51,950 bases of DNA from Campylobacteraceae bacterium. GTDB lineage: Bacteria; Campylobacterota; Campylobacteria; Campylobacterales; Sulfurovaceae. Of this stretch, positions 1 to 51,950 are shown piece after piece. Numbering within the stretch: position 1 is the stretch's first letter; each line of letters begins with the position of its first letter. Where the stretch lies: contig JALVUD010000005.1 of the NCBI GenBank assembly GCA_027035765.1, positions 1 through 51,950 of the forward strand, written 5' to 3'. The notes under the pieces were generated by a model. The model ran no database searches. It was not told where the DNA came from and was given only the letters and a program-made list of their open reading frames with translations. Position numbers and translations under genes: made by a program.

Positions 1-6
1 AGGTAG

Positions 7-30
7 GCTTTTCTATCGAAAAGCTTTTTT
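7..30 (+). terminator. Hairpin plus T-run, probable intrinsic terminator
   Basis: A perfect 7-bp stem, GCTTTTC-TATC-GAAAAGC (7-24), is followed by six T residues. This is the shape of a rho-independent terminator for a plus-strand gene ending before the window. The same GCTTTTC/GAAAAGC stem occurs at 1327-1344 without a T-run, so it is also a member of the repeated hairpin family of this genome. Confidence 0.6.
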
Positions 31-45
31 AACAAAAGAATAAAA

Positions 46-100
46 GCGTTGCAAAGCAACGCATACCGAAATTATTCATTATTAATTATTCACTATTAAC
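46..100. repeat. Composite element: 7-3-7 hairpin plus AT-rich heptamer-like array
   Basis: A perfect hairpin GCGTTGC-AAA-GCAACGC (46-62) is followed by ATACC and an AT-rich run of ATTATTC/ATTATTA-like units (69-100). The run ends just before the ribosome binding site AGGAGG of the glutaredoxin gene. The arrangement (hairpin, ATACC, roughly 7-nt repeats) recurs at 1327-1384, so I treat it as one copy of a dispersed intergenic element. Confidence 0.6.
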
Positions 101-124
101 TTATCCGACTGAAAGGAGGATACC

Positions 125-379
125 ATGGAAGAGAAGAAAAAACAGACCAAAACCGTCGTGCTGTTCACCTCGCCCAGCTGTATCTGGTGTACACGGGCCA
201 AGAACCATTTCCGCAAGCACAAGATCCGTTTCAAGGAGATCGACATCACCAAGGACCGCAAGGCGGCCAAGGATTGTGAACGCCACGGCTGCCGCGGGGT
301 ACCGGTGGTGCTCATCGGCAGTCAGTGGATCTGTGGGTTCGACCAGGCCAAAATCGACAAACTTTTAGGAATCGCATAG
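125..379 (+). CDS. Glutaredoxin-like thiol-disulfide protein
   Basis: Small 84-residue thioredoxin-fold protein of the glutaredoxin/NrdH type, expected to act as a cytoplasmic thiol reductant. The redox motif C-I-W-C lies at residues 19-22, after the first strand. The GVPVV segment with the cis-proline near residue 60 is the expected substrate-contact loop. A strong ribosome binding site (AGGAGG, 115-120) precedes the ATG. The gene ends two bases before the glyQ start, so the two are probably co-transcribed. The CxxC chemistry is established for the family; the actual partner protein cannot be told from sequence. Confidence 0.85.
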
Positions 380-381
380 TT

Positions 382-1275
382 ATGAATCAAAACGCCATCA
401 CCTTCTCCGACCTCCTTCTGAAACTGCAGCAATACTGGGCGGCCCAGGGCTGCACCATTGTCCAGCCCTACGACCTGCCCGCCGGGGCGGGAACCTTTCA
501 CCCCGCGACGCTGCTGCGCTCGCTGGACTCCACTCCCTGGGCCACCGCCTACGTGGCTCCCAGCCGCCGTCCTACCGACGGACGCTACGGGGAGAACCCC
601 AACCGTCTGGGGGCTTATTATCAGTTTCAGGTGCTGATCAAACCTTCGCCCGACAACATCCAGGATCTCTACCTCAAGTCCCTCGAGTTCCTGGGGCTCA
701 AGCTCCAGGATCATGACATCCGCTTTGTCGAGGATAACTGGGAGTCGCCGACGCTCGGGGCCTGGGGGCTGGGCTGGGAAGTCTGGCTGGACGGGATGGA
801 AGTGACCCAGTTCACCTACTTCCAGCAGGTGGGAGGTTTGCCCTGTGATCTGGTCGCTGTGGAGATCACCTATGGGACCGAGCGGTTGGCGATGTATCTG
901 CAAGGCGTCGAGTCGGTCTTCGATATCGTCTGGAACCGCAACGGCGATCAGGTGGTCACCTACGCCGACGTCCACAAAGAGAGCGAATATGAGTTCTCCA
1001 AATACCACTTTGAGGTGGCCGACACCGAGATGCTCTTTCGCCACTTCGATGATGCCAGCAATGAGTGTCGCCGTTGCCTGGAGGCGGGGCTGCCCCTGCC
1101 GGCCTACGATCAGTGTATGATCGCCTCCCATACCTTCAATGTCCTGGACGCCCGCAAAGCCATCAGCCAGGCCCAGCGGCAAAACTACATCCTCAAGATC
1201 CGGGATTTGGCCAAAGGGTGCGCCGAACTCTACAAGGCGCAGGAGCCGGAGCGGCTTGAAAGAGTGAAGAGTTAG
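382..1275 (+). CDS. glyQ: Glycyl-tRNA synthetase alpha subunit
   Basis: Catalytic alpha chain of the heterotetrameric class II glycyl-tRNA synthetase, which makes Gly-tRNA in the cytoplasm. The 297-residue product is close to the usual length (about 290-300) and carries the strongly conserved blocks around [17 protein letters not shown] and [11 protein letters not shown] chose ATG 382; an upstream in-frame start would overlap the glutaredoxin gene. The beta subunit glyS lies 17 kb downstream, so the pair is split here. The stop codon lies within the first unit of a heptamer array, so the last residues may have been altered by that repeat. Confidence 0.97.
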
Positions 1276-1384
1276 GAATTAGGAGTTATGGTGCGTTGTC
1301 TTGCAACGCTTTTTATCAATATAGAAGCTTTTCGTGCGAAAAGCATACCCTAAATTCTAGTTACTAGTTGCTAGTTGCTAGTTT
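1269..1384. repeat. Composite element: heptamers, two hairpins, heptamers
   Basis: Three heptamers of the type GAGTTAG (1269-1289, including the glyQ stop codon) are followed by the hairpin GCGTTG-TCTTG-CAACGC (1293-1309) with five T residues. The latter probably serves as the glyQ terminator. A second hairpin, GCTTTTC-GTGC-GAAAAGC (1327-1344), is followed by ATACCC. Four perfectly phased heptamers of the type CTAGTTG then follow (1357-1384), ending just before the ribosome binding site of the next gene. No protein-coding content. Confidence 0.75.
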
Positions 1385-1407
1385 CTTCTTCTCCGAAGGA
1401 TACAGAA

Positions 1408-2133
1408 ATGAAACTCCGCGACATCTACGACTACCTGAACGAACTGAGCCCCTTCGAACTGCAGGAGAGCTGGGACAACAGCGGCCTGATCGTGGGGCAT
1501 CCCGAGCGTGACGTCGAGCGGATCGTCGTCTCGCTGGATCTCGATTCCGAGATGATCGAGGAGGCGGAGGAGGGGGTGCTTTTTGTGGTGCACCATCCGC
1601 TCATCTTCGGCAAATTGACCGAGCTCGATTTCCGCCGCTATCCCGCCAATCTGATCGAACGGCTGATCCAAAAAAGGCAGTCACTGATCGCCATGCATAC
1701 CAATTTCGACCAGACCCATCTCAATTGCCATGTCTTTACCCAGATATTGGGTCTGGAGCCGGGGCGGGAGGAGCCCTATCTCTGCGAAGCCCCGGTCGAT
1801 TGGAGTCTGGAAGAATTGCAGAAGCGGGTGAGGGAAGCCTTCGGCCTGGAGGTGCTGCGGATGGTGGCACCCCGAGAGCGCATCCGTTCCGTGGCGCTCT
1901 GCACCGGGGCTGGGGCGTCGATGATGGATCGGGTGGAGGCGGAGTGTTTCCTCACCGGAGACATCAAGTACCATGACGCGATGAAAGCGATGAGCCAGGG
2001 GCTGATGATGGTGGATATCGGCCACTGGGAGAGTGAGCGCTTTTTCGCCGAGCTGATGGCGGAGCAATTGAAAAATTTACCGATTTCGGCTATAATCGCG
2101 CCAACGAAAAATCCGTTCACTATCAGCCGATAG
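1408..2133 (+). CDS. Nif3-like dinuclear metal center protein
   Basis: 241-residue member of the YbgI/NIF3 (GTP cyclohydrolase I type 2-like) family. These proteins form toroidal hexamers with a two-metal site; their physiological role is poorly defined. Visible metal-ligand motifs are VVHHP (residues 61-64), MHTNFD (96-101) and the C-terminal DIGHWESE block. The ATG at 1408 is preceded by GAAGGATA, the ribosome-binding context used by several genes here; the longer ORF upstream runs through a heptamer repeat and is not a credible start. The 3' end carries a promoter for the next gene. The neighbouring gene encodes a zinc-ribbon protein, a pairing that I recall in related genomes but cannot verify here. 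Confidence 0.9.
   Translation: MKLRDIYDYLNELSPFELQESWDNSGLIVGHPERDVERIVVSLDLDSEMIEEAEEGVLFVVHHPLIFGKLTELDFRRYPANLIERLIQKRQSLIAMHTNFDQTHLNCHVFTQILGLEPGREEPYLCEAPVDWSLEELQKRVREAFGLEVLRMVAPRERIRSVALCTGAGASMMDRVEAECFLTGDIKYHDAMKAMSQGLMMVDIGHWESERFFAELMAEQLKNLPISAIIAPTKNPFTISR
2068..2096 (+). promoter_or_regulatory. Sigma-70-type promoter inside the nif3-like gene
   Basis: TTGAAA (2068-2073), a 17-bp spacer and TATAAT (2091-2096) form a near-consensus promoter within the 3' end of the Nif3-like gene. It lies about 80 bases upstream of the zinc-ribbon gene start. Confidence 0.65.
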
Positions 2134-2175
2134 CGCAACGTTTCCTTCAAGACCTCCCATCCAAAAGGATAACCA

Positions 2176-2901
2176 TTGAATCAACACCTCAAAGAGCTGA
2201 TCGAACTCTCCCGTATCGACAAGGAACTGGACAGTTTCGCCCCGCAGATCGAAGCCGCCGAGAAAAAAGTCGCCAAAGAGGCGAAAAAGGTCGAAGCGGC
2301 CCAGTCCCGGATCGACACCCTGCGTCAGCAGATCGACGAGAGCAAAGACAAGATCGCCAGCTATGAAGAGCAGATCACATCCCTGAGCGAGCAGCTCCAG
2401 GATATCCAGAAAAAGGGCAAGGAGATCTCCACCGAAAAGGAGATGAAGGCTCTCCAGATCGAAGAGGAGATCGCCAAGGAGAAGCTCACCTTCGCCAATG
2501 AGGAGATCGAGCGCCTCAACAAAGTGATCGAGACCAAAACGGCGCTGCTGGAAGAGGCTGAAGAGGAGCTCAAGAAACTTCAGGAGGCTCTCGACGCGGC
2601 CCGTGCCGATGCGGATCAGGAGCTGCAGGCGATCGAGAAGGAGAAAGAGGGCCTCTATAAAGCCCGGGAAGAGATCATCCGCAAGATGGATCAGAAGATC
2701 CTCTCATTCTACGAGAAGATCCGCAAGTGGGCCGGCAACACCGCCGTGGTCCCCGTGCGCAAGCAGGCCTGCTACGGCTGCTACCTCAAGATCAGCGACA
2801 AGACCTACTCCGATGTGATCCGCGGCGAAGAGATCGTCACCTGCCCCCATTGCGGACGGATCCTCTACCTGGAAGAGACGGAGACGGCCCAAGAGGCCTG
2901 A
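2176..2901 (+). CDS. Zinc-ribbon coiled-coil protein (DUF164/HP0958 type)
   Basis: 241-residue protein with a long helical coiled coil (about residues 15-175, rich in Glu/Lys/Gln heptads) and a C-terminal four-cysteine zinc ribbon (CYGC ... CPHC, about 198-226). In Helicobacter pylori the member HP0958 (FlgZ) is needed for motility, acting with RpoN and flagellin mRNA; that is known for the family, and a similar job here is inference. The start is TTG at 2176, with AAGGAT eight bases upstream; no ATG is available nearby. The stop is seven bases before the waaA start, indicating an operon. Confidence 0.85.
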   Translation: MNQHLKELIELSRIDKELDSFAPQIEAAEKKVAKEAKKVEAAQSRIDTLRQQIDESKDKIASYEEQITSLSEQLQDIQKKGKEISTEKEMKALQIEEEIAKEKLTFANEEIERLNKVIETKTALLEEAEEELKKLQEALDAARADADQELQAIEKEKEGLYKAREEIIRKMDQKILSFYEKIRKWAGNTAVVPVRKQACYGCYLKISDKTYSDVIRGEEIVTCPHCGRILYLEETETAQEA

Positions 2902-2908
2902 TGCGGCC

Positions 2909-4075
2909 TTGTTCACCTGCTGCTATACGGTTCTGAGCACTGCCGCCTGGCTGGTGGCACTTCCCTTCCTGCTTCTCTTTTCTTTGAGGAAAAAGTACCG
3001 ATCCTCCATCCCCGCCCGTTTTTTTCTCTGGCGTAATCCTCCTCTGAAGCCGGAGGGGATCTGGTTCCACGTCTGCAGCTTCGGGGAGGCGAGGGCCGTC
3101 GCCCCTCTGGTGGAGCGTTTCGATCCCGATATCCGCCGCCTGAGTGCGACGACCCAGACCGGGTTTGAGAGCCTTCAGACCCTTTCGGCCGGGCAGAGCC
3201 GGTACCTTCCATTCGATCCGCTGCTCTGGTTCTGGATGAAGCCCCAGAAAGCCCTGGTGGTGATGGAGGCTGAGCTGTGGTATCTGCTCTTTGCCCTGGC
3301 CAAAAGGCGGGGGGCGGCGACCTTCCTCGTCAATGCCCGCATCAGCGACCGCTCCTGGCCCCGTTACCGGCGTTTTACCTGGTTCTACCGCCTCCTCTTC
3401 GCCCATGTGGACCGGGTCTTTGCCCAGAGCGAAGCGGATCGGAAGCGCCTGGAAGCTCTTGGCGCACGCCATGTCACCGTCGTCGGCAACATCAAGCTGG
3501 GGCAGATTCCCTCTCCCACCCGGAGCTTTGAAAAGCCCGAGGGCTATCTGGTCTGTGCCGCCAGCACACACGAGGGGGAGGAGGGGGAGATCCTCCAGGC
3601 CTTTCGGGAGCTCAAAATGCTGCGTCCCGAGGCGAAGATGGTGCTGGTGCCGCGCCACCCGGAGCGTTTCGAGAAGGTGTGGCGGATGATGCGCTCTTTT
3701 GGCAGACTGCAGGAGTGGCGTATCGCGCGCTTCAGCGAAAGCGGGAATTTAATGGCCGATTTGACCCTGATGGACCGGATGGGTGAGCTGATCAACTGCT
3801 ACGCCGTCAGCGATCTGGTGGTCCTGGGGGGCGCCTTCGAGCCTATCGGCGGCCACAATGCCGCCGAAGCGGCCCAGTTCGAGATCCCCATCATCACCGG
3901 TCCCCACTACTTCAACCAGAAAGACCTCTTCGCCGGGATCGAGGGGATCACGGTGGTGGAGCGGGAAAAGCTTGCCGAAACTCTTCGCTATCCCAAACTC
4001 CTGGAGCGGAGCCGCCTGAAGCTGACAGAGAATCCGATGGAGATCATCGAAAAGGAGATCCGAAATGTTCTATGA
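2909..4075 (+). CDS. waaA: 3-deoxy-D-manno-octulosonic acid (Kdo) transferase
   Basis: Inner-membrane glycosyltransferase that adds Kdo from CMP-Kdo to the lipid A precursor. The 388-residue product starts with a hydrophobic anchor (about residues 5-25). It then shows the family blocks WFHVCSFGEARA, the EAELWYLL segment and the C-terminal GGAFEPIGGHNAAEAA nucleotide-sugar site. The start is TTG at 2909; the ATG at 2901 is out of frame and closes quickly. The 3' end overlaps the next ORF by 11 bases. kdsB, which makes the CMP-Kdo donor, lies elsewhere in the window (30357-31076). Confidence 0.93.
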   Translation: MFTCCYTVLSTAAWLVALPFLLLFSLRKKYRSSIPARFFLWRNPPLKPEGIWFHVCSFGEARAVAPLVERFDPDIRRLSATTQTGFESLQTLSAGQSRYLPFDPLLWFWMKPQKALVVMEAELWYLLFALAKRRGAATFLVNARISDRSWPRYRRFTWFYRLLFAHVDRVFAQSEADRKRLEALGARHVTVVGNIKLGQIPSPTRSFEKPEGYLVCAASTHEGEEGEILQAFRELKMLRPEAKMVLVPRHPERFEKVWRMMRSFGRLQEWRIARFSESGNLMADLTLMDRMGELINCYAVSDLVVLGGAFEPIGGHNAAEAAQFEIPIITGPHYFNQKDLFAGIEGITVVEREKLAETLRYPKLLERSRLKLTENPMEIIEKEIRNVL

Positions 4076-4361
4076 GAAGCAGGGGGAGAGGATCTCCCTG
4101 AAGGTCAAGGCCCAACCTGGTGCCAGCCGCAGTGAGTTCGCCGGTCTCTACGGCGACGAGGCGATCAAGATCCGCATCGCCGCGGCGGCGGTGGAGGGGG
4201 CGGCCAACAAAGAGCTGATCAAGTTCCTCTCCAAAGCCTTCAAGGTCCCCAAAAGCGCGATCCGTTTCAAAAGCGGAGAGACGGCGAAGATCAAGATCCT
4301 GGAATTTCCGTATACTGAGAAATTCTCTGAATTTATTCAGAAACTAGAAACGAGTAACTAG
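4065..4361 (+). CDS. DUF167 (YggU-type) protein
   Basis: 98-residue protein of the DUF167/YggU family, a small alpha-beta fold of unknown function. Recognisable parts are the N-terminal VKAQPGASRSEFAG and the VEGAANKELIKFLSKAF block. The start overlaps the end of waaA by 11 bases, suggesting translational coupling. The last residues (KLETSN) are encoded by a tandem heptamer array (units of the type AACTAGA, 4342-4369), and the stop codon lies inside the third unit. The C-terminus has therefore probably been extended or replaced by repeat DNA. Family recognition is good; function is unknown. Confidence 0.85.
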   Translation: MFYEKQGERISLKVKAQPGASRSEFAGLYGDEAIKIRIAAAAVEGAANKELIKFLSKAFKVPKSAIRFKSGETAKIKILEFPYTEKFSEFIQKLETSN

Positions 4362-4435
4362 TAACTAGAAATTGTGGTGCGTTGCTTTGCAACGCAGATT
4401 CACTTAACACTTAGCACATAGCACTTAACACTAAT
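4342..4435. repeat. Composite element: heptamers, 7-3-7 hairpin, heptamers
   Basis: The clearest copy of the element. Four perfectly phased heptamers of the type AACTAGT/AACGAGT (4342-4369) are followed by ATTGTGGT and the hairpin GCGTTGC-TTT-GCAACGC (4379-4395). Five heptamers of the type CACTTAG (4401-4435) follow. It starts inside the coding end of the DUF167 gene and ends at the ribosome binding site of the next gene. Confidence 0.8.
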
Positions 4436-4448
4436 CCGAAGGATACCA

Positions 4449-5180
4449 ATGGAAAAAGCCTACAAACTTCTGGCCGAGCAGGAGGGGATCTCCAACAAGA
4501 AGGCCAAGGAGCTCATTGATCGGGGACTGGTCTATGTGGGGGATCAGAAGGTCAAAATCGCCCGGGCGGAGATGCCGGAAGAGACGAAGTTCCGCATCGA
4601 AGAACCTGCCGATGTGCGGATCCTCTATCAGGATGATCAGGTAGTGGCCGTGGACAAGCCGGCCTTTATCGACAGTTACGAAATCGAAGAGGCCATCGAG
4701 GGGGCGCAGCTGCTGCACCGCCTGGATCGTGAGACCAGCGGTGTGCTGCTTTTGGCCCGGGACGAAGCCTTCGCCAAAAAGGCGATCGAAGCCTTCCGTC
4801 AGCGTAAAGTCCACAAAGAGTATGTCGCCTGGGTCGAGGGGGTCGTGGTGGAGCCCCTGGAGATCGATCTGCCGATCCATACGATCAAAAAGGGCAAGGC
4901 GATCTCCCGCATCGACAAGAAACGGGGCAAACCGGCTCTGACACGGGTCTGGCCCGACGAAGTGCAGGGGAAAAAGTCGAAAGTGCGTATCGAGATCGAG
5001 ACGGGCCGGACCCATCAGATCCGGGTCCATCTGGCCCATGCCGGCCACCCTATCGTCGGTGACGAGCTCTACGGCAGTCCCACCCGGGCCAAACGCCCGC
5101 TCTTGCATGCGAAGAAAATCACGCTGCTGGGGCGCAGCTACGAGGCGCCGGAGCCGAAAGACATAATGCGCTACAAGTAG
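4449..5180 (+). CDS. RluA-family RNA pseudouridine synthase
   Basis: 243-residue pseudouridine synthase that isomerises uridine in rRNA or tRNA. It has an N-terminal S4-like RNA-binding segment (about residues 1-50). The catalytic motif HRLDRETSG lies at 90-98 with the nucleophilic Asp at 93, and the IEIETGRTHQIRVHLAH block is near 180. It is somewhat shorter than RluC/RluD, because the catalytic core begins early. The specific target site in RNA cannot be assigned. The ATG is preceded by GAAGGATACC, the same ribosome-binding context as the Nif3-like gene. Confidence 0.9.
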   Translation: MEKAYKLLAEQEGISNKKAKELIDRGLVYVGDQKVKIARAEMPEETKFRIEEPADVRILYQDDQVVAVDKPAFIDSYEIEEAIEGAQLLHRLDRETSGVLLLARDEAFAKKAIEAFRQRKVHKEYVAWVEGVVVEPLEIDLPIHTIKKGKAISRIDKKRGKPALTRVWPDEVQGKKSKVRIEIETGRTHQIRVHLAHAGHPIVGDELYGSPTRAKRPLLHAKKITLLGRSYEAPEPKDIMRYK

Positions 5181-5181
5181 C

Positions 5182-5221
5182 GGATGGAAGATGGAAGATG
5201 GAAGATGGAAAATGGAAGATG
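5182..5221. repeat. Tandem heptamer array (AGATGGA type)
   Basis: Five phased heptamers, mostly AGATGGA, begin two bases after the stop codon of the pseudouridine synthase gene and end near 5221. No GCNNNGC hairpin adjoins it, but a weak TTGAG/CTCAA stem follows (about 5228-5244). Period and position match the other heptamer arrays; the unit sequence is different. Confidence 0.7.
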
Positions 5222-5309
5222 TTATTTTGAGTGTTTTTCTCAACGCTCAGCACTCTGTTTCAAAATTGGATAGAATTTCCAAAATTTCCCTCAGAGAAAG
5301 GGTGTTTCG

Positions 5310-6665
5310 ATGTTTGATACACTGACCGACAGTTTCAAAAACGCGATCGGAAAGATCCGTTTTCACGATGACGAGAAGGCGCTGAAGAAGGCGCTGACGG
5401 AGCTAAAAAAAGCGCTGCTCAAGTCCGATCTCCACCACAAGGTGGTCAAGGAGCTGATCTCGACGGTGGAGAAGGAGACCAAAGCCGCGGGGATCGGCAA
5501 AGATAGCTTTATGGCGGCTCTGCAGAACGAGCTGGTGCGGATCCTGACGGCCAAGGGGAACCAGGGCTTTGTCTTCGCCTCCCGGCCGCCGACGGTGGTC
5601 CTGATGACCGGTCTGCAGGGATCGGGGAAGACCACCACCACCGGCAAGTTAGCCTATATGCTCAAAGAGCAGAAGAAAAAGAAGGTCCTCATCGCCGCGG
5701 CGGACCTGCAGCGTCTGGCGGCGGTGGAGCAGCTGCGCCAGATCGCCGAGCAGATCGGCGTGGATCTGGTGGCCGACGAGAACGCCACCCCGGACGAGGT
5801 GGTGAAACGGGCGCTCAAAAAGGCAGAGGATGAGCTCTACGACGTGGTGCTCATCGACACCGCCGGGCGCCTGGCCATCGACGAGGAGCTGATGGAGGAG
5901 CTGGCGCGGATCCGGGATCTGGCCCAACCCGATGAGATCTTCTACGTCGCCGACGCCATGACGGGGATGGATGCGGTGCGCACCGCCCAGACCTTCAAGG
6001 AGAAGATCGGGATCACCGGCGTGATCCTGAGCAAGTTCGACGCCGACAGCAAAGGGGGCGTCGCCCTGGGGATCGCCCATCAGGTGGGTGTGCCCCTGCG
6101 CTTCATCGGTAGCGGGGAGAAGATGCCCGACCTGGAGCCCTTCATCCCCGAGCGGATCACCGGGCGGCTCATGGGAGCCGGGGACATCGAGGGGCTGGCG
6201 GAGAAGACCGCGGCGGTCATCGACGAAAAGAGCGCCAAAAGGGTCACCCAGAAGATCAAAAAAGGAAAGTTCAACTTCAACGACTTCCTGGAGCAGATGG
6301 AGCAGATGAAGAAGCTCGGCTCCATGAAGTCGCTGATGGGAATGATCCCCGGGATGGGGAACATGGCCAAACAGCTGGGGGATCTGGATCTGGAGAACTC
6401 CAAAGAGGTGAAACACATCAAGGCGATGATCAGCTCCATGACTCCCAAAGAGCGGGAGAACCCCGATCTGCTCAATAACAGCCGCAAACGGCGGATCGCC
6501 GCCGGTGCCGGCCTGAGCCAGGTGGAGGTCAACCGGGTCATCAAACAGTTCAAAAACGCCGCCAAAATGGCCAAGAAACTCTCAGGAAAGGGCGGGATGA
6601 AACAGATGCAGGATATGATGAAGCAGATGCAGGGCGGCGGGGGCTTCCCCGGGCTTCCCCGTTAG
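5310..6665 (+). CDS. ffh: Signal recognition particle protein Ffh
   Basis: GTPase subunit of the bacterial signal recognition particle; with 4.5S RNA it targets inner-membrane proteins to FtsY and SecYEG. The 451-residue product has an N domain (1-90) and a G domain. The P-loop GLQGSGKTTTTGKL lies at about 100-113, DTAGR near 183 and SKFDADSKGG near 240. A methionine-rich M domain follows (about 300-451). Start ATG 5310 follows an A/G-rich stretch (AGAAAGGGTG). In many bacteria rpsP follows ffh, but here the next gene is atpB. The 4.5S RNA gene is not in the window. Confidence 0.97.
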   Translation: MFDTLTDSFKNAIGKIRFHDDEKALKKALTELKKALLKSDLHHKVVKELISTVEKETKAAGIGKDSFMAALQNELVRILTAKGNQGFVFASRPPTVVLMTGLQGSGKTTTTGKLAYMLKEQKKKKVLIAAADLQRLAAVEQLRQIAEQIGVDLVADENATPDEVVKRALKKAEDELYDVVLIDTAGRLAIDEELMEELARIRDLAQPDEIFYVADAMTGMDAVRTAQTFKEKIGITGVILSKFDADSKGGVALGIAHQVGVPLRFIGSGEKMPDLEPFIPERITGRLMGAGDIEGLAEKTAAVIDEKSAKRVTQKIKKGKFNFNDFLEQMEQMKKLGSMKSLMGMIPGMGNMAKQLGDLDLENSKEVKHIKAMISSMTPKERENPDLLNNSRKRRIAAGAGLSQVEVNRVIKQFKNAAKMAKKLSGKGGMKQMQDMMKQMQGGGGFPGLPR

Positions 6666-6700
6666 GTGGGAGTTTAGTCTCAACCTAAGCTAATTCAGGC

Positions 6701-6706
6701 TATAAT
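6701..6706 (+). promoter_or_regulatory. Minus-10 box upstream of atpB
   Basis: TATAAT preceded by GGC, 31 bases before the atpB start, with no convincing -35 hexamer. This is the usual appearance of Campylobacterota housekeeping promoters. A weak stem formed by TTAGGT (6662-6667) and ACCTAA (6683-6688) sits at the end of ffh. Confidence 0.55.
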
Positions 6707-6736
6707 CACGGCAAATTTATTCGCAAAAGGGAAGTG

Positions 6737-7459
6737 ATGGAAGGCGTATTTACCTTTATCGGTTCGATTACGGGAGAGGGGAGCGGGATGGTCGTCGGCC
6801 ACCTGATCCTCGTGACCCTGATCATCATGTGGCTGGCTTTCAAGGCCACCAGCAATCTCAAAGCGGTCCCCAGCGGGAGCCAGAATATTCTGGAGGCCTA
6901 TCTCGGCGGCGTCATCGCCATGGGAAAAGATGTGATCGGCGAGGAGCTGGCCCGCAAATATCTTCCGCTGGTCGCGACGATCGGGCTCTTTGTCCTGGTC
7001 TGTAACCTGCTGGGAATCATTCCCGGTTTCGAATCTCCCACCAACAATATCAACGTGACGCTGCCTCTGGCACTTGTTGTCTTCATCTACTACAACTACG
7101 AAGGGATCAAAAAGCAGGGGGTTGTCCACTATTTTGCCCACTTTGCCGGCCCCGTCAAAGCCCTGGCGCCTCTGATGTTCCCCATCGAGATCGTCTCCCA
7201 CATTTCCCGGATCATCTCTCTCTCCTTCCGACTCTTCGGAAACATCAAAGGAGATGACCTCTTCCTCTGGGTTCTGCTGATGCTGGTCCCCTGGATCGTG
7301 CCCCTGCCCGGATTTCTGCTGCTGACTTTCTCGGCGCTGTTGCAGACCTTTGTCTTCATGATCCTGACCTACGTCTATCTGGCCGGGGCCGTGGCTTTGG
7401 AAGAAGAACATCCCGAAAAGGCTCCCGAACCGGTCGCCGATACTCTGGGTGCCGTCTAA
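6737..7459 (+). CDS. atpB: F-type ATP synthase subunit a
   Basis: Integral membrane subunit a of the F0 sector, forming the two proton half-channels next to the c-ring. The 240-residue product has at least five hydrophobic segments. The essential arginine lies in SLSFRLFGN (about residue 165), and the C-terminal [24 protein letters not shown] helix is present. I chose ATG 6737 rather than the adjacent in-frame GTG because its spacing to AAAAGGGA is better. As is usual in this phylum, atpB is away from the rest of the ATP synthase genes, which are not in this window. Confidence 0.95.
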
Positions 7460-7479
7460 GACGCCCCTTCACTTTATTC

Positions 7480-7761
7480 ATGCGCCTCAAATCCCGAACA
7501 CTCTCCCTTCTGATCAATTTTCTTCTGGGGGCCTTTTGGGCCTTTGCACTGCTTGGTGCTCTTACCGCACTCCTGCGTAATCTGCATGGAGGGGTCCTCT
7601 ACGCCATCGCCAGTATGATCGTCTGGCTGCTGCCGGGGCTCTTGGGCGTGGTGGTGATGGAGTATCTCCTGGCCGGTTTCGAACGCAATGAGGAGATCCG
7701 CCGCCAGACCCGCATCCTGGAAAAGATCGCTCGAAAATTGGAATCCGCTTCCAGAGAATGA
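7480..7761 (+). CDS. Small two-helix membrane protein, unknown function
   Basis: 93-residue protein with two predicted membrane helices (about residues 8-30 and 40-66) and a charged C-terminal helix (NEEIRRQTRILEKIARKLESASRE) likely to be cytoplasmic. I do not recognise the family. It begins 20 bases after atpB and its stop codon overlaps the start of the next gene (ATGA). It is therefore translated together with atpB and the ThiE/TenI-like gene. An accessory role near ATP synthase is possible but unsupported. Confidence 0.65.
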   Translation: MRLKSRTLSLLINFLLGAFWAFALLGALTALLRNLHGGVLYAIASMIVWLLPGLLGVVVMEYLLAGFERNEEIRRQTRILEKIARKLESASRE

Positions 7762-8300
7762 TAACCTATGCCATCACCGATCCTTCAATCCTCTCTTTCG
7801 ACACGTTAACCTCCGACCTCCGACGCATCAAAGCCAAGGGAGCCACGATGATACTCTACCGGGACAAAGGGGTCGACGACTATGCCGAGAAGGCGGCGCG
7901 TTTCGTTCCGGCGGCGCGTGCGGCCGGTTTTGAACGGATTTTGTTACATGATCAGCCGAAACTGGCCCTCAAGCTGGGTGCGGAGGGAGTACATCTCTCC
8001 TCGGGCAGGATAGAGCTCCTCTCAGAGATTCGAGAGAGTCGGCTTTCGAGTGTCGTGAGCACCCACGATCTCTCCGAAGCCCTAAGCGCCCAGGAGATGG
8101 GAGCCGGGATGGTGACGCTCAGTCCGCTCTTCGCCTCGCCGGGCAAGGGGACTCCTCTGGGAGAGGATCGCTTCCGGGAGATTGTTCAGTGTCTGGAGAT
8201 CCCTGTCATCGCTCTGGGAGGGATTCTCCATTCCCAGGAGATCGAGAAGGCTCTGGCTCTCGGTGCTGCCGGATTCGCTTCCATACGCTACTTTGCCTAA
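7758..8300 (+). CDS. ThiE/TenI-family thiamine phosphate synthase-like protein
   Basis: 180-residue TIM-barrel protein of the thiamine phosphate synthase/TenI family. Visible blocks are YRDK (residues 34-37), GAEGVHL, the STHD...SPLFASPGKGTPLG phosphate-binding region and ALGGI. Several ThiE positions deviate: the usual ND before the first helix reads HD, and GVHLGQxD reads GVHLSSG. It may therefore be a TenI-like thiazole tautomerase or a divergent ThiE. The ATG overlaps the upstream stop codon. It converges with the minus-strand GGDEF-EAL gene, leaving only 38 bases between them. Confidence 0.75.
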   Translation: MITYAITDPSILSFDTLTSDLRRIKAKGATMILYRDKGVDDYAEKAARFVPAARAAGFERILLHDQPKLALKLGAEGVHLSSGRIELLSEIRESRLSSVVSTHDLSEALSAQEMGAGMVTLSPLFASPGKGTPLGEDRFREIVQCLEIPVIALGGILHSQEIEKALALGAAGFASIRYFA

Positions 8301-8338
8301 TAAGGGTTTTACTATTCCTGCTGCATCTCTTTGAAGCA

Positions 8339-10459
8339 TTAAAAGATCACTTCGGTTTGAAGACTTTTGGCAGGTTTGCCCAGATAATATCCCTGCAGCA
8401 TATCGAATCCCATCTCCGAGGTTTTGTCATAGACTGCTTTGGAGTGGACGAACTCCGCAACGGTTCTCCAACCGGCATGATGTGCAAACTCAAGAATGGT
8501 TCTGACGATCAGTTCCGCATGACGGTCGTGGTCGATCTTTTTGATGAGGCCACCATCGATTTTTAGAAGATCGATATCGAGTTTGAGGATCTTTTCGAAG
8601 TTGGAGTATCCGCTACCGAAATCATCGATGGCGATTCGACAACCGAAACGCTTGACAGTACGGATAAAATCGGTGATCCCTTCGTAATCACGGAATTCTT
8701 CACTTTCGAGGATCTCAAAAACGATTTGACGGGCACAGTTGCGGTGGCTCTGCAATAGTTTGAGGATCTCTTCCCTATCATCTGGATCCAGGATATTGCC
8801 CGGTGTAATGTTGACACTGAAGTCATAGGGGTTGTTCTGGGCCACCTCCAGGGTTTTTCGCAGAATTTTCAGTGTGATTTCACCGCTGAGTTTCGCTTCG
8901 GTTGCGGCGTGAATGAAACTGTAGGGATGCAGGACTTCCCGACTTCCGTCAAGCTCGATACGTGCCAAGGCTTCAAATTTGGTGACCCGCTTGAGGCGGC
9001 GATCGTAGATCGGTTGGAAATAGGGGACGAGGCTCTCCGTATCAATCGCTTCGCGGATACGATGAAGCATTTGGATATTACGGGCGATCTCCCGCCGTTT
9101 ATCCATTTCTAGCTTATAGAACATGTAGTGGGTACCGGGAGAACTTTTGGCCGCTTTGAGGGCCATATCCGCCGTTTCAAAGAGCCATCCTTTCTGGTCA
9201 CTGGCCCCCAGGGTATAGTCGAGTTCGATCTGAAAATCTCCTGCCTGGATGAGAGTGTGTCTCAGGCGGCTGTAGCACTCTTTGAGATAGTGGATCGGAG
9301 GATGGGGAAGATCGGATTTATCGAAGAGAAGGCCGAAGTCATCTCCCCCCATCCGGTAGAGTGTTGCCCCGAGCTCCGGCGGTACCGTTTCCCGGAGTTT
9401 CTCTGCCAATGCAGCCAGGGTCTGGTCACCGACATAGGTTCCGTAGTATTCGTTGATATATTTGAACCGGTCGATATTGATGAGAAAGAGAACCGGTTTG
9501 GGAAGACTCTTTTTGCGGATTCGATAGGCATAGCGGCTGCCCAGATGCGTGAGCGGGTCGGTCATCAGGGCCTCTTCCAGTTCCTCTTTGAGACGGCGGA
9601 GGTAGAGGTTTTCCTGATAGCTTCTGATCATGAAGAAGAACAGAAGAGCCAGGGCGAAGAAGTAGAGCAGGAGGAGTATCTGACCGTGTTGGCTGAGGGC
9701 ATACAGCTCGCGGCCGGAGCGTTTCTGAAAGAGCTGGATCACCTGGGGAATGCGCTGATAGAGCGGATCGTGAAGGAGTTCCTGCAGCGTCCGGGTATAG
9801 TCGGCAAATCCCTGCAAAAACTGGTTGAGATGTTTTTTATACGTCGTCAGGAGCCGACGACGCTTTCCCTGATATTTCGGAATCATCTCTACGAGAGAAC
9901 GGCGATAGAGTTCCAGGTCCGAGAGGAAATCGGTGTCCTGGGCGTTGCGGGCCAGGAAGATTGTGGCGTCGATCCGTGAGAGGAGGAGCAGCGTATCACG
10001 ATCATGGGGATCTTCTCCGTCAAACAGTGTGTGCGCTCTGAGTTGGAGGGTGGGAATGTAGATGATGCTGTTTTTCAATGAGGCGTTAAGCGTGAGAAAA
10101 CGCTGGATCTTCCGGCTGTAATTTTCAAAAGAGTTGAAAAACCCGTCGACAGCACGGAGGCATGTACTATAGAGCGGTAATTGCAACTGGGGGCTGTTAC
10201 GCAGCCTCTGAAGGGTCTGTTCTGTCTCTGTGATCAAGCGATTGAGGGGGTCATAGCTGTAGTAGAGGAACGAAGCATTCTGAAGAATTTCGCCTTTCAG
10301 CGCGTAAATATCGGCCTGGAGCATTTGAAGGGCACTGCGTGTCCCCAGGGTTTCGCGGAAAAATTTTTTGAGTGTACGATCATTATGGATAAAGATACCC
10401 AAGCCGACCCCCAAGGCCAGTATTGCGATTAAAATTCGGGAGACGAGCCCCTGTTTCAT
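8339..10459 (-). CDS. Membrane GGDEF-EAL protein with periplasmic helical sensor
   Basis: 706-residue c-di-GMP signalling protein. One membrane helix near the N-terminus (about 8-25) precedes a roughly 240-residue, mostly helical periplasmic region that resembles DAHL-type sensors (YSYDPLNRL, FLTLNASLKNS). A second membrane helix (about 265-285), a GGDEF domain and an EAL domain follow. The GGDEF signature reads GGDDF and the first metal-binding Asp of the LDIDxFK motif is Asn (INIDRFKYIN). The EAL domain keeps EALAR, the NIT asparagine, ILESEE, DDFGSGYSN and LLKIDG, so phosphodiesterase activity is the better guess. Its start overlaps the stop of the peroxidase gene (ATGA). A paralog lies at 11472-13610. 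Confidence 0.9.
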   Translation of the reverse strand: MKQGLVSRILIAILALGVGLGIFIHNDRTLKKFFRETLGTRSALQMLQADIYALKGEILQNASFLYYSYDPLNRLITETEQTLQRLRNSPQLQLPLYSTCLRAVDGFFNSFENYSRKIQRFLTLNASLKNSIIYIPTLQLRAHTLFDGEDPHDRDTLLLLSRIDATIFLARNAQDTDFLSDLELYRRSLVEMIPKYQGKRRRLLTTYKKHLNQFLQGFADYTRTLQELLHDPLYQRIPQVIQLFQKRSGRELYALSQHGQILLLLYFFALALLFFFMIRSYQENLYLRRLKEELEEALMTDPLTHLGSRYAYRIRKKSLPKPVLFLINIDRFKYINEYYGTYVGDQTLAALAEKLRETVPPELGATLYRMGGDDFGLLFDKSDLPHPPIHYLKECYSRLRHTLIQAGDFQIELDYTLGASDQKGWLFETADMALKAAKSSPGTHYMFYKLEMDKRREIARNIQMLHRIREAIDTESLVPYFQPIYDRRLKRVTKFEALARIELDGSREVLHPYSFIHAATEAKLSGEITLKILRKTLEVAQNNPYDFSVNITPGNILDPDDREEILKLLQSHRNCARQIVFEILESEEFRDYEGITDFIRTVKRFGCRIAIDDFGSGYSNFEKILKLDIDLLKIDGGLIKKIDHDRHAELIVRTILEFAHHAGWRTVAEFVHSKAVYDKTSEMGFDMLQGYYLGKPAKSLQTEVIF

Positions 10460-11385
10460 GGTGATTTTTCCTTCAAAATCTCCGGTTGTTTGCCTGTCAG
10501 TGTTTTGAGGAAGGCCACCAGTGCCTTGACCTCCCTGGGTGAGAGATCAAAGCCCAGGTTGTGGTAGGCCATTTTCTTCAGGGCCACTTCCAGTGTTGGA
10601 GCGCTGCCGTCATGGAAATAGGGGGCAGTTAGCGCGATATTTCTGAGGGTGGGGACCCGGTAGATGTTTTTGTCAGCAGGTTGACGGGTGAGGGAGAAAC
10701 GGTCCGGATTGTCGGCCCGCCAGGTGTAGGGGTTGATCAGACCCATCTTCTGGAAGCTGTTTCCTCCCAGGTTGATTCCGTTGTGGCAGGTGATACATCC
10801 GAGACGTTTGAAAAGATGATACCCCTGTTTTTCCAGAGGCTTCAGGTCGATTTCACCCCTCAGAAAGCGGTCGAAACGGCTATCCGGAGTGATGAGGGCC
10901 TTTTCGAATTCGGCGATGGCATCGCTCATGTCTCCGAAATTGGCCGGTCGATGATAGATCCGACGGAAGGCTTCTTCATAAGAGGGTGTACCGGTGAGAT
11001 AACGATTGATTCGGCTTTCGTCCATGGCCATCTCGATCGGATTGTGGACCGGCATACGGACCTGCTCACTGAGATTTCTGGCACGACCGCTCCACATCAG
11101 CCGGAAATTGAAAGCGGAGTTGAAAACCGTCGGAGAATTGATATGCCCTTCGCGGTCCTGGATACCGATGGAGTAGCGTCGGTTGTCGGCACCGTTTTGG
11201 GGAGTGTGGCAGTTGACGCAGGCGACGGTTCCGTCTTTGGAAAGCCGGGGATCGAAAAAGAGCCGCTTCCCCAATGCCGCTTTGTCCCTGTCGTATTGGA
11301 TAGTTCGGGGAAGAGGTTCGAGAGTATGGTTGGCCCAGCTTAGACTAGTGACCGCCAATGTGATACAGAGAGCCAGTAGTTTCAT
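10456..11385 (-). CDS. Diheme cytochrome c peroxidase (CcpA/MauG family)
   Basis: 309-residue periplasmic diheme peroxidase that reduces hydrogen peroxide with electrons from small cytochromes. A signal peptide is seen at residues 1-18 (cleavage after SWA). Heme motifs are CVNCH (56-60) and CITCH (197-201). The family segments GKRLFFDPRLS, NSPTVFN, VPTLRNIALTAPYFHDGS and the C-terminal LVAFLKTLTG are present. It lies between two paralogous GGDEF-EAL genes on the same strand and overlaps the start of the downstream one by four bases. A palindrome (11411-11425) precedes it, and a stem-loop separates it from the upstream gene. Confidence 0.93.
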   Translation of the reverse strand: MKLLALCITLAVTSLSWANHTLEPLPRTIQYDRDKAALGKRLFFDPRLSKDGTVACVNCHTPQNGADNRRYSIGIQDREGHINSPTVFNSAFNFRLMWSGRARNLSEQVRMPVHNPIEMAMDESRINRYLTGTPSYEEAFRRIYHRPANFGDMSDAIAEFEKALITPDSRFDRFLRGEIDLKPLEKQGYHLFKRLGCITCHNGINLGGNSFQKMGLINPYTWRADNPDRFSLTRQPADKNIYRVPTLRNIALTAPYFHDGSAPTLEVALKKMAYHNLGFDLSPREVKALVAFLKTLTGKQPEILKEKSP

Positions 11386-11410
11386 TTGTTTATCTTATCA
11401 TAAGACATTT

Positions 11411-11425
11411 GAATTTAAAAAATTC
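11411..11425 (-). promoter_or_regulatory. AT-rich palindrome upstream of the peroxidase gene
   Basis: GAATTT-AAA-AAATTC is a perfect 15-bp palindrome whose nearer edge is about 26 bases upstream of the peroxidase ATG on the minus strand. Position and symmetry suit an operator, but it does not clearly match a Fur, PerR or FNR box that I can name. Confidence 0.35.
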
Positions 11426-11441
11426 TTTCAATGGGTATGGG

Positions 11442-11470
11442 GGCATTCCCGAATGATCAGGCTGAATGCC
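11442..11470 (-). promoter_or_regulatory. Intercistronic stem-loop after the first GGDEF-EAL gene
   Basis: GGCATTC (11442-11448) pairs with GAATGCC (11464-11470), a perfect 7-bp stem with a 15-nt loop. It sits directly after the stop codon of the minus-strand gene ending at 11472. There is no T-run, so it may attenuate or process the transcript rather than end it. Confidence 0.4.
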
Positions 11471-11471
11471 A

Positions 11472-13610
11472 TCAGGAAGCGGGGGGAAGTGCCGGAACAA
11501 TTCCAAGGCTCCTGGAGGGTTCCCCCAGATAGAACCCTTGAGCATAATCGAAGCCCAGTTCCAGAACCTTGTCGTAGATTGCCTTGGAGTGAACATACTC
11601 CGCAACTGTCTCGATTCCGGCATACTGAGCAAAATCCAGGATTGTTTTGACGATCAATTCCGAGTGTTTGTCGTGGTCGATCCTGGAAATGAGGCTGCCG
11701 TCGATTTTGATCATGTCGATATCGAGTTTGAGGATCTTTTCGAAGTTGGAGTATCCGCTGCCGAAATCATCGATGGCGATTCGGCATCCATGGCGTTTGA
11801 TGGCGGCGATAAATTCACTCAGGATCGTATAATCACCCACCTCTTCGCTTTCGAGGATCTCGATGACGATTTGGGAGGCAATCTCGGCATGTTCGGCGAT
11901 CATCCGGATAATACTCCGCCGTATCTCTGTGTCTTCTATGTCTTCGGTGGAGAGATTGATGCTGAAGAAATTGCCGGGATTTTTTCCGGCAATACTGAAA
12001 GTCTTTTCCAGGATCTCCTGAGTGATTCTACCGCTGAGTTTCGCTTCGCGGGCCATACGCATGAAACTTCCCGGTTCGATAACCTTCCCAGACTCTGTGA
12101 TCTCGATGCGGGCCAGAGCTTCGTATTTCAGTTTGGAAGGGTTCTTCAGAGAGACGATCGGCTGGTAATAGGGGAGGAGATTCTCTTCGGCCAGTGCGTT
12201 GCGCAGGCGTCGGATGGAGGTGATGTTCCGGGCGATCTCCGGACGTTTGTCGATGGACGAATCATAGACGAGCCAGGGACTGTTGACCGAATCCTTCGCG
12301 GCACTCAGTGCCATATCGGCGCACTCGAAAAGCCGTCCTATTTCGCTGCTGGCACCCAGAGCATAACTGAGATCGATCTCGAGATCGTCCACGGTGATGG
12401 TATGGGATTCGAGGGTTTCATAGAAAAAGAGAACAAGGTTTTCCAATTCCCACTCACCGACTCTGTTTTCGAAAAGGACTCCGAAATCATCTCCGCCCAG
12501 GCGGTAGAGACGGGCATTCAGATTCGGAGGGGTCACGGTGCGGAGTTCTTCGGCGACCTCTTGGAGAACTCTGTCACCGATATGGGTACCGTAGAATTCG
12601 TTGATGTGTTTGAATCGGTCGATGTTGAGGAGAATCAGAGCGGGGTTGTAGAGTTTCTTTTCATCCCGAGTGAAGGCATAGCGGTTGCCCAGTCCGGTCA
12701 AACTGTCGGTGACGAGCAGATGTTCCAAATGATTTTTGAGCTCTTCAAGGCGCTTGTTCTCCTCCTGGGTCTTGACGATATAATAGATGATGACGGTAAG
12801 CGAGACGAGATAAAGGGCCAGGAGGAGTCGGTTTGTGTCGTTGATATCCTGCAGTTCTGCCTGGGCGTCTTTCTGGAAAGTCGCTTGAAGATGGGCGATA
12901 CGCTCATGCAACGGATTTTGAAGAAGTGCTTTCATCTGAGAACTGTACAGGGCATACAGATGATTGAGATCCGAAAGCCGTTCCCGCAGGGATTGAAGAA
13001 AAGCCTGCCGTGCCGGATCGTGGAAATTTCGGGAGAGAGTATCCAGATCCTGAAGTTGCTGCTGCAGGTTTCTGGAGTGTGCCTGCGGAGCACTGAAGGC
13101 AAGCGTAAAGGCTGCGATGGCCTCCGAAACAGGCTGCAGAACCTTACGGCTTTCCGTTGGACCGGTATCGAAGAGTGAAAATGCTTCTCTCTGGAGACGG
13201 GGCAGACGCGCGATTTTCTCTCTCAGGGTGCTGTTGAGAGTGAGAAAATTTTTGACACGTTCCCGGAATGACTCAAAATCCCTCGCGAGACCGGTCAGTT
13301 CCCGGTAGGTATCACGATAGAAAGGTCCCAGGAGAAACGGAGTATCGTAAAGTCGGGTCAGTAGAGAATTGAAACGCTGCAGATGGGTATTGAGCGTTCC
13401 CGTCTCCCGGTAGAGCCCCGAGCGTCGTTTGAGGATCTCGCTTTCGATGATCTGAATTTCATTTTGGAGCTGTTGAAGCGCTTGGGCAGTCTGCTGCTTT
13501 CTTTCGAAATAGCGGGAGGTGTAGTGATCGGTGTAGAGATAGACAGCGATTCCGATCAAGGCGGCCAGGAGTGCAAGCAGAAGACGTGAAACCGCTGTGG
13601 ATATTTTCAT
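11472..13610 (-). CDS. Membrane GGDEF-EAL protein, paralog of 8339-10459
   Basis: 712-residue protein with the same plan as its neighbour: N-terminal membrane helix (about 10-28), helical periplasmic region (DAHL-like, with FLTLNSTLREK), second membrane helix, GGDEF and EAL domains. GGDEF reads LGGDDF with LLNIDRFKHIN, again Asn for the first Asp. EAL keeps YEALARIE, NLS, ILESEE, DDFGSGYSNFE, IKIDG and TVAEYVHS, so hydrolysis of c-di-GMP is plausible. I chose the ATG at 13610, seven bases from AGAGG; ATG 13616 is too close to it and the longer ORF is not credible. A TATAAG box lies near 13706-13714 on the minus strand. The two paralogs share long identical EAL stretches, indicating duplication. 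Confidence 0.9.
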   Translation of the reverse strand: MKISTAVSRLLLALLAALIGIAVYLYTDHYTSRYFERKQQTAQALQQLQNEIQIIESEILKRRSGLYRETGTLNTHLQRFNSLLTRLYDTPFLLGPFYRDTYRELTGLARDFESFRERVKNFLTLNSTLREKIARLPRLQREAFSLFDTGPTESRKVLQPVSEAIAAFTLAFSAPQAHSRNLQQQLQDLDTLSRNFHDPARQAFLQSLRERLSDLNHLYALYSSQMKALLQNPLHERIAHLQATFQKDAQAELQDINDTNRLLLALYLVSLTVIIYYIVKTQEENKRLEELKNHLEHLLVTDSLTGLGNRYAFTRDEKKLYNPALILLNIDRFKHINEFYGTHIGDRVLQEVAEELRTVTPPNLNARLYRLGGDDFGVLFENRVGEWELENLVLFFYETLESHTITVDDLEIDLSYALGASSEIGRLFECADMALSAAKDSVNSPWLVYDSSIDKRPEIARNITSIRRLRNALAEENLLPYYQPIVSLKNPSKLKYEALARIEITESGKVIEPGSFMRMAREAKLSGRITQEILEKTFSIAGKNPGNFFSINLSTEDIEDTEIRRSIIRMIAEHAEIASQIVIEILESEEVGDYTILSEFIAAIKRHGCRIAIDDFGSGYSNFEKILKLDIDMIKIDGSLISRIDHDKHSELIVKTILDFAQYAGIETVAEYVHSKAIYDKVLELGFDYAQGFYLGEPSRSLGIVPALPPAS

Positions 13611-13806
13611 AGACATCCTCTTCTCGGAGATGATCCAGGCGCCGTCCGTTCTGCGCCTCCCTCCCGAGGGATGTCGACAAACGGCCATCCTATTTTCAGA
13701 ATTAACTCTTATACAATCATAGCAAAAAAGCTTCCATCGGCTCTGAATCCTGGAGGAGAGAGCTCTGTAACCGCAAGCTGACGGCCGAGGTTAAATGGGG
13801 ATTGGA

Positions 13807-13812
13807 TATAAT
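13807..13812 (+). promoter_or_regulatory. Minus-10 box upstream of gatB
   Basis: TATAAT in the context TTGGATATAATG, 46 bases before the gatB start, without a clear -35. The 247-base gap between the divergent GGDEF-EAL gene and gatB holds this promoter, the opposite promoter and no ORF I can support. Confidence 0.55.
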
Positions 13813-13857
13813 GACATTATTTTGATTCAGACGGCCTCTGAAAAGGATTAGACCATC

Positions 13858-15291
13858 ATGTTTGAAACCGTTATCGGCTTGGAAGTGCATGTCCAGCTCA
13901 ATACCCGATCCAAGATTTTCTGCTCCTGTCCCACCAGTTTCGCGGAGCATCAGAACAAAAACACCTGCCCTGTCTGCCTGGGGCTTCCCGGTGCCCTGCC
14001 GGTGCTCAACAAAGAAGCGGTCCAAAAAGCGATGAGCTTCGGTTATGCCGTCAACGCCACGGTCAACCGCCGCTCCATCTTCAACCGCAAAAGCTACTTC
14101 TACCCGGACAGTCCCAAGGCCTATCAGATCTCCCAGTTCGACGTGCCCATCGTCCAGGACGGCGAACTCTTTATTGATACGGCAAAAGGAGAACGCAAAC
14201 GTATCGGCATCACCCGGGCCCACCTGGAGGCCGATGCCGGCAAGAGCATCCACGAGGGGAACCTCTCCAAAGTCGATCTCAACCGGGCCGATACCCCGCT
14301 GCTGGAGATCGTCAGCGAACCCGACATGCGCTCCAGCGAAGAGGCGGTACTCTACCTGCGCAAGCTTCACGCCATCGTCCGCTATCTGGATATCAGCGAC
14401 GCCAACATGCAGGAGGGATCTTTCCGCTGTGACGTCAATGTCTCCATCCGCCCCAAAGGGAGCGAAGAGTTCGGTACCCGGGTCGAGATCAAGAACATCA
14501 ACTCCTTCCGTTTCGTCAAACAGGCGATCGAGTATGAGGTGGAACGTCAGATCGAAGCCTGGGAAGACGGCGTCTACGACCGGGAAGTCTGCCAGGAGAC
14601 CCGTCTCTACGATACCGCGACCGGCGAAACCCGCTCCATGCGGGGCAAGGAGGACAGCGCCGACTACCGCTATTTCCCCGACCCCGATCTGCGTCCGGTG
14701 ATCGTCACCGACGCGATGATCGACGCGGCCAAGAAGATCCCGGAACTGCCTGACGAAAAGGTGCAACGCTATACCGAAGTGCTGGGAATCAAACGGGAAG
14801 ATGCCCTGGTGATCACCGCCCAGAAGGAGATGGCCGCCTATTTCGAAGCGATGATCGAAGCGGGAGCTCCCGCCCGTGCCGCGGTGACCTGGCTAACTTC
14901 CGAACTCCTGGGCCGGCTCAACAAAGCGGGGCTCGAGATCCAGGAGTCTCCGGTCGCGGCAGTGACCCTGGGAGAGGTGATCGCCCGGATCGAAGACGGC
15001 ACTATCTCCGGCAAAGGGGCCAAAGAGCTGCTCGATTATCTGATGGAAAACGAGGAGCAGGATGTGGATGCTCTCATCGAAAAATTGGGGCTCAAGCAGC
15101 TCAGTGACGACGGAGCGTTGCTGACGATGATCGACGAGATACTGGCCGCCAATGCCGACAAGGTCCAGGAGTACAAAGCGGGCAAAGAGAAGCTCCTGGG
15201 CTTCTTCGTGGGACAGGTGATGAAAGCCTCCCGCGGTACCGCCAATCCCGGCAAGGTCAACCAGCTCCTCAAAGAGCGTCTCGGTACATGA
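13858..15291 (+). CDS. gatB: Asp-tRNA(Asn)/Glu-tRNA(Gln) amidotransferase subunit B
   Basis: tRNA-binding subunit of the GatCAB complex, which converts Glu-tRNA(Gln) and Asp-tRNA(Asn) to the correct amides. The 477-residue product opens with the family signature [12 protein letters not shown] and has the CSCP...CPVCLGLPG cysteine block. It continues with [14 protein letters not shown] and [17 protein letters not shown], and ends with the helical YqeY-like tail domain. Length is typical. gatA and gatC are not in the window. The stop overlaps the next start (ATGA), giving a four-gene coupled operon gatB-channel-RCK-gpsA. Confidence 0.97.
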
Positions 15292-16868
15292 TCCGCGCTC
15301 TCCGGGAACGACTCGAGTCGAAGATCCTCCACTGGGCACTTCGGCTCAACCGGTCGTCACGCTACCGCCGTCTGCGGGAGAGGGTGACCGACCTCCTGGA
15401 GAACAATCAAAATCCCTATAAACGGCTCTTCGATCTCTTCATCATCTTTCTGATCCTCAGTTCGGTCTTCATTCTGATTTTCGAGGTCAAGCATCCGGTT
15501 CCGGTTTGGCTGGACTATTACGATATCTACTTTGTCTCTTTCGTCTTTCTTGTGGAGTATCTTCTGCGGCTCTGGATCTCCAGCGATCTGACAGGAGATC
15601 TGGTCCGGGAGTATGAGGAATCCTCGACGGTAGGACGTGAGTTCAGAGTCTGGCCGGCCCTGGCGCGCGGCCTGCGGAAAAAGCTCGCCTATATGGTGAC
15701 CCCCGCCGCTATTGTCGATCTGCTGGCGATTCTCCCCGCTTACCGCCCCCTGCGGGTTTTGCGGATATTCGTGCTCTTCCGTTTCCTCAAACTCCTGCGC
15801 TATACCCGGAGTATCAATCAGTTCGTCGAAGTGCTGGCGACCAAACGCTTCGAACTCTTGACCCTGCTGGGACTGCTCTTTTTTGTGACGCTCACCGGAG
15901 CGATTGCCATCTATGTCCTGGAGGATATGCACAATCCGGCGATCCACAATATCTTCGATGCGATCTACTGGTCTCTGGTGACTATCACTACCGTCGGATA
16001 CGGGGATATCGCTCCGGTTTCGGAGATGGGGCGAGTCATTGCGATGATCATTATTCTCTTTGGGGTGGCGATGATCTCCTTTGCCACCTCGGTCATCGTC
16101 TCGGCCTTTTCCGAAAAGCTCACCGAACTCAAAGAGGAGCGGATCGTCGAAGAGATCAATCGCAAAGAGGAGTTTCTCATTATCTGCGGCTACGGACAGA
16201 TGACCAAGATGTTTTTCCGGCAATCCGAAGCGAAGCGTTATGATTACATTATTCTGGACAAGGACCCCCAGAGGGTCCAGGAAGCTCTTCATGACGGTTA
16301 CGATGCTATCGTGGATGACGCCAGCCGTCACGAGACCCTGGCCCGTTTCAATATCAAAGGCTCGCGGGTCACGGTTCTGTGTATGTCTCATGACGATGTG
16401 GAGAATATCTATATCACGCTCAACGCCAAAAGTATCGATCCGAGAATCCGGGTCATCGCCCGGGCCGGTACACCGGAGATTGTCAGCAAATACGAGCGGG
16501 CGGGAGCGGACCATGTCCTGCTGCCCAATCAGGCAGCAGGGACCATGATGGTGACGGCGATTCTCAAACCGACGATGTACAAGGCGATTCACGCCATCTT
16601 TACCGGGCAAAACGTGGCGCTGCTCGACGAAGTACGGGTCCTGGAACACAGCGTATTGGCGGGACAAAGCGTGGGATCCATTGATTTCCGTGTCTACAAG
16701 CTCATCCTCATCGGGATTCAGAAGTCCGAAACGAAGGAGTTTCTCTTCAACCCGGAAGATTCGGTGATTGTGGAGATCGGAGATATCCTGCTGGTGATGG
16801 GGCACAAAGCCAACATCGCCTACTTCCGTGAAAACAGTTGTCTCGATGGAAGGAAGTGCCTGAGATGA
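15288..16868 (+). CDS. Kv-like potassium channel with RCK/TrkA domains
   Basis: 526-residue inner-membrane protein with six hydrophobic segments in the first 290 residues. They include an S4-like arginine-rich segment ([19 protein letters not shown], about 160-180) and the pore filter TTVGYGD (about 233-239). A cytoplasmic RCK_N domain follows with the dinucleotide-binding turn ICGYGQM near 300, then an RCK_C domain. It is probably a voltage- or ligand-gated K+ channel. It overlaps gatB at ATGA and the next gene, another RCK protein, at ATGA. A gating partnership with that protein is inference. Confidence 0.9.
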
Positions 16869-17575
16869 GTCGGAATCGTATTATTCTTTTCGGATATGGG
16901 AAGTTTGGACGCAGCATCGCCGATACGCTGGTGGAGTCCGAGGCCGAGGTGATTCTGGTGGAGTCGGAGGAATCCCGATATCAGGCCTCCCTGAAAGGGG
17001 GGTTCAAACGCTCTCTTCTCATTGATGTGACCGACGACAGTGCTCTGGAGACTCTGCCGGTCGATCCGAAGGATCAGTTGGTTTGCGTGATGGACGACGA
17101 TCACCTCAATGTCTTCCTGGTCCTCTCCCTCAAAGCCCTCTTTCCGGAGAACAGAATCCTGGCGCTCTCCGATTCGATTCATGCGACCCGCAAACTCAAG
17201 ATGGCGGGTGCCAGCCAGGTGATCGACCTCTATGCCGTCAGTGCCAATCGTATTCACAATATCCTCAACAAACCCATTGCGACCCGGTTCCTGGAAGGGT
17301 TTCTAGATAGCAAACACGAATACAGCTTCCGGGAGATCGTGATTCCGGAGGGCTCGTTTCTCCACGGGCATTCCCTCGACGAGATCGATTTTCGACGCTA
17401 CGGTGTGATTTTTGTCGGGATGATCGATGTGGAACTGGGAAACAGTTTCATCTTTGTCACGACGGGATTGGAACACAAGCTCGACAGCGGTGACATCATC
17501 GTCTGTATCGGACACGACGAAGACCTGGATCGCTTCGAAGAGGCGATCCGGCATTCCGAGGAGGTAAGCGAATGA
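16865..17575 (+). CDS. Soluble RCK (TrkA N/C) NAD-binding protein
   Basis: 236-residue cytoplasmic regulator with an RCK_N Rossmann fold (IILFGYGKFGRSIADTL, about residues 4-20, followed by the acidic strand end VESE) and an RCK_C domain (about 150-236, ending VCIGHDEDLDRFEEAI). The domain pair matches TrkA halves or KtrA. I chose ATG 16865, which overlaps the channel stop by four bases and follows GGAAGGAAG; the longer ORF is less likely. Direct coupling to the K+ channel suggests it gates that channel in response to a nucleotide. Confidence 0.85.
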   Translation: MSRNRIILFGYGKFGRSIADTLVESEAEVILVESEESRYQASLKGGFKRSLLIDVTDDSALETLPVDPKDQLVCVMDDDHLNVFLVLSLKALFPENRILALSDSIHATRKLKMAGASQVIDLYAVSANRIHNILNKPIATRFLEGFLDSKHEYSFREIVIPEGSFLHGHSLDEIDFRRYGVIFVGMIDVELGNSFIFVTTGLEHKLDSGDIIVCIGHDEDLDRFEEAIRHSEEVSE

Positions 17576-18462
17576 AAATGGCAATCATCGGAGCAGGGAA
17601 ATGGGGACAGGCACTTCAGCATGCCTACAGCCGCCGGAATGATGTGGTGATTACGTCGAGACATCGGCACGATCTTCCCAACTTTGTTCCCATAGAGGAG
17701 GCGATGCAACGGGAGTATCTGGTCATGGTCATCCCGGCACAGTTTGCCCGTCACTGGATGGAAGAGCACTTCCTCGACCGGGGGCAGAAAGTCCTGGTGG
17801 CCGCCAAAGGGATCGAGATCGCTACGGGGGCCCTGCTCAACGAGGTCTTCGAGGAGTTTCTCCCTGCCGATCGCCTCGCTTTTCTCTCCGGTCCCTCCTT
17901 TGCTGCGGAGGTGATGCGATCTTTGCCTACGGCCCTGGTGGTAAGCTCTCTCAACCGTCAGCTGGCGGAGAGCTATGCCGAGGCGCTGCCCGATTTTATC
18001 AAAGGGTATGTCGATGACGACATCGCCGGAGCCGAAGTGGGAGGCGCCTACAAAAACGTCATCGCTATCGCCGGGGGAATCTGCGACGGTTTGGAGCTGG
18101 GCAACAATGCCCGGGCGGCGATGATCTCCCGGGGATTGGTGGAGATGGCCCGCTTCGGGACGCATTACGGAGCTCGGGCCGAGACTTTCCTCTCGCTGGG
18201 CGGAGCCGGGGATCTCTTTCTCACTGCCAGCAGCCGACTCTCGCGCAACTACCGGGTCGGCCTGGGCTTGGCCGCCGGCAAATCCCGGGAGCAGATCCTG
18301 GAAGAACTTGGCGAAGTGGCGGAGGGGGTCCCTACGGCGGAAGCCCTCCACCGCATCGCCGAAAAAGAGCGTCTCTACCTCCCCATCGCCGCCGAGGTCT
18401 ACGCCATGCTCTACGAGGACAAAGATCCCCGTCAGAGTGTTACCGACCTCCTCAAACGCTGA
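17572..18462 (+). CDS. gpsA: Glycerol-3-phosphate dehydrogenase [NAD(P)+]
   Basis: Cytoplasmic enzyme that reduces dihydroxyacetone phosphate to sn-glycerol-3-phosphate for phospholipid synthesis. The 296-residue product has the N-terminal GAGKWGQAL nucleotide-binding loop, LSGPSFAAEV, the catalytic-lysine segment GGAYKNVIAIAGGICDGL and LSLGGAGDLFLT. It is a little shorter than the E. coli enzyme. It overlaps the RCK gene at ATGA and ends the gatB operon. Confidence 0.95.
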   Translation: MKMAIIGAGKWGQALQHAYSRRNDVVITSRHRHDLPNFVPIEEAMQREYLVMVIPAQFARHWMEEHFLDRGQKVLVAAKGIEIATGALLNEVFEEFLPADRLAFLSGPSFAAEVMRSLPTALVVSSLNRQLAESYAEALPDFIKGYVDDDIAGAEVGGAYKNVIAIAGGICDGLELGNNARAAMISRGLVEMARFGTHYGARAETFLSLGGAGDLFLTASSRLSRNYRVGLGLAAGKSREQILEELGEVAEGVPTAEALHRIAEKERLYLPIAAEVYAMLYEDKDPRQSVTDLLKR

Positions 18463-18489
18463 TCCACCTTCCTTTCACCCCTTTTTCGA

Positions 18490-18495
18490 TAAAAT
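18490..18495 (+). promoter_or_regulatory. Minus-10 box upstream of glyS
   Basis: TAAAAT in the context TTTTTCGATAAAATC, 54 bases before the glyS start; T-tract upstream and no clear -35, as is common in this phylum. Confidence 0.4.
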
Positions 18496-18549
18496 CATAG
18501 CCATAACTCTTCCGGCGCTTGTTTTGCCGGGATTACAAGGATCGAAAAC

Positions 18550-20604
18550 GTGACGACGCAACCGCTCTTGATCGAAATAGGTGTGGAGGAGCTGCCGGCG
18601 ATTCCTCTGCTCAAAATTCTGGACCGGATCGAAAAATCCTGGAGGGAGATCCTCGCCGGGCGACAGCTCGAAAGCGACTTCGACTTCCTCTACACTCCCC
18701 GACGACTCGTCCTGCAGCACCCGGCCATTCCCGTGCGGCAGGCCGACCGGGTAGAGGAGCTGGTGGGGCCGCCGGTGGAGATCGCCGTGCGTGACGGCAA
18801 ACCCACGCCGGCCGGGGAGGGGTTCGCCCGCAAGTGCGGTGTGGCTTTTGAGGAGCTTCAGCGCCTGAAAAAGGGAGAGCGGGAGGTGCTCTACTATCGC
18901 CGGGAGGTTGCGGGACGTCCCACAGAAGAGCTGCTGCCGGAGATGATCCGTGAATGGATCGCCTCCATGAATTTCGGCAAAATGATGCGCTGGGGCGACC
19001 GGCATGATGAGTTTATCCGCCCCGTCCGATGGCTCCAGGTCCGTCTGGGAGATCGCAGCGTCCCCGCCGAACTCTTCGGTGTCGCCTCCGACAAGCTGAC
19101 CTATCTGCACCGTATGGTGAGCTTCGATCCGGTGGAGGTCCCCGATATCGAAAGTTATACGAGCATCCTGGAGGCGGGTAAAGTGATTCTGGATCCTGCC
19201 CGGCGCCGGGAGATGATTCGCGAAGACTTTGCCGCCATCGAAGCCGAGAGCGACCTGCGGATCGAAGAGGACGAAGCGTTGTTGAATGAGGTGGTGGCCA
19301 TCACCGAATACCCCAAGGCCCTGATGGGAAGTTTCGACGAGAAGTTCCTGGAGCTGCCTCCGGAGGTGATCATCACCTCCATGAAGGAGCATCAGCGCTA
19401 CTTCCCGGTCTTCGATGCGGCGGGGAATCTCTCCAACCGTTTCGTCGTCGTCAGCAACGCCGTCACCGACGACTACAGCCAGGTGATCGCCGGCAACGAG
19501 CGGGTCCTGCGGCCCCGGCTGGAGGATGCGCTCTTCTTCTACCGCAACGATCTGAAGCGGGGGCTGACGATCGACGGCCTGGAGAAGATCCAGTTCATTG
19601 ACGGCCTGGGAACCCTGCGGGACAAGGTGGATCGGGAACGCAACATCGCCCTGCGCCTGGCCGGGATCTACATGGACGAGCTGGAGCACGAGACGGGACG
19701 CAGCGCCCTGGAGATCGAGGGGCTGATGGACCGGGCGGTGACGCTGGCCAAGGCGGACCTGCTGACGGAGATGGTCTACGAATTTACGGAGTTGCAGGGG
19801 CTGATGGGATACTACTACGCCAAGGCCCTGGGAGAAGATCCCCTGGTCTGCACCGCTATCAAAGAGCAGTACCGTCCCGAAGGGGAGGGGGCGGAGCTTC
19901 CCAGCACCATCTTCTCCTCGATTCTGGCCATGGCGATCAAACTCGATACCCTGCTGGGGCTCTTCAGCGTCGGACAGATTCCCACGGGTTCACGGGATCC
20001 TTTCGCTCTGCGCCGGGCGGTCAACGGGATCATCCGTATCGTGACCCGTTACGATCTGAGCTTCGACATTCCGGTGGTCCTGGAGCTTCTGGCCGACCAG
20101 TACGCTCCTTTCGAGCAGAAGCGCCTGGAGGAGTTCATTCTGGAGCGGGTCTACAAATCCCTCCGGGCCAACCCCTCCGTCATCACCGCCGTCCTGGCGA
20201 CGGGAGAGCGGGACATCAACGAGCTGGCCAAAAAGGTCGAAGCCCTTACCGAGATCCTGGAGCGCCGGGAATCGCGGGAGCTCTTCACCACTTTCAAGCG
20301 GGTCGCCAATATCTCCGCGGAGGTTGATCTCTCCGGAGATCTGAGTGTCGATCCGGCTCTCTTCCGATCCGAAGAGGAGCGAGAACTCTGGGAGGCGTTT
20401 CAGGAGACACAGAGACGGGAGTATGCCGATTACCGCCAGGAGCTCGAGGCGCTCTTTGCCCTGAAGCCCACACTCGATGCCTTCTTCGATGGGGTCCTGG
20501 TCAATGCCGAGGAGGAGGATCTGCGGCGGAACCGTCAGCACCTGGTCGCTTCCATCTACCGCGCTTTCCTCTCCATCGCCGACCTCAAAGAGATCTCCAT
20601 ATGA
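18550..20604 (+). CDS. glyS: Glycyl-tRNA synthetase beta subunit
   Basis: tRNA-recognition subunit that works with GlyQ. The 684-residue product begins LLIEIGVEELPA, a hallmark of the family, and continues with FNFGKMMRWG-like, KEHQRYFPVFD and GSRDPFALRRAVNGI blocks; length is typical. The start is GTG at 18550, with AAGGA about nine bases upstream. The stop overlaps the era start at ATGA. Separation from glyQ by 17 kb means the two subunits are expressed from different promoters. Confidence 0.97.
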   Translation: MTTQPLLIEIGVEELPAIPLLKILDRIEKSWREILAGRQLESDFDFLYTPRRLVLQHPAIPVRQADRVEELVGPPVEIAVRDGKPTPAGEGFARKCGVAFEELQRLKKGEREVLYYRREVAGRPTEELLPEMIREWIASMNFGKMMRWGDRHDEFIRPVRWLQVRLGDRSVPAELFGVASDKLTYLHRMVSFDPVEVPDIESYTSILEAGKVILDPARRREMIREDFAAIEAESDLRIEEDEALLNEVVAITEYPKALMGSFDEKFLELPPEVIITSMKEHQRYFPVFDAAGNLSNRFVVVSNAVTDDYSQVIAGNERVLRPRLEDALFFYRNDLKRGLTIDGLEKIQFIDGLGTLRDKVDRERNIALRLAGIYMDELEHETGRSALEIEGLMDRAVTLAKADLLTEMVYEFTELQGLMGYYYAKALGEDPLVCTAIKEQYRPEGEGAELPSTIFSSILAMAIKLDTLLGLFSVGQIPTGSRDPFALRRAVNGIIRIVTRYDLSFDIPVVLELLADQYAPFEQKRLEEFILERVYKSLRANPSVITAVLATGERDINELAKKVEALTEILERRESRELFTTFKRVANISAEVDLSGDLSVDPALFRSEEERELWEAFQETQRREYADYRQELEALFALKPTLDAFFDGVLVNAEEEDLRRNRQHLVASIYRAFLSIADLKEISI

Positions 20605-21494
20605 GTTCCCAGCCCATGCGTTCCGGTTTCGTCGCCGTGGTCGGGCGTCCCAACGCCGGAAAAAGTACGCTGCTGAACCATCTGGTGGGCGAGAAGCTGG
20701 CCATGGTCTCCAAAAAGGCCCAGGCGACCCGCAAGCGGATGAACATCATCGTCATGCACGACAATGCCCAGATCATCTTCGTGGATACCCCGGGACTGCA
20801 CGAGAAGGAGAAGCTCCTCAACCAGTTCATGCTCGAAGAGGCCCTCAAAGCCATCGGTGATGCCGATCTGATCCTCTTCATCGCTCCGGTGACCGATTCT
20901 CTGGAGGAGTATGAGCGTTTTCTCCAGCGGATCGAGAAAAAGGGAACGCCCCATATCGTTGTCCTGAGCAAGATCGATCAGGTGAGCAACGAAAAGATCC
21001 TGGCCAAAATCTCCGAATACAGCCGCTATCAGGACCGCTTTTTGGCGCTGATTCCCTATTCGGTCAAGAAGAACGTGGGTCGCCAGCAGCTTCTCGACGA
21101 GATCGTCAAACATCTGCCCGAACACCCCTGGCTCTACGATCCGGAGATCCTCACCACCGAGAACATCCGGGACATCTATCGGGAACTGATTCGCGAAGCG
21201 CTCTTCGAAAAGCTCAGCGAGGAGATCCCCTACGAGAGCGACGTGGTGATCGACCGGGTCGAAGAGGGAGAGGACCTCGACAGGGTCTACGCGACGATCA
21301 TCACCGAAAAGGAGACCCAGAAGCGGATGATCATCGGCAACCGGGGTGAATCGATCCGCCGTCTGGGCGCCCACGCCCGGAAACTCATGGAGGCTTTCGC
21401 CGGGAAAAAGATCTATCTGGATCTGCATGTAGTCGTTCGCAAAGGATGGAGCAAAAACAAAAAGAACCTCGAAGAGATCGGCTATATCTTTTAG
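20601..21494 (+). CDS. era: GTPase Era
   Basis: Ribosome-assembly GTPase that binds the 3' end of 16S rRNA. The 297-residue protein carries G1 GRPNAGKST (about residues 15-23), G3 DTPGLH, G4 SKID and a C-terminal KH domain with RMIIGNRGESIRRLGAHAR (about 235-255). Translation is coupled to glyS through an ATGA overlap. It is followed by about 105 bases of AT-rich DNA before the competence operon. Confidence 0.96.
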   Translation: MSSQPMRSGFVAVVGRPNAGKSTLLNHLVGEKLAMVSKKAQATRKRMNIIVMHDNAQIIFVDTPGLHEKEKLLNQFMLEEALKAIGDADLILFIAPVTDSLEEYERFLQRIEKKGTPHIVVLSKIDQVSNEKILAKISEYSRYQDRFLALIPYSVKKNVGRQQLLDEIVKHLPEHPWLYDPEILTTENIRDIYRELIREALFEKLSEEIPYESDVVIDRVEEGEDLDRVYATIITEKETQKRMIIGNRGESIRRLGAHARKLMEAFAGKKIYLDLHVVVRKGWSKNKKNLEEIGYIF

Positions 21495-21601
21495 CCCTTT
21501 CCGAAAAAAATTAAAGAAAAAAACATAAATGAAGTGTAAATAAGTTGATTTTAATATTATAACATATACAATTGGTTCCGAAGGTCATGGAAGGAAGGGG
21601 T
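21495..21601 (+). promoter_or_regulatory. AT-rich leader of the competence operon, likely promoter
   Basis: This stretch is markedly AT-rich compared with its surroundings. It contains TATAAC (21558-21563) in TATTATAACATATAC, about 40 bases before the first gene, but no clear -35. The ribosome binding site GGAAGGA (21589-21595) fixes the start at 21602. Low base composition could mark a regulated promoter, for example a competence-specific one. Confidence 0.4.
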
Positions 21602-23128
21602 ATGAAGGGAAGCAAGCAAGAAAAAACGTTTCAATCGATCGTAACGATTGACAACTACAACCATCGTGCCTATCTCTATAGAAACGATGCGTTGGGACCC
21701 ATCGACAAACTGCAGTTCAAACGTCAGAACTACTACACAACCTTTATCGCCAACAAAGATCTGATTATCGCTCCTCTCAGTATCAGTCGGAACATCCCGG
21801 ATGAGGATGTCGCCGGCGCGCTGGAGGACAAAGCCTACGACGAGCTGGGTCTGGACCCGGCGACTGAGTACCTTTTCCAGTATCGGGAGATTACCGGTGA
21901 CGGCGAAGGGCGGCAGTTTCAGGTTTTTGTTTTGGAAAAAGGGCGTTATGACGAAGTCTTTGAAGAGCTTCGCAACGAGATCAAATATGTCGATCTCGTC
22001 GTCCCGGCACCGCTGCTTTATCAACCGCTTTACGACAATAACATTCTGGAGAGAAAAAAGGTCCACTGCTTTCTCTACTTTACCCATTACGATACGACAT
22101 TGACCTTTTATCGTGACGGGGAGTACCTCTACAGCAAATCGATCCAGTACACGTTGAAGCATCTCTATGACCGCTATTGCGAGATCGCGGGCAAAACTGT
22201 CGATGAGAAGCAGTTTTTCCGAATCTTCCAGAAAGAGGGGGTCAAGACAACCCATCTGGAGTTTCAGCAGAACCTGACCAGGCTTTTCAACGAGATCTTT
22301 ATCACCATCAATGATATCGTCATCTACACCAAGCGGGCCTACAATGTCGATGTGATCGATCAGATGTATATCGGCAGCGAGCTGGGTCCCATCAGCGGCG
22401 TGGACGAATATGCCCAGAACTATCTGGGACTCTACTCCGGCTCCATGATGTTCGATTTCAAGATCAAAACAGACGAATGGTATGTCGACCAGTACCATCC
22501 GTTGATGGTCCGCGTGGCCCAACAGTATCTGGAAGAGCCGGAAGGGATGGTCAACTTCACCCAGAATCCGAGGCCCCCGGCCTTTCACAAGCGGGCCAGC
22601 GGTCAGTTCATTCTGAGCCTTGTCGCGGCGATCCTCCTGGCATCCGCCTATCCTCTCTACTATCTCGCCGCCTCCTATCTGATCGATCTGAAAAACTATC
22701 AATTGCAGAAAGAGGAGCATCAGCTGGCTGCGGAGGTGGGCAAATACCGGGCGATTCTCGGCAGAAAGAAAGCCGAGATCAAGCAGCTCGATACCCGCAT
22801 CGCTCAGTTGCAAAAAACCTATAAGGCCAAAGAAAACACCCTGATATCTGTCTATGACAAAAAGGTCAACTACCGGCTCAAATCCAACCAGCTGGCCGCC
22901 TTTGCCGACGAGCTCTCCCGTTTCGGTCTCCACAGTGACGAAATGGCCAGCAAGGACGATCAATATGCCATTTCGATCCTGGGTGAAAACGATCGAAACA
23001 TCACCGGGCTGGTCAAGGACGTAACGGAAAAGTATGCGAAGGAGATCAGCCGGATCGATATCGAACGGATCGCGGCAGATAAGAACAGTTCGTTCTATCG
23101 AGGTATTCTGAAGGTGGATCTGAAATGA
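21602..23128 (+). CDS. PilM/PilN-like (GspL-like) assembly platform protein
   Basis: 508-residue inner-membrane protein at the head of the operon. Residues 1-330 form a soluble domain reminiscent of the actin-like PilM/GspL cytoplasmic fold, though I see no intact ATP motif. A single membrane helix follows (about 335-362), then a periplasmic coiled coil and alpha-beta region as in PilN. It is thus best read as a PilM-PilN fusion or GspL analogue that docks the ATPase to the envelope complex. The assignment rests on topology and on the PilO- and PilP-like genes that follow. The chosen ATG has a strong ribosome binding site; earlier starts would lie on top of it. The stop overlaps the next ATG. 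Confidence 0.65.
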   Translation: MKGSKQEKTFQSIVTIDNYNHRAYLYRNDALGPIDKLQFKRQNYYTTFIANKDLIIAPLSISRNIPDEDVAGALEDKAYDELGLDPATEYLFQYREITGDGEGRQFQVFVLEKGRYDEVFEELRNEIKYVDLVVPAPLLYQPLYDNNILERKKVHCFLYFTHYDTTLTFYRDGEYLYSKSIQYTLKHLYDRYCEIAGKTVDEKQFFRIFQKEGVKTTHLEFQQNLTRLFNEIFITINDIVIYTKRAYNVDVIDQMYIGSELGPISGVDEYAQNYLGLYSGSMMFDFKIKTDEWYVDQYHPLMVRVAQQYLEEPEGMVNFTQNPRPPAFHKRASGQFILSLVAAILLASAYPLYYLAASYLIDLKNYQLQKEEHQLAAEVGKYRAILGRKKAEIKQLDTRIAQLQKTYKAKENTLISVYDKKVNYRLKSNQLAAFADELSRFGLHSDEMASKDDQYAISILGENDRNITGLVKDVTEKYAKEISRIDIERIAADKNSSFYRGILKVDLK

Positions 23129-23778
23129 GATATATAGAAGACAAACTCGAAAACCTGGACAGCTATTTTGCCAACAAAAGCGACTCGGAAAAATGGCTGA
23201 TCATCCTGCTCGTAGCGGGGGTGGTGGGTTATATCCTCTACCTCTATCTCTTCCCCTACGCGGAAGACCGCTACAAAACCAGTATGCTCACCCAGAAACG
23301 GCTGCATCAGAAGATTGCCGAAGAGAAGACCTATCTGAGGTCCATCACTGTCAACGGCGATCGGAACTTCTACGTCAAAAAGTTCGACCGGGAGATCGCC
23401 CAGAAAAAACAGGCGATCAAAAACTACGAAAAGCGAATTGCGCTGCTTGACCGGAGTTTCCAGAAACTCTCGGAGGTGCTCTTCAACCGGCACAACTGGG
23501 CGATCTTCCTGGATTCCATCACGGCCAGGGCCCATGCCAACGATGTGGAGATCCTGGAACTGAAAAACCATTACGTCAACGACAAAAAGAGCTTTGGCCA
23601 TGTCCTGGAGATGGATATCAAGTGCCGGGGCAAGTTCCAGAGTATCATGGCGTTTATCAACGATCTGGAACAGAACAAACTGGTAACCGACGTCTACAAG
23701 ACCGACATCCGCCTGGATCCTGAAACCAATACGATCGTGGCGGACCTGAAAGTATCAGTCTGGGGGGTAAACCGATGA
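23125..23778 (+). CDS. PilO-like pilus/transformation assembly protein
   Basis: 217-residue protein with a short cytoplasmic N-terminus, one membrane helix (about 24-44), a long coiled coil (about 55-115) and a C-terminal ferredoxin-like domain. This is the layout of PilO/GspM in the inner-membrane alignment complex of type IV pili. Family sequence is weakly conserved, so the call depends on topology and position between a PilM/N-like and a PilP-like gene. ATGA overlaps on both sides show tight coupling. Confidence 0.65.
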   Translation: MRYIEDKLENLDSYFANKSDSEKWLIILLVAGVVGYILYLYLFPYAEDRYKTSMLTQKRLHQKIAEEKTYLRSITVNGDRNFYVKKFDREIAQKKQAIKNYEKRIALLDRSFQKLSEVLFNRHNWAIFLDSITARAHANDVEILELKNHYVNDKKSFGHVLEMDIKCRGKFQSIMAFINDLEQNKLVTDVYKTDIRLDPETNTIVADLKVSVWGVNR

Positions 23779-24179
23779 AATATCTATGGATAAGCGGTCT
23801 GCTGCTGCTCTATCCGCTCCAGGCGGAGCTGACAGTCCAGAAGATCGATGAGATGGTCGCGAAGATCCAGGGAAAGCGCACGAGCAAGGTCCAGGTCGAT
23901 TTCGAAAAGGTGATTTCGCCCTTTGGTGTCGTCGTCCAGAATGATACCAATACGACCTCGGTGATCAAAACGGTCGAGCAGCAGGTCAATTTCAAACTGA
24001 CTGCCATCATGAACGACCGGGCGCGGATCAACGGTCAGTGGGTGAAACCGGGTGATACGGTTCAGGGCTACAAGGTCGCATCGATCGATGAGAACCGGGT
24101 CGAACTGAAAAAAGGGGACCGGAGTGTGGAGCTTTTCCTTCCCAATCCTGAAAAATCGAAACTATTCCAAATCAAATGA
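23775..24179 (+). CDS. PilP/GspC-like periplasmic protein (CtsR position)
   Basis: 134-residue secreted protein: signal peptide (residues 1-18), linker, and a small beta domain (about 70-130) with the homology-region pattern LTAIMNDRARINGQWVKPGD ... VELKKGDRSVELFL. That pattern is typical of PilP/GspC proteins that link the inner-membrane complex to the secretin. Its place immediately before the secretin gene matches ctsR in Campylobacter jejuni. It overlaps the PilO-like gene at ATGA. Confidence 0.65.
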   Translation: MKYLWISGLLLLYPLQAELTVQKIDEMVAKIQGKRTSKVQVDFEKVISPFGVVVQNDTNTTSVIKTVEQQVNFKLTAIMNDRARINGQWVKPGDTVQGYKVASIDENRVELKKGDRSVELFLPNPEKSKLFQIK

Positions 24180-24190
24180 GGGGTGACAAC

Positions 24191-25696
24191 ATGATGGCTA
24201 AAACAGTGAGAAAAATCCTGATCGGTCTTTTTCTGACAGGGGTCTTCGCGGCAAGCGCGTCGGCAGAGGGGTGCATGGACAAACTCTTCAGCGTTACCAT
24301 GAACAATGAGACGACGATCGGAGAGGCGGTGGACAATCTGGCGGAGACCTGCGGATTGACCGTGATCGTCAAAGACGCCGGCGCCCAGCACCGTTTGAAG
24401 AAAAAGCTCTACTACATGAAGCTGAAAAATGCGTCGCTCAAGAGCTTTCTCGATACGCTGCTCAAAGACAATGACCTGAACTATTCTTTGCGGGGCAACA
24501 AGCTCTCCATCTCCTATCTGGTGACCCGGACCTTCAAAGTCCATTACGTTACAGGCAAGCGAACAGGAAGCAGCAGTGCCAATGTCCAGGTGGCCGGTGG
24601 GGCCAGTACCGATAGCGGAACCACTAGCAGTACAAGCAACGCAGGAGCCGGGTCCAGTATTACGATTGAGACGGATCAGGAGTTCAAGTTCTGGTCTACC
24701 ATCAAAGAGGAGATCCACCACATCCTCAATACGGCGGGTGACGGCAGTGTCCATTTCACCAAAGTCGGCGATGCCTGGATCGGGCCTGACGGGCAGAAGT
24801 GGGAGTATAATCCTCTGGAGCCCGTGATCAACCCCGAAGCAGGGATGATCACCGTCACCGGTACCGCCCGCCAGATCGAAAGGGTGAGCCGCTATATCGC
24901 GACACTTGCCCGTCAGCTCAAGACCCAGGTGATGATCGATGTGCGGATCATCGATGTGAAGATCAACAACAACAAAACCTACGGCATCGACTGGAACAAG
25001 ATCTACAGCACCTCGCTGACTTTTAATACAGGATATAGTGGCAGTTATGGACCCGGGAGTACTCCGGGAACTGGAAGTTTCTCCGCCACTTTTGGTGGTG
25101 ACTTGACCGAGGTGCTCAAATTTCTCAAGACCCAGGGGGATGTGACAATTGTCTCCAGCCCCAGAGTCATGACCCTTAACAACCAGCCGGCGATGATCAG
25201 CGTAGGAAAAGAGATCTACTACAAACTGACCACCACCAACAAAGTGGGTGGCTCCGACACCGCCACCTCACAGGGCGAGGAGATCAAGTCGGTCTTTGCC
25301 GGTATTCTGCTGGACATCACGCCGGAGGTGGACGAGCGGGGGATGATCACTCTGAAAATCAATCCTTCTATTACGAGCATTGCCAATGATGGAAGTGCAG
25401 ATTTGCAGAACGGGATTCGGACTATGCCGCCCGATATGCAGCGCCGCCAGATCGCTGCCGTCATCAAGGTCAAGGACGGAAACCATGCGATTCTCGGAGG
25501 TTTGATTACACGCACCAAAGGGACGACCCAGGAGGGGGTTCCGGTTCTGGAAAATATTCCGGTCCTCGGCTATGCCTTCAAACGTAAGCAGGTCAATGAT
25601 GTCACTGACGAACTGGTCCTCATCATCACCCCCCATATCATCCGGGACAACAAAAACCTCACCCTGAAAGATCTGGGCTACAAAACACTGCGATGA
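24191..25696 (+). CDS. ctsD: MshL/PilQ-type secretin (CtsD-like)
   Basis: Outer-membrane secretin of about 501 residues. It has a signal peptide ending near SASA (residues 1-23) and an N-terminal secretin/TonB-like short domain (about 35-100, NETTIGEAVDNLAETCGLTVIV). A Ser/Thr/Gly-rich linker follows (about 125-155), then an N1-type domain and the C-terminal secretin core with VSSPRVMTLNNQPAMISVG and GGLITRTKGTTQEGVPVLENIPVLGYAFK. The family forms the ring through which pili or DNA pass. ATG 24191 is chosen for its AGGGGTGA site; ATG 24176, overlapping the previous stop, is an alternative. In C. jejuni the homologous gene is required for natural transformation. Confidence 0.88.
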   Translation: MMAKTVRKILIGLFLTGVFAASASAEGCMDKLFSVTMNNETTIGEAVDNLAETCGLTVIVKDAGAQHRLKKKLYYMKLKNASLKSFLDTLLKDNDLNYSLRGNKLSISYLVTRTFKVHYVTGKRTGSSSANVQVAGGASTDSGTTSSTSNAGAGSSITIETDQEFKFWSTIKEEIHHILNTAGDGSVHFTKVGDAWIGPDGQKWEYNPLEPVINPEAGMITVTGTARQIERVSRYIATLARQLKTQVMIDVRIIDVKINNNKTYGIDWNKIYSTSLTFNTGYSGSYGPGSTPGTGSFSATFGGDLTEVLKFLKTQGDVTIVSSPRVMTLNNQPAMISVGKEIYYKLTTTNKVGGSDTATSQGEEIKSVFAGILLDITPEVDERGMITLKINPSITSIANDGSADLQNGIRTMPPDMQRRQIAAVIKVKDGNHAILGGLITRTKGTTQEGVPVLENIPVLGYAFKRKQVNDVTDELVLIITPHIIRDNKNLTLKDLGYKTLR

Positions 25697-26505
25697 CTCA
25701 GCGATACGGGGAGGCGAAAGAGGCATTCGTCGATGAGATAAAAGTCGACGAATATATCGAACTCGAAGGGAGCGTCAAAGCCTACGAGCAGCTGGAGCAC
25801 AGCCTGGACAAATCCCTGAAGATGGTGCTGCTCTTCGGCAAACCTGGGACCGGCAAGACGATGCTGCTCCATCGCCTCTATGCCCGATACAAATACCAGA
25901 AAGATCTCCATTTCATCGAAACCCCCACCGGCAGCCGCCGGGAATTCTACGAAAAGCTCTTTACGATCTTCACCGGGCAGAAGATGCCTCCGCGGAGTAC
26001 GATCAACTTCGAGACCTTCGTCGCCTACGGCAAAAAGATCAAAGGGGAACGGAAGATCGCCATCCTTCTGGACGAAGCCCAGATGTACCCTGCCGAAATG
26101 CTGGAGGAGATCCGGATCCTCTCCGATACCGGCAGTATCAAGTTTGTCATCTCCCTCCACAAGACCGAAGACGAGGATCTGGTGGCCAAAAAACATTTTC
26201 AGTCGCGGATCTGGGAGACTATCGAACTGCGAAACGCCGATCGGACCGAGATCAAGACCTATGTGCACAAACGCTTGTTGCACCACGGCCTGACGGAGAT
26301 CGCCAATCAGCTCGATGATAAGCATTTCAAACTGATCTATCGGACGACAGAAGGGAATCTGAGGGAGTGTAACAAACTGCTCTATACCGCTTTCGAAATC
26401 TCCGAATATTATGACAGGCACAATCCGAAAAAACTTGACTACAGCCGTTTTCCCATGAAAATCCTTGAGATGGCTGCAATCAAAACAGGGATGATCCATG
26501 TATGA
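25693..26505 (+). CDS. ctsP: ExeA/MshM-type AAA ATPase (CtsP-like)
   Basis: 270-residue cytoplasmic ATPase with Walker A GKPGTGKTML (about 51-60) and Walker B IAILLDEAQ (about 118-126), followed by an AAA lid region. It resembles ExeA/GspA and MshM, which help assemble secretins. The position after the secretin gene matches ctsP, a nucleotide-binding protein of the Campylobacter transformation system. It overlaps the secretin stop at ATGA and overlaps the next gene by eight bases. Confidence 0.85.
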   Translation: MTQRYGEAKEAFVDEIKVDEYIELEGSVKAYEQLEHSLDKSLKMVLLFGKPGTGKTMLLHRLYARYKYQKDLHFIETPTGSRREFYEKLFTIFTGQKMPPRSTINFETFVAYGKKIKGERKIAILLDEAQMYPAEMLEEIRILSDTGSIKFVISLHKTEDEDLVAKKHFQSRIWETIELRNADRTEIKTYVHKRLLHHGLTEIANQLDDKHFKLIYRTTEGNLRECNKLLYTAFEISEYYDRHNPKKLDYSRFPMKILEMAAIKTGMIHV

Positions 26506-27208
26506 CATCGATGCTCTGGAACGACAGTGGCTACGCTATCGCAGGAAACGGATATTGAGAGTCGGTGTGATCGCCCTGGGAATCCTCCTCCTGGTGGGGG
26601 CTCCCATCACCTATGCGACATTGAAACATGATGCCGATACCGGCAGCAGGAATTCCGACAAGACAGCGGCAACTGTTCAGACGGGTGAAAAGGCAAGCGC
26701 GGCGGCCAGGAAAGCACCCGCTTCGGGGCGGCCGAAGGCACTGGAGCCGGAGGTCCCTTCGCTGAGCCGGGCGAATGAACAACCCAAAGCTCCCAAAAAG
26801 CATAAAATGCTTATTACGCTCTCAGATCGAAACGGAGAGGCGGTCAGTACGAGCGAAGTGCCGGAAGTACAGAAACGGATTCAGTTCGAAATGACCGATG
26901 CCAAAAACCGAGAGGTTGTGAAGGAGATCGAGTCACGCTTCCCGGAAACCCGTGATTTCGATGACGCGATGTATCTGGCCAAATACTACTACGGCAAGCA
27001 TCAATACAAAAAGGCCGAGACCTGGGCGATGCGGGCTAACGGTATCGACAGTTCCCAAGAGGAGAGCTGGCTCCTCTACGGCAAGGCCAAGGCGAAACAG
27101 GGGCATCGTGCGGAGGCATTGAGGATCCTTCAGGCCTATTACGACCAGAGCGGTTCTCTGCGGGTCAAGATGCTCATCGACAAAATCCGGAAAGGAAAAA
27201 AGTTTTGA
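26498..27208 (+). CDS. Single-pass membrane protein with TPR-like C-terminus (CtsX position)
   Basis: 236-residue protein with a basic cytoplasmic N-terminus, one membrane helix (about 20-38) and an Ala/Pro/Lys-rich periplasmic linker (about 45-100). The C-terminal helical repeat region (about 145-236, DDAMYLAKYYYGKHQYKKAETWAMRANG) resembles tetratricopeptide repeats. It recalls MshN and holds the position of ctsX in Campylobacter. Sequence is poorly conserved, so the name is by position only. Confidence 0.65.
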   Translation: MYDIDALERQWLRYRRKRILRVGVIALGILLLVGAPITYATLKHDADTGSRNSDKTAATVQTGEKASAAARKAPASGRPKALEPEVPSLSRANEQPKAPKKHKMLITLSDRNGEAVSTSEVPEVQKRIQFEMTDAKNREVVKEIESRFPETRDFDDAMYLAKYYYGKHQYKKAETWAMRANGIDSSQEESWLLYGKAKAKQGHRAEALRILQAYYDQSGSLRVKMLIDKIRKGKKF

Positions 27209-27234
27209 GCTTTGCCTGCCGGATAGGATATAAT
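27205..27234 (+). promoter_or_regulatory. Internal promoter before the ATPase gene
   Basis: TTGAGC (27205-27210), an 18-bp spacer and TATAAT (27229-27234) lie in the 62-base gap between the CtsX-position gene and the GspE-type gene. The last two genes of the operon could therefore be expressed separately. Confidence 0.5.
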
Positions 27235-27270
27235 TAATAGATACTCTAAACGCGGAAGGAGTGCGGTGAA

Positions 27271-29016
27271 ATGGTAGAACTGACCGAACAGATGGTCAGA
27301 GACGGTATCGTGACCAAAGAGGATCTCGCCAAATTGGTCCGACGCCGTCCGCCCCTGAAGATCACCCTTGCCAATATGATCAGCGAGAACATCGTCGATG
27401 TGAAAAAGATCGAGGATTATATCGCCAAAAAGGTTCGAAGCGGAATGATCCCCTTCTCTCGCCTCAAAGAGCTTGAGAACGAAGGGGTGAACCTGGAGCC
27501 GGTGATCCGCAAAGTGGCCGAGGAACTCCACATCCAGTATGTGGATCTGGATGAGAAGGAGATCGATGTCCAGCTCTTCAGCCGGGTCCCCTACAACCAG
27601 TTGCTGCGCTACCATGCCATTCCTGTGGAAGAGACCGACCTGAGTGTTCTGGTGGTTTTCGAGGATCCTCTGGACATGGGAGCTCAGGATGCGCTTCAGC
27701 GCCTTTTCCCCCGCAAACCTATCCAGGTGGCGACCTCTCTGCCGAGGAAGATCATGGAGGTCCTCCAGCGCATGGAGGTGAGCGAAAGCCTCAAGGAGTA
27801 TGTGGACGACATCCGCCGGGACCTCAAAGAAGGCGGCTCGGAAAAAGAGGAGGGGGAGTCTCCGGCGGTTCTGAAGCTGATCGACCTGATCTTCAAAAAC
27901 GCCGTAATCAAGCGCGCCAGCGATATCCATATCGAGGCAACGGAAAAAAACTGTATCGTCCGGGACCGTATCGACGGGATGCTGACACAGTCTTTTGTCT
28001 TCGACAAAGATATCTTCAGTCCCCTCGCTTCCCGGATCAAGCTGCTGGCCAATCTCGATATCGCTGAGAAACGCAAGCCCCAGGACGGCCGGATCACGAC
28101 CCAGGTGGCCGGGCGGGAGTTCGATTTCAGGGTTTCGACCCTGCCCACCCTGCTGGGAGAATCGATTGTTCTGAGGATTCTGGACAAGAGCAAGGTTCTG
28201 GTCAAGCTTGAAGAGGCGGGAATGAGCGAATTCTGCTACAACCGCTTTACGGAGGCGATCAAAGCCCCTTACGGCATCGTCCTGGTGACCGGACCGACCG
28301 GAAGCGGTAAGACCACGACCCTCTACGGAGCCCTCAACGCCATCAAGGATGTCAAAGACAAGATCATTACCGTCGAAGATCCGGTGGAGTACCAGATGCC
28401 GGGGATCCAACAGGTTCAGGTCAATCCGCATGCCGGACTGACCTTTGCCGCGGCACTGCGTTCGATTTTGCGTCAGGACCCTGACAAGATCATGATCGGG
28501 GAGATCCGGGATACAGAGACGCTTCGGATCGCGATCCAGGCGGCTTTGACCGGCCACCTGGTCCTCTCGACACTTCACACCAACGATGCCATCAGTGCCG
28601 TGACCCGGATCATCGATATGGGAATCGAGAGCTATCTGGTCAGCGGAGCACTGGTGGCGATCCAGGCTCAGCGGCTGGTGCGCAAGATCTGTCCCCACTG
28701 CAAGGCCACCGAGGTCCTTACTCCCCATGTCATGGAGGAGATCCGCCCCTACATCAAGGTCGAACATCCTGTCTTTTACCACGGAACAGGCTGCAAAGAG
28801 TGCAACAACACCGGATATCTGGGGCGGGAGATGATCTCCGAAGTCCTGCCTATCAGTGACAAGCTCTCCCGGATGATCGCGGCGGATGCCTCGAAAGAGC
28901 AGCTGACGGAGCAGGCGATGAAAGAGGGCTTTGTCACCATGTTCGAAGACGGGATCCACAAAGCTTTGGCGGGTGAGACGACCGTCGAGGAAATCTTCAG
29001 AGTAGCGAGGTTGTAA
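27271..29016 (+). CDS. ctsE: GspE/PilB/MshE-type secretion ATPase (CtsE-like)
   Basis: 581-residue cytoplasmic hexameric ATPase. It has an N-terminal MshEN-type region (about 1-150) and a catalytic core with Walker A GPTGSGKTTT (about 341-350). Asp box, Walker B and His box segments are seen in EDPVEYQMPGIQQVQVN, RQDPDKIMIGEIRDTET and LTGHLVLSTLHTNDA. A C-terminal four-cysteine metal site follows (CPHC ... CKEC, about 473-512). This is the assembly-type (PilB-like) rather than retraction-type ATPase. AGGAG precedes the ATG. It corresponds to ctsE of C. jejuni. Confidence 0.92.
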   Translation: MVELTEQMVRDGIVTKEDLAKLVRRRPPLKITLANMISENIVDVKKIEDYIAKKVRSGMIPFSRLKELENEGVNLEPVIRKVAEELHIQYVDLDEKEIDVQLFSRVPYNQLLRYHAIPVEETDLSVLVVFEDPLDMGAQDALQRLFPRKPIQVATSLPRKIMEVLQRMEVSESLKEYVDDIRRDLKEGGSEKEEGESPAVLKLIDLIFKNAVIKRASDIHIEATEKNCIVRDRIDGMLTQSFVFDKDIFSPLASRIKLLANLDIAEKRKPQDGRITTQVAGREFDFRVSTLPTLLGESIVLRILDKSKVLVKLEEAGMSEFCYNRFTEAIKAPYGIVLVTGPTGSGKTTTLYGALNAIKDVKDKIITVEDPVEYQMPGIQQVQVNPHAGLTFAAALRSILRQDPDKIMIGEIRDTETLRIAIQAALTGHLVLSTLHTNDAISAVTRIIDMGIESYLVSGALVAIQAQRLVRKICPHCKATEVLTPHVMEEIRPYIKVEHPVFYHGTGCKECNNTGYLGREMISEVLPISDKLSRMIAADASKEQLTEQAMKEGFVTMFEDGIHKALAGETTVEEIFRVARL

Positions 29017-29018
29017 CC

Positions 29019-30269
29019 ATGTATTACAAAGTGACGCTGATGGAACGGGGCAAGCGGACCAACAAGGTCTATGAAGCCCCCAACAAGCGGGCCGCAGCCG
29101 CCAGAGCCAAACGGGAGTTCCCCCGGGCGGTCGTGGTCCAGACCGTGGAGACGGCCGCGCCGGTAGAGGATGTCCTGAAAAAGATCGGTAAAGACCTCCA
29201 GAAATTCACCAAGGGAAAGATCAAGATCGATGACAAGATCGCCACGATCCGTCAGATCGCCGTCATGACCGATGCCGGAATCCCGATTCATGATACATTG
29301 GAGGATGTGGCTACCAATACCAGCAACAAACAGCTGCGGGAGATCTACCACAACATCGCGGGGGATATCAATGCCGGAAAAAGCATGTCCCAGGCGATCG
29401 GACCCTATTCGGAGGAGTTCGGCCATGTGGCCATCGCTATGACGAACCTGGGCGAAAAGACCGGAAATTTTCCTGAGTCCTACCACAAACTTGCCGACAT
29501 TATGGAGAATATCCGGGACAATACCGCCAAGTTCAAAAAAGCACTCCGCTATCCGCTGATTACCCTGACGGCGATGGCGATCGCCTTCGTCATCCTCATC
29601 ATGCTGGTCGTGCCGAAATTCCGGGATATTTTCGAAGAGTTTCATGCGGATCTGCCCATGCCGACGAAGATCCTGCTGGGGATCGAATATGCCTTTAGCC
29701 ACTATGGGATCTACCTTCTGATGCTTCTAATCGTCTCGATCTATGCCCTGATCTTCATGTACAAGAACAACAAAGAGTTCAAATACTGGGCCGACAAGCT
29801 GATGGTCCATCCAAAGTTCTATCTGATCAACCGGGTGATCTTTCTCTCCTCTATGTACAATTACACCCTGGTTTTCGGTGAGCTGGTCAGAGCAGGAATC
29901 CCGGTCTCCGAAGCGCTCAATACAGCGGTCAATATGGTCAGCAACGACTACATCCGGGAAAAGCTCGAGACTGTCAATGCCAACATCGGACGGGGGATGA
30001 GCCTGACGGAGGCATTTGAACAGACGGGGCTTTTTGAGAATATGCTTTTGCAGATGATCAAGGCGGGAGAGTCCAGCGGACAGTTGGACAAGATGCTTCA
30101 GAAAGTGACCGAATATTACAATATGCGTTTCCAGGACATTATCGACAACCTCTCCAGCTACATCGAGCCGATCATGCTCTTTTTCATCGCAGGTCTGGTC
30201 CTGCTGATGGCGCTGGGGATCTTCCTGCCGATGTGGGATCTCGGCCATGCGGTCAAAAACGCGGGATAA
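29019..30269 (+). CDS. ctsF: GspF/PilC/MshG-type inner-membrane platform protein (CtsF-like)
   Basis: 416-residue polytopic protein with two repeated GspF domains (about 75-200 and 270-395), each ending in membrane helices (about 180-200, 225-250 and 385-410). Motifs include MTDAGIPIHDTLEDVA in the first repeat and LVRAGIPVSEAL and MIKAGESSGQLDKML in the second. Such proteins form the platform moved by the ATPase. It starts two bases after the ATPase stop. A terminator-like hairpin follows, closing the operon. Confidence 0.92.
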   Translation: MYYKVTLMERGKRTNKVYEAPNKRAAAARAKREFPRAVVVQTVETAAPVEDVLKKIGKDLQKFTKGKIKIDDKIATIRQIAVMTDAGIPIHDTLEDVATNTSNKQLREIYHNIAGDINAGKSMSQAIGPYSEEFGHVAIAMTNLGEKTGNFPESYHKLADIMENIRDNTAKFKKALRYPLITLTAMAIAFVILIMLVVPKFRDIFEEFHADLPMPTKILLGIEYAFSHYGIYLLMLLIVSIYALIFMYKNNKEFKYWADKLMVHPKFYLINRVIFLSSMYNYTLVFGELVRAGIPVSEALNTAVNMVSNDYIREKLETVNANIGRGMSLTEAFEQTGLFENMLLQMIKAGESSGQLDKMLQKVTEYYNMRFQDIIDNLSSYIEPIMLFFIAGLVLLMALGIFLPMWDLGHAVKNAG

Positions 30270-30289
30270 TCAAAGAAGGATCAGCCTCG

Positions 30290-30312
30290 GAGGAAGAAAA
30301 GACTTCCTCTTT
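30290..30312 (+). terminator. Hairpin terminator after the competence operon
   Basis: GAGGAAG-AAAAGA-CTTCCTC (30290-30309), a perfect 7-bp stem followed by TTT, lies 20 bases after the ctsF-like stop. It faces the converging kdsB gene and may serve both strands. Confidence 0.5.
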
Positions 30313-30356
30313 CCCCATTTCATGTAAATGCTGTTTTTATCTCGTCAGAGGTCCTC

Positions 30357-31076
30357 TTAAAGAAGATGTCTTTTGAGGACCTTCTGCAGATCCTCCGGCG
30401 TATCGATTCCGAAACTCTCTGTCTCCACCTCTGCCATCGCAATCCGGTAACCGTTGGCCAGGATACGCAGCTGTTCCAGCTTTTCGATCTGTTCCAGGTC
30501 GGAAGGTTCCAGGGAGCAGTAGGTGCGCAGGGAGGCCATGGTATAGCCGTAGAGCCCCAGATGTCCTTTGTAGGCGTCGAAATGGTGGTCTCTGGGGTAG
30601 GGGATCTTGGCACGGGAGAAGTAGAGGGCCATGCCTTCATCGTCGGTGACTACTTTGACGAGATTGGGATCGTCGGCTTCGGGATTGCTGACGATCTTGT
30701 AGGCGCTGCAGGCGAGGATTTCCGGATTGCCGGCGGAGGCTTTGGTCAGGGCGTAGACCCGTTCCACCACCTCCTCCTCGATGAAGGGTTCGTCCGCCTG
30801 GACATTGAGGATGATCTCATCGTCCGGAAGTCCCAGAATCGAAGCGGCTTCGTAGATCCGGTCGGTTCCGGATTGGTGGCTTTCGGAGGTCATGACGGCA
30901 CGGATCCCATAGCTTTCGGCGAGTTCGACTACCTCCCGGCTGTCGGTGGCGATAACCACCGGATCGAGGCCGGCGACGGCCTGGGCGGTCCGGATGACCA
31001 TCGGTGTGCCGAGGATATCCGCCAGGACTTTGCTGGGGAAACGCGAGGAACCGATCCGGGCGGGAATGATGATCAT
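30357..31076 (-). CDS. kdsB: 3-deoxy-manno-octulosonate cytidylyltransferase
   Basis: Cytoplasmic enzyme activating Kdo with CTP to give CMP-Kdo for lipopolysaccharide inner core. The 239-residue product has the N-terminal IPARIGSSRFPSKVL nucleotide-binding loop, ATDSREV, NVQADEPFI and the HLGLYGY block; length is typical. It is transcribed alone against its neighbours. It supplies the substrate of the waaA product encoded at 2909-4075. Confidence 0.95.
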   Translation of the reverse strand: MIIIPARIGSSRFPSKVLADILGTPMVIRTAQAVAGLDPVVIATDSREVVELAESYGIRAVMTSESHQSGTDRIYEAASILGLPDDEIILNVQADEPFIEEEVVERVYALTKASAGNPEILACSAYKIVSNPEADDPNLVKVVTDDEGMALYFSRAKIPYPRDHHFDAYKGHLGLYGYTMASLRTYCSLEPSDLEQIEKLEQLRILANGYRIAMAEVETESFGIDTPEDLQKVLKRHLL

Positions 31077-31148
31077 GGGAAACCTTTTGCTTTTTGATGA
31101 TTATAAACTCTCCCCCTTTAACTTTCGCCTCTTTTACCCTGCCTGGGA

Positions 31149-31202
31149 TATAATGTGGTCCTCTGAAACCTTTCTATAACGAGTATACAGAGGGCTTATA
31201 AT
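31149..31202 (+). promoter_or_regulatory. Promoter and leader of purH
   Basis: TATAAT at 31149-31154 (context GGGATATAATG) is followed by a leader with a weak 6-bp stem, CCTCTG (31160-31165) with CAGAGG (31188-31193). A second TATAAT lies at 31197-31202. Either could start purH transcription; the first gives a leader of about 65-70 bases and the second about 15-20. Confidence 0.45.
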
Positions 31203-31225
31203 CAAATATCTAGAGAAGGATGCCG

Positions 31226-32758
31226 ATGCGTGCATTGTTGAGTGTCAGTGACAAGAGCGGAATCGTGGAGTTTGCCAGAGGACTGGCGGATCTGGGCTGG
31301 GAGATTGTTTCGACCGGCGGGACCTATCGAACCCTGAGCGAAGCGGGAATCCCGGTGACGGAGATCGACGAAGTGACCAAATTCCCGGAGTGCTTCGAGG
31401 GACGGGTCAAGACCCTCAATCCCTACGTTCACGGAGGGATCCTCTACAAACGGGGAGAGGAGGCCCACCGGAAGCAGGCCGAGGAGCTAGGCATTACCGG
31501 GATCGACCTGGTCTGTGTCAATCTCTATCCTTTCAAGGAGACCATAGAGCGGACCGACGACTTCGACGAGATCATCGAAAATATCGATATCGGGGGGCCT
31601 ACCATGGTCCGTTCCGCCGCCAAGAATTTCCAGGATGTGATCATCGTCACCGATCCGGCCGATTACACTCCGGTGTTGGAGGCATTGCGGGATCAGCGTG
31701 ACGATCTGGAGTTTCGCCGGGAACTGATGATCAAAGCCTTCGAACACACCGCTGCGTACGACAGTATGATCGCCAACTATATGAACGGTCGTTTCCACGG
31801 AGGTTTCGGACGCTATCAGTTTATCAGCGGTCGCAAGGTCTTCGATACCCGCTATGGGGAGAACCCTCATCAGCAGGGAGCCCTTTATCAGTTTGGCGAC
31901 CATTTCACCCGCCATTTCAAAGCCCTCAAAGGCGAGGCGAGCTTCAACAATATGACCGATATCAACGGGGCGATGAAGATCGCCGCCGCCTTCGGTGACG
32001 CACCGGCTGTCTGTATCGTCAAACACGGCAACCCCTGCGGTTTCGCCATCAAGTCCGATCTGCTGGAGAGCTATACCGAAGCCCTCAAATGCGATCCGGT
32101 GAGCGCCTTTGGCGGGGTGGTTGCCGTCAATGGGATCGTGGACAAAGCGCTGGCCGAGAAGATGAACGAGATCTTCCTGGAGGTGATTATCGCCGGGGAT
32201 TTCACCGAGGAGGCGGTGGAGGTCTTCTCCGCCAAAAAGCGGATCAAGCTCTTCGCCCAGAACAGTGACCGCCTGGTTCTGGCAGGGGATCCGGCGGATT
32301 TCAAGCATATCGACGGCGGCTTCGTCTATCAGACCGCCGACTGTATCTGCGACAACGAAGTCAAAGAGGCGAAACAGATGAGCGAAAGCGCTGCCACCCC
32401 TCAGGAGATGAAGGATCTGGAGATCGCCTGGAAAGTGGCAGGGCTGACCAAGTCCAACTGTGTCGTCTATGTCAAAAACTCCGCGATGGTCGCCGTGGGA
32501 ATGGGGATGACCTCCCGGGTGGATGCAGCCCAGTGCGCCCTCAAAAAAGCGAAGGAGATGGGGCTGGATGTCAGCGGAGCGGCCATGGCCAGCGAAGCCT
32601 TCTTCCCCTTCCGCGACAGCGTGGATGCAGCGGCCGAGGCGGGAGTCCGGGCCATCATCGAACCCGGCGGCAGTATCCGGGACGACGAGGTGATCCAGGC
32701 GGCCAACGAGCACGGAATCGCCCTCTACTTCACCGGAGTACGCCATTTTCTGCATTGA
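31226..32758 (+). CDS. purH: Bifunctional AICAR transformylase/IMP cyclohydrolase
   Basis: Catalyses the last two steps of IMP synthesis. The 510-residue product has an N-terminal MGS-like IMP cyclohydrolase domain (about 1-140; [19 protein letters not shown]). The C-terminal transformylase domain contains [14 protein letters not shown], the KHGNPCG catalytic motif (about 260) and FFPFRDSVD. The stop codon lies within the left arm of an extended inverted repeat region. I chose ATG 31226, five bases after GAAGGA, rather than the ATG overlapping that site. Confidence 0.97.
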
Positions 32759-32926
32759 ACCCAAAAATTACACTAGACTTCACGCCATCTGCACCGATCA
32801 TCGGTGACATGGGCGATTCGTCCAAAGCCTCGACGCACTTTACAAGTGCGCCTGTGTTTTGGCCGAACACCCCTGCCGACCGAGCATCGGCACATCTGTC
32901 GCAAACTCTACTGCAAAATTTGGGTT
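32758..32926. other. Hairpin-rich intergenic block with outer inverted repeat
   Basis: AACCCAAA (32758-32765) and TTTGGGTT (32919-32926) could pair as a closing stem. They enclose four consecutive perfect stems: CACCGA/TCGGTG (32792-32806), CGCACTT-TAC-AAGTGCG (32834-32850), GTGTT/AACAC (32854-32870) and TGCCGA/TCGGCA (32874-32892). No credible ORF is present. A structured non-coding RNA, a purH 3' element or a small mobile element are all possible; I know no named family that it matches. Confidence 0.45.
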
Positions 32927-32948
32927 GAACCGTTTTAAAGTAAATTGA

Positions 32949-32978
32949 TTGACACAGACTAAACTATTTTGATATAAT
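32949..32978 (+). promoter_or_regulatory. Consensus promoter of the cbpA-hspR operon
   Basis: TTGACA (32949-32954), an 18-bp spacer and TATAAT (32973-32978) match the sigma-70 consensus exactly, which is rare in this phylum. A dyad GACTAA (32957-32962) / TTAGTC (32990-32995) straddles the -10 and could be an operator, for instance for HspR. No classical HAIR sequence (CTTGAGT-N7-ACTCAAG) is seen. Confidence 0.65.
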
Positions 32979-33034
32979 TCAGGAAAATATTAGTCGGGCT
33001 TTCACAGAGGGTGAGGGCCTCAAGGAGCAGGAAG

Positions 33035-33940
33035 ATGGCCAAGAGTCTATACGAAACATTGGGGGTGAGCGAGAACGCCACGCCCGAAGAGATCAAAAAA
33101 GCCTACCGCAAACTGGCGAGAAAATACCACCCGGATATCAACAAAGACCCTGATGCCCAGGAGAAATTCAAAGAGATCAATGCCGCTTACGAGGTTTTGA
33201 GCGATCCCGAGAAGAAGGCGAAATACGATCAGTTCGGCGATCAGATGTTCGGCGGACAGAACTTCAGCGACTTTGCCCGCAGCCAGGGGACCGATGTGGA
33301 TCTGGAAGAGATCCTGCGGGCTATGTTCGGCGGAGCAGGGGGCTTTGGAGGTTTTGGAAGTACCGGAGGGTTCGGCGGAACCGGCGGATTCAGCAGCCGT
33401 CGCAGCACGGGAGGGTTCGGAGGATACCGCGCCCCCGACCTGGATACCCGGGCACGGATCACCGTTCCTTTCAATGTCGCCATCACCGGCGGCAAGCACC
33501 ACATCACCACCTCGGAGGGGGAGAGCTTCGATATCAAGATCCCGGCAGGGATCAAAAGCGGTGAGACACTGCGGGTTCGAGGCAAGGGCCGCAGTTGGCA
33601 GGGGCAGCGCGGTGATCTGCTGATTACCGTGGATGTAGCTCCTTCTACTGAGTATGAGCGCAAAGGCAACGATCTCTACAAAACGATCGATGTTCCACTG
33701 AAATATGCACTCTTCGGAGGCAAGATCAAGGTCCAGACCCCGGAGAAAGAGGTGACGCTCAAGATCCCGAAAAATACCAAAAACGGCCAGAAGTTCCGGC
33801 TCAAAGAGAAAGGGATCCCCGATCGGAAAACCGGCAAGCGCGGCGATCTCTATCTGGTGGCCAATATCCTCTTGCCGGATGTGGATTCACTGCCCGAGGA
33901 TCTGCGAAAACTCTGCGAAGAGAAACTCCCCGAAGCCTAA
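33035..33940 (+). CDS. cbpA: CbpA-type DnaJ co-chaperone
   Basis: 301-residue J-domain protein that stimulates DnaK. The J domain (about 4-70) carries the HPD motif in [11 protein letters not shown] Gly/Phe/Ser-rich region (about 95-135) and two C-terminal substrate-binding beta domains follow, without the cysteine zinc-finger repeats of DnaJ, hence CbpA type. I chose ATG 33035, preceded by AAGGAG. The next gene, 12 bases on, encodes HspR; the pair is the same as in Helicobacter and Campylobacter, where HspR represses its own operon. Confidence 0.93.
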
Positions 33941-33952
33941 GGAGGTTAGCCA

Positions 33953-34324
33953 ATGCATAGTTATGACGAACCGGTCTATCTCATCAGTGTGGTAGCCAAT
34001 ATGCTCAAGATTCATCCTCAGACCTTGCGCCAATATGAGCGCGACGGGCTTATCGAACCGGCCCGGACCCAGGGGCGGATGCGCCTCTATTCCCAGCGGG
34101 ATATCGACCGGATGAAGATGATCCTGCGTCTGACACGGGATATGGGAGTCAACCTGGCAGGGGTCGATGTGATCCTGCGTCTCAAAGAGCAGATGGAGAA
34201 GATGGAGCAGGAGATCGAGTATCTGCGTGAAGAGCTGCGCAAAACCAACCGTCACGGTGTCGTCCCGGCCGGGAAGGCCGTGGTCAAAAAGAGCCGCTAC
34301 GACCTCGTGATTTTCGAAGAGTAA
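33953..34324 (+). CDS. hspR: HspR-like MerR-family heat-shock repressor
   Basis: 123-residue regulator with an N-terminal MerR-type winged helix (about 6-75; VYLISVVANMLKIHPQTLRQYERDGLIEP, then RLYSQRDIDRM). A coiled coil (about 80-105) and a basic tail follow. HspR proteins repress chaperone operons at HAIR-type sites and use DnaK as co-repressor. A good ribosome binding site (AAGGAGG) precedes the ATG. Coupling to cbpA suggests autoregulation. Confidence 0.92.
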   Translation: MHSYDEPVYLISVVANMLKIHPQTLRQYERDGLIEPARTQGRMRLYSQRDIDRMKMILRLTRDMGVNLAGVDVILRLKEQMEKMEQEIEYLREELRKTNRHGVVPAGKAVVKKSRYDLVIFEE

Positions 34325-34351
34325 GCCGGCCTCAACGCGAAAGGAAAACTC

Positions 34352-34702
34352 ATGAAACGGTATCTGGGAAGCAAGAAGGTGATGCGGATCTATCTGGACA
34401 ACTCCGACACCTTCGAGGGCAAACCCCTCTGGCAGCAGCTGCTGATGCGCATCAAAGAGGAGGGAATGGCCGGTGCGACGGTCTTCAAGGCTGCGGCCGG
34501 GATCGGTGCCCAGACGGAACTGCATACCTTCGAGATCTGGTCGCTTTCACAAAAGCTTCCCGTGGTGATCGAAGTGATCGAATCGGAAGAGGCGATCCAA
34601 AACTTTCTGGACCGCTACGATTCGATGATCGGAGAGGGATTGGTGACGCTCGCGAACGTGGAGGTGCTTCGCTACAAAAATGTCAGTAGGGAAAGGCACT
34701 AA
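34352..34702 (+). CDS. DUF190 family protein
   Basis: 116-residue protein of the DUF190 family, with a GlnB-like fold expected: YLDNSDTFEGKPLWQQLLMRIKEEGMAGATVFKAAAGIG, PVVIEVIESEEAI. These proteins are commonly encoded next to crcB fluoride channels, as here (three bases apart). A regulatory role in fluoride export is assumed but not established. The gene follows hspR by 27 bases, so it may belong to the heat-shock operon. Confidence 0.85.
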   Translation: MKRYLGSKKVMRIYLDNSDTFEGKPLWQQLLMRIKEEGMAGATVFKAAAGIGAQTELHTFEIWSLSQKLPVVIEVIESEEAIQNFLDRYDSMIGEGLVTLANVEVLRYKNVSRERH

Positions 34703-34705
34703 ACC

Positions 34706-35089
34706 ATGGGAGCGCAGATCATCCTGGCCGTGGCTCTGGGCGGTGCATTGGGGGCGACGGGACGTTTTCTGATTTCGACGGGAGTGCACAAGCTGGTGGG
34801 AGCGAGCTTCCCCTACGGTACTCTGACGGTCAACGTCCTGGGAAGCTTCATCATCGGATTTCTCTATCTCTATTTCGAACAAGCCATCGCCCCGATGCAG
34901 AAGGCCCTCCTGGTGACCGGTATGCTGGGAGCACTGACGACTTTTTCCACCTTTTCGCTGGAGAGTGTGCTAATGCTTCAGGACGGATTGATCACCAAAG
35001 CCCTGGCCAACGTTCTGTTCAATGTGATCCTCTGTCTCGGGGCGACCCTGGCGGGGATGGCGCTCTTCCGCCGGCTCTACGGGCTCTGA
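34706..35089 (+). CDS. crcB: Fluoride channel CrcB/FluC
   Basis: 127-residue inner-membrane protein with four hydrophobic helices. CrcB/Fluc channels are dual-topology dimers that export fluoride. Visible signatures are GGALGATGRF (12-21), GTLTVNVLGSFIIG (38-51, pore Asn 43) and the Phe-box/Na+ site region GALTTFSTFS (75-84). No fluoride riboswitch is recognisable upstream. It is adjacent to the DUF190 gene. Confidence 0.93.
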   Translation: MGAQIILAVALGGALGATGRFLISTGVHKLVGASFPYGTLTVNVLGSFIIGFLYLYFEQAIAPMQKALLVTGMLGALTTFSTFSLESVLMLQDGLITKALANVLFNVILCLGATLAGMALFRRLYGL

Positions 35090-35099
35090 TCTCTTTTTC

Positions 35100-36686
35100 A
35101 TGCCTTCACGGTTTTTTCTCCTCTTTCTGCTGATCTTGGGGCCGCTCTTTGCCCAATCCCTGAAGATCGCCAGTTGGAATGTCGAAAATCTCTTCGATAT
35201 GCAGCGGCAGGGGACCGAGTATGAAGAGTATATCCCGGATCGGCATGGCTGGACGGAGGCGATGTTGCGTAAAAAACTCCAACATACCGCCCAGGTGATC
35301 TGCGATCTGGATGCCGATGTGATCGGGTTGCAGGAGATCGAGAACGACCGGGTACTGGCGCGGCTGCAAAAGCTGCTGGGGCGTGTCGGATGCCCCTATC
35401 CCTACCGGGCGATCACCACCGGGCCGGGGCGTCCGGTCCACGTGGCCCTCCTGAGCCGTGTGAAGATTGCGAAAAAACGGGAGATCCCCGTCACCTACAG
35501 CGGCAGACAGCGCCGGATCCTGGAAGTGCAACTACGCACCGATCCGCCGCTGCGGCTCTTTGTCAACCACTGGCGCTCCAAAAGCGGTCCCGAGAGCGAA
35601 CGGATCCTCTATGCCCAGGCATTGCGCCGCCGCCTGTTGCGTCTACCGGTCGGCACAGAGTATCTCCTTCTTGGGGACTTCAACAGCGACTGGCAGGAGT
35701 ATCGGATCATGGAATCGAAACTCAACGATACCCACGGTCGTACCGGGATCAACCAGGTCCTGATAACAACCCGTAACGGCCGGATGGTCCGCTACCGGGA
35801 TCTCTCCGCACACCCCGGAACCTTCCTCCACTACACTCTCTGGCTGGAACTGCCGGCATCCCAACGCTGGAGCCACAACTTCTACGGCAACAAGGAGGGG
35901 ATCGACGCGATGCTGATTCCTCCGAGTCTGGCCGATGGAAGGAGCTGGGAGTATCGTCGCGGAAGTTTCGGGGTCTATCGCCCCCGATATCTCTTTGGAG
36001 AACATGGAGAGATCAGACGCTGGGAGTATCGTCACGGTCGGCATATCGGCCGGGGATATTCGGATCATCTGCCGATCTACGCCAAACTGGAGACTCTGGC
36101 ACCGGGCAAGAGCCGTGCCCGGGCCCCGAAAGCCGAAGCGCAAGCTTCCAAGTGTCCGAAGACCGACATCGCTACCCTTCAAAAACTCCGATCCCTGGAA
36201 AACCCCCGATGCCTGCAGGGGGTTGTGGTGATTTTCAAGCGGGGCCGCCATGCGGTGATCCAACAGCGCCCCGACGGGCCGGCGATCCTGGTCTATGGAG
36301 CGGCGGCAGGGCTGAAAGAGGGGGAACGATACGATTTGCAGATCGAGGGGTTCAAACGCTATCACGGAATGCCGGAGATCACCGACCTGGAGGTTCTGCA
36401 GGAGAGAGGAGGGGTGGCTACCGATGCTTTTGTTTCTCCTTTCGATCCGTCGATGATGGAGCGTCCTGCCGATCGTTACCGCATCGTCCGCGATATCCGG
36501 GGGCGCTATCGCCATCGCCGGCTTATCGTGGGAGGCAGGGAGCTGCGAATCCATTTCAAAAAGCGGCGTTGGATCCCCGACGAGGGGGAGAAAATTAGGA
36601 TAAAAAGAGCCCAGATAGGCTATTATAAGGGCCACAGCGAACTGGTCGTATGGGACCGGAACGATTTCGAAACTGCAAAGGAATAA
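35100..36686 (+). CDS. Secreted endonuclease/exonuclease/phosphatase-family protein with extra C-terminal domain
   Basis: 528-residue exported protein with a signal peptide (1-18, ending LFAQS). It is followed by an EEP domain (about 20-345). Catalytic motifs are SWNVENLFD, the metal-binding Glu in VIGLQEIEN, GDFNSDW and the terminal YSDHLPIYA. The residues needed for a metal-dependent nuclease or phosphatase are thus present. A C-terminal region (about 360-528) looks like a beta-rich, possibly OB-fold domain and is unusual for the family. There is no clear ribosome binding site before ATG 35100. It precedes the hemJ-like gene by one base. Role could be extracellular DNA degradation; the substrate is unknown. 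Confidence 0.8.
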   Translation: MPSRFFLLFLLILGPLFAQSLKIASWNVENLFDMQRQGTEYEEYIPDRHGWTEAMLRKKLQHTAQVICDLDADVIGLQEIENDRVLARLQKLLGRVGCPYPYRAITTGPGRPVHVALLSRVKIAKKREIPVTYSGRQRRILEVQLRTDPPLRLFVNHWRSKSGPESERILYAQALRRRLLRLPVGTEYLLLGDFNSDWQEYRIMESKLNDTHGRTGINQVLITTRNGRMVRYRDLSAHPGTFLHYTLWLELPASQRWSHNFYGNKEGIDAMLIPPSLADGRSWEYRRGSFGVYRPRYLFGEHGEIRRWEYRHGRHIGRGYSDHLPIYAKLETLAPGKSRARAPKAEAQASKCPKTDIATLQKLRSLENPRCLQGVVVIFKRGRHAVIQQRPDGPAILVYGAAAGLKEGERYDLQIEGFKRYHGMPEITDLEVLQERGGVATDAFVSPFDPSMMERPADRYRIVRDIRGRYRHRRLIVGGRELRIHFKKRRWIPDEGEKIRIKRAQIGYYKGHSELVVWDRNDFETAKE

Positions 36687-36687
36687 G

Positions 36688-37119
36688 ATGGAGTACTATA
36701 CCTGGATACTGGCCTTTCACGTCATGAGTTTTGTCAGCTGGATGGCGATGCTCTTCTATCAGCCGAGGCTCTATGTCTATCATGCCGAGCATGCCGACAA
36801 TCCCGGTTTCGTGGAGGTGGTCAAGATCCAGGAGTACAAGCTCTTCAAATACATCGGTGTTCCGGCCATGTGGGCCACGGTGCTCTCGGGCGGGACGATG
36901 CTCTGGCTCAATCCGGCCCTGCTGCATATGCCCTGGATGCACGCCAAGCTTCTCTTTGTGGCCCTGCTGATCGCCTACCACTTCACCCTGGAATACCATC
37001 GCAAAAAGCTCCTGGAGAATCCCCACTACAAGCCCGGAAAGTTCTACCGCTTCTACAACGAGGTTCCGACACTGCTGATGATTGGGATTGTTGTCTTCGT
37101 GGTGGTCAAACCCTTTTAA
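36688..37119 (+). CDS. hemJ: HemJ-like protoporphyrinogen oxidase
   Basis: 143-residue, four-helix membrane protein of the UPF0093/HemJ family, which oxidises protoporphyrinogen IX to protoporphyrin IX in bacteria lacking HemG/HemY. The diagnostic N-terminus FHVMSFVSWMAMLFYQPRL, with His 11, is present, as are the KIQEYKLFKYIGVPAM block and the MHAKLLFV helix. It starts one base after the nuclease gene and is followed by a TATAAT box for the next gene. Confidence 0.9.
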   Translation: MEYYTWILAFHVMSFVSWMAMLFYQPRLYVYHAEHADNPGFVEVVKIQEYKLFKYIGVPAMWATVLSGGTMLWLNPALLHMPWMHAKLLFVALLIAYHFTLEYHRKKLLENPHYKPGKFYRFYNEVPTLLMIGIVVFVVVKPF

Positions 37120-37130
37120 CCCCCCTCTGA

Positions 37131-37136
37131 TATAAT
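37131..37136 (+). promoter_or_regulatory. Minus-10 box upstream of the DUF2231-like gene
   Basis: TATAAT in the context CTGATATAATGG, 31 bases before the ATG at 37167; no clear -35. Confidence 0.5.
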
Positions 37137-37166
37137 GGAGAAACGATTTTAGTTCAAGGAGTTTCC

Positions 37167-37961
37167 ATGGCGTTGCCTGCTGTCTCGATCCCCGATATCC
37201 CGCTGCCGTTTCATGTGCCTGTAGAGGTCCATCCCTGTGTCGTCCATCTGGCAGTAGCGCTTCCGATGGTGATCCTCCTGATGGAGCTGGTCAATCTGGT
37301 GGCCAAGAAACGGGCGCTGGGCGTTTTCAGTTTCGTTTTGATGCTGCTGCTGGCGGTGATTCTCTTTGGTGCCTATCTTACCGGATCAGCCGATGCCCAT
37401 CAGGCGGGAGCTGTGCTGGATTCGGGAGAGGTCAAAAGTCTCTTTGAAGCTCACAAGACTCAGGGAATCTATCTGGTCTACAGCGCGTTGGTTCTGGCGG
37501 TGATCAAGCTCCTGAGCGTTCTGATCCGCAAAACGCCCATGCGTGTGATCTTTCTGCTCTTTCTGATCGCCTTTACCGCTCTGACGATCAATACGGCCAA
37601 AAAGGGCAAGGAATTGGTCTTCGAATACGGCGTTAACGTCAAGACGGCCTCGGCTCCCGCAACGGGTGAGAGTAAGGCGCCCGTAGCTGCCGAGCCCGCC
37701 TCCACTGAGGCACCGAAGTCTGAGGAGGCGAAGACTCCCAAGGCCCCGGTCGAAGCGGAGAAAAGCGAGTCTGCTGCTGCCAAAACAGAGGAGAAGCCGG
37801 CTTCCGCACCCCAGGCCCCTGCTGCCGAATCCGCTCCCACAGCAGAAGAGAAACCTGCTCCGGAGGGTGAAACCGCTCCTTCCGCCCATGAAGCTCCCGC
37901 CGCTCCCGCGGCAGGGTCCGCTGCACCTGTCCAGGGTGAGAAGAGACCCGCTTCCGAGTAA
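37167..37961 (+). CDS. DUF2231-like membrane protein with Ala/Pro/Glu-rich tail
   Basis: 264-residue protein. Residues 1-150 hold four hydrophobic helices and the sequence VEVHPCVVHLAVALPMVILLMELV, like DUF2231 membrane proteins whose paired histidines may bind heme or metal. Residues 160-264 are a low-complexity tail of Ala, Pro, Glu, Lys and Ser with no order predicted by eye. The tail is probably disordered and could be a spacer or protein-binding segment. Function unknown. A TATAAT promoter and its own downstream stem-loop suggest a single-gene unit. Confidence 0.75.
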   Translation: MALPAVSIPDIPLPFHVPVEVHPCVVHLAVALPMVILLMELVNLVAKKRALGVFSFVLMLLLAVILFGAYLTGSADAHQAGAVLDSGEVKSLFEAHKTQGIYLVYSALVLAVIKLLSVLIRKTPMRVIFLLFLIAFTALTINTAKKGKELVFEYGVNVKTASAPATGESKAPVAAEPASTEAPKSEEAKTPKAPVEAEKSESAAAKTEEKPASAPQAPAAESAPTAEEKPAPEGETAPSAHEAPAAPAAGSAAPVQGEKRPASE

Positions 37962-37974
37962 GTATTCGAGTGTT

Positions 37975-38000
37975 CCTCTCCTTTGACTTGGAAGGAGAGG
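37975..38000 (+). terminator. Stem-loop downstream of the DUF2231-like gene
   Basis: CCTCTCCTT (37975-37983) pairs perfectly with AAGGAGAGG (37992-38000), loop of eight bases, 14 bases after the stop. It is followed by AAAAG rather than a T-run, so it may be a transcript 3' end or stabiliser instead of a true intrinsic terminator. Confidence 0.4.
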
Positions 38001-38005
38001 AAAAG

Positions 38006-38365
38006 CTACTCTCCTTTTTCACCCCTCTTCCCTTGATACAGCACTGCCATGAAAGTTCCCGTACCCCGCAAAAAACCCGACCAAAACATTGGCCACGGGA
38101 AGAAGTCGGGCTGATGGCGGTCGATACCGCTGCATCCGGGAAGGATGAACGATGTAACGATCAGCAGTGCCGCGACTGTTTCGAGCAGGAGGAACCATCG
38201 GCCGAAACGGTAAGGGTGTTTCGCCAACAGGATGGGAAGGGTGAGCAGGACGAAAGCGGACGCCACGAGCGAAGGGGTCCAGACCGGACCGGCCCAGGGA
38301 AGGGGAATGAGGAAAAGAATATCCCAGGGAGAATAGGACAGTGCTAAAGTTGTCGATTCCAGAAA
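38006..38365 (-). pseudogene. 5'-truncated membrane protein gene, cut by a REP-like palindrome
   Basis: On the minus strand an open frame encodes about 120 residues with the look of a real integral membrane protein. It has hydrophobic segments ILFLIPLPWAGPVWTPSL, VASAFVLLTLPILLA and LLLETVAALLIVTSFIL, then HQPDFFPWPMFWSGFLRG. The frame runs without an ATG straight into the palindromic repeat at 38367-38416 and stops near 38438. The 5' part is therefore missing. A GTG at 38264-38266 could give an 86-residue product, but there is no ribosome binding site I trust. I do not recognise the family; it appears to be a remnant. Confidence 0.5.
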
Positions 38366-38366
38366 A

Positions 38367-38416
38367 TGGAGGCGGGACTTCAGTCCCGCAAATGCGGGGT
38401 TGAAACCCCGCCTCCA
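38367..38416. repeat. Bipartite REP-like palindrome
   Basis: Two adjacent perfect hairpins, GCGGGACT-TC-AGTCCCGC (38372-38389) and GCGGGGTT-GA-AACCCCGC (38394-38411), sit inside an outer inverted repeat TGGAGGCGGG/CCCGCCTCCA (38367-38376, 38407-38416). The pattern is like bacterial interspersed mosaic elements. A degenerate copy occurs at 51345-51398. About 120 bases of featureless DNA follow up to ppa, apart from the hairpin at 38516-38531. Confidence 0.75.
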
Positions 38417-38515
38417 AAAATGGTTACGTGATTGCAGTTATTTGAAAGACTTATTGATTGAGAGATAGCTTTTTCAATCCGGTGTGAAATTTTCGGAAAG
38501 CAGAATGATACAGGC

Positions 38516-38531
38516 TCTCCCCGGAGGGAGA
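38516..38531 (-). terminator. UNCG-type stem-loop after ppa
   Basis: On the minus strand TCTCCC-TCCG-GGGAGA forms a 6-bp stem closed by a C(UCCG)G loop, an extra-stable UNCG tetraloop. It lies seven bases downstream of the ppa stop codon. There is no T-run. The same loop occurs after the TAXI protein gene (42202-42217). Confidence 0.5.
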
Positions 38532-38538
38532 AAGAAAG

Positions 38539-39060
38539 TTATTTCTTGTAGTTTTCGATGGCGGCTTCGAGAATTTTGGTCGCTTTTTCCTTGCCTTCGA
38601 ATCCGGTGACCTTGACCCATTTGTTGGGTTCGAGCATCTTGTATGTTTCGAAGAAATTTTTGATCTTGTTGAGAGTGTGCTCCGGCAGATCATCGATATC
38701 ACGGATGTTTTTGTAGGTGGGGTCGATCTTGTCGGCAGGAACGGCGATGAGTTTCTCGTCGATGCCGCTTTCGTCTTCCATCATCAGCACCCCGATGAGG
38801 CGGCTTTTGATGTAGCTGCCGGGGTAGAGGGGATACTCACTGATGACCAGGATATCCGCCGGATCGCCGTCGTCGCTGAGGGTATTGGCGACGAAGCCGT
38901 AGTTGGCGGGATAGAACATGGCTGAGTACATTACACGGTCCACTTCGATGGCACCGCTCTCTTTGTCCAGTTCGTATTTGACGTTGGAGCCGTAGGGGAC
39001 TTCGATGATCGCCTTGACGGCGTCGGGGACCTCACCGTGTCCGATTTTGCTGATATCCAT
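38539..39060 (-). CDS. ppa: Inorganic pyrophosphatase (family I)
   Basis: Cytoplasmic enzyme that hydrolyses pyrophosphate and so drives biosynthetic reactions. The 173-residue product has the type I core: VPYGSNVKYELD, FYPANYGFV and the metal-binding SDDGDPADILV (62-72, Asp 64, 66 and 69), then the IGVLMMEDESGIDEKLIAVP block with its essential Asp. The usual DPLD is DPAD here, which keeps the acidic ligand. It is transcribed with or next to queD, 62 bases away on the same strand. Confidence 0.96.
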   Translation of the reverse strand: MDISKIGHGEVPDAVKAIIEVPYGSNVKYELDKESGAIEVDRVMYSAMFYPANYGFVANTLSDDGDPADILVISEYPLYPGSYIKSRLIGVLMMEDESGIDEKLIAVPADKIDPTYKNIRDIDDLPEHTLNKIKNFFETYKMLEPNKWVKVTGFEGKEKATKILEAAIENYKK

Positions 39061-39122
39061 TGCACTATCCTTTAGAAATGATTTCCCGGGATTTTAGCAT
39101 AGAAGCGCCCCGGATCGGCTTG

Positions 39123-39692
39123 TCAGCTCTCAAGAGAGCGGGCTTCGACCCGACAGTGGGATTTGGGTGTCTCCCAGAACTCCACCGCTTCGACTTTCAC
39201 CCCCAGACCCCGCATCCGGTCGCTGACGATTCCGAGGATCCAGGCGGTGAGGTTTTCGCTGGTGGGGACGAAATCGACGACGACCATTCCTTCGTACTTT
39301 TCGATCAGGGGTGCGGGGGCTTCTGCGAGGAGCTCCAGTCTCGGGGTCCAGTAGCCCTCGGGGTGGACGTAAAACTTCGCTTCGTCCATGGCGCCCCGGG
39401 CATCGGCATAGTGGCTCATGAGATCGAAAAAGAGAGGATCGTTGCGGTCGATAATGAACTTGTGATCCAGGGTGGCGTCGAGCCAGGCTTTGAACCAGTT
39501 GAGGTGCTTGAAATCGGTAACCATCCCGTCGGTGAGGATCTCCGAGGAGAGAAAGATTCTGATCTGTCCCTGGTGTCCGTGGAGATGCCGGCACATGAGG
39601 CACTCGTCCAGGCTGTATGCTTTGTCGAGGCTTTGGGACCAGACCCGATGGCCGTAACAGAAATCGAAAGATTTGTCGATGATCCAACGCAT
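39123..39692 (-). CDS. queD: 6-carboxytetrahydropterin synthase (QueD/PTPS family)
   Basis: 189-residue pterin synthase-like enzyme, expected to convert dihydroneopterin triphosphate to 6-carboxytetrahydropterin for queuosine/7-deazaguanine synthesis. Zinc ligands are visible as His 15 (FCYGHRV) and the HLHGH cluster at 36-40; DFKHLNWFKAWLDATLDHKFI follows. It is longer than minimal QueD (about 120 residues), with an internal insertion (about 85-125), a form I associate with this phylum. ppa lies downstream on the same strand. Confidence 0.88.
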   Translation of the reverse strand: MRWIIDKSFDFCYGHRVWSQSLDKAYSLDECLMCRHLHGHQGQIRIFLSSEILTDGMVTDFKHLNWFKAWLDATLDHKFIIDRNDPLFFDLMSHYADARGAMDEAKFYVHPEGYWTPRLELLAEAPAPLIEKYEGMVVVDFVPTSENLTAWILGIVSDRMRGLGVKVEAVEFWETPKSHCRVEARSLES

Positions 39693-39751
39693 TTTGTGCT
39701 CACCTTGTTCTTAAATTCAAAAATCAATAATTTAGTGTACTGAAAACAACC

Positions 39752-39834
39752 GGTTTCACTCGATAGCTCTGGCAGTCGCGAACGCAAGCGCCCCTTCGGG
39801 GTTGAGCGCTCCTTTGTCGCCATCGAGTGAAACC
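39752..39834. repeat. 13-bp perfect inverted repeat with inner stems
   Basis: GGTTTCACTCGAT (39752-39764) and ATCGAGTGAAACC (39822-39834) are exact inverted repeats 57 bases apart. The enclosed DNA has a CCCC-TTC-GGGG stem flanked by GCGC. It lies in the 332-base gap between queD and the TRAP genes, which holds no ORF. It could be a structured RNA, a minute mobile element or a protein-binding site. Confidence 0.5.
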
Positions 39835-39860
39835 TCTCCGTAATATTTTTCAGAGGGTCC

Positions 39861-40020
39861 AATTAACAATAAAAAATTCAGGAAAGCTTTGCTCTGCAAA
39901 GCATTTCGTTATGTTTGAATTTATGATAGCAGGAAAGATTGAATGAAAGAAGATACTGAAAGAATCGAAAAATTTACCAATGACCAATAACTAATGTCCA
40001 ATGACGTCGCCGAAGGCGAC
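39861..40020. repeat. Composite element: heptamers and two hairpins beside the TRAP genes
   Basis: Three AT-rich units of the type AATTCAG (39861-39881) precede the hairpin GCTTTGC-TCT-GCAAAGC (39886-39902). Four heptamers of the type ACCAATG follow (39976-40003). The hairpin GTCGCC-GAA-GGCGAC (40006-40020) then ends four bases before the stop codon of the minus-strand TRAP permease. The 70 bases between the parts show only loose repetition. Confidence 0.6.
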
Positions 40021-40024
40021 ATCG

Positions 40025-42142
40025 TCACGCCATGATACCTTTGACGGTCCAGCGTCCTCCATCCCGGGCGATTTTGGATTTTTGCAGATAGTAGAGCCCG
40101 GCGTAAAGGGCGATGCCGATGGCGTAGGAGATGTAGATACTGCCGTAGCCCAGCCACTGGGCTGTCATGTTGGGGATGAACATGAAAGGGACGATGGCGA
40201 GGAAAACGAGGCGTTCGAGGAGGTTGACTTTGGTCAGGAAGTAGCCTTGGGTTGCCGAGGAGAAGGCGAACATCCCCAGAACGGCGGTGATGAAGATCAT
40301 CCCGATCTCCAGGGGATTGTGGATCCAGACCCAGCCGGCGGGATCGTTGGGGTCCGCCGCGTCGACCGTCTCGATGAGCAGCAGCTTGGTATTGAAGAAG
40401 AACATGAAAGGCAGGATCGCTGTGCGGATATCGTAGGCAAATCCCTGCAGTCCTGTCTTGATGGGGTCGGCCTTGGCGATGCCCGCCGCGGCGTAGGCGG
40501 CCATGCCCACGGGGGGCGTGTCATCCGCCAGGATCCCGAAGTAGAAGACAAACAGATGCGCCGCGATGGCGGGGATCAGGAAACCCAGATCGGTGGCGAG
40601 ACCCATGATGACCGGGGCTGTCAGAGAGGCCATGACGATATAGTTGGCAGTGGTGGGCAGCCCCATCCCCAGGACCAGGGAAACGATGGCGGTAAAGAGC
40701 AGGACCAGGATGATGTTGCCGTTGGCCAGGGTGTCGATCACCTCGGCCAGGATCAGTCCGACCCCGGTGAGGGTGACGGAGCCTACGACGATTCCCGCCA
40801 GACCGGTGGCCACGGCGATGGGGACCATGTTTTTGGCTCCGGAGACCATCCCGTGCCAGATCTCGTAGAAGCCTTTGAGCCAGATCTCACGGGTCAGAGG
40901 TTCCTTGCGGATCATGGCGCCGATGGGGTGCTGGGTGACCATGATGAGCAGCAGGAACATGATGGCATTGAAGGCGGCCATCTGGGGGGACTGGCGTAGG
41001 ATGATCAGGGTATACATCAAAAAGAAAATGGGGATGATGTAGTGGAGTCCGCCTTTGAAGATATGCCAGGCCCTGGGCAGACGTCTCGGGTCCTCCCCCT
41101 TGATCCCCAGCTTTTTCGCCTCAAGGTGGACGATGTAGAAGAGGGCGAAGTAGCTGACGAAAGCCGGGATCGCCGCGGTGATGATGACGTCGGTATAGCT
41201 GAGTCCCAGGAACTCGGCGATGATGAAGGCGGCGGCTCCCATAATCGGCGGCATCAGCTGGCCGTTGGTGGAAGCGGCCACCTCGACGGAGGCGGCTTTG
41301 TGCGGCGGAAAGCCGAGGCGCTTCATCAGGGGGATGGTGAAGGTCCCTGTGGTGACGGTGTTGGCGATGGAGGAGCCGGAGATGATCCCCATCATCCCCG
41401 AGGCGGCGACGGAGGCTTTGGCGGGGCCGCCGTCATATTTGCCGAGCAGCGCGTAGGCGAGGTTGATGAAGTAGGCCCCCGCTCCGGCCCGCTCCAGCAG
41501 TGCGCCGAAGAGGACGAAGAGGAAAACGTAGCTTGCCGAGACTCCCAGGGGGACCCCGAAGATCCCTTCGGTGGTGAGGTACATCTGGCCGATGATCTTG
41601 TTGAGGCTGGCCCCTTTGTGGGCGATGAGGTCGGGCATATACTGGCCCCAGTGATCGTAGGCCAGGAAGATAAGCGCGATGATCCCCAGGGCCAGGCCCA
41701 GGACCCGCCGGGAGCCCTCGATCAGCAGGATGATGGTGATGACCCCCATGACGATATCGAGCTGGTTCCAGGCACCGCTTCGGGCGTTGAGCGCGTCATA
41801 GTTCCAGAAGATATAGAGCGCGCCCACCGCGGCAACGGCGGCGATGATGAAATCCCACCAGGGAATCGTAAACATCTCGCTTCTGCGTTTGAACATAGGA
41901 TACATCAGATAGGCCAGCACCAGGGCAAAGGCCAGGTGGGTTGCCCGGACAAAGACACTGTTGACCGGCACGATGACTACATAGATCTGATACATGGACC
42001 AGAGAAAGGCGATGATGGAGACGGTCCAGTCTTCCCAGCCCCGGGTTTTGAAGACCCGCTGCCCTTCGAGCTTCTCTATCAGCTCCTCATCTTCGTGGAG
42101 CTTGTCCTCTTCCGCTTCGATCGGTTTGGGTTCCTGTGCCAT
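40025..42142 (-). CDS. TRAP transporter permease, 4TM/12TM (DctQM) fusion
   Basis: 705-residue inner-membrane protein joining the small DctQ-like (about residues 40-175) and large DctM-like (about 180-690) parts of a TAXI-type TRAP transporter. It imports an organic anion with Na+ or H+. There are many hydrophobic helices. Conserved stretches include GMMGIISGSSIANTVTTGTFTIPLMKR and VLGMGLPTTANYIVMA, and an acidic cytoplasmic N-terminus (residues 5-30). The cognate binding protein is encoded just upstream on the same strand, 83 bases away. The substrate cannot be predicted from sequence. Confidence 0.93.
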   Translation of the reverse strand: MAQEPKPIEAEEDKLHEDEELIEKLEGQRVFKTRGWEDWTVSIIAFLWSMYQIYVVIVPVNSVFVRATHLAFALVLAYLMYPMFKRRSEMFTIPWWDFIIAAVAAVGALYIFWNYDALNARSGAWNQLDIVMGVITIILLIEGSRRVLGLALGIIALIFLAYDHWGQYMPDLIAHKGASLNKIIGQMYLTTEGIFGVPLGVSASYVFLFVLFGALLERAGAGAYFINLAYALLGKYDGGPAKASVAASGMMGIISGSSIANTVTTGTFTIPLMKRLGFPPHKAASVEVAASTNGQLMPPIMGAAAFIIAEFLGLSYTDVIITAAIPAFVSYFALFYIVHLEAKKLGIKGEDPRRLPRAWHIFKGGLHYIIPIFFLMYTLIILRQSPQMAAFNAIMFLLLIMVTQHPIGAMIRKEPLTREIWLKGFYEIWHGMVSGAKNMVPIAVATGLAGIVVGSVTLTGVGLILAEVIDTLANGNIILVLLFTAIVSLVLGMGLPTTANYIVMASLTAPVIMGLATDLGFLIPAIAAHLFVFYFGILADDTPPVGMAAYAAAGIAKADPIKTGLQGFAYDIRTAILPFMFFFNTKLLLIETVDAADPNDPAGWVWIHNPLEIGMIFITAVLGMFAFSSATQGYFLTKVNLLERLVFLAIVPFMFIPNMTAQWLGYGSIYISYAIGIALYAGLYYLQKSKIARDGGRWTVKGIMA

Positions 42143-42201
42143 GGTCCTCTCCTCCTTTTAAAGGTTGTATATAGACAGGATGAATCTGTGTATAGACAAC
42201 C

Positions 42202-42217
42202 CTTCCCCGGAGGGAAG
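42202..42217 (-). promoter_or_regulatory. Intercistronic UNCG stem-loop between binding protein and permease
   Basis: On the minus strand CTTCCC-TCCG-GGGAAG is a 6-bp stem with a C(UCCG)G tetraloop, eight bases after the binding-protein stop. Such hairpins commonly stabilise the upstream message and lower expression of the permease relative to the binding protein; that role here is inference. Confidence 0.5.
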
Positions 42218-42225
42218 AGAGAGGT

Positions 42226-43191
42226 TTATTTGAGGATACCGGCCTCTTTGAAGGCTTTGATAGCACCGGGATGCTGGGGAATCGCCAGGCCGTCAAGCAG
42301 CGATTTTTTGGTGATGGTCTTGTAGGCGGGGTGGAGCTTCTTGAACTTGTCGAAATTGTCCAGAATGGTCTTGGTCAGAGCATAGACGACCTTTTCGGGC
42401 ATCTTTTCGCTGGTGACCAGCACCGCTTTGACCCCGATACTGGGAGTGTCATGGGTGACGCCTTTGTAGAAGGAACCGGAGATGACCCCCTTGGCATAGT
42501 AGGGATATTTGGCGACCAGCTCGTCGATGGGCTTACCCTCGATGGGGACCAGGTCGATATCGACGGAGTTGGCGGCATCTTTGATGTTGGCGGTGGGGTG
42601 GCCGAAGACACCGAAGTAGCCGTCGATCTTGTTGTCTTTGAGCATGGTGGGGCCTTCGGTAGACTTGAGCTCCTCAACCTTGGCCAGGTCGGACTTTTTG
42701 ATGCCGAAAGCGTTCATGACGATCTCGGCGGTCATCCGTGTACCGGAACCGGGAACGTCGATATTGATCCGCTTGCCTTTGATGTCGGGGAGGGTTTTGA
42801 TCCCGGCATCCTTGCGGACGACCAGGGCCAGCAGTTCGGGATAGATCGCCATGACACTGCGGAGCTCTTTGATAGGCTTGCCTTTGAACTTCCCTTCACC
42901 GTGGTAGGCCTGATAGACGGTATCGGACTGGGCGATCCCGAAGTCCAGTTCTCCGGCATGGATGGTATTGACATTGTAGACCGAACCTCCGGTGGACTCT
43001 ACGGAGCAGCGGATACCGGTGGCTTTGCGGTTTTTGTTCATCATCCGGCAGATGGCGCCGCCGGTGGGGTAGTAGGTCCCGGTGACCCCGCCGGTACCGA
43101 TGGTGATGAATTGGGCGCCGAAGGCGGAGCCGGAGAGGATGAGGGCGGCTGCTGCCGCCTTGCCGAGGTTCAGAAAGGTCTTACCGATCAT
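42226..43191 (-). CDS. TAXI-family TRAP solute-binding protein
   Basis: 321-residue periplasmic receptor of the TAXI (TRAP-associated extracytoplasmic immunogenic) family. It has a signal peptide (about 1-24, ending GSAFGA), then FITIGTGGVTGTYYPTGGAICRMMN, the hallmark opening. STGGSVYNVNTIHAGELDFGIAQSD and INIDVPGSGTRMTAEIVM follow. I chose ATG 43191, preceded by AAAGGAGTT; the longer ORF adds a low-complexity non-coding stretch. The pair with the fused permease is complete for a TAXI TRAP system. Ligand unknown, glutamate or other carboxylates being typical. Confidence 0.93.
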   Translation of the reverse strand: MIGKTFLNLGKAAAAALILSGSAFGAQFITIGTGGVTGTYYPTGGAICRMMNKNRKATGIRCSVESTGGSVYNVNTIHAGELDFGIAQSDTVYQAYHGEGKFKGKPIKELRSVMAIYPELLALVVRKDAGIKTLPDIKGKRINIDVPGSGTRMTAEIVMNAFGIKKSDLAKVEELKSTEGPTMLKDNKIDGYFGVFGHPTANIKDAANSVDIDLVPIEGKPIDELVAKYPYYAKGVISGSFYKGVTHDTPSIGVKAVLVTSEKMPEKVVYALTKTILDNFDKFKKLHPAYKTITKKSLLDGLAIPQHPGAIKAFKEAGILK

Positions 43192-43352
43192 GCGAACTCC
43201 TTTTGAGTAGTGGGATGTCAGCTTCGGTATCTGTTGCAAAATACCGAATTGCCCTTCCATTATACGTACATAGAGTTGAAAGTTTCTTGATTTTTTTTTC
43301 TGTTGGATGAATATCATAAAAACAAATTCCAAAAAGATAAAATCCCGGTTTT

Positions 43353-44594
43353 ATGAGGAGTTTGGATACAATTGATCCTATGGAACATCTGATCAGTCTC
43401 ATCAACAGCCGGCTTCCGGAAAATGTGGTCCATTACGTCACCTGGATCCATGCCACTCCGGGAGAGCTGCTGGTGGCTCTGATATTCGTTCTGCTGGCAG
43501 TAGCGCTCAACTGGTTTCTGCGCCGGCCCCTACTGCGCTGGATCAAATATGCCCTCTACACGCATCGGCGGGAGGGATTCTACCGTCTGCTCTTTGTACG
43601 GATCGACAAGATCCTGAGACCGCTGCGCCTGCTGCTGACGGTTTATCTGCTGAAGAAGGCGGTGGAGATTTTTCTGGCGGCGTCCTGGCTCGATACGATC
43701 TTCTTCACCTTCTACTGGCTCTTTTTCTTCTGGTGGGTCTACGAGATCGTCAAGTTTCTGCTCTATTTGACGCTGACCAGCAAGATCAAGCGTCAAAAGG
43801 AGGCGAGGGCGGAGCTCTACAACCTCTTTCTGAATATCTCCCGTGTTTTTCTGGCTTTTCTCTTTGTCCTGCTGGTCCTCTCCCGGCTGGGAGTCAACCT
43901 GACGGCCTTGGTAACCTCCCTGGGAATCGGAGGCGCCATCATCGGTCTGGGGGCCAAGGACACCATCACCAACTTCCTCGATTCGGTGCGGCTGGTGAGC
44001 GAGGATGCCTTCCGACAGGGGGACTGGATCGCGACCGATCAGGTGGAGGGCTTCGTCACGGAGATGGGGCTGACTTCCACCAAGATCCGGACTTTTGACA
44101 ACGCGCTGGTCACCGTCCCCAACTCGATCCTGGCCAACACCTACGTCAAGAACTGGACCCGGCGGATGGTAGGGCGGCGGATCAAGTTCCATCTGCGTCT
44201 CAAACTCACGACCGATACGCAGGAACTGGAGCGGGTGATCTACGAGATCTACGAGATGCTCCACCGCCATCCGGATATCGTCAACAAAAACAAGCTCCGC
44301 TATATCCGACGGATGAAAAATACCTACGAAAACGGCCTCTTCAATATCGAGGACCGCTACGGCGTGCGGCGGACACTGCTGGTCTATCTGGACGAGATCG
44401 GGGAGTACTCCATGAACATCCTGGTCTACGCCTTTTCGATCTCGGTCAACTGGGAGGAGTGGCTCCGGGTCAAGCAGGATGTGATCAAGAGGATCCTCGA
44501 GATCGTCGACGAATCGTCGCTGGAATTGGCGGTTCCGCGACAGGAGATTCTGCTAGAGGCGGAGGGGGAGCGCAGCGGTTCATCAACGGTATAG
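43353..44594 (+). CDS. MscS-family mechanosensitive channel
   Basis: 413-residue membrane channel. Several hydrophobic helices occupy about residues 25-195. The MscS pore helix and beta-domain signature follow: LGIGGAIIGLGAKDTITNFLDSVRLVSEDAFRQGDWI (about 190-227), TSTKIRTFDNALVTVPNSILANTYVKNW. A C-terminal alpha-beta domain completes it. It protects cells in hypo-osmotic shock. The start is uncertain: ATG 43353 has no evident ribosome binding site and ATG 43380 is an in-frame alternative nine residues later. The divergent TAXI gene leaves 161 bases of AT-rich DNA between them. Confidence 0.9.
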   Translation: MRSLDTIDPMEHLISLINSRLPENVVHYVTWIHATPGELLVALIFVLLAVALNWFLRRPLLRWIKYALYTHRREGFYRLLFVRIDKILRPLRLLLTVYLLKKAVEIFLAASWLDTIFFTFYWLFFFWWVYEIVKFLLYLTLTSKIKRQKEARAELYNLFLNISRVFLAFLFVLLVLSRLGVNLTALVTSLGIGGAIIGLGAKDTITNFLDSVRLVSEDAFRQGDWIATDQVEGFVTEMGLTSTKIRTFDNALVTVPNSILANTYVKNWTRRMVGRRIKFHLRLKLTTDTQELERVIYEIYEMLHRHPDIVNKNKLRYIRRMKNTYENGLFNIEDRYGVRRTLLVYLDEIGEYSMNILVYAFSISVNWEEWLRVKQDVIKRILEIVDESSLELAVPRQEILLEAEGERSGSSTV

Positions 44595-44656
44595 GATCCT
44601 GTGCTAAGATTCCTCCAAATCGTTGCCGGGTCAGGCAACAGGGGAGATGATTGCCG

Positions 44657-45067
44657 ATGAAGAGATTCGGAGTGATGGGCGCTTTGTTGACATTGATGAT
44701 GGGAAGCCTTGCGATGGCAGGAGGCCCCGATGCTGCAGAGATTTTCCGTGCCAAATGTCAGCTCTGCCATACGACCCGACAGGTGACTCCTTCCGAGCGG
44801 GAGAAGCTGCTGGGACCTCCCGTCGAGGAGGTGATGCTGAAGGTCAAAGAGAAGTATCCGATCCGGGAGGACGCGGTCCGCTTCATCGCCGACTACGTCC
44901 GGGCTCCCAGCATCGACAAGGCTCTCTGTCCTTCGCTGGACCGCTACGGCCTGATGCCTTCGATGGAAAAGACCCTCACGAAAGCGGAGGCGGAGGCGGT
45001 GGCGGGGATGCTCTTCGATACCTATCCCCGCGGCACCGTGGAAAAGCCGGCCTCCCGTAAAAAGTAG
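44657..45067 (+). CDS. Monoheme c-type cytochrome
   Basis: 136-residue periplasmic protein with a signal peptide (1-21, ending AMA) and one heme motif CQLCH (34-38). The probable axial methionine lies in YGLMPSM (about 96-102). It looks like a small class I cytochrome c acting as an electron carrier. ATG 44657 is used; the upstream TTG at 44651 is possible given GGGGAGA at 44641-44646. The next gene, 10 bases on, encodes a membrane protein with HEAGH, perhaps in the same unit. Confidence 0.85.
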   Translation: MKRFGVMGALLTLMMGSLAMAGGPDAAEIFRAKCQLCHTTRQVTPSEREKLLGPPVEEVMLKVKEKYPIREDAVRFIADYVRAPSIDKALCPSLDRYGLMPSMEKTLTKAEAEAVAGMLFDTYPRGTVEKPASRKK

Positions 45068-45077
45068 AAACGGTTCT

Positions 45078-45704
45078 ATGGATCTCAAAGCCTCCGCCGC
45101 TATGACCCCCGCTGCCAAAAAGCTTCTCGCAGCGATCCTGCTGATCTTTTTTCTCCTCTTTCCCCACTACAGCGGCTATCTGGGGCATCATCCGTCTGCG
45201 ACCTTTTTCCCGGCCGATCCGAAGTTTCTCTTCATGCTGATCCACTTTGTCGCCGGTCAGACGCTGGGAATCGTCCATGAGGCGGGGCACGGGGTCTGCT
45301 ATATCCTCCCTTGTCCCCGTTGGATCATGGTGGCGATGGGGACGCTTTTTCAATGGCTGTTTCCGGCGGGGATCGCCTGGTATTTCTGGCGCAGAGGCAA
45401 GCGTTTCGGGGCGATGGTGGCGCTCTTTTTCCTGGGCTTTTCCATACAGTATACCGCCTGGTACATCTCGACGGCCCACGAGGGACTCTTCGTCCCCGCT
45501 TCCAAAGCCTTCCTGGGGGTGGACGGCTATCACGATTTCAACTATCTGCTTTCGCAGGTGGGTTGGGTGCGGTATGACGGGACGATCGCCGGGATCGTGC
45601 GCTTTTTCGCCTATCTGGTGATGCTGGCGGGTGTGATCGGTATGGTGTTGGAATCGTTCGTCACTGAGCCTGAAGCCTCAGGGGGCAAGCGCCGACGTCA
45701 TTAG
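45078..45704 (+). CDS. Membrane protein with HEAGH motif (M50-like, unassigned)
   Basis: 208-residue protein with about five hydrophobic helices. In the second or third helix lies QTLGIVHEAGHGVCYIL, with His 67, Glu 68 and His 71 arranged as HExxH, as in site-2-protease (M50) intramembrane metallopeptidases. I do not see the second M50 motif (NxxPxxxLDG); a distant Asp could come from LGVDGYHDFNYLL. It may be a minimal protease or a metal-binding protein with a related fold. It follows the cytochrome c gene by 10 bases and converges with the M15 peptidase gene. Confidence 0.6.
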   Translation: MDLKASAAMTPAAKKLLAAILLIFFLLFPHYSGYLGHHPSATFFPADPKFLFMLIHFVAGQTLGIVHEAGHGVCYILPCPRWIMVAMGTLFQWLFPAGIAWYFWRRGKRFGAMVALFFLGFSIQYTAWYISTAHEGLFVPASKAFLGVDGYHDFNYLLSQVGWVRYDGTIAGIVRFFAYLVMLAGVIGMVLESFVTEPEASGGKRRRH

Positions 45705-45777
45705 GGAATATGGCTTTATTGACTATTGCACCTACTCAAAAGGCTATGGGTAGGTATCGCCTATAATCCTAGGTGAT

Positions 45778-46434
45778 TCATCTCCGATTCTTATCGAAAT
45801 GCTGATAATCCTTGATACTGTGCCAATCTCCGCCCCAGCGCCACCCGCGTTTTTTGAAGGCTCTTACTGCCGGATCGCCCGGCAGCAAAACGGCGCGATA
45901 TTCGGGTTTTAAAGGGTTCTTGCGTATTCTTTGGCGATAGGGGAGAGAGGCTTTGTGGCCGATATGGCCGCTGCGGGAGACATAGGGGTTCTCCAAGGGG
46001 TTGAGGTCGATCGCTTTACCGTAGGCGTGGTTGGACCACTTTTTGCCCCCGGTGACAGGACGGCAGTTGAAGGCGGAGGTGTTGTCGGCCTCGATGGAGC
46101 GGAAGTCGCTGCCGCCATAGTCACTCACCAGACGCATCCGGCGGATAGGGTATTTCATCCGGTAGAGTTCGCCGAAGATCTGCGTCACCTCTTTGGCGAC
46201 GTCTTTATGGACGACCATCTCCCCGGTATGATCTTTGCCATCGAAGCCCCGATAGGTCAACCGGAGATAGCGAAGATTTCTGAGGGGAACGGGGCAGCCG
46301 TTTTTGTAGGAGTGACCGCGCCGCATGCGCTGTTCGGTCTTTTTGTCGATGGGGTGGATCGAGGCATGGTAGGAAGCCAACGCACTGACGCTGCTTAGAG
46401 TGAGGATGAGAGGAATCATTGTGAATCGTTTCAT
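45778..46434 (-). CDS. M15-family D-Ala-D-Ala carboxypeptidase-like protein
   Basis: 218-residue exported zinc peptidase of the LAS/VanY type acting on peptidoglycan cross-link peptides. A signal peptide spans 1-20. Metal ligands are seen in SNHAYGKAIDLNP (His 136, Asp 143) and in GGDWHSIKDYQHFD (His 212, with Asp 209 as likely catalytic acid). Conserved DYGGSDFRSIEADNTSAFNCRPV precedes them. The 73-base gap to the converging gene holds ACCTAC/GTAGGT inverted repeats but no clear terminator. Confidence 0.88.
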   Translation of the reverse strand: MKRFTMIPLILTLSSVSALASYHASIHPIDKKTEQRMRRGHSYKNGCPVPLRNLRYLRLTYRGFDGKDHTGEMVVHKDVAKEVTQIFGELYRMKYPIRRMRLVSDYGGSDFRSIEADNTSAFNCRPVTGGKKWSNHAYGKAIDLNPLENPYVSRSGHIGHKASLPYRQRIRKNPLKPEYRAVLLPGDPAVRAFKKRGWRWGGDWHSIKDYQHFDKNRR

Positions 46435-46461
46435 AAGTCGATTATAGCAAGAGGTATGAGA

Positions 46462-46592
46462 AACTAGTAACTAGTAACGAGTAACGAGTAACTAGGAATT
46501 TTGGTATGCGTCGCTGTGCGACGCTTTCTTTGTTCAATCAAAAATCCATCATTCAAAATCCAACATCCCCAAAACGCCCTCGGCGTTTTGGG
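46462..46592. repeat. Composite element: heptamers, 7-3-7 hairpin, degenerate array, 11-bp palindrome
   Basis: Five phased heptamers of the type AACTAGT/AACGAGT (46462-46496) are followed by GGTAT and the hairpin GCGTCGC-TGT-GCGACGC (46508-46524). A degenerate AATCCAT-like run follows (about 46534-46566). It ends in a perfect 11-bp stem with a 3-nt loop, arms CCCAAAACGCC (46568-46578) and GGCGTTTTGGG (46582-46592). It lies between divergent genes and reaches to within nine bases of the -10 box of the TauE/SafE gene. Confidence 0.7.
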
Positions 46593-46600
46593 CAAAATGG

Positions 46601-46606
46601 TATAAT
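46601..46606 (+). promoter_or_regulatory. Minus-10 box upstream of the TauE/SafE gene
   Basis: TATAAT in the context ATGGTATAATCGCG, 27 bases before the ATG. The expected -35 region falls within the 11-bp palindrome at 46568-46592, so a protein bound there would affect transcription. Confidence 0.5.
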
Positions 46607-46632
46607 CGCGTATTTCTCAACAGAGGATCGGT

Positions 46633-47379
46633 ATGGAAATTCTCCTGGCATTGGTGGGTGTGGGCATCGGAGCGCTCTCGGGCTTTTTCGGGATCGGGGG
46701 CGGGACGGTGCTGGTGCCGGTACTGCTGCTCATGGGCTTCGGTTTCAAGCACGCCGTGGGGATCTCCATCATGCAGATGGTCTTCAGCTCCGTTTACGGC
46801 TCCTACCTCAATCTCCGCAAAGGCTCCCTCCAGTTGGGAGAGGGGCTCTTCGTCGGATTTGGGGGATTTGCCGGAGGTTATCTCAGCGGCTATCTCACCC
46901 CCTATGTTCCCGAGAGGGTATTGCAGTTCGTATTTATCGGATTTGTCCTCTTCGCGCTGATCCGGATGATGATTTCCCAGGCTCATGAGGACGAGAGCGC
47001 GAGCCGGACACTGCCCAAGTGGCTCCTCTTTCTCATCGGTACCGGTATCGGAGTCATCGCCATCAGCATCGGTGTCGGCGGGGCGATCATTCTGATCCCG
47101 CTCCTATCGGGTCTGCTCCACTATCCGGTCAAAAAAGCCGTCAGCGCCGGACTCTTTTTCGTTGTCTTCTCCTCCGTAGCGGGCCTGGCAGGGCGGCTGA
47201 TGCACGGCCAGATTGACCTGGCCAGCGGCGCCATCGTCGGAGCCGGTTCTTTGGTGGGGGTTTATCTGGGGATCTGGCTCAAAGAGCATGTGGACAACCG
47301 CCGCCACAAAAGTTTCATTGTGGTGATGTATTCGATTATCCTGGCGATTATGGTATATAAGATGTTTTTTGCACAGTGA
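46633..47379 (+). CDS. TauE/SafE-family membrane permease
   Basis: 248-residue permease with two repeats of about four helices each. The glycine-rich motifs are GALSGFFGIGGGTVLVPVLLLMGF (N-terminal) and GVIAISIGVGGAIILIPLLSGLLH (C-terminal), diagnostic of the TauE/SafE (DUF81) family. Members export sulfite, sulfoacetate or related anions; the substrate here is unknown, though sulfite export would fit a sulfur oxidiser. GAGGATCGGT precedes the ATG. A heptamer array begins at the stop codon. Confidence 0.9.
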   Translation: MEILLALVGVGIGALSGFFGIGGGTVLVPVLLLMGFGFKHAVGISIMQMVFSSVYGSYLNLRKGSLQLGEGLFVGFGGFAGGYLSGYLTPYVPERVLQFVFIGFVLFALIRMMISQAHEDESASRTLPKWLLFLIGTGIGVIAISIGVGGAIILIPLLSGLLHYPVKKAVSAGLFFVVFSSVAGLAGRLMHGQIDLASGAIVGAGSLVGVYLGIWLKEHVDNRRHKSFIVVMYSIILAIMVYKMFFAQ

Positions 47380-47443
47380 GTGTTAAGTGTTATGTGCTAA
47401 GTGCTACGTCTTAAAGGCATAGCGTGGGATTGTGCCATCCTAC
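47380..47443. repeat. Heptamer array plus stem-loop
   Basis: Five phased heptamers of the type GTGTTAA/GTGCTAA (47380-47414) begin immediately after the TauE/SafE stop codon. A stem CGTGGGAT/ATCCTACG (47422-47443, one G-U pair) follows. It ends before the small ORF at 47461. Confidence 0.65.
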
Positions 47444-47460
47444 GAACGAAAGGATTCGAT

Positions 47461-47619
47461 ATGGATTTTTTTGAAAAATTGTTTAAAAAATTCATCGATT
47501 ATCGGGATATCGTCATTGCCGAAAAACGTTCAAAAGAGATAAAGCAGGGTATAGAACAGACGATACCCTTCGAGACGATCAAGAAAGATTTGACGACAAA
47601 AGGAAACATGAATCAATGA
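47461..47619 (+). CDS. 52-residue antitoxin-like protein, coupled to uvrA
   Basis: Short ORF encoding an AT-biased, charged helical protein; the segment IVIAEKRSKEIKQGIEQTIPFETIKKDL resembles the C-terminal half of RelB/Phd-type antitoxins. The usual N-terminal DNA-binding part is missing and no toxin gene adjoins it, so it may be a remnant. AAAGGATTCGAT precedes the ATG. Its stop overlaps the uvrA start (ATGA), so it is probably translated ahead of uvrA and could simply be a leader ORF. Codon use is more AT-rich than in its neighbours. Confidence 0.5.
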   Translation: MDFFEKLFKKFIDYRDIVIAEKRSKEIKQGIEQTIPFETIKKDLTTKGNMNQ

Positions 47620-50459
47620 GCAAAAAACATGACATCATCGACGTCAGAGGTGCCAGAGAGCACAACCTCAAAAGCATCGACGTCCAGATCCCCAAGAACC
47701 GGATGGTCGTCATCACCGGGATCAGCGGCAGCGGCAAATCGACGCTGGCCTTCAGCACCCTCTACGCCGAGGGGCAACGGCGCTACATCGAGTCGCTCAG
47801 CTCCTACGCCCGGCAGTTTCTGGGCCGGGTGGGCAAGCCCGACGTGGACAAGATCGAGGGGCTCACGCCTGCCATCGCCATCGATCAGAAGACCACCTCC
47901 AAAAACCCCCGTTCCACCGTGGGGACCATCACCGAGATCTACGACTACCTGCGGCTCTTTTTCGCCCGGGTGGGGAAGCAGCACTGTCACCACTGCGGCA
48001 AGCCCATCTCCAGCATGAGCGCCAGCGACATCATCACCGAGGTACTGCGCCTGCCCGAAGGGGCCAAGCTGGTGATCATGGCGCCTCTGGTCAAGGAGAA
48101 GAAGGGCACCTTCGCCGATCTCATCGAATCCCTGCGTCACAAAGGCTACGTGAGGGCGATGATCGACGGGGTGATGGTGCGCCTGGATGACGAGATCGAA
48201 CTGGCCAAAACCAAGAAGCACACCATCAAAGTGATCATCGACCGGGTGGTGGTCAAGGAAGGTTCCAAAGAGCGGATCGGCCAGGACATCGAAAAGGCCC
48301 TCAAAGAGAGCTACGGTGAAGTGGAGATCGAGGTGCTCAATCATGAGGAGGTGGGGCTGGACCGGAAGGATTTCCACTATTCGGAGCACCTGGCCTGCTT
48401 CGACTGCAAGCTCAGCTTTGAACCCCTCGAACCGGTGAGTTTCTCCTTCAACTCCCCCAAAGGGGCCTGTCCCGCCTGCGACGGGCTGGGAATCCGCTAC
48501 ACACTGGATCTGAGCAAGATCATCGACTCCAGCCGAACCATCAGTGAGGGAGCGGTGCGGATCATGCACGGCTTCAACAAGAGCTACTACGCCAAGTTTC
48601 TGGCCGCCTTCTGTGAGCAGAACGAGATTCCTACCGATGTCCCCTGGGAGGAGCTGCCGGAGCATCAGCGTAAGCAGATCCTCTACGGCGTGGGCAGCGA
48701 ACCGGTCAATTTCACCTGGAAGCGCCACAAACTCAAACGGGAGTGGCCGGGTGTCGTCAAATTCGCCCACGAGATGTTCACCGACGAGAAGGATCTGGCC
48801 GACTATATGACCGAAAAGGTCTGCGACAAGTGTCAGGGCAACCGCCTGCGCCCCCGCTCCCTGGCGGTCAAGATCGAGGGGAAGAACATCGCCGACATCA
48901 TCAATATGCCCATCGAGGAGAGCTACGCCTACTTCGCCGAGGAGAGCAACTTTTCCCACCTCACCGAGCAGCAGAAGCTCATCGCCGAGCCGATCCTCAA
49001 GGAGATCCGGGAGCGGCTCTTTTTCCTCTACGACGTGGGGCTGGGCTACCTGACCCTCAGTCGTGACGCGCGCACCATCAGCGGCGGGGAGGCCCAGCGG
49101 ATCCGCATCGCCAGCCAGATCGGATCGGGGCTGACGGGGGTGATGTATGTCCTGGACGAGCCCAGCATCGGACTGCACGAGCGGGACACTCTCAAGCTGA
49201 TCCGCACCCTCCAGTCCCTGCGGGACAAGGGCAACACCGTCATCGTCGTCGAGCACGACAAGGAGACGATCCTGGCCGCCGATCATATCGTGGATATCGG
49301 CCCGGGAGCCGGGGAGTACGGCGGAGAGATCGTCTTCTCCGGCAAAGCCGAGCGGCTCAAGCGGGCCAAGACCCTGACAGCCCAGTACCTCTACGGCAAA
49401 AAGGAGATCGCCTATCCCCACGCCGAGCGTCCCAGAGAGCAGTGGCTTCAGATCCGCAACGTCACCATCAACAACATCGAGAACCTCTCGGCACGGCTCC
49501 CCCTGGGGAACTTCGTCTGCGTCACCGGTGTCAGCGGCAGCGGCAAAAGCTCCCTGATCCTGCAGACCCTCCTGCCCACGGCGCGGGAGATCCTCAACCG
49601 GGCCAAGAAGGTCAACCGGGTCGAGGGGGTCGAGATCGACGGCCTGGAGCATCTGGACAAAGTGATCTACCTGGACCAGAGCCCCATCGGCCGTACGCCC
49701 CGCTCCAACCCCGCCACCTATACCGGCGTCATGGACGAGATCCGCAAGCTTTTCGCCCAGACCAAGGAGGCGGAACTGCGGGGCTACAAAGTAGGGCGTT
49801 TCAGCTTCAACGTCAAAGGGGGCCGCTGCGAGAAGTGCCAGGGAGAGGGGCAGATCAAGATCGAGATGCATTTCCTCCCCGACGTGATGGTTACCTGCGA
49901 CGCCTGTGGGGGGGCGCGCTACAACGAGCAGACCCTGGAGGTGCGCTACAAGGGCAAAAACATCGCCGAAGTGCTCGATATGAGTGTCGGGGAGGCGATG
50001 GAGTTTTTCAAAGCGATCCCCGCCATCGCTGCCAAGCTCAAGACCCTGATGGACGTGGGACTCGACTATATCAAACTGGGCCAGAACGCCACGACCCTCT
50101 CGGGAGGAGAGGCCCAGCGGATCAAACTGGCCAAGGAGCTCAGCCGCAAGGATACGGGCCGGACCCTCTATATCCTGGATGAGCCCACGACGGGGCTGCA
50201 CTTCGCCGACGTGGATCGGCTGACAGGGGTGCTGCACCACCTGACGGAGCTGGGCAACAGCGTCATCGTCATCGAACACAACCTCGACATGGTCAAAAAT
50301 GCGGACTATATTGTGGATATGGGCCCCGAAGGGGGCAACAAAGGTGGGCAGATCGTCGCCACAGGCACTCCCGAAGAGCTGGCCGAAACCTGGCGCCAGA
50401 CCGGCAGCTACACGGGGCAGTACCTGGCCAAGGAACTGGGGCTCGAGCCGGAAGAGTGA
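47616..50459 (+). CDS. uvrA: Excinuclease ABC subunit A
   Basis: DNA-damage recognition ATPase of nucleotide excision repair; dimerises and loads UvrB. The 947-residue product has two ABC modules. The first Walker A is [12 protein letters not shown] (about 34-45) with signature [11 protein letters not shown] near 490; the second Walker A is [10 protein letters not shown] (about 636-645) with [11 protein letters not shown] near 830. Zinc-binding cysteines are present (CHHCGK, CFDC...[20 protein letters not shown]). Length is typical. Start overlaps the small ORF upstream. Confidence 0.97.
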
Positions 50460-50547
50460 AGCAGAAATGTCGGAGTGAAATATTTTCCGGTTATCGATGC
50501 GGAACGGTGTAGAGTATTGAAAAAACCATCGGCATAAAGGGGAGAAG

Positions 50548-51111
50548 ATGATCGTCGGAATCGAAGGAAAGGTGGAACTGCGGGAGCCGACCCGACTGCA
50601 TATCAACGTGGGCGGTTTGATCTACGAAGTGAACGTCTCCATCAACACCTCCAACGCCGTGGCCGACAAGGAGACGGTGCGGCTGCATGTGACCCAGATC
50701 ATCCGGGAGGATGCCAATCTGCTCTTCGGCTTTGCCGACGGGAACGAGAAGAAGATGTTCGACACCCTCCTCAAGATCAACGGCGTGGGCCCCAAAGTGG
50801 CCCAGGCGGTCTGCTCCACCTTCACCCCCGAAACCTTCGCCAAGGTGGTGGCTTCCAAAGACGTGGCGCTGCTCAAACGGGTCCCAGGCATCGGCCCCAA
50901 AGCCGCCAGCCGGATCCTGGTGGAGCTGGCCGATTTCATCGTGGACAGCCCCGAAGGAGGAGGATCCGCCGGAGCCGACCATCAGGAGGCGATGATGGCC
51001 CTGGAGAGCCTGGGCTTCAAAAAAGAGGCGATCCGCAAGGCCCTGGCCGGCGAGAGCGGCGATACGGCGACTTTGGTCAAGGCGGCGCTGAAGAAACTGC
51101 AGCGGCTCTGA
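50548..51111 (+). CDS. ruvA: Holliday junction ATP-dependent helicase subunit RuvA
   Basis: Junction-binding subunit that guides RuvB in branch migration. The 187-residue product has the N-terminal OB domain [10 protein letters not shown]...[11 protein letters not shown], two helix-hairpin-helix motifs ([14 protein letters not shown] and [19 protein letters not shown], about 75-125) and a C-terminal domain (about 145-187, [17 protein letters not shown]) that contacts RuvB. A GGGGAG ribosome binding site precedes the ATG. The 88-base gap after uvrA shows nothing notable. A hairpin GGCGCC-GTC-GGCGCC begins right after the stop. Confidence 0.96.
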
Positions 51112-51500
51112 GGCGCCGTCGGCGCCGGTCGCAAGTTGCAAGAGATGTGTTACGTGCTACGTGCTACGTGCTAAGTAAATCTGCATCGCAGGGCGATGCG
51201 TTCTCTCGTTCCCACGGTCTCCGTGGGAATGCATACTTCCGGCCGGATTTGTCAACATCACGTTCCCATCGAGGACGATGGGAACGAGCTAAAAAAATTA
51301 GTCGATAGATGCAGACAATGTTGCCTCCGGCGACAGCATTGGGCATTGTGGGCAGAGCTTCAGCCCAGCATTTTGCGGGACTGAAGTCCCACCTCCAAAA
51401 TATCGCGTTGCGGAGCAACGCCCCTAAACCATTCATCATTCACCCTTCACCCATTCGTATTACTCGTTACTAGTTCTCAAATTCAGTTTCTCACTCCTCA
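51112..51500. repeat. Repeat cluster: heptamers, 7-3-7 hairpins and REP-like palindromes
   Basis: In order: GGCGCC-GTC-GGCGCC (51112-51126); heptamers of the type GTGCTAC (51147-51181); hairpin GCATCGC-AGG-GCGATGC (51183-51199); TTCCCACGG-TCT-CCGTGGGAA (51209-51229); and an 11-bp stem CGTTCCCATCG/CGATGGGAACG (51261-51286). A degenerate bipartite palindrome ending GGGACT-GA-AGTCCC (51345-51398) and the hairpin GCGTTGC-GGA-GCAACGC (51405-51421) follow. About ten phased, degenerate heptamers of the type ATTCACC (51431-51500) run into the stop codon of the TonB-like gene. No gene is present in this 390-base stretch. Confidence 0.75.
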
Positions 51501-51950
51501 ATAGAGTCTGTATCGCACATAGATAATGATCTTCGTCGTAGTTCTGGGGTGTGGATAGTGCATGTAGGCGGTCTTGATCACCTCGATGGTTTGGCGATCC
51601 AGAGAGGGGGATCCCGTTCGCCGGCGTAGACGCAGGCCGCTGATGTCGCCGTTGGGGTGGAGGTAGAACTGGACAATGTTGGTTCCCTGTTCCCCGAAAC
51701 GGCCCGCTTCCTGAGGGTAGCCCAGGTAGTTGAGGGTCTGCTGGGAGATCTGCAAAATCCGGCGGAGGTTTTCGTCGATAAATTTGCGCTGGGCGGAGCT
51801 CATCCGGGAGTAGCTGCTGCCGTAGAGGGAACTGATCAGTGGGCTGTCGGGCCCACGGGGTTTTGGACGTCGGGCCTTTCGGTGCTTTTTGGGTTTGGGT
51901 GTGGTTTTGGGGCGTTGCGGGACAACTCGTTTGGGAGGGTGGTTTTTGAC
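51498..51950 (-). CDS. TonB-family protein, C-terminal part (runs off the window)
   Basis: At least 150 residues, open at the right edge. The visible start is a Pro/Lys/Arg-rich periplasmic linker (first 35 residues in the window). It is followed by a TonB C-terminal domain: EQGTNIVQFYLHPNGDISGLRLRRRTGSPSLDRQTIEVIKTAYMHYPHP, then TTKIIIYVRYRLY. TonB-type proteins transmit proton-motive energy from ExbBD to outer-membrane receptors. The N-terminal membrane helix lies outside. The stop codon lies in the last unit of a heptamer-phased repeat. Confidence 0.85.
   Translation of the reverse strand, partial: VKNHPPKRVVPQRPKTTPKPKKHRKARRPKPRGPDSPLISSLYGSSYSRMSSAQRKFIDENLRRILQISQQTLNYLGYPQEAGRFGEQGTNIVQFYLHPNGDISGLRLRRRTGSPSLDRQTIEVIKTAYMHYPHPRTTTKIIIYVRYRLY

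Follow-up and report, generated by a model that had tools for sequence, protein, structure and literature searches.

What process could produce tandem arrays that hold to a fixed period of 7 nt while the repeated unit seems to differ at each site? The question arises at ten sites in the window (the whole stretch of 51,950 nucleotides analysed here, which is all of contig C5 in a genome of 2.03 Mb and 47 contigs), which the original prediction described as intergenic throughout and attributed to a generating process rather than to the copying of one element. Period-7 arrays are present at all ten sites, at about the coordinates first given, and an eleventh lies at 71-101 (ATTATTC, reverse strand), followed on the same strand by a dispersed hairpin that we call h1 (GCGTTGCNNNGCAACGC, 46-64) at its inner end.

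The remaining arrays can be followed from left to right. An array of GTGAAGA/GTTAGGA units (1260-1288, forward strand) overlaps the stop codon of the GlyQ gene, which ends at 1275, its G-rich strand running outward from that gene, and h1 stands at its inner end (1291-1309, forward); the CTAGTTG array at 1357-1383, which is the AACTAGT family read on the reverse strand, lies upstream of a NIF3-like gene (1408-2133). The AACTAGT array at 4339-4368 (forward) covers the stop codon of a DUF167 gene (4065-4361), and is separated by h1 (4377-4395, forward) from a CACTTAG array (4401-4432, GTGCTAA on the reverse strand) just upstream of an RNA pseudouridine synthase gene (4449-5180), which is itself followed, 2 nt past its stop codon, by a GATGGAA array (5183-5221, forward). 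An imperfect ACCAATG array on the reverse strand (39976-40003) directs its G-rich strand outward from a reverse-strand gene at 40025-42142. A further AACTAGT array (46462-46495, forward) has an h1 variant, GCGTCGCTGTGCGACGC, at its inner end (46506-46524, forward), and an AGTGTTA/GTGCTAA array (47379-47414, forward) begins at the stop codon of the TauE gene (46633-47379). Near the right end are a GTGCTAC array (51147-51173, forward), a reverse-strand h1 (51403-51423) and a reverse-strand array of CATTCACC, or GGTGAAT on that strand (51428-51456), with remains of ACTAGTT and CTCCTCA arrays from there to about 51500. The ten sites are thus not strictly intergenic as described, since the arrays at 4339-4368 and 47379-47414, for instance, reach into stop codons.

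We sampled the rest of the genome in stretches of up to 20 kb (785 kb, or 837 kb and 41% of the genome with the window included). The sampled intergenic DNA contains 161 period-7 arrays, compared with an average of 0.45 and at most 2 over 20 shuffles, and each of the periods 4-6 and 8-11 is represented by 0-15 arrays in the same DNA; at a score of at least 13, period 7 accounts for 136 of about 185 arrays in the genome sample, and none arose in a second-order Markov sequence matched in size to the first 452 kb sampled. The signal is therefore found in the sampled genome beyond the window and is far above that of shuffled intergenic DNA, the comparison on which the original prediction had staked itself. 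The second commonest intergenic period is 8, and period-8 arrays (GGTGAGAG, AAGGTGGG) adjoin a different hairpin, GATCGCGCTTCGCGCTGG (loci L022, L066 and L056).

The 156 arrays typed in the 837 kb sample fall into 34 unit types, the commonest being GTGAGGA (21 arrays), AACTAGT (17), GATGGAA (14), AATGAGG (12) and GTGAATG (12). The impression of a different unit at each site is accordingly an artefact of a window too small to reveal units that recur genome-wide, and recurrence is not confined, as had been proposed, to the AACTAGT and GTGCTAA types. Many units contain only GG or a single G (AACTAGT, GTCGTTT, GTGCTAC), and TTGGTCA arrays are also present. Array length is narrowly distributed, with a mean of 30.75 nt (about 4.4 units) and four full units in 101 of 144 arrays of the window genome; median lengths in three members of the genus are 30, 31 and 30 nt, and those in a Chitinophagaceae and in Calothrix parasitica are 31 and 34 nt. 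A single ACTCAGA array of 333 nt in a Pirellulaceae (locus L171) is far above the usual 31 nt.

The arrays have a consistent orientation relative to coding sequence. Taking the G-strand of an array to be the strand richer in G, we found that it leaves the nearest gene border in 117 of 130 arrays of the window genome (outward:other, 60:8 at 3' borders and 57:5 at 5' borders by nearest-border count), and that it does so in convergent, divergent and tandem regions alike. When genes were called with one simple dicodon model across genomes, the outward:other counts at 3' borders were 53:6 in the window genome, 33:1 in its relative G011, 71:10 in the Chitinophagaceae and 44:9 in Calothrix parasitica, and those at 5' borders were, in the same order, 55:1, 26:0, 40:3 and 40:1. 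Facing array pairs can be counted without gene calls, and the ratio of convergent to divergent pairs is 29:1 in the window genome, 20:0 and 11:0 in the genus, and together 58:0 in Calothrix (18:0, from stretches picked blind) and the Chitinophagaceae (40:0, from stretches picked around known arrays, four convergent pairs having been seen before counting). Among loci of other phyla, fetched via one unit family, it is 41:3 (Cyanobacteria 20:1, Clostridia 7:0, Bacteroidota 6:1, others 8:1). Array-free intergenic regions have a GC skew of about 0.01 in either half, so the outward polarity is not background skew, and a general strand skew of intergenic DNA was rejected as its source. Units with neither Shine-Dalgarno-like nor stop sequences (GTCGGCA, GTCGTTT, TTGGTCA) also follow the outward rule.

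At 3' borders the arrays begin at the stop codon (medians of +1, +1, 0 and +2 nt in four genomes): 142 G-rich arrays are found there, 73 containing the stop codon and 69 starting no more than 10 nt after it, as against 8 C-rich arrays in the same positions. At 5' borders they lie 11-38 nt (medians) from the start codon, which is just upstream of the ribosome site. An array is present within 40 nt at 278 of the 1945 CDS borders that face at least 50 nt, and at none of 51 tRNA or tmRNA borders (Fisher p = 7e-4); the lack of arrays at RNA genes is a pointer to mRNA or translation. Array density is highest in tandem and lowest in divergent regions of the window genome, and highest in convergent regions of the Chitinophagaceae. 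A search of Rfam returned no known RNA family at the arrays.

Two other features were observed alongside the arrays. Just ahead of many start codons is a mini-hairpin in which a CCTCC-like run pairs with the ribosome site downstream of it (for example, TTTCCTCCAAAGGAGGAAA; loci L022, L058 and L069, and window positions 1385-1407 and 4433-4448), the stem varying in sequence among close relatives with pairing kept. Between two facing arrays there recurs a promoter-like or palindromic core, TTGACA-N17-TTAAACT on one strand (for example, TTTAAACTATCTGACAATATTTATCAAGTC; loci L043, L031, L039, L054 and L068).

Comparison with close relatives separates the place of an array from its letters. Orthologous borders in the window genome (G000) and G006, where flanking proteins are mostly 93-100% identical, have an array in both genomes in 18 cases, in one only in 9 and in neither in 167; the corresponding counts for G011 are 14, 12 and 172. 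In 17 of the 32 shared slots the unit differs at two or more of its seven positions. The slot after the pseudouridine synthase gene (window position 5183) holds GATGGAA, GATTTTG, GAGAATG or GATTGAA among the relatives and is empty in G010 and G012, and the promoter-like core downstream of it is kept in several relatives. At 4342, G006 is shorter than the window genome by exactly one 7-nt unit, and G004 and G011 have other units in this slot (4339-4368). Between close relatives, whole intergenic regions are sometimes replaced, and two intergenic regions of G006 are near copies of each other. Within the window genome, an identical hairpin, linker and C-rich array occupy two adjoining intergenic regions on contig C39 (70989-71794; loci L025-L027), pointing to recent copying between them. 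The array-poor relative G004 (loci L318-L321) has, in place of positions 92731-92844 of G000 contig C19, a compact junction, CCAAATAGTGAGGAGTGACTGTG, in which stop codon and ribosome site overlap and which already holds one and a half GTGAGGA units; it is possible that this is a seed, or else a deletion scar.

Period 7 dominates in array-rich relatives as it does in the window genome. A four-unit degenerate pattern (GARTKAG) has matches, judged by record title, in at least a dozen phyla; among the matches listed are Cyanobacteria, Bacteroidota, Clostridia, Chloroflexota, Planctomycetota, Verrucomicrobiota, Spirochaetota, Acidobacteriota, Patescibacteria and Gammaproteobacteria. Within the phylum of the window genome, a three-unit pattern was found in 13 of 397 sampled genomes, mostly from two genera of one family, and the trait is therefore patchy.

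What has to be explained is thus the observed combination of period, fixed length, polarity, abutment on coding sequence, avoidance of RNA genes, persistence of slots and replacement of units, which requires both a sequence-indifferent source of period-7 arrays and a rule that fixes their strand, place and length. We tentatively put first an account in which the arrays are modules of the coding-sequence border, copied among one another and held to their polarity and length by a constraint at the level of mRNA or translation. At a protein-gene end there would be a slot of about 31 nt, filled with a heptamer repeat that is G-rich on the strand leaving the gene; the mRNA would then have a run rich in C immediately 5' of the ribosome site and one rich in G directly after the stop codon. 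Slippage or repair within a short array may give rise to the units and keep them uniform; new units would reach a slot mostly by recombination copying from other arrays, in the same genome or in related strains; and polarity and length would be kept if untranslated runs are tolerated, or of use in translation or the turnover of mRNA, only when they are C-rich on the 5' side and G-rich on the 3' side. In this genus, many of the modules are joined at their inner end to the dispersed hairpin TTYGGTDT-GCGTTGCNNNGCAACGC. That copying occurs follows from arrays at different loci that are identical over 26-34 nt (those of 29-34 nt at two to three loci) and from internal variants that several array families share across loci, such as the ACGAG variant as second unit of AACTAGT arrays. 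Several observations count against the border-module account: selection on translation alone predicts neither a period of 7 nor a uniform unit; the G-rich 3' preference holds between convergent genes too (we know of no obvious cost of a C-rich run there); slots rewritten with their flanks alike need donor arrays without obvious homology; units that lack Shine-Dalgarno-like or stop sequences obey the rule; and only 47-48% of 3' arrays in the genus provide stops in all frames.

The main rival, which we regard as a real if doubtful possibility, is a dedicated or moonlighting DNA-writing or repair process that would use a 7-nt template to synthesise about 31 nt, extending the G-rich strand 5' to 3' from whichever base next to a coding sequence is the first to be free of constraint. 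Such a process would be indifferent to the unit, and orthologous slots would therefore receive new units; this agrees with slots of close relatives in which position, period and length are the same and the unit is new, with a polarity independent of the unit in at least three phyla, and with array lengths that are not geometric. The shared internal variants, on the other hand, show that whole arrays are copied, and the avoidance of tRNA borders is not predicted. A reverse transcriptase had been suggested as the generator, but a search of the 99.9% complete genome for RVT_1 gave no match (the search covered RVT_1 only, so that divergent families may remain), and we know of no enzyme that correlates with heptamer arrays. 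The prediction of a generating process instead of copying thus holds in part: period and length are conserved where sequence is not, even at orthologous positions, which calls for more than the copying of one element, and copying is seen as well. It may be, and we hold this with considerable reserve, that a widespread but so far unrecognised bacterial process writes and rewrites heptamer arrays about 31 nt long where protein genes end or begin, with fixed polarity and any unit, so that place, period and length would be inherited and sequence would not.

Array and hairpin together might alternatively constitute a small mobile element of the REP or SDR kind, inserting beside genes with a transposase acting in trans, which we consider unlikely. 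The hairpin h1 is present in about 50 copies in the genome, at each of the 30 sampled sites an array stops about 9 nt short of it, and its distribution within the genus is one of presence and absence: its pattern has up to about 60 matches in several genus-mates and none in others, it is found in some other genera of the family, and heptamer arrays were absent from the DNA sampled in genus-mates without h1 (160 kb of G007, 70 kb of G002 and smaller amounts of G003 and G012). Against a mobile element, the same hairpin is preceded by many different units, and most arrays in other phyla occur without such a hairpin, so h1 is a local companion and not the cause. Y1 transposases, moreover, are found in array-free genomes and went undetected in array-rich ones. 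The foot of h1 carries neither a GTAG nor a CGTC tag, its conserved flank being TTYGGTDT. REPs have no heptamer array. As a short dispersed hairpin between genes, h1 resembles the REP palindromes tagged GTAG/CGTC (PMC3733652) and REPINs (PMC3116915), but it differs from REPs in lacking the tag and in not tracking a Y1 transposase. A single Y1 (RAYT-like) transposase gene, at about 1065-1990 of locus L071, is flanked by AAGGGGTCAGGTGATG repeats that are unlike the arrays; with one gene, a different repeat of its own and a presence across the genus that does not follow the arrays, it was rejected as the mover. Further dispersed hairpins occur between arrays genome-wide (GTAGCGTGGGATTGCNATCCCACG, GGAGGCGGGACTTCAGTCCCGC, GGGCTGAAGCCC, CGAAAGCTACGCTTTCG; for example, loci L010, L017 and L029).

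Ordinary replication slippage with a preferred 7-nt step (Mrazek and colleagues, as quoted in PMC4679880 and PMC4692102) seems to us more unlikely still. It accords with the gain or loss of exactly one unit between G000 and G006 at 4342-4369, and with period 7 being the commonest long repeat in many bacteria (PMC4679880, PMC4692102). Slippage alone would, however, be expected to give a falling length distribution and not a sharp peak at four units; it predicts neither a polarity relative to coding sequence nor abutment on the stop codon; units change at persistent slots between close relatives; and there are sampled genus-mates without arrays. Simple slippage, which the original prediction had named as a possible generator, thus leaves fixed length, polarity and placement unexplained.

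It is very improbable that the arrays are stop fences, with a stop codon every 7 nt that covers all three frames after three units: 80-90% of 3' arrays in Calothrix and the Chitinophagaceae do have all-frame stops on the G-rich strand and 73 arrays contain the gene's own stop codon, but the figure of 47-48% in the genus and the similar strength of the property at 5' borders, at which the G-rich strand is antisense, make this insufficient as a general reason. A telomere-like head-to-head joining of tails, suggested by the convergent polarity, was rejected because the arms are separated by a unique core of intergenic DNA and are each located at the border of a gene; G-quadruplex formation, for which four units would be typical, was rejected on the several units without GG and the lack of a GGG or GGGG tract in every unit; and transposon-type inverted repeats around genes were rejected on unit matches that, in the Chitinophagaceae, number 34 of 39 across intergenic regions and 8 of 20 across genes (31% at random) and are hardly above random in Calothrix or the window genome.

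To our knowledge, reports of heptamer repeats go back to the 1990s, each concerned with particular genomes and offering an explanation specific to its unit. The arrays resemble the STRR repeats of Calothrix, Nostoc and Anabaena in being dispersed intergenic heptamers of several unit types in one genome. The TTGGTCA unit, of which there are arrays in the window genome, may correspond to STRR2. As far as we know, STRRs have been described as dispersed repeats without a rule of placement or polarity; the arrays of Calothrix parasitica follow the same polarity and stop-codon rule as those of the window genome, which bears out the cyanobacterial parallel first drawn from the window. Two further reported systems have a single unit each. 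The GGGAATC heptamers of Xanthomonas are intergenic, have four as their commonest number of units, form convergent pairs (70 and 75 cases), lie 28 nt from the ORF on its 5' side as opposed to 160 nt, and have been read as G-quadruplexes (Rehm et al. 2015, PMC4692102). Our arrays are likewise G-rich, intergenic, mostly of four units and convergent in pairs, but dozens of units, several without GG, here obey one rule, array starts fall on the stop codon itself, and the rule extends to further phyla. The TAACTGA repeats of Beggiatoaceae, Cyanobacteria and Bacteroidetes form short arrays, mostly beside start codons, with 7-nt indels between close strains and an odd phylogenetic spread (MacGregor 2015, PMC4679880). 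Heptamer unit, short arrays, 7-nt indels between strains and patchy spread are common to both, whereas TAACTGA is one unit, studied mainly at start codons, and neither an orientation rule at both gene ends nor unit replacement is described there. A unit-independent border rule across phyla appears to be new, as judged from the open-access literature, in which an earlier notice outside Xanthomonas is conceivable; no known system explains a position kept at gene ends with its unit swapped.

A single unit-blind rule, by which arrays of four units lie only at protein genes, begin at the stop codon and have their G-rich strand facing outward, applies in Campylobacterota, Cyanobacteria and Bacteroidota and is matched by the report on Xanthomonas, which points to one common cause. 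That cause can be tested: there are sister genomes with and without arrays, and the prediction is independent of sequence. Rapidly diverging intergenic DNA is to be read anew, because position and periodicity can be constrained where the letters are not.
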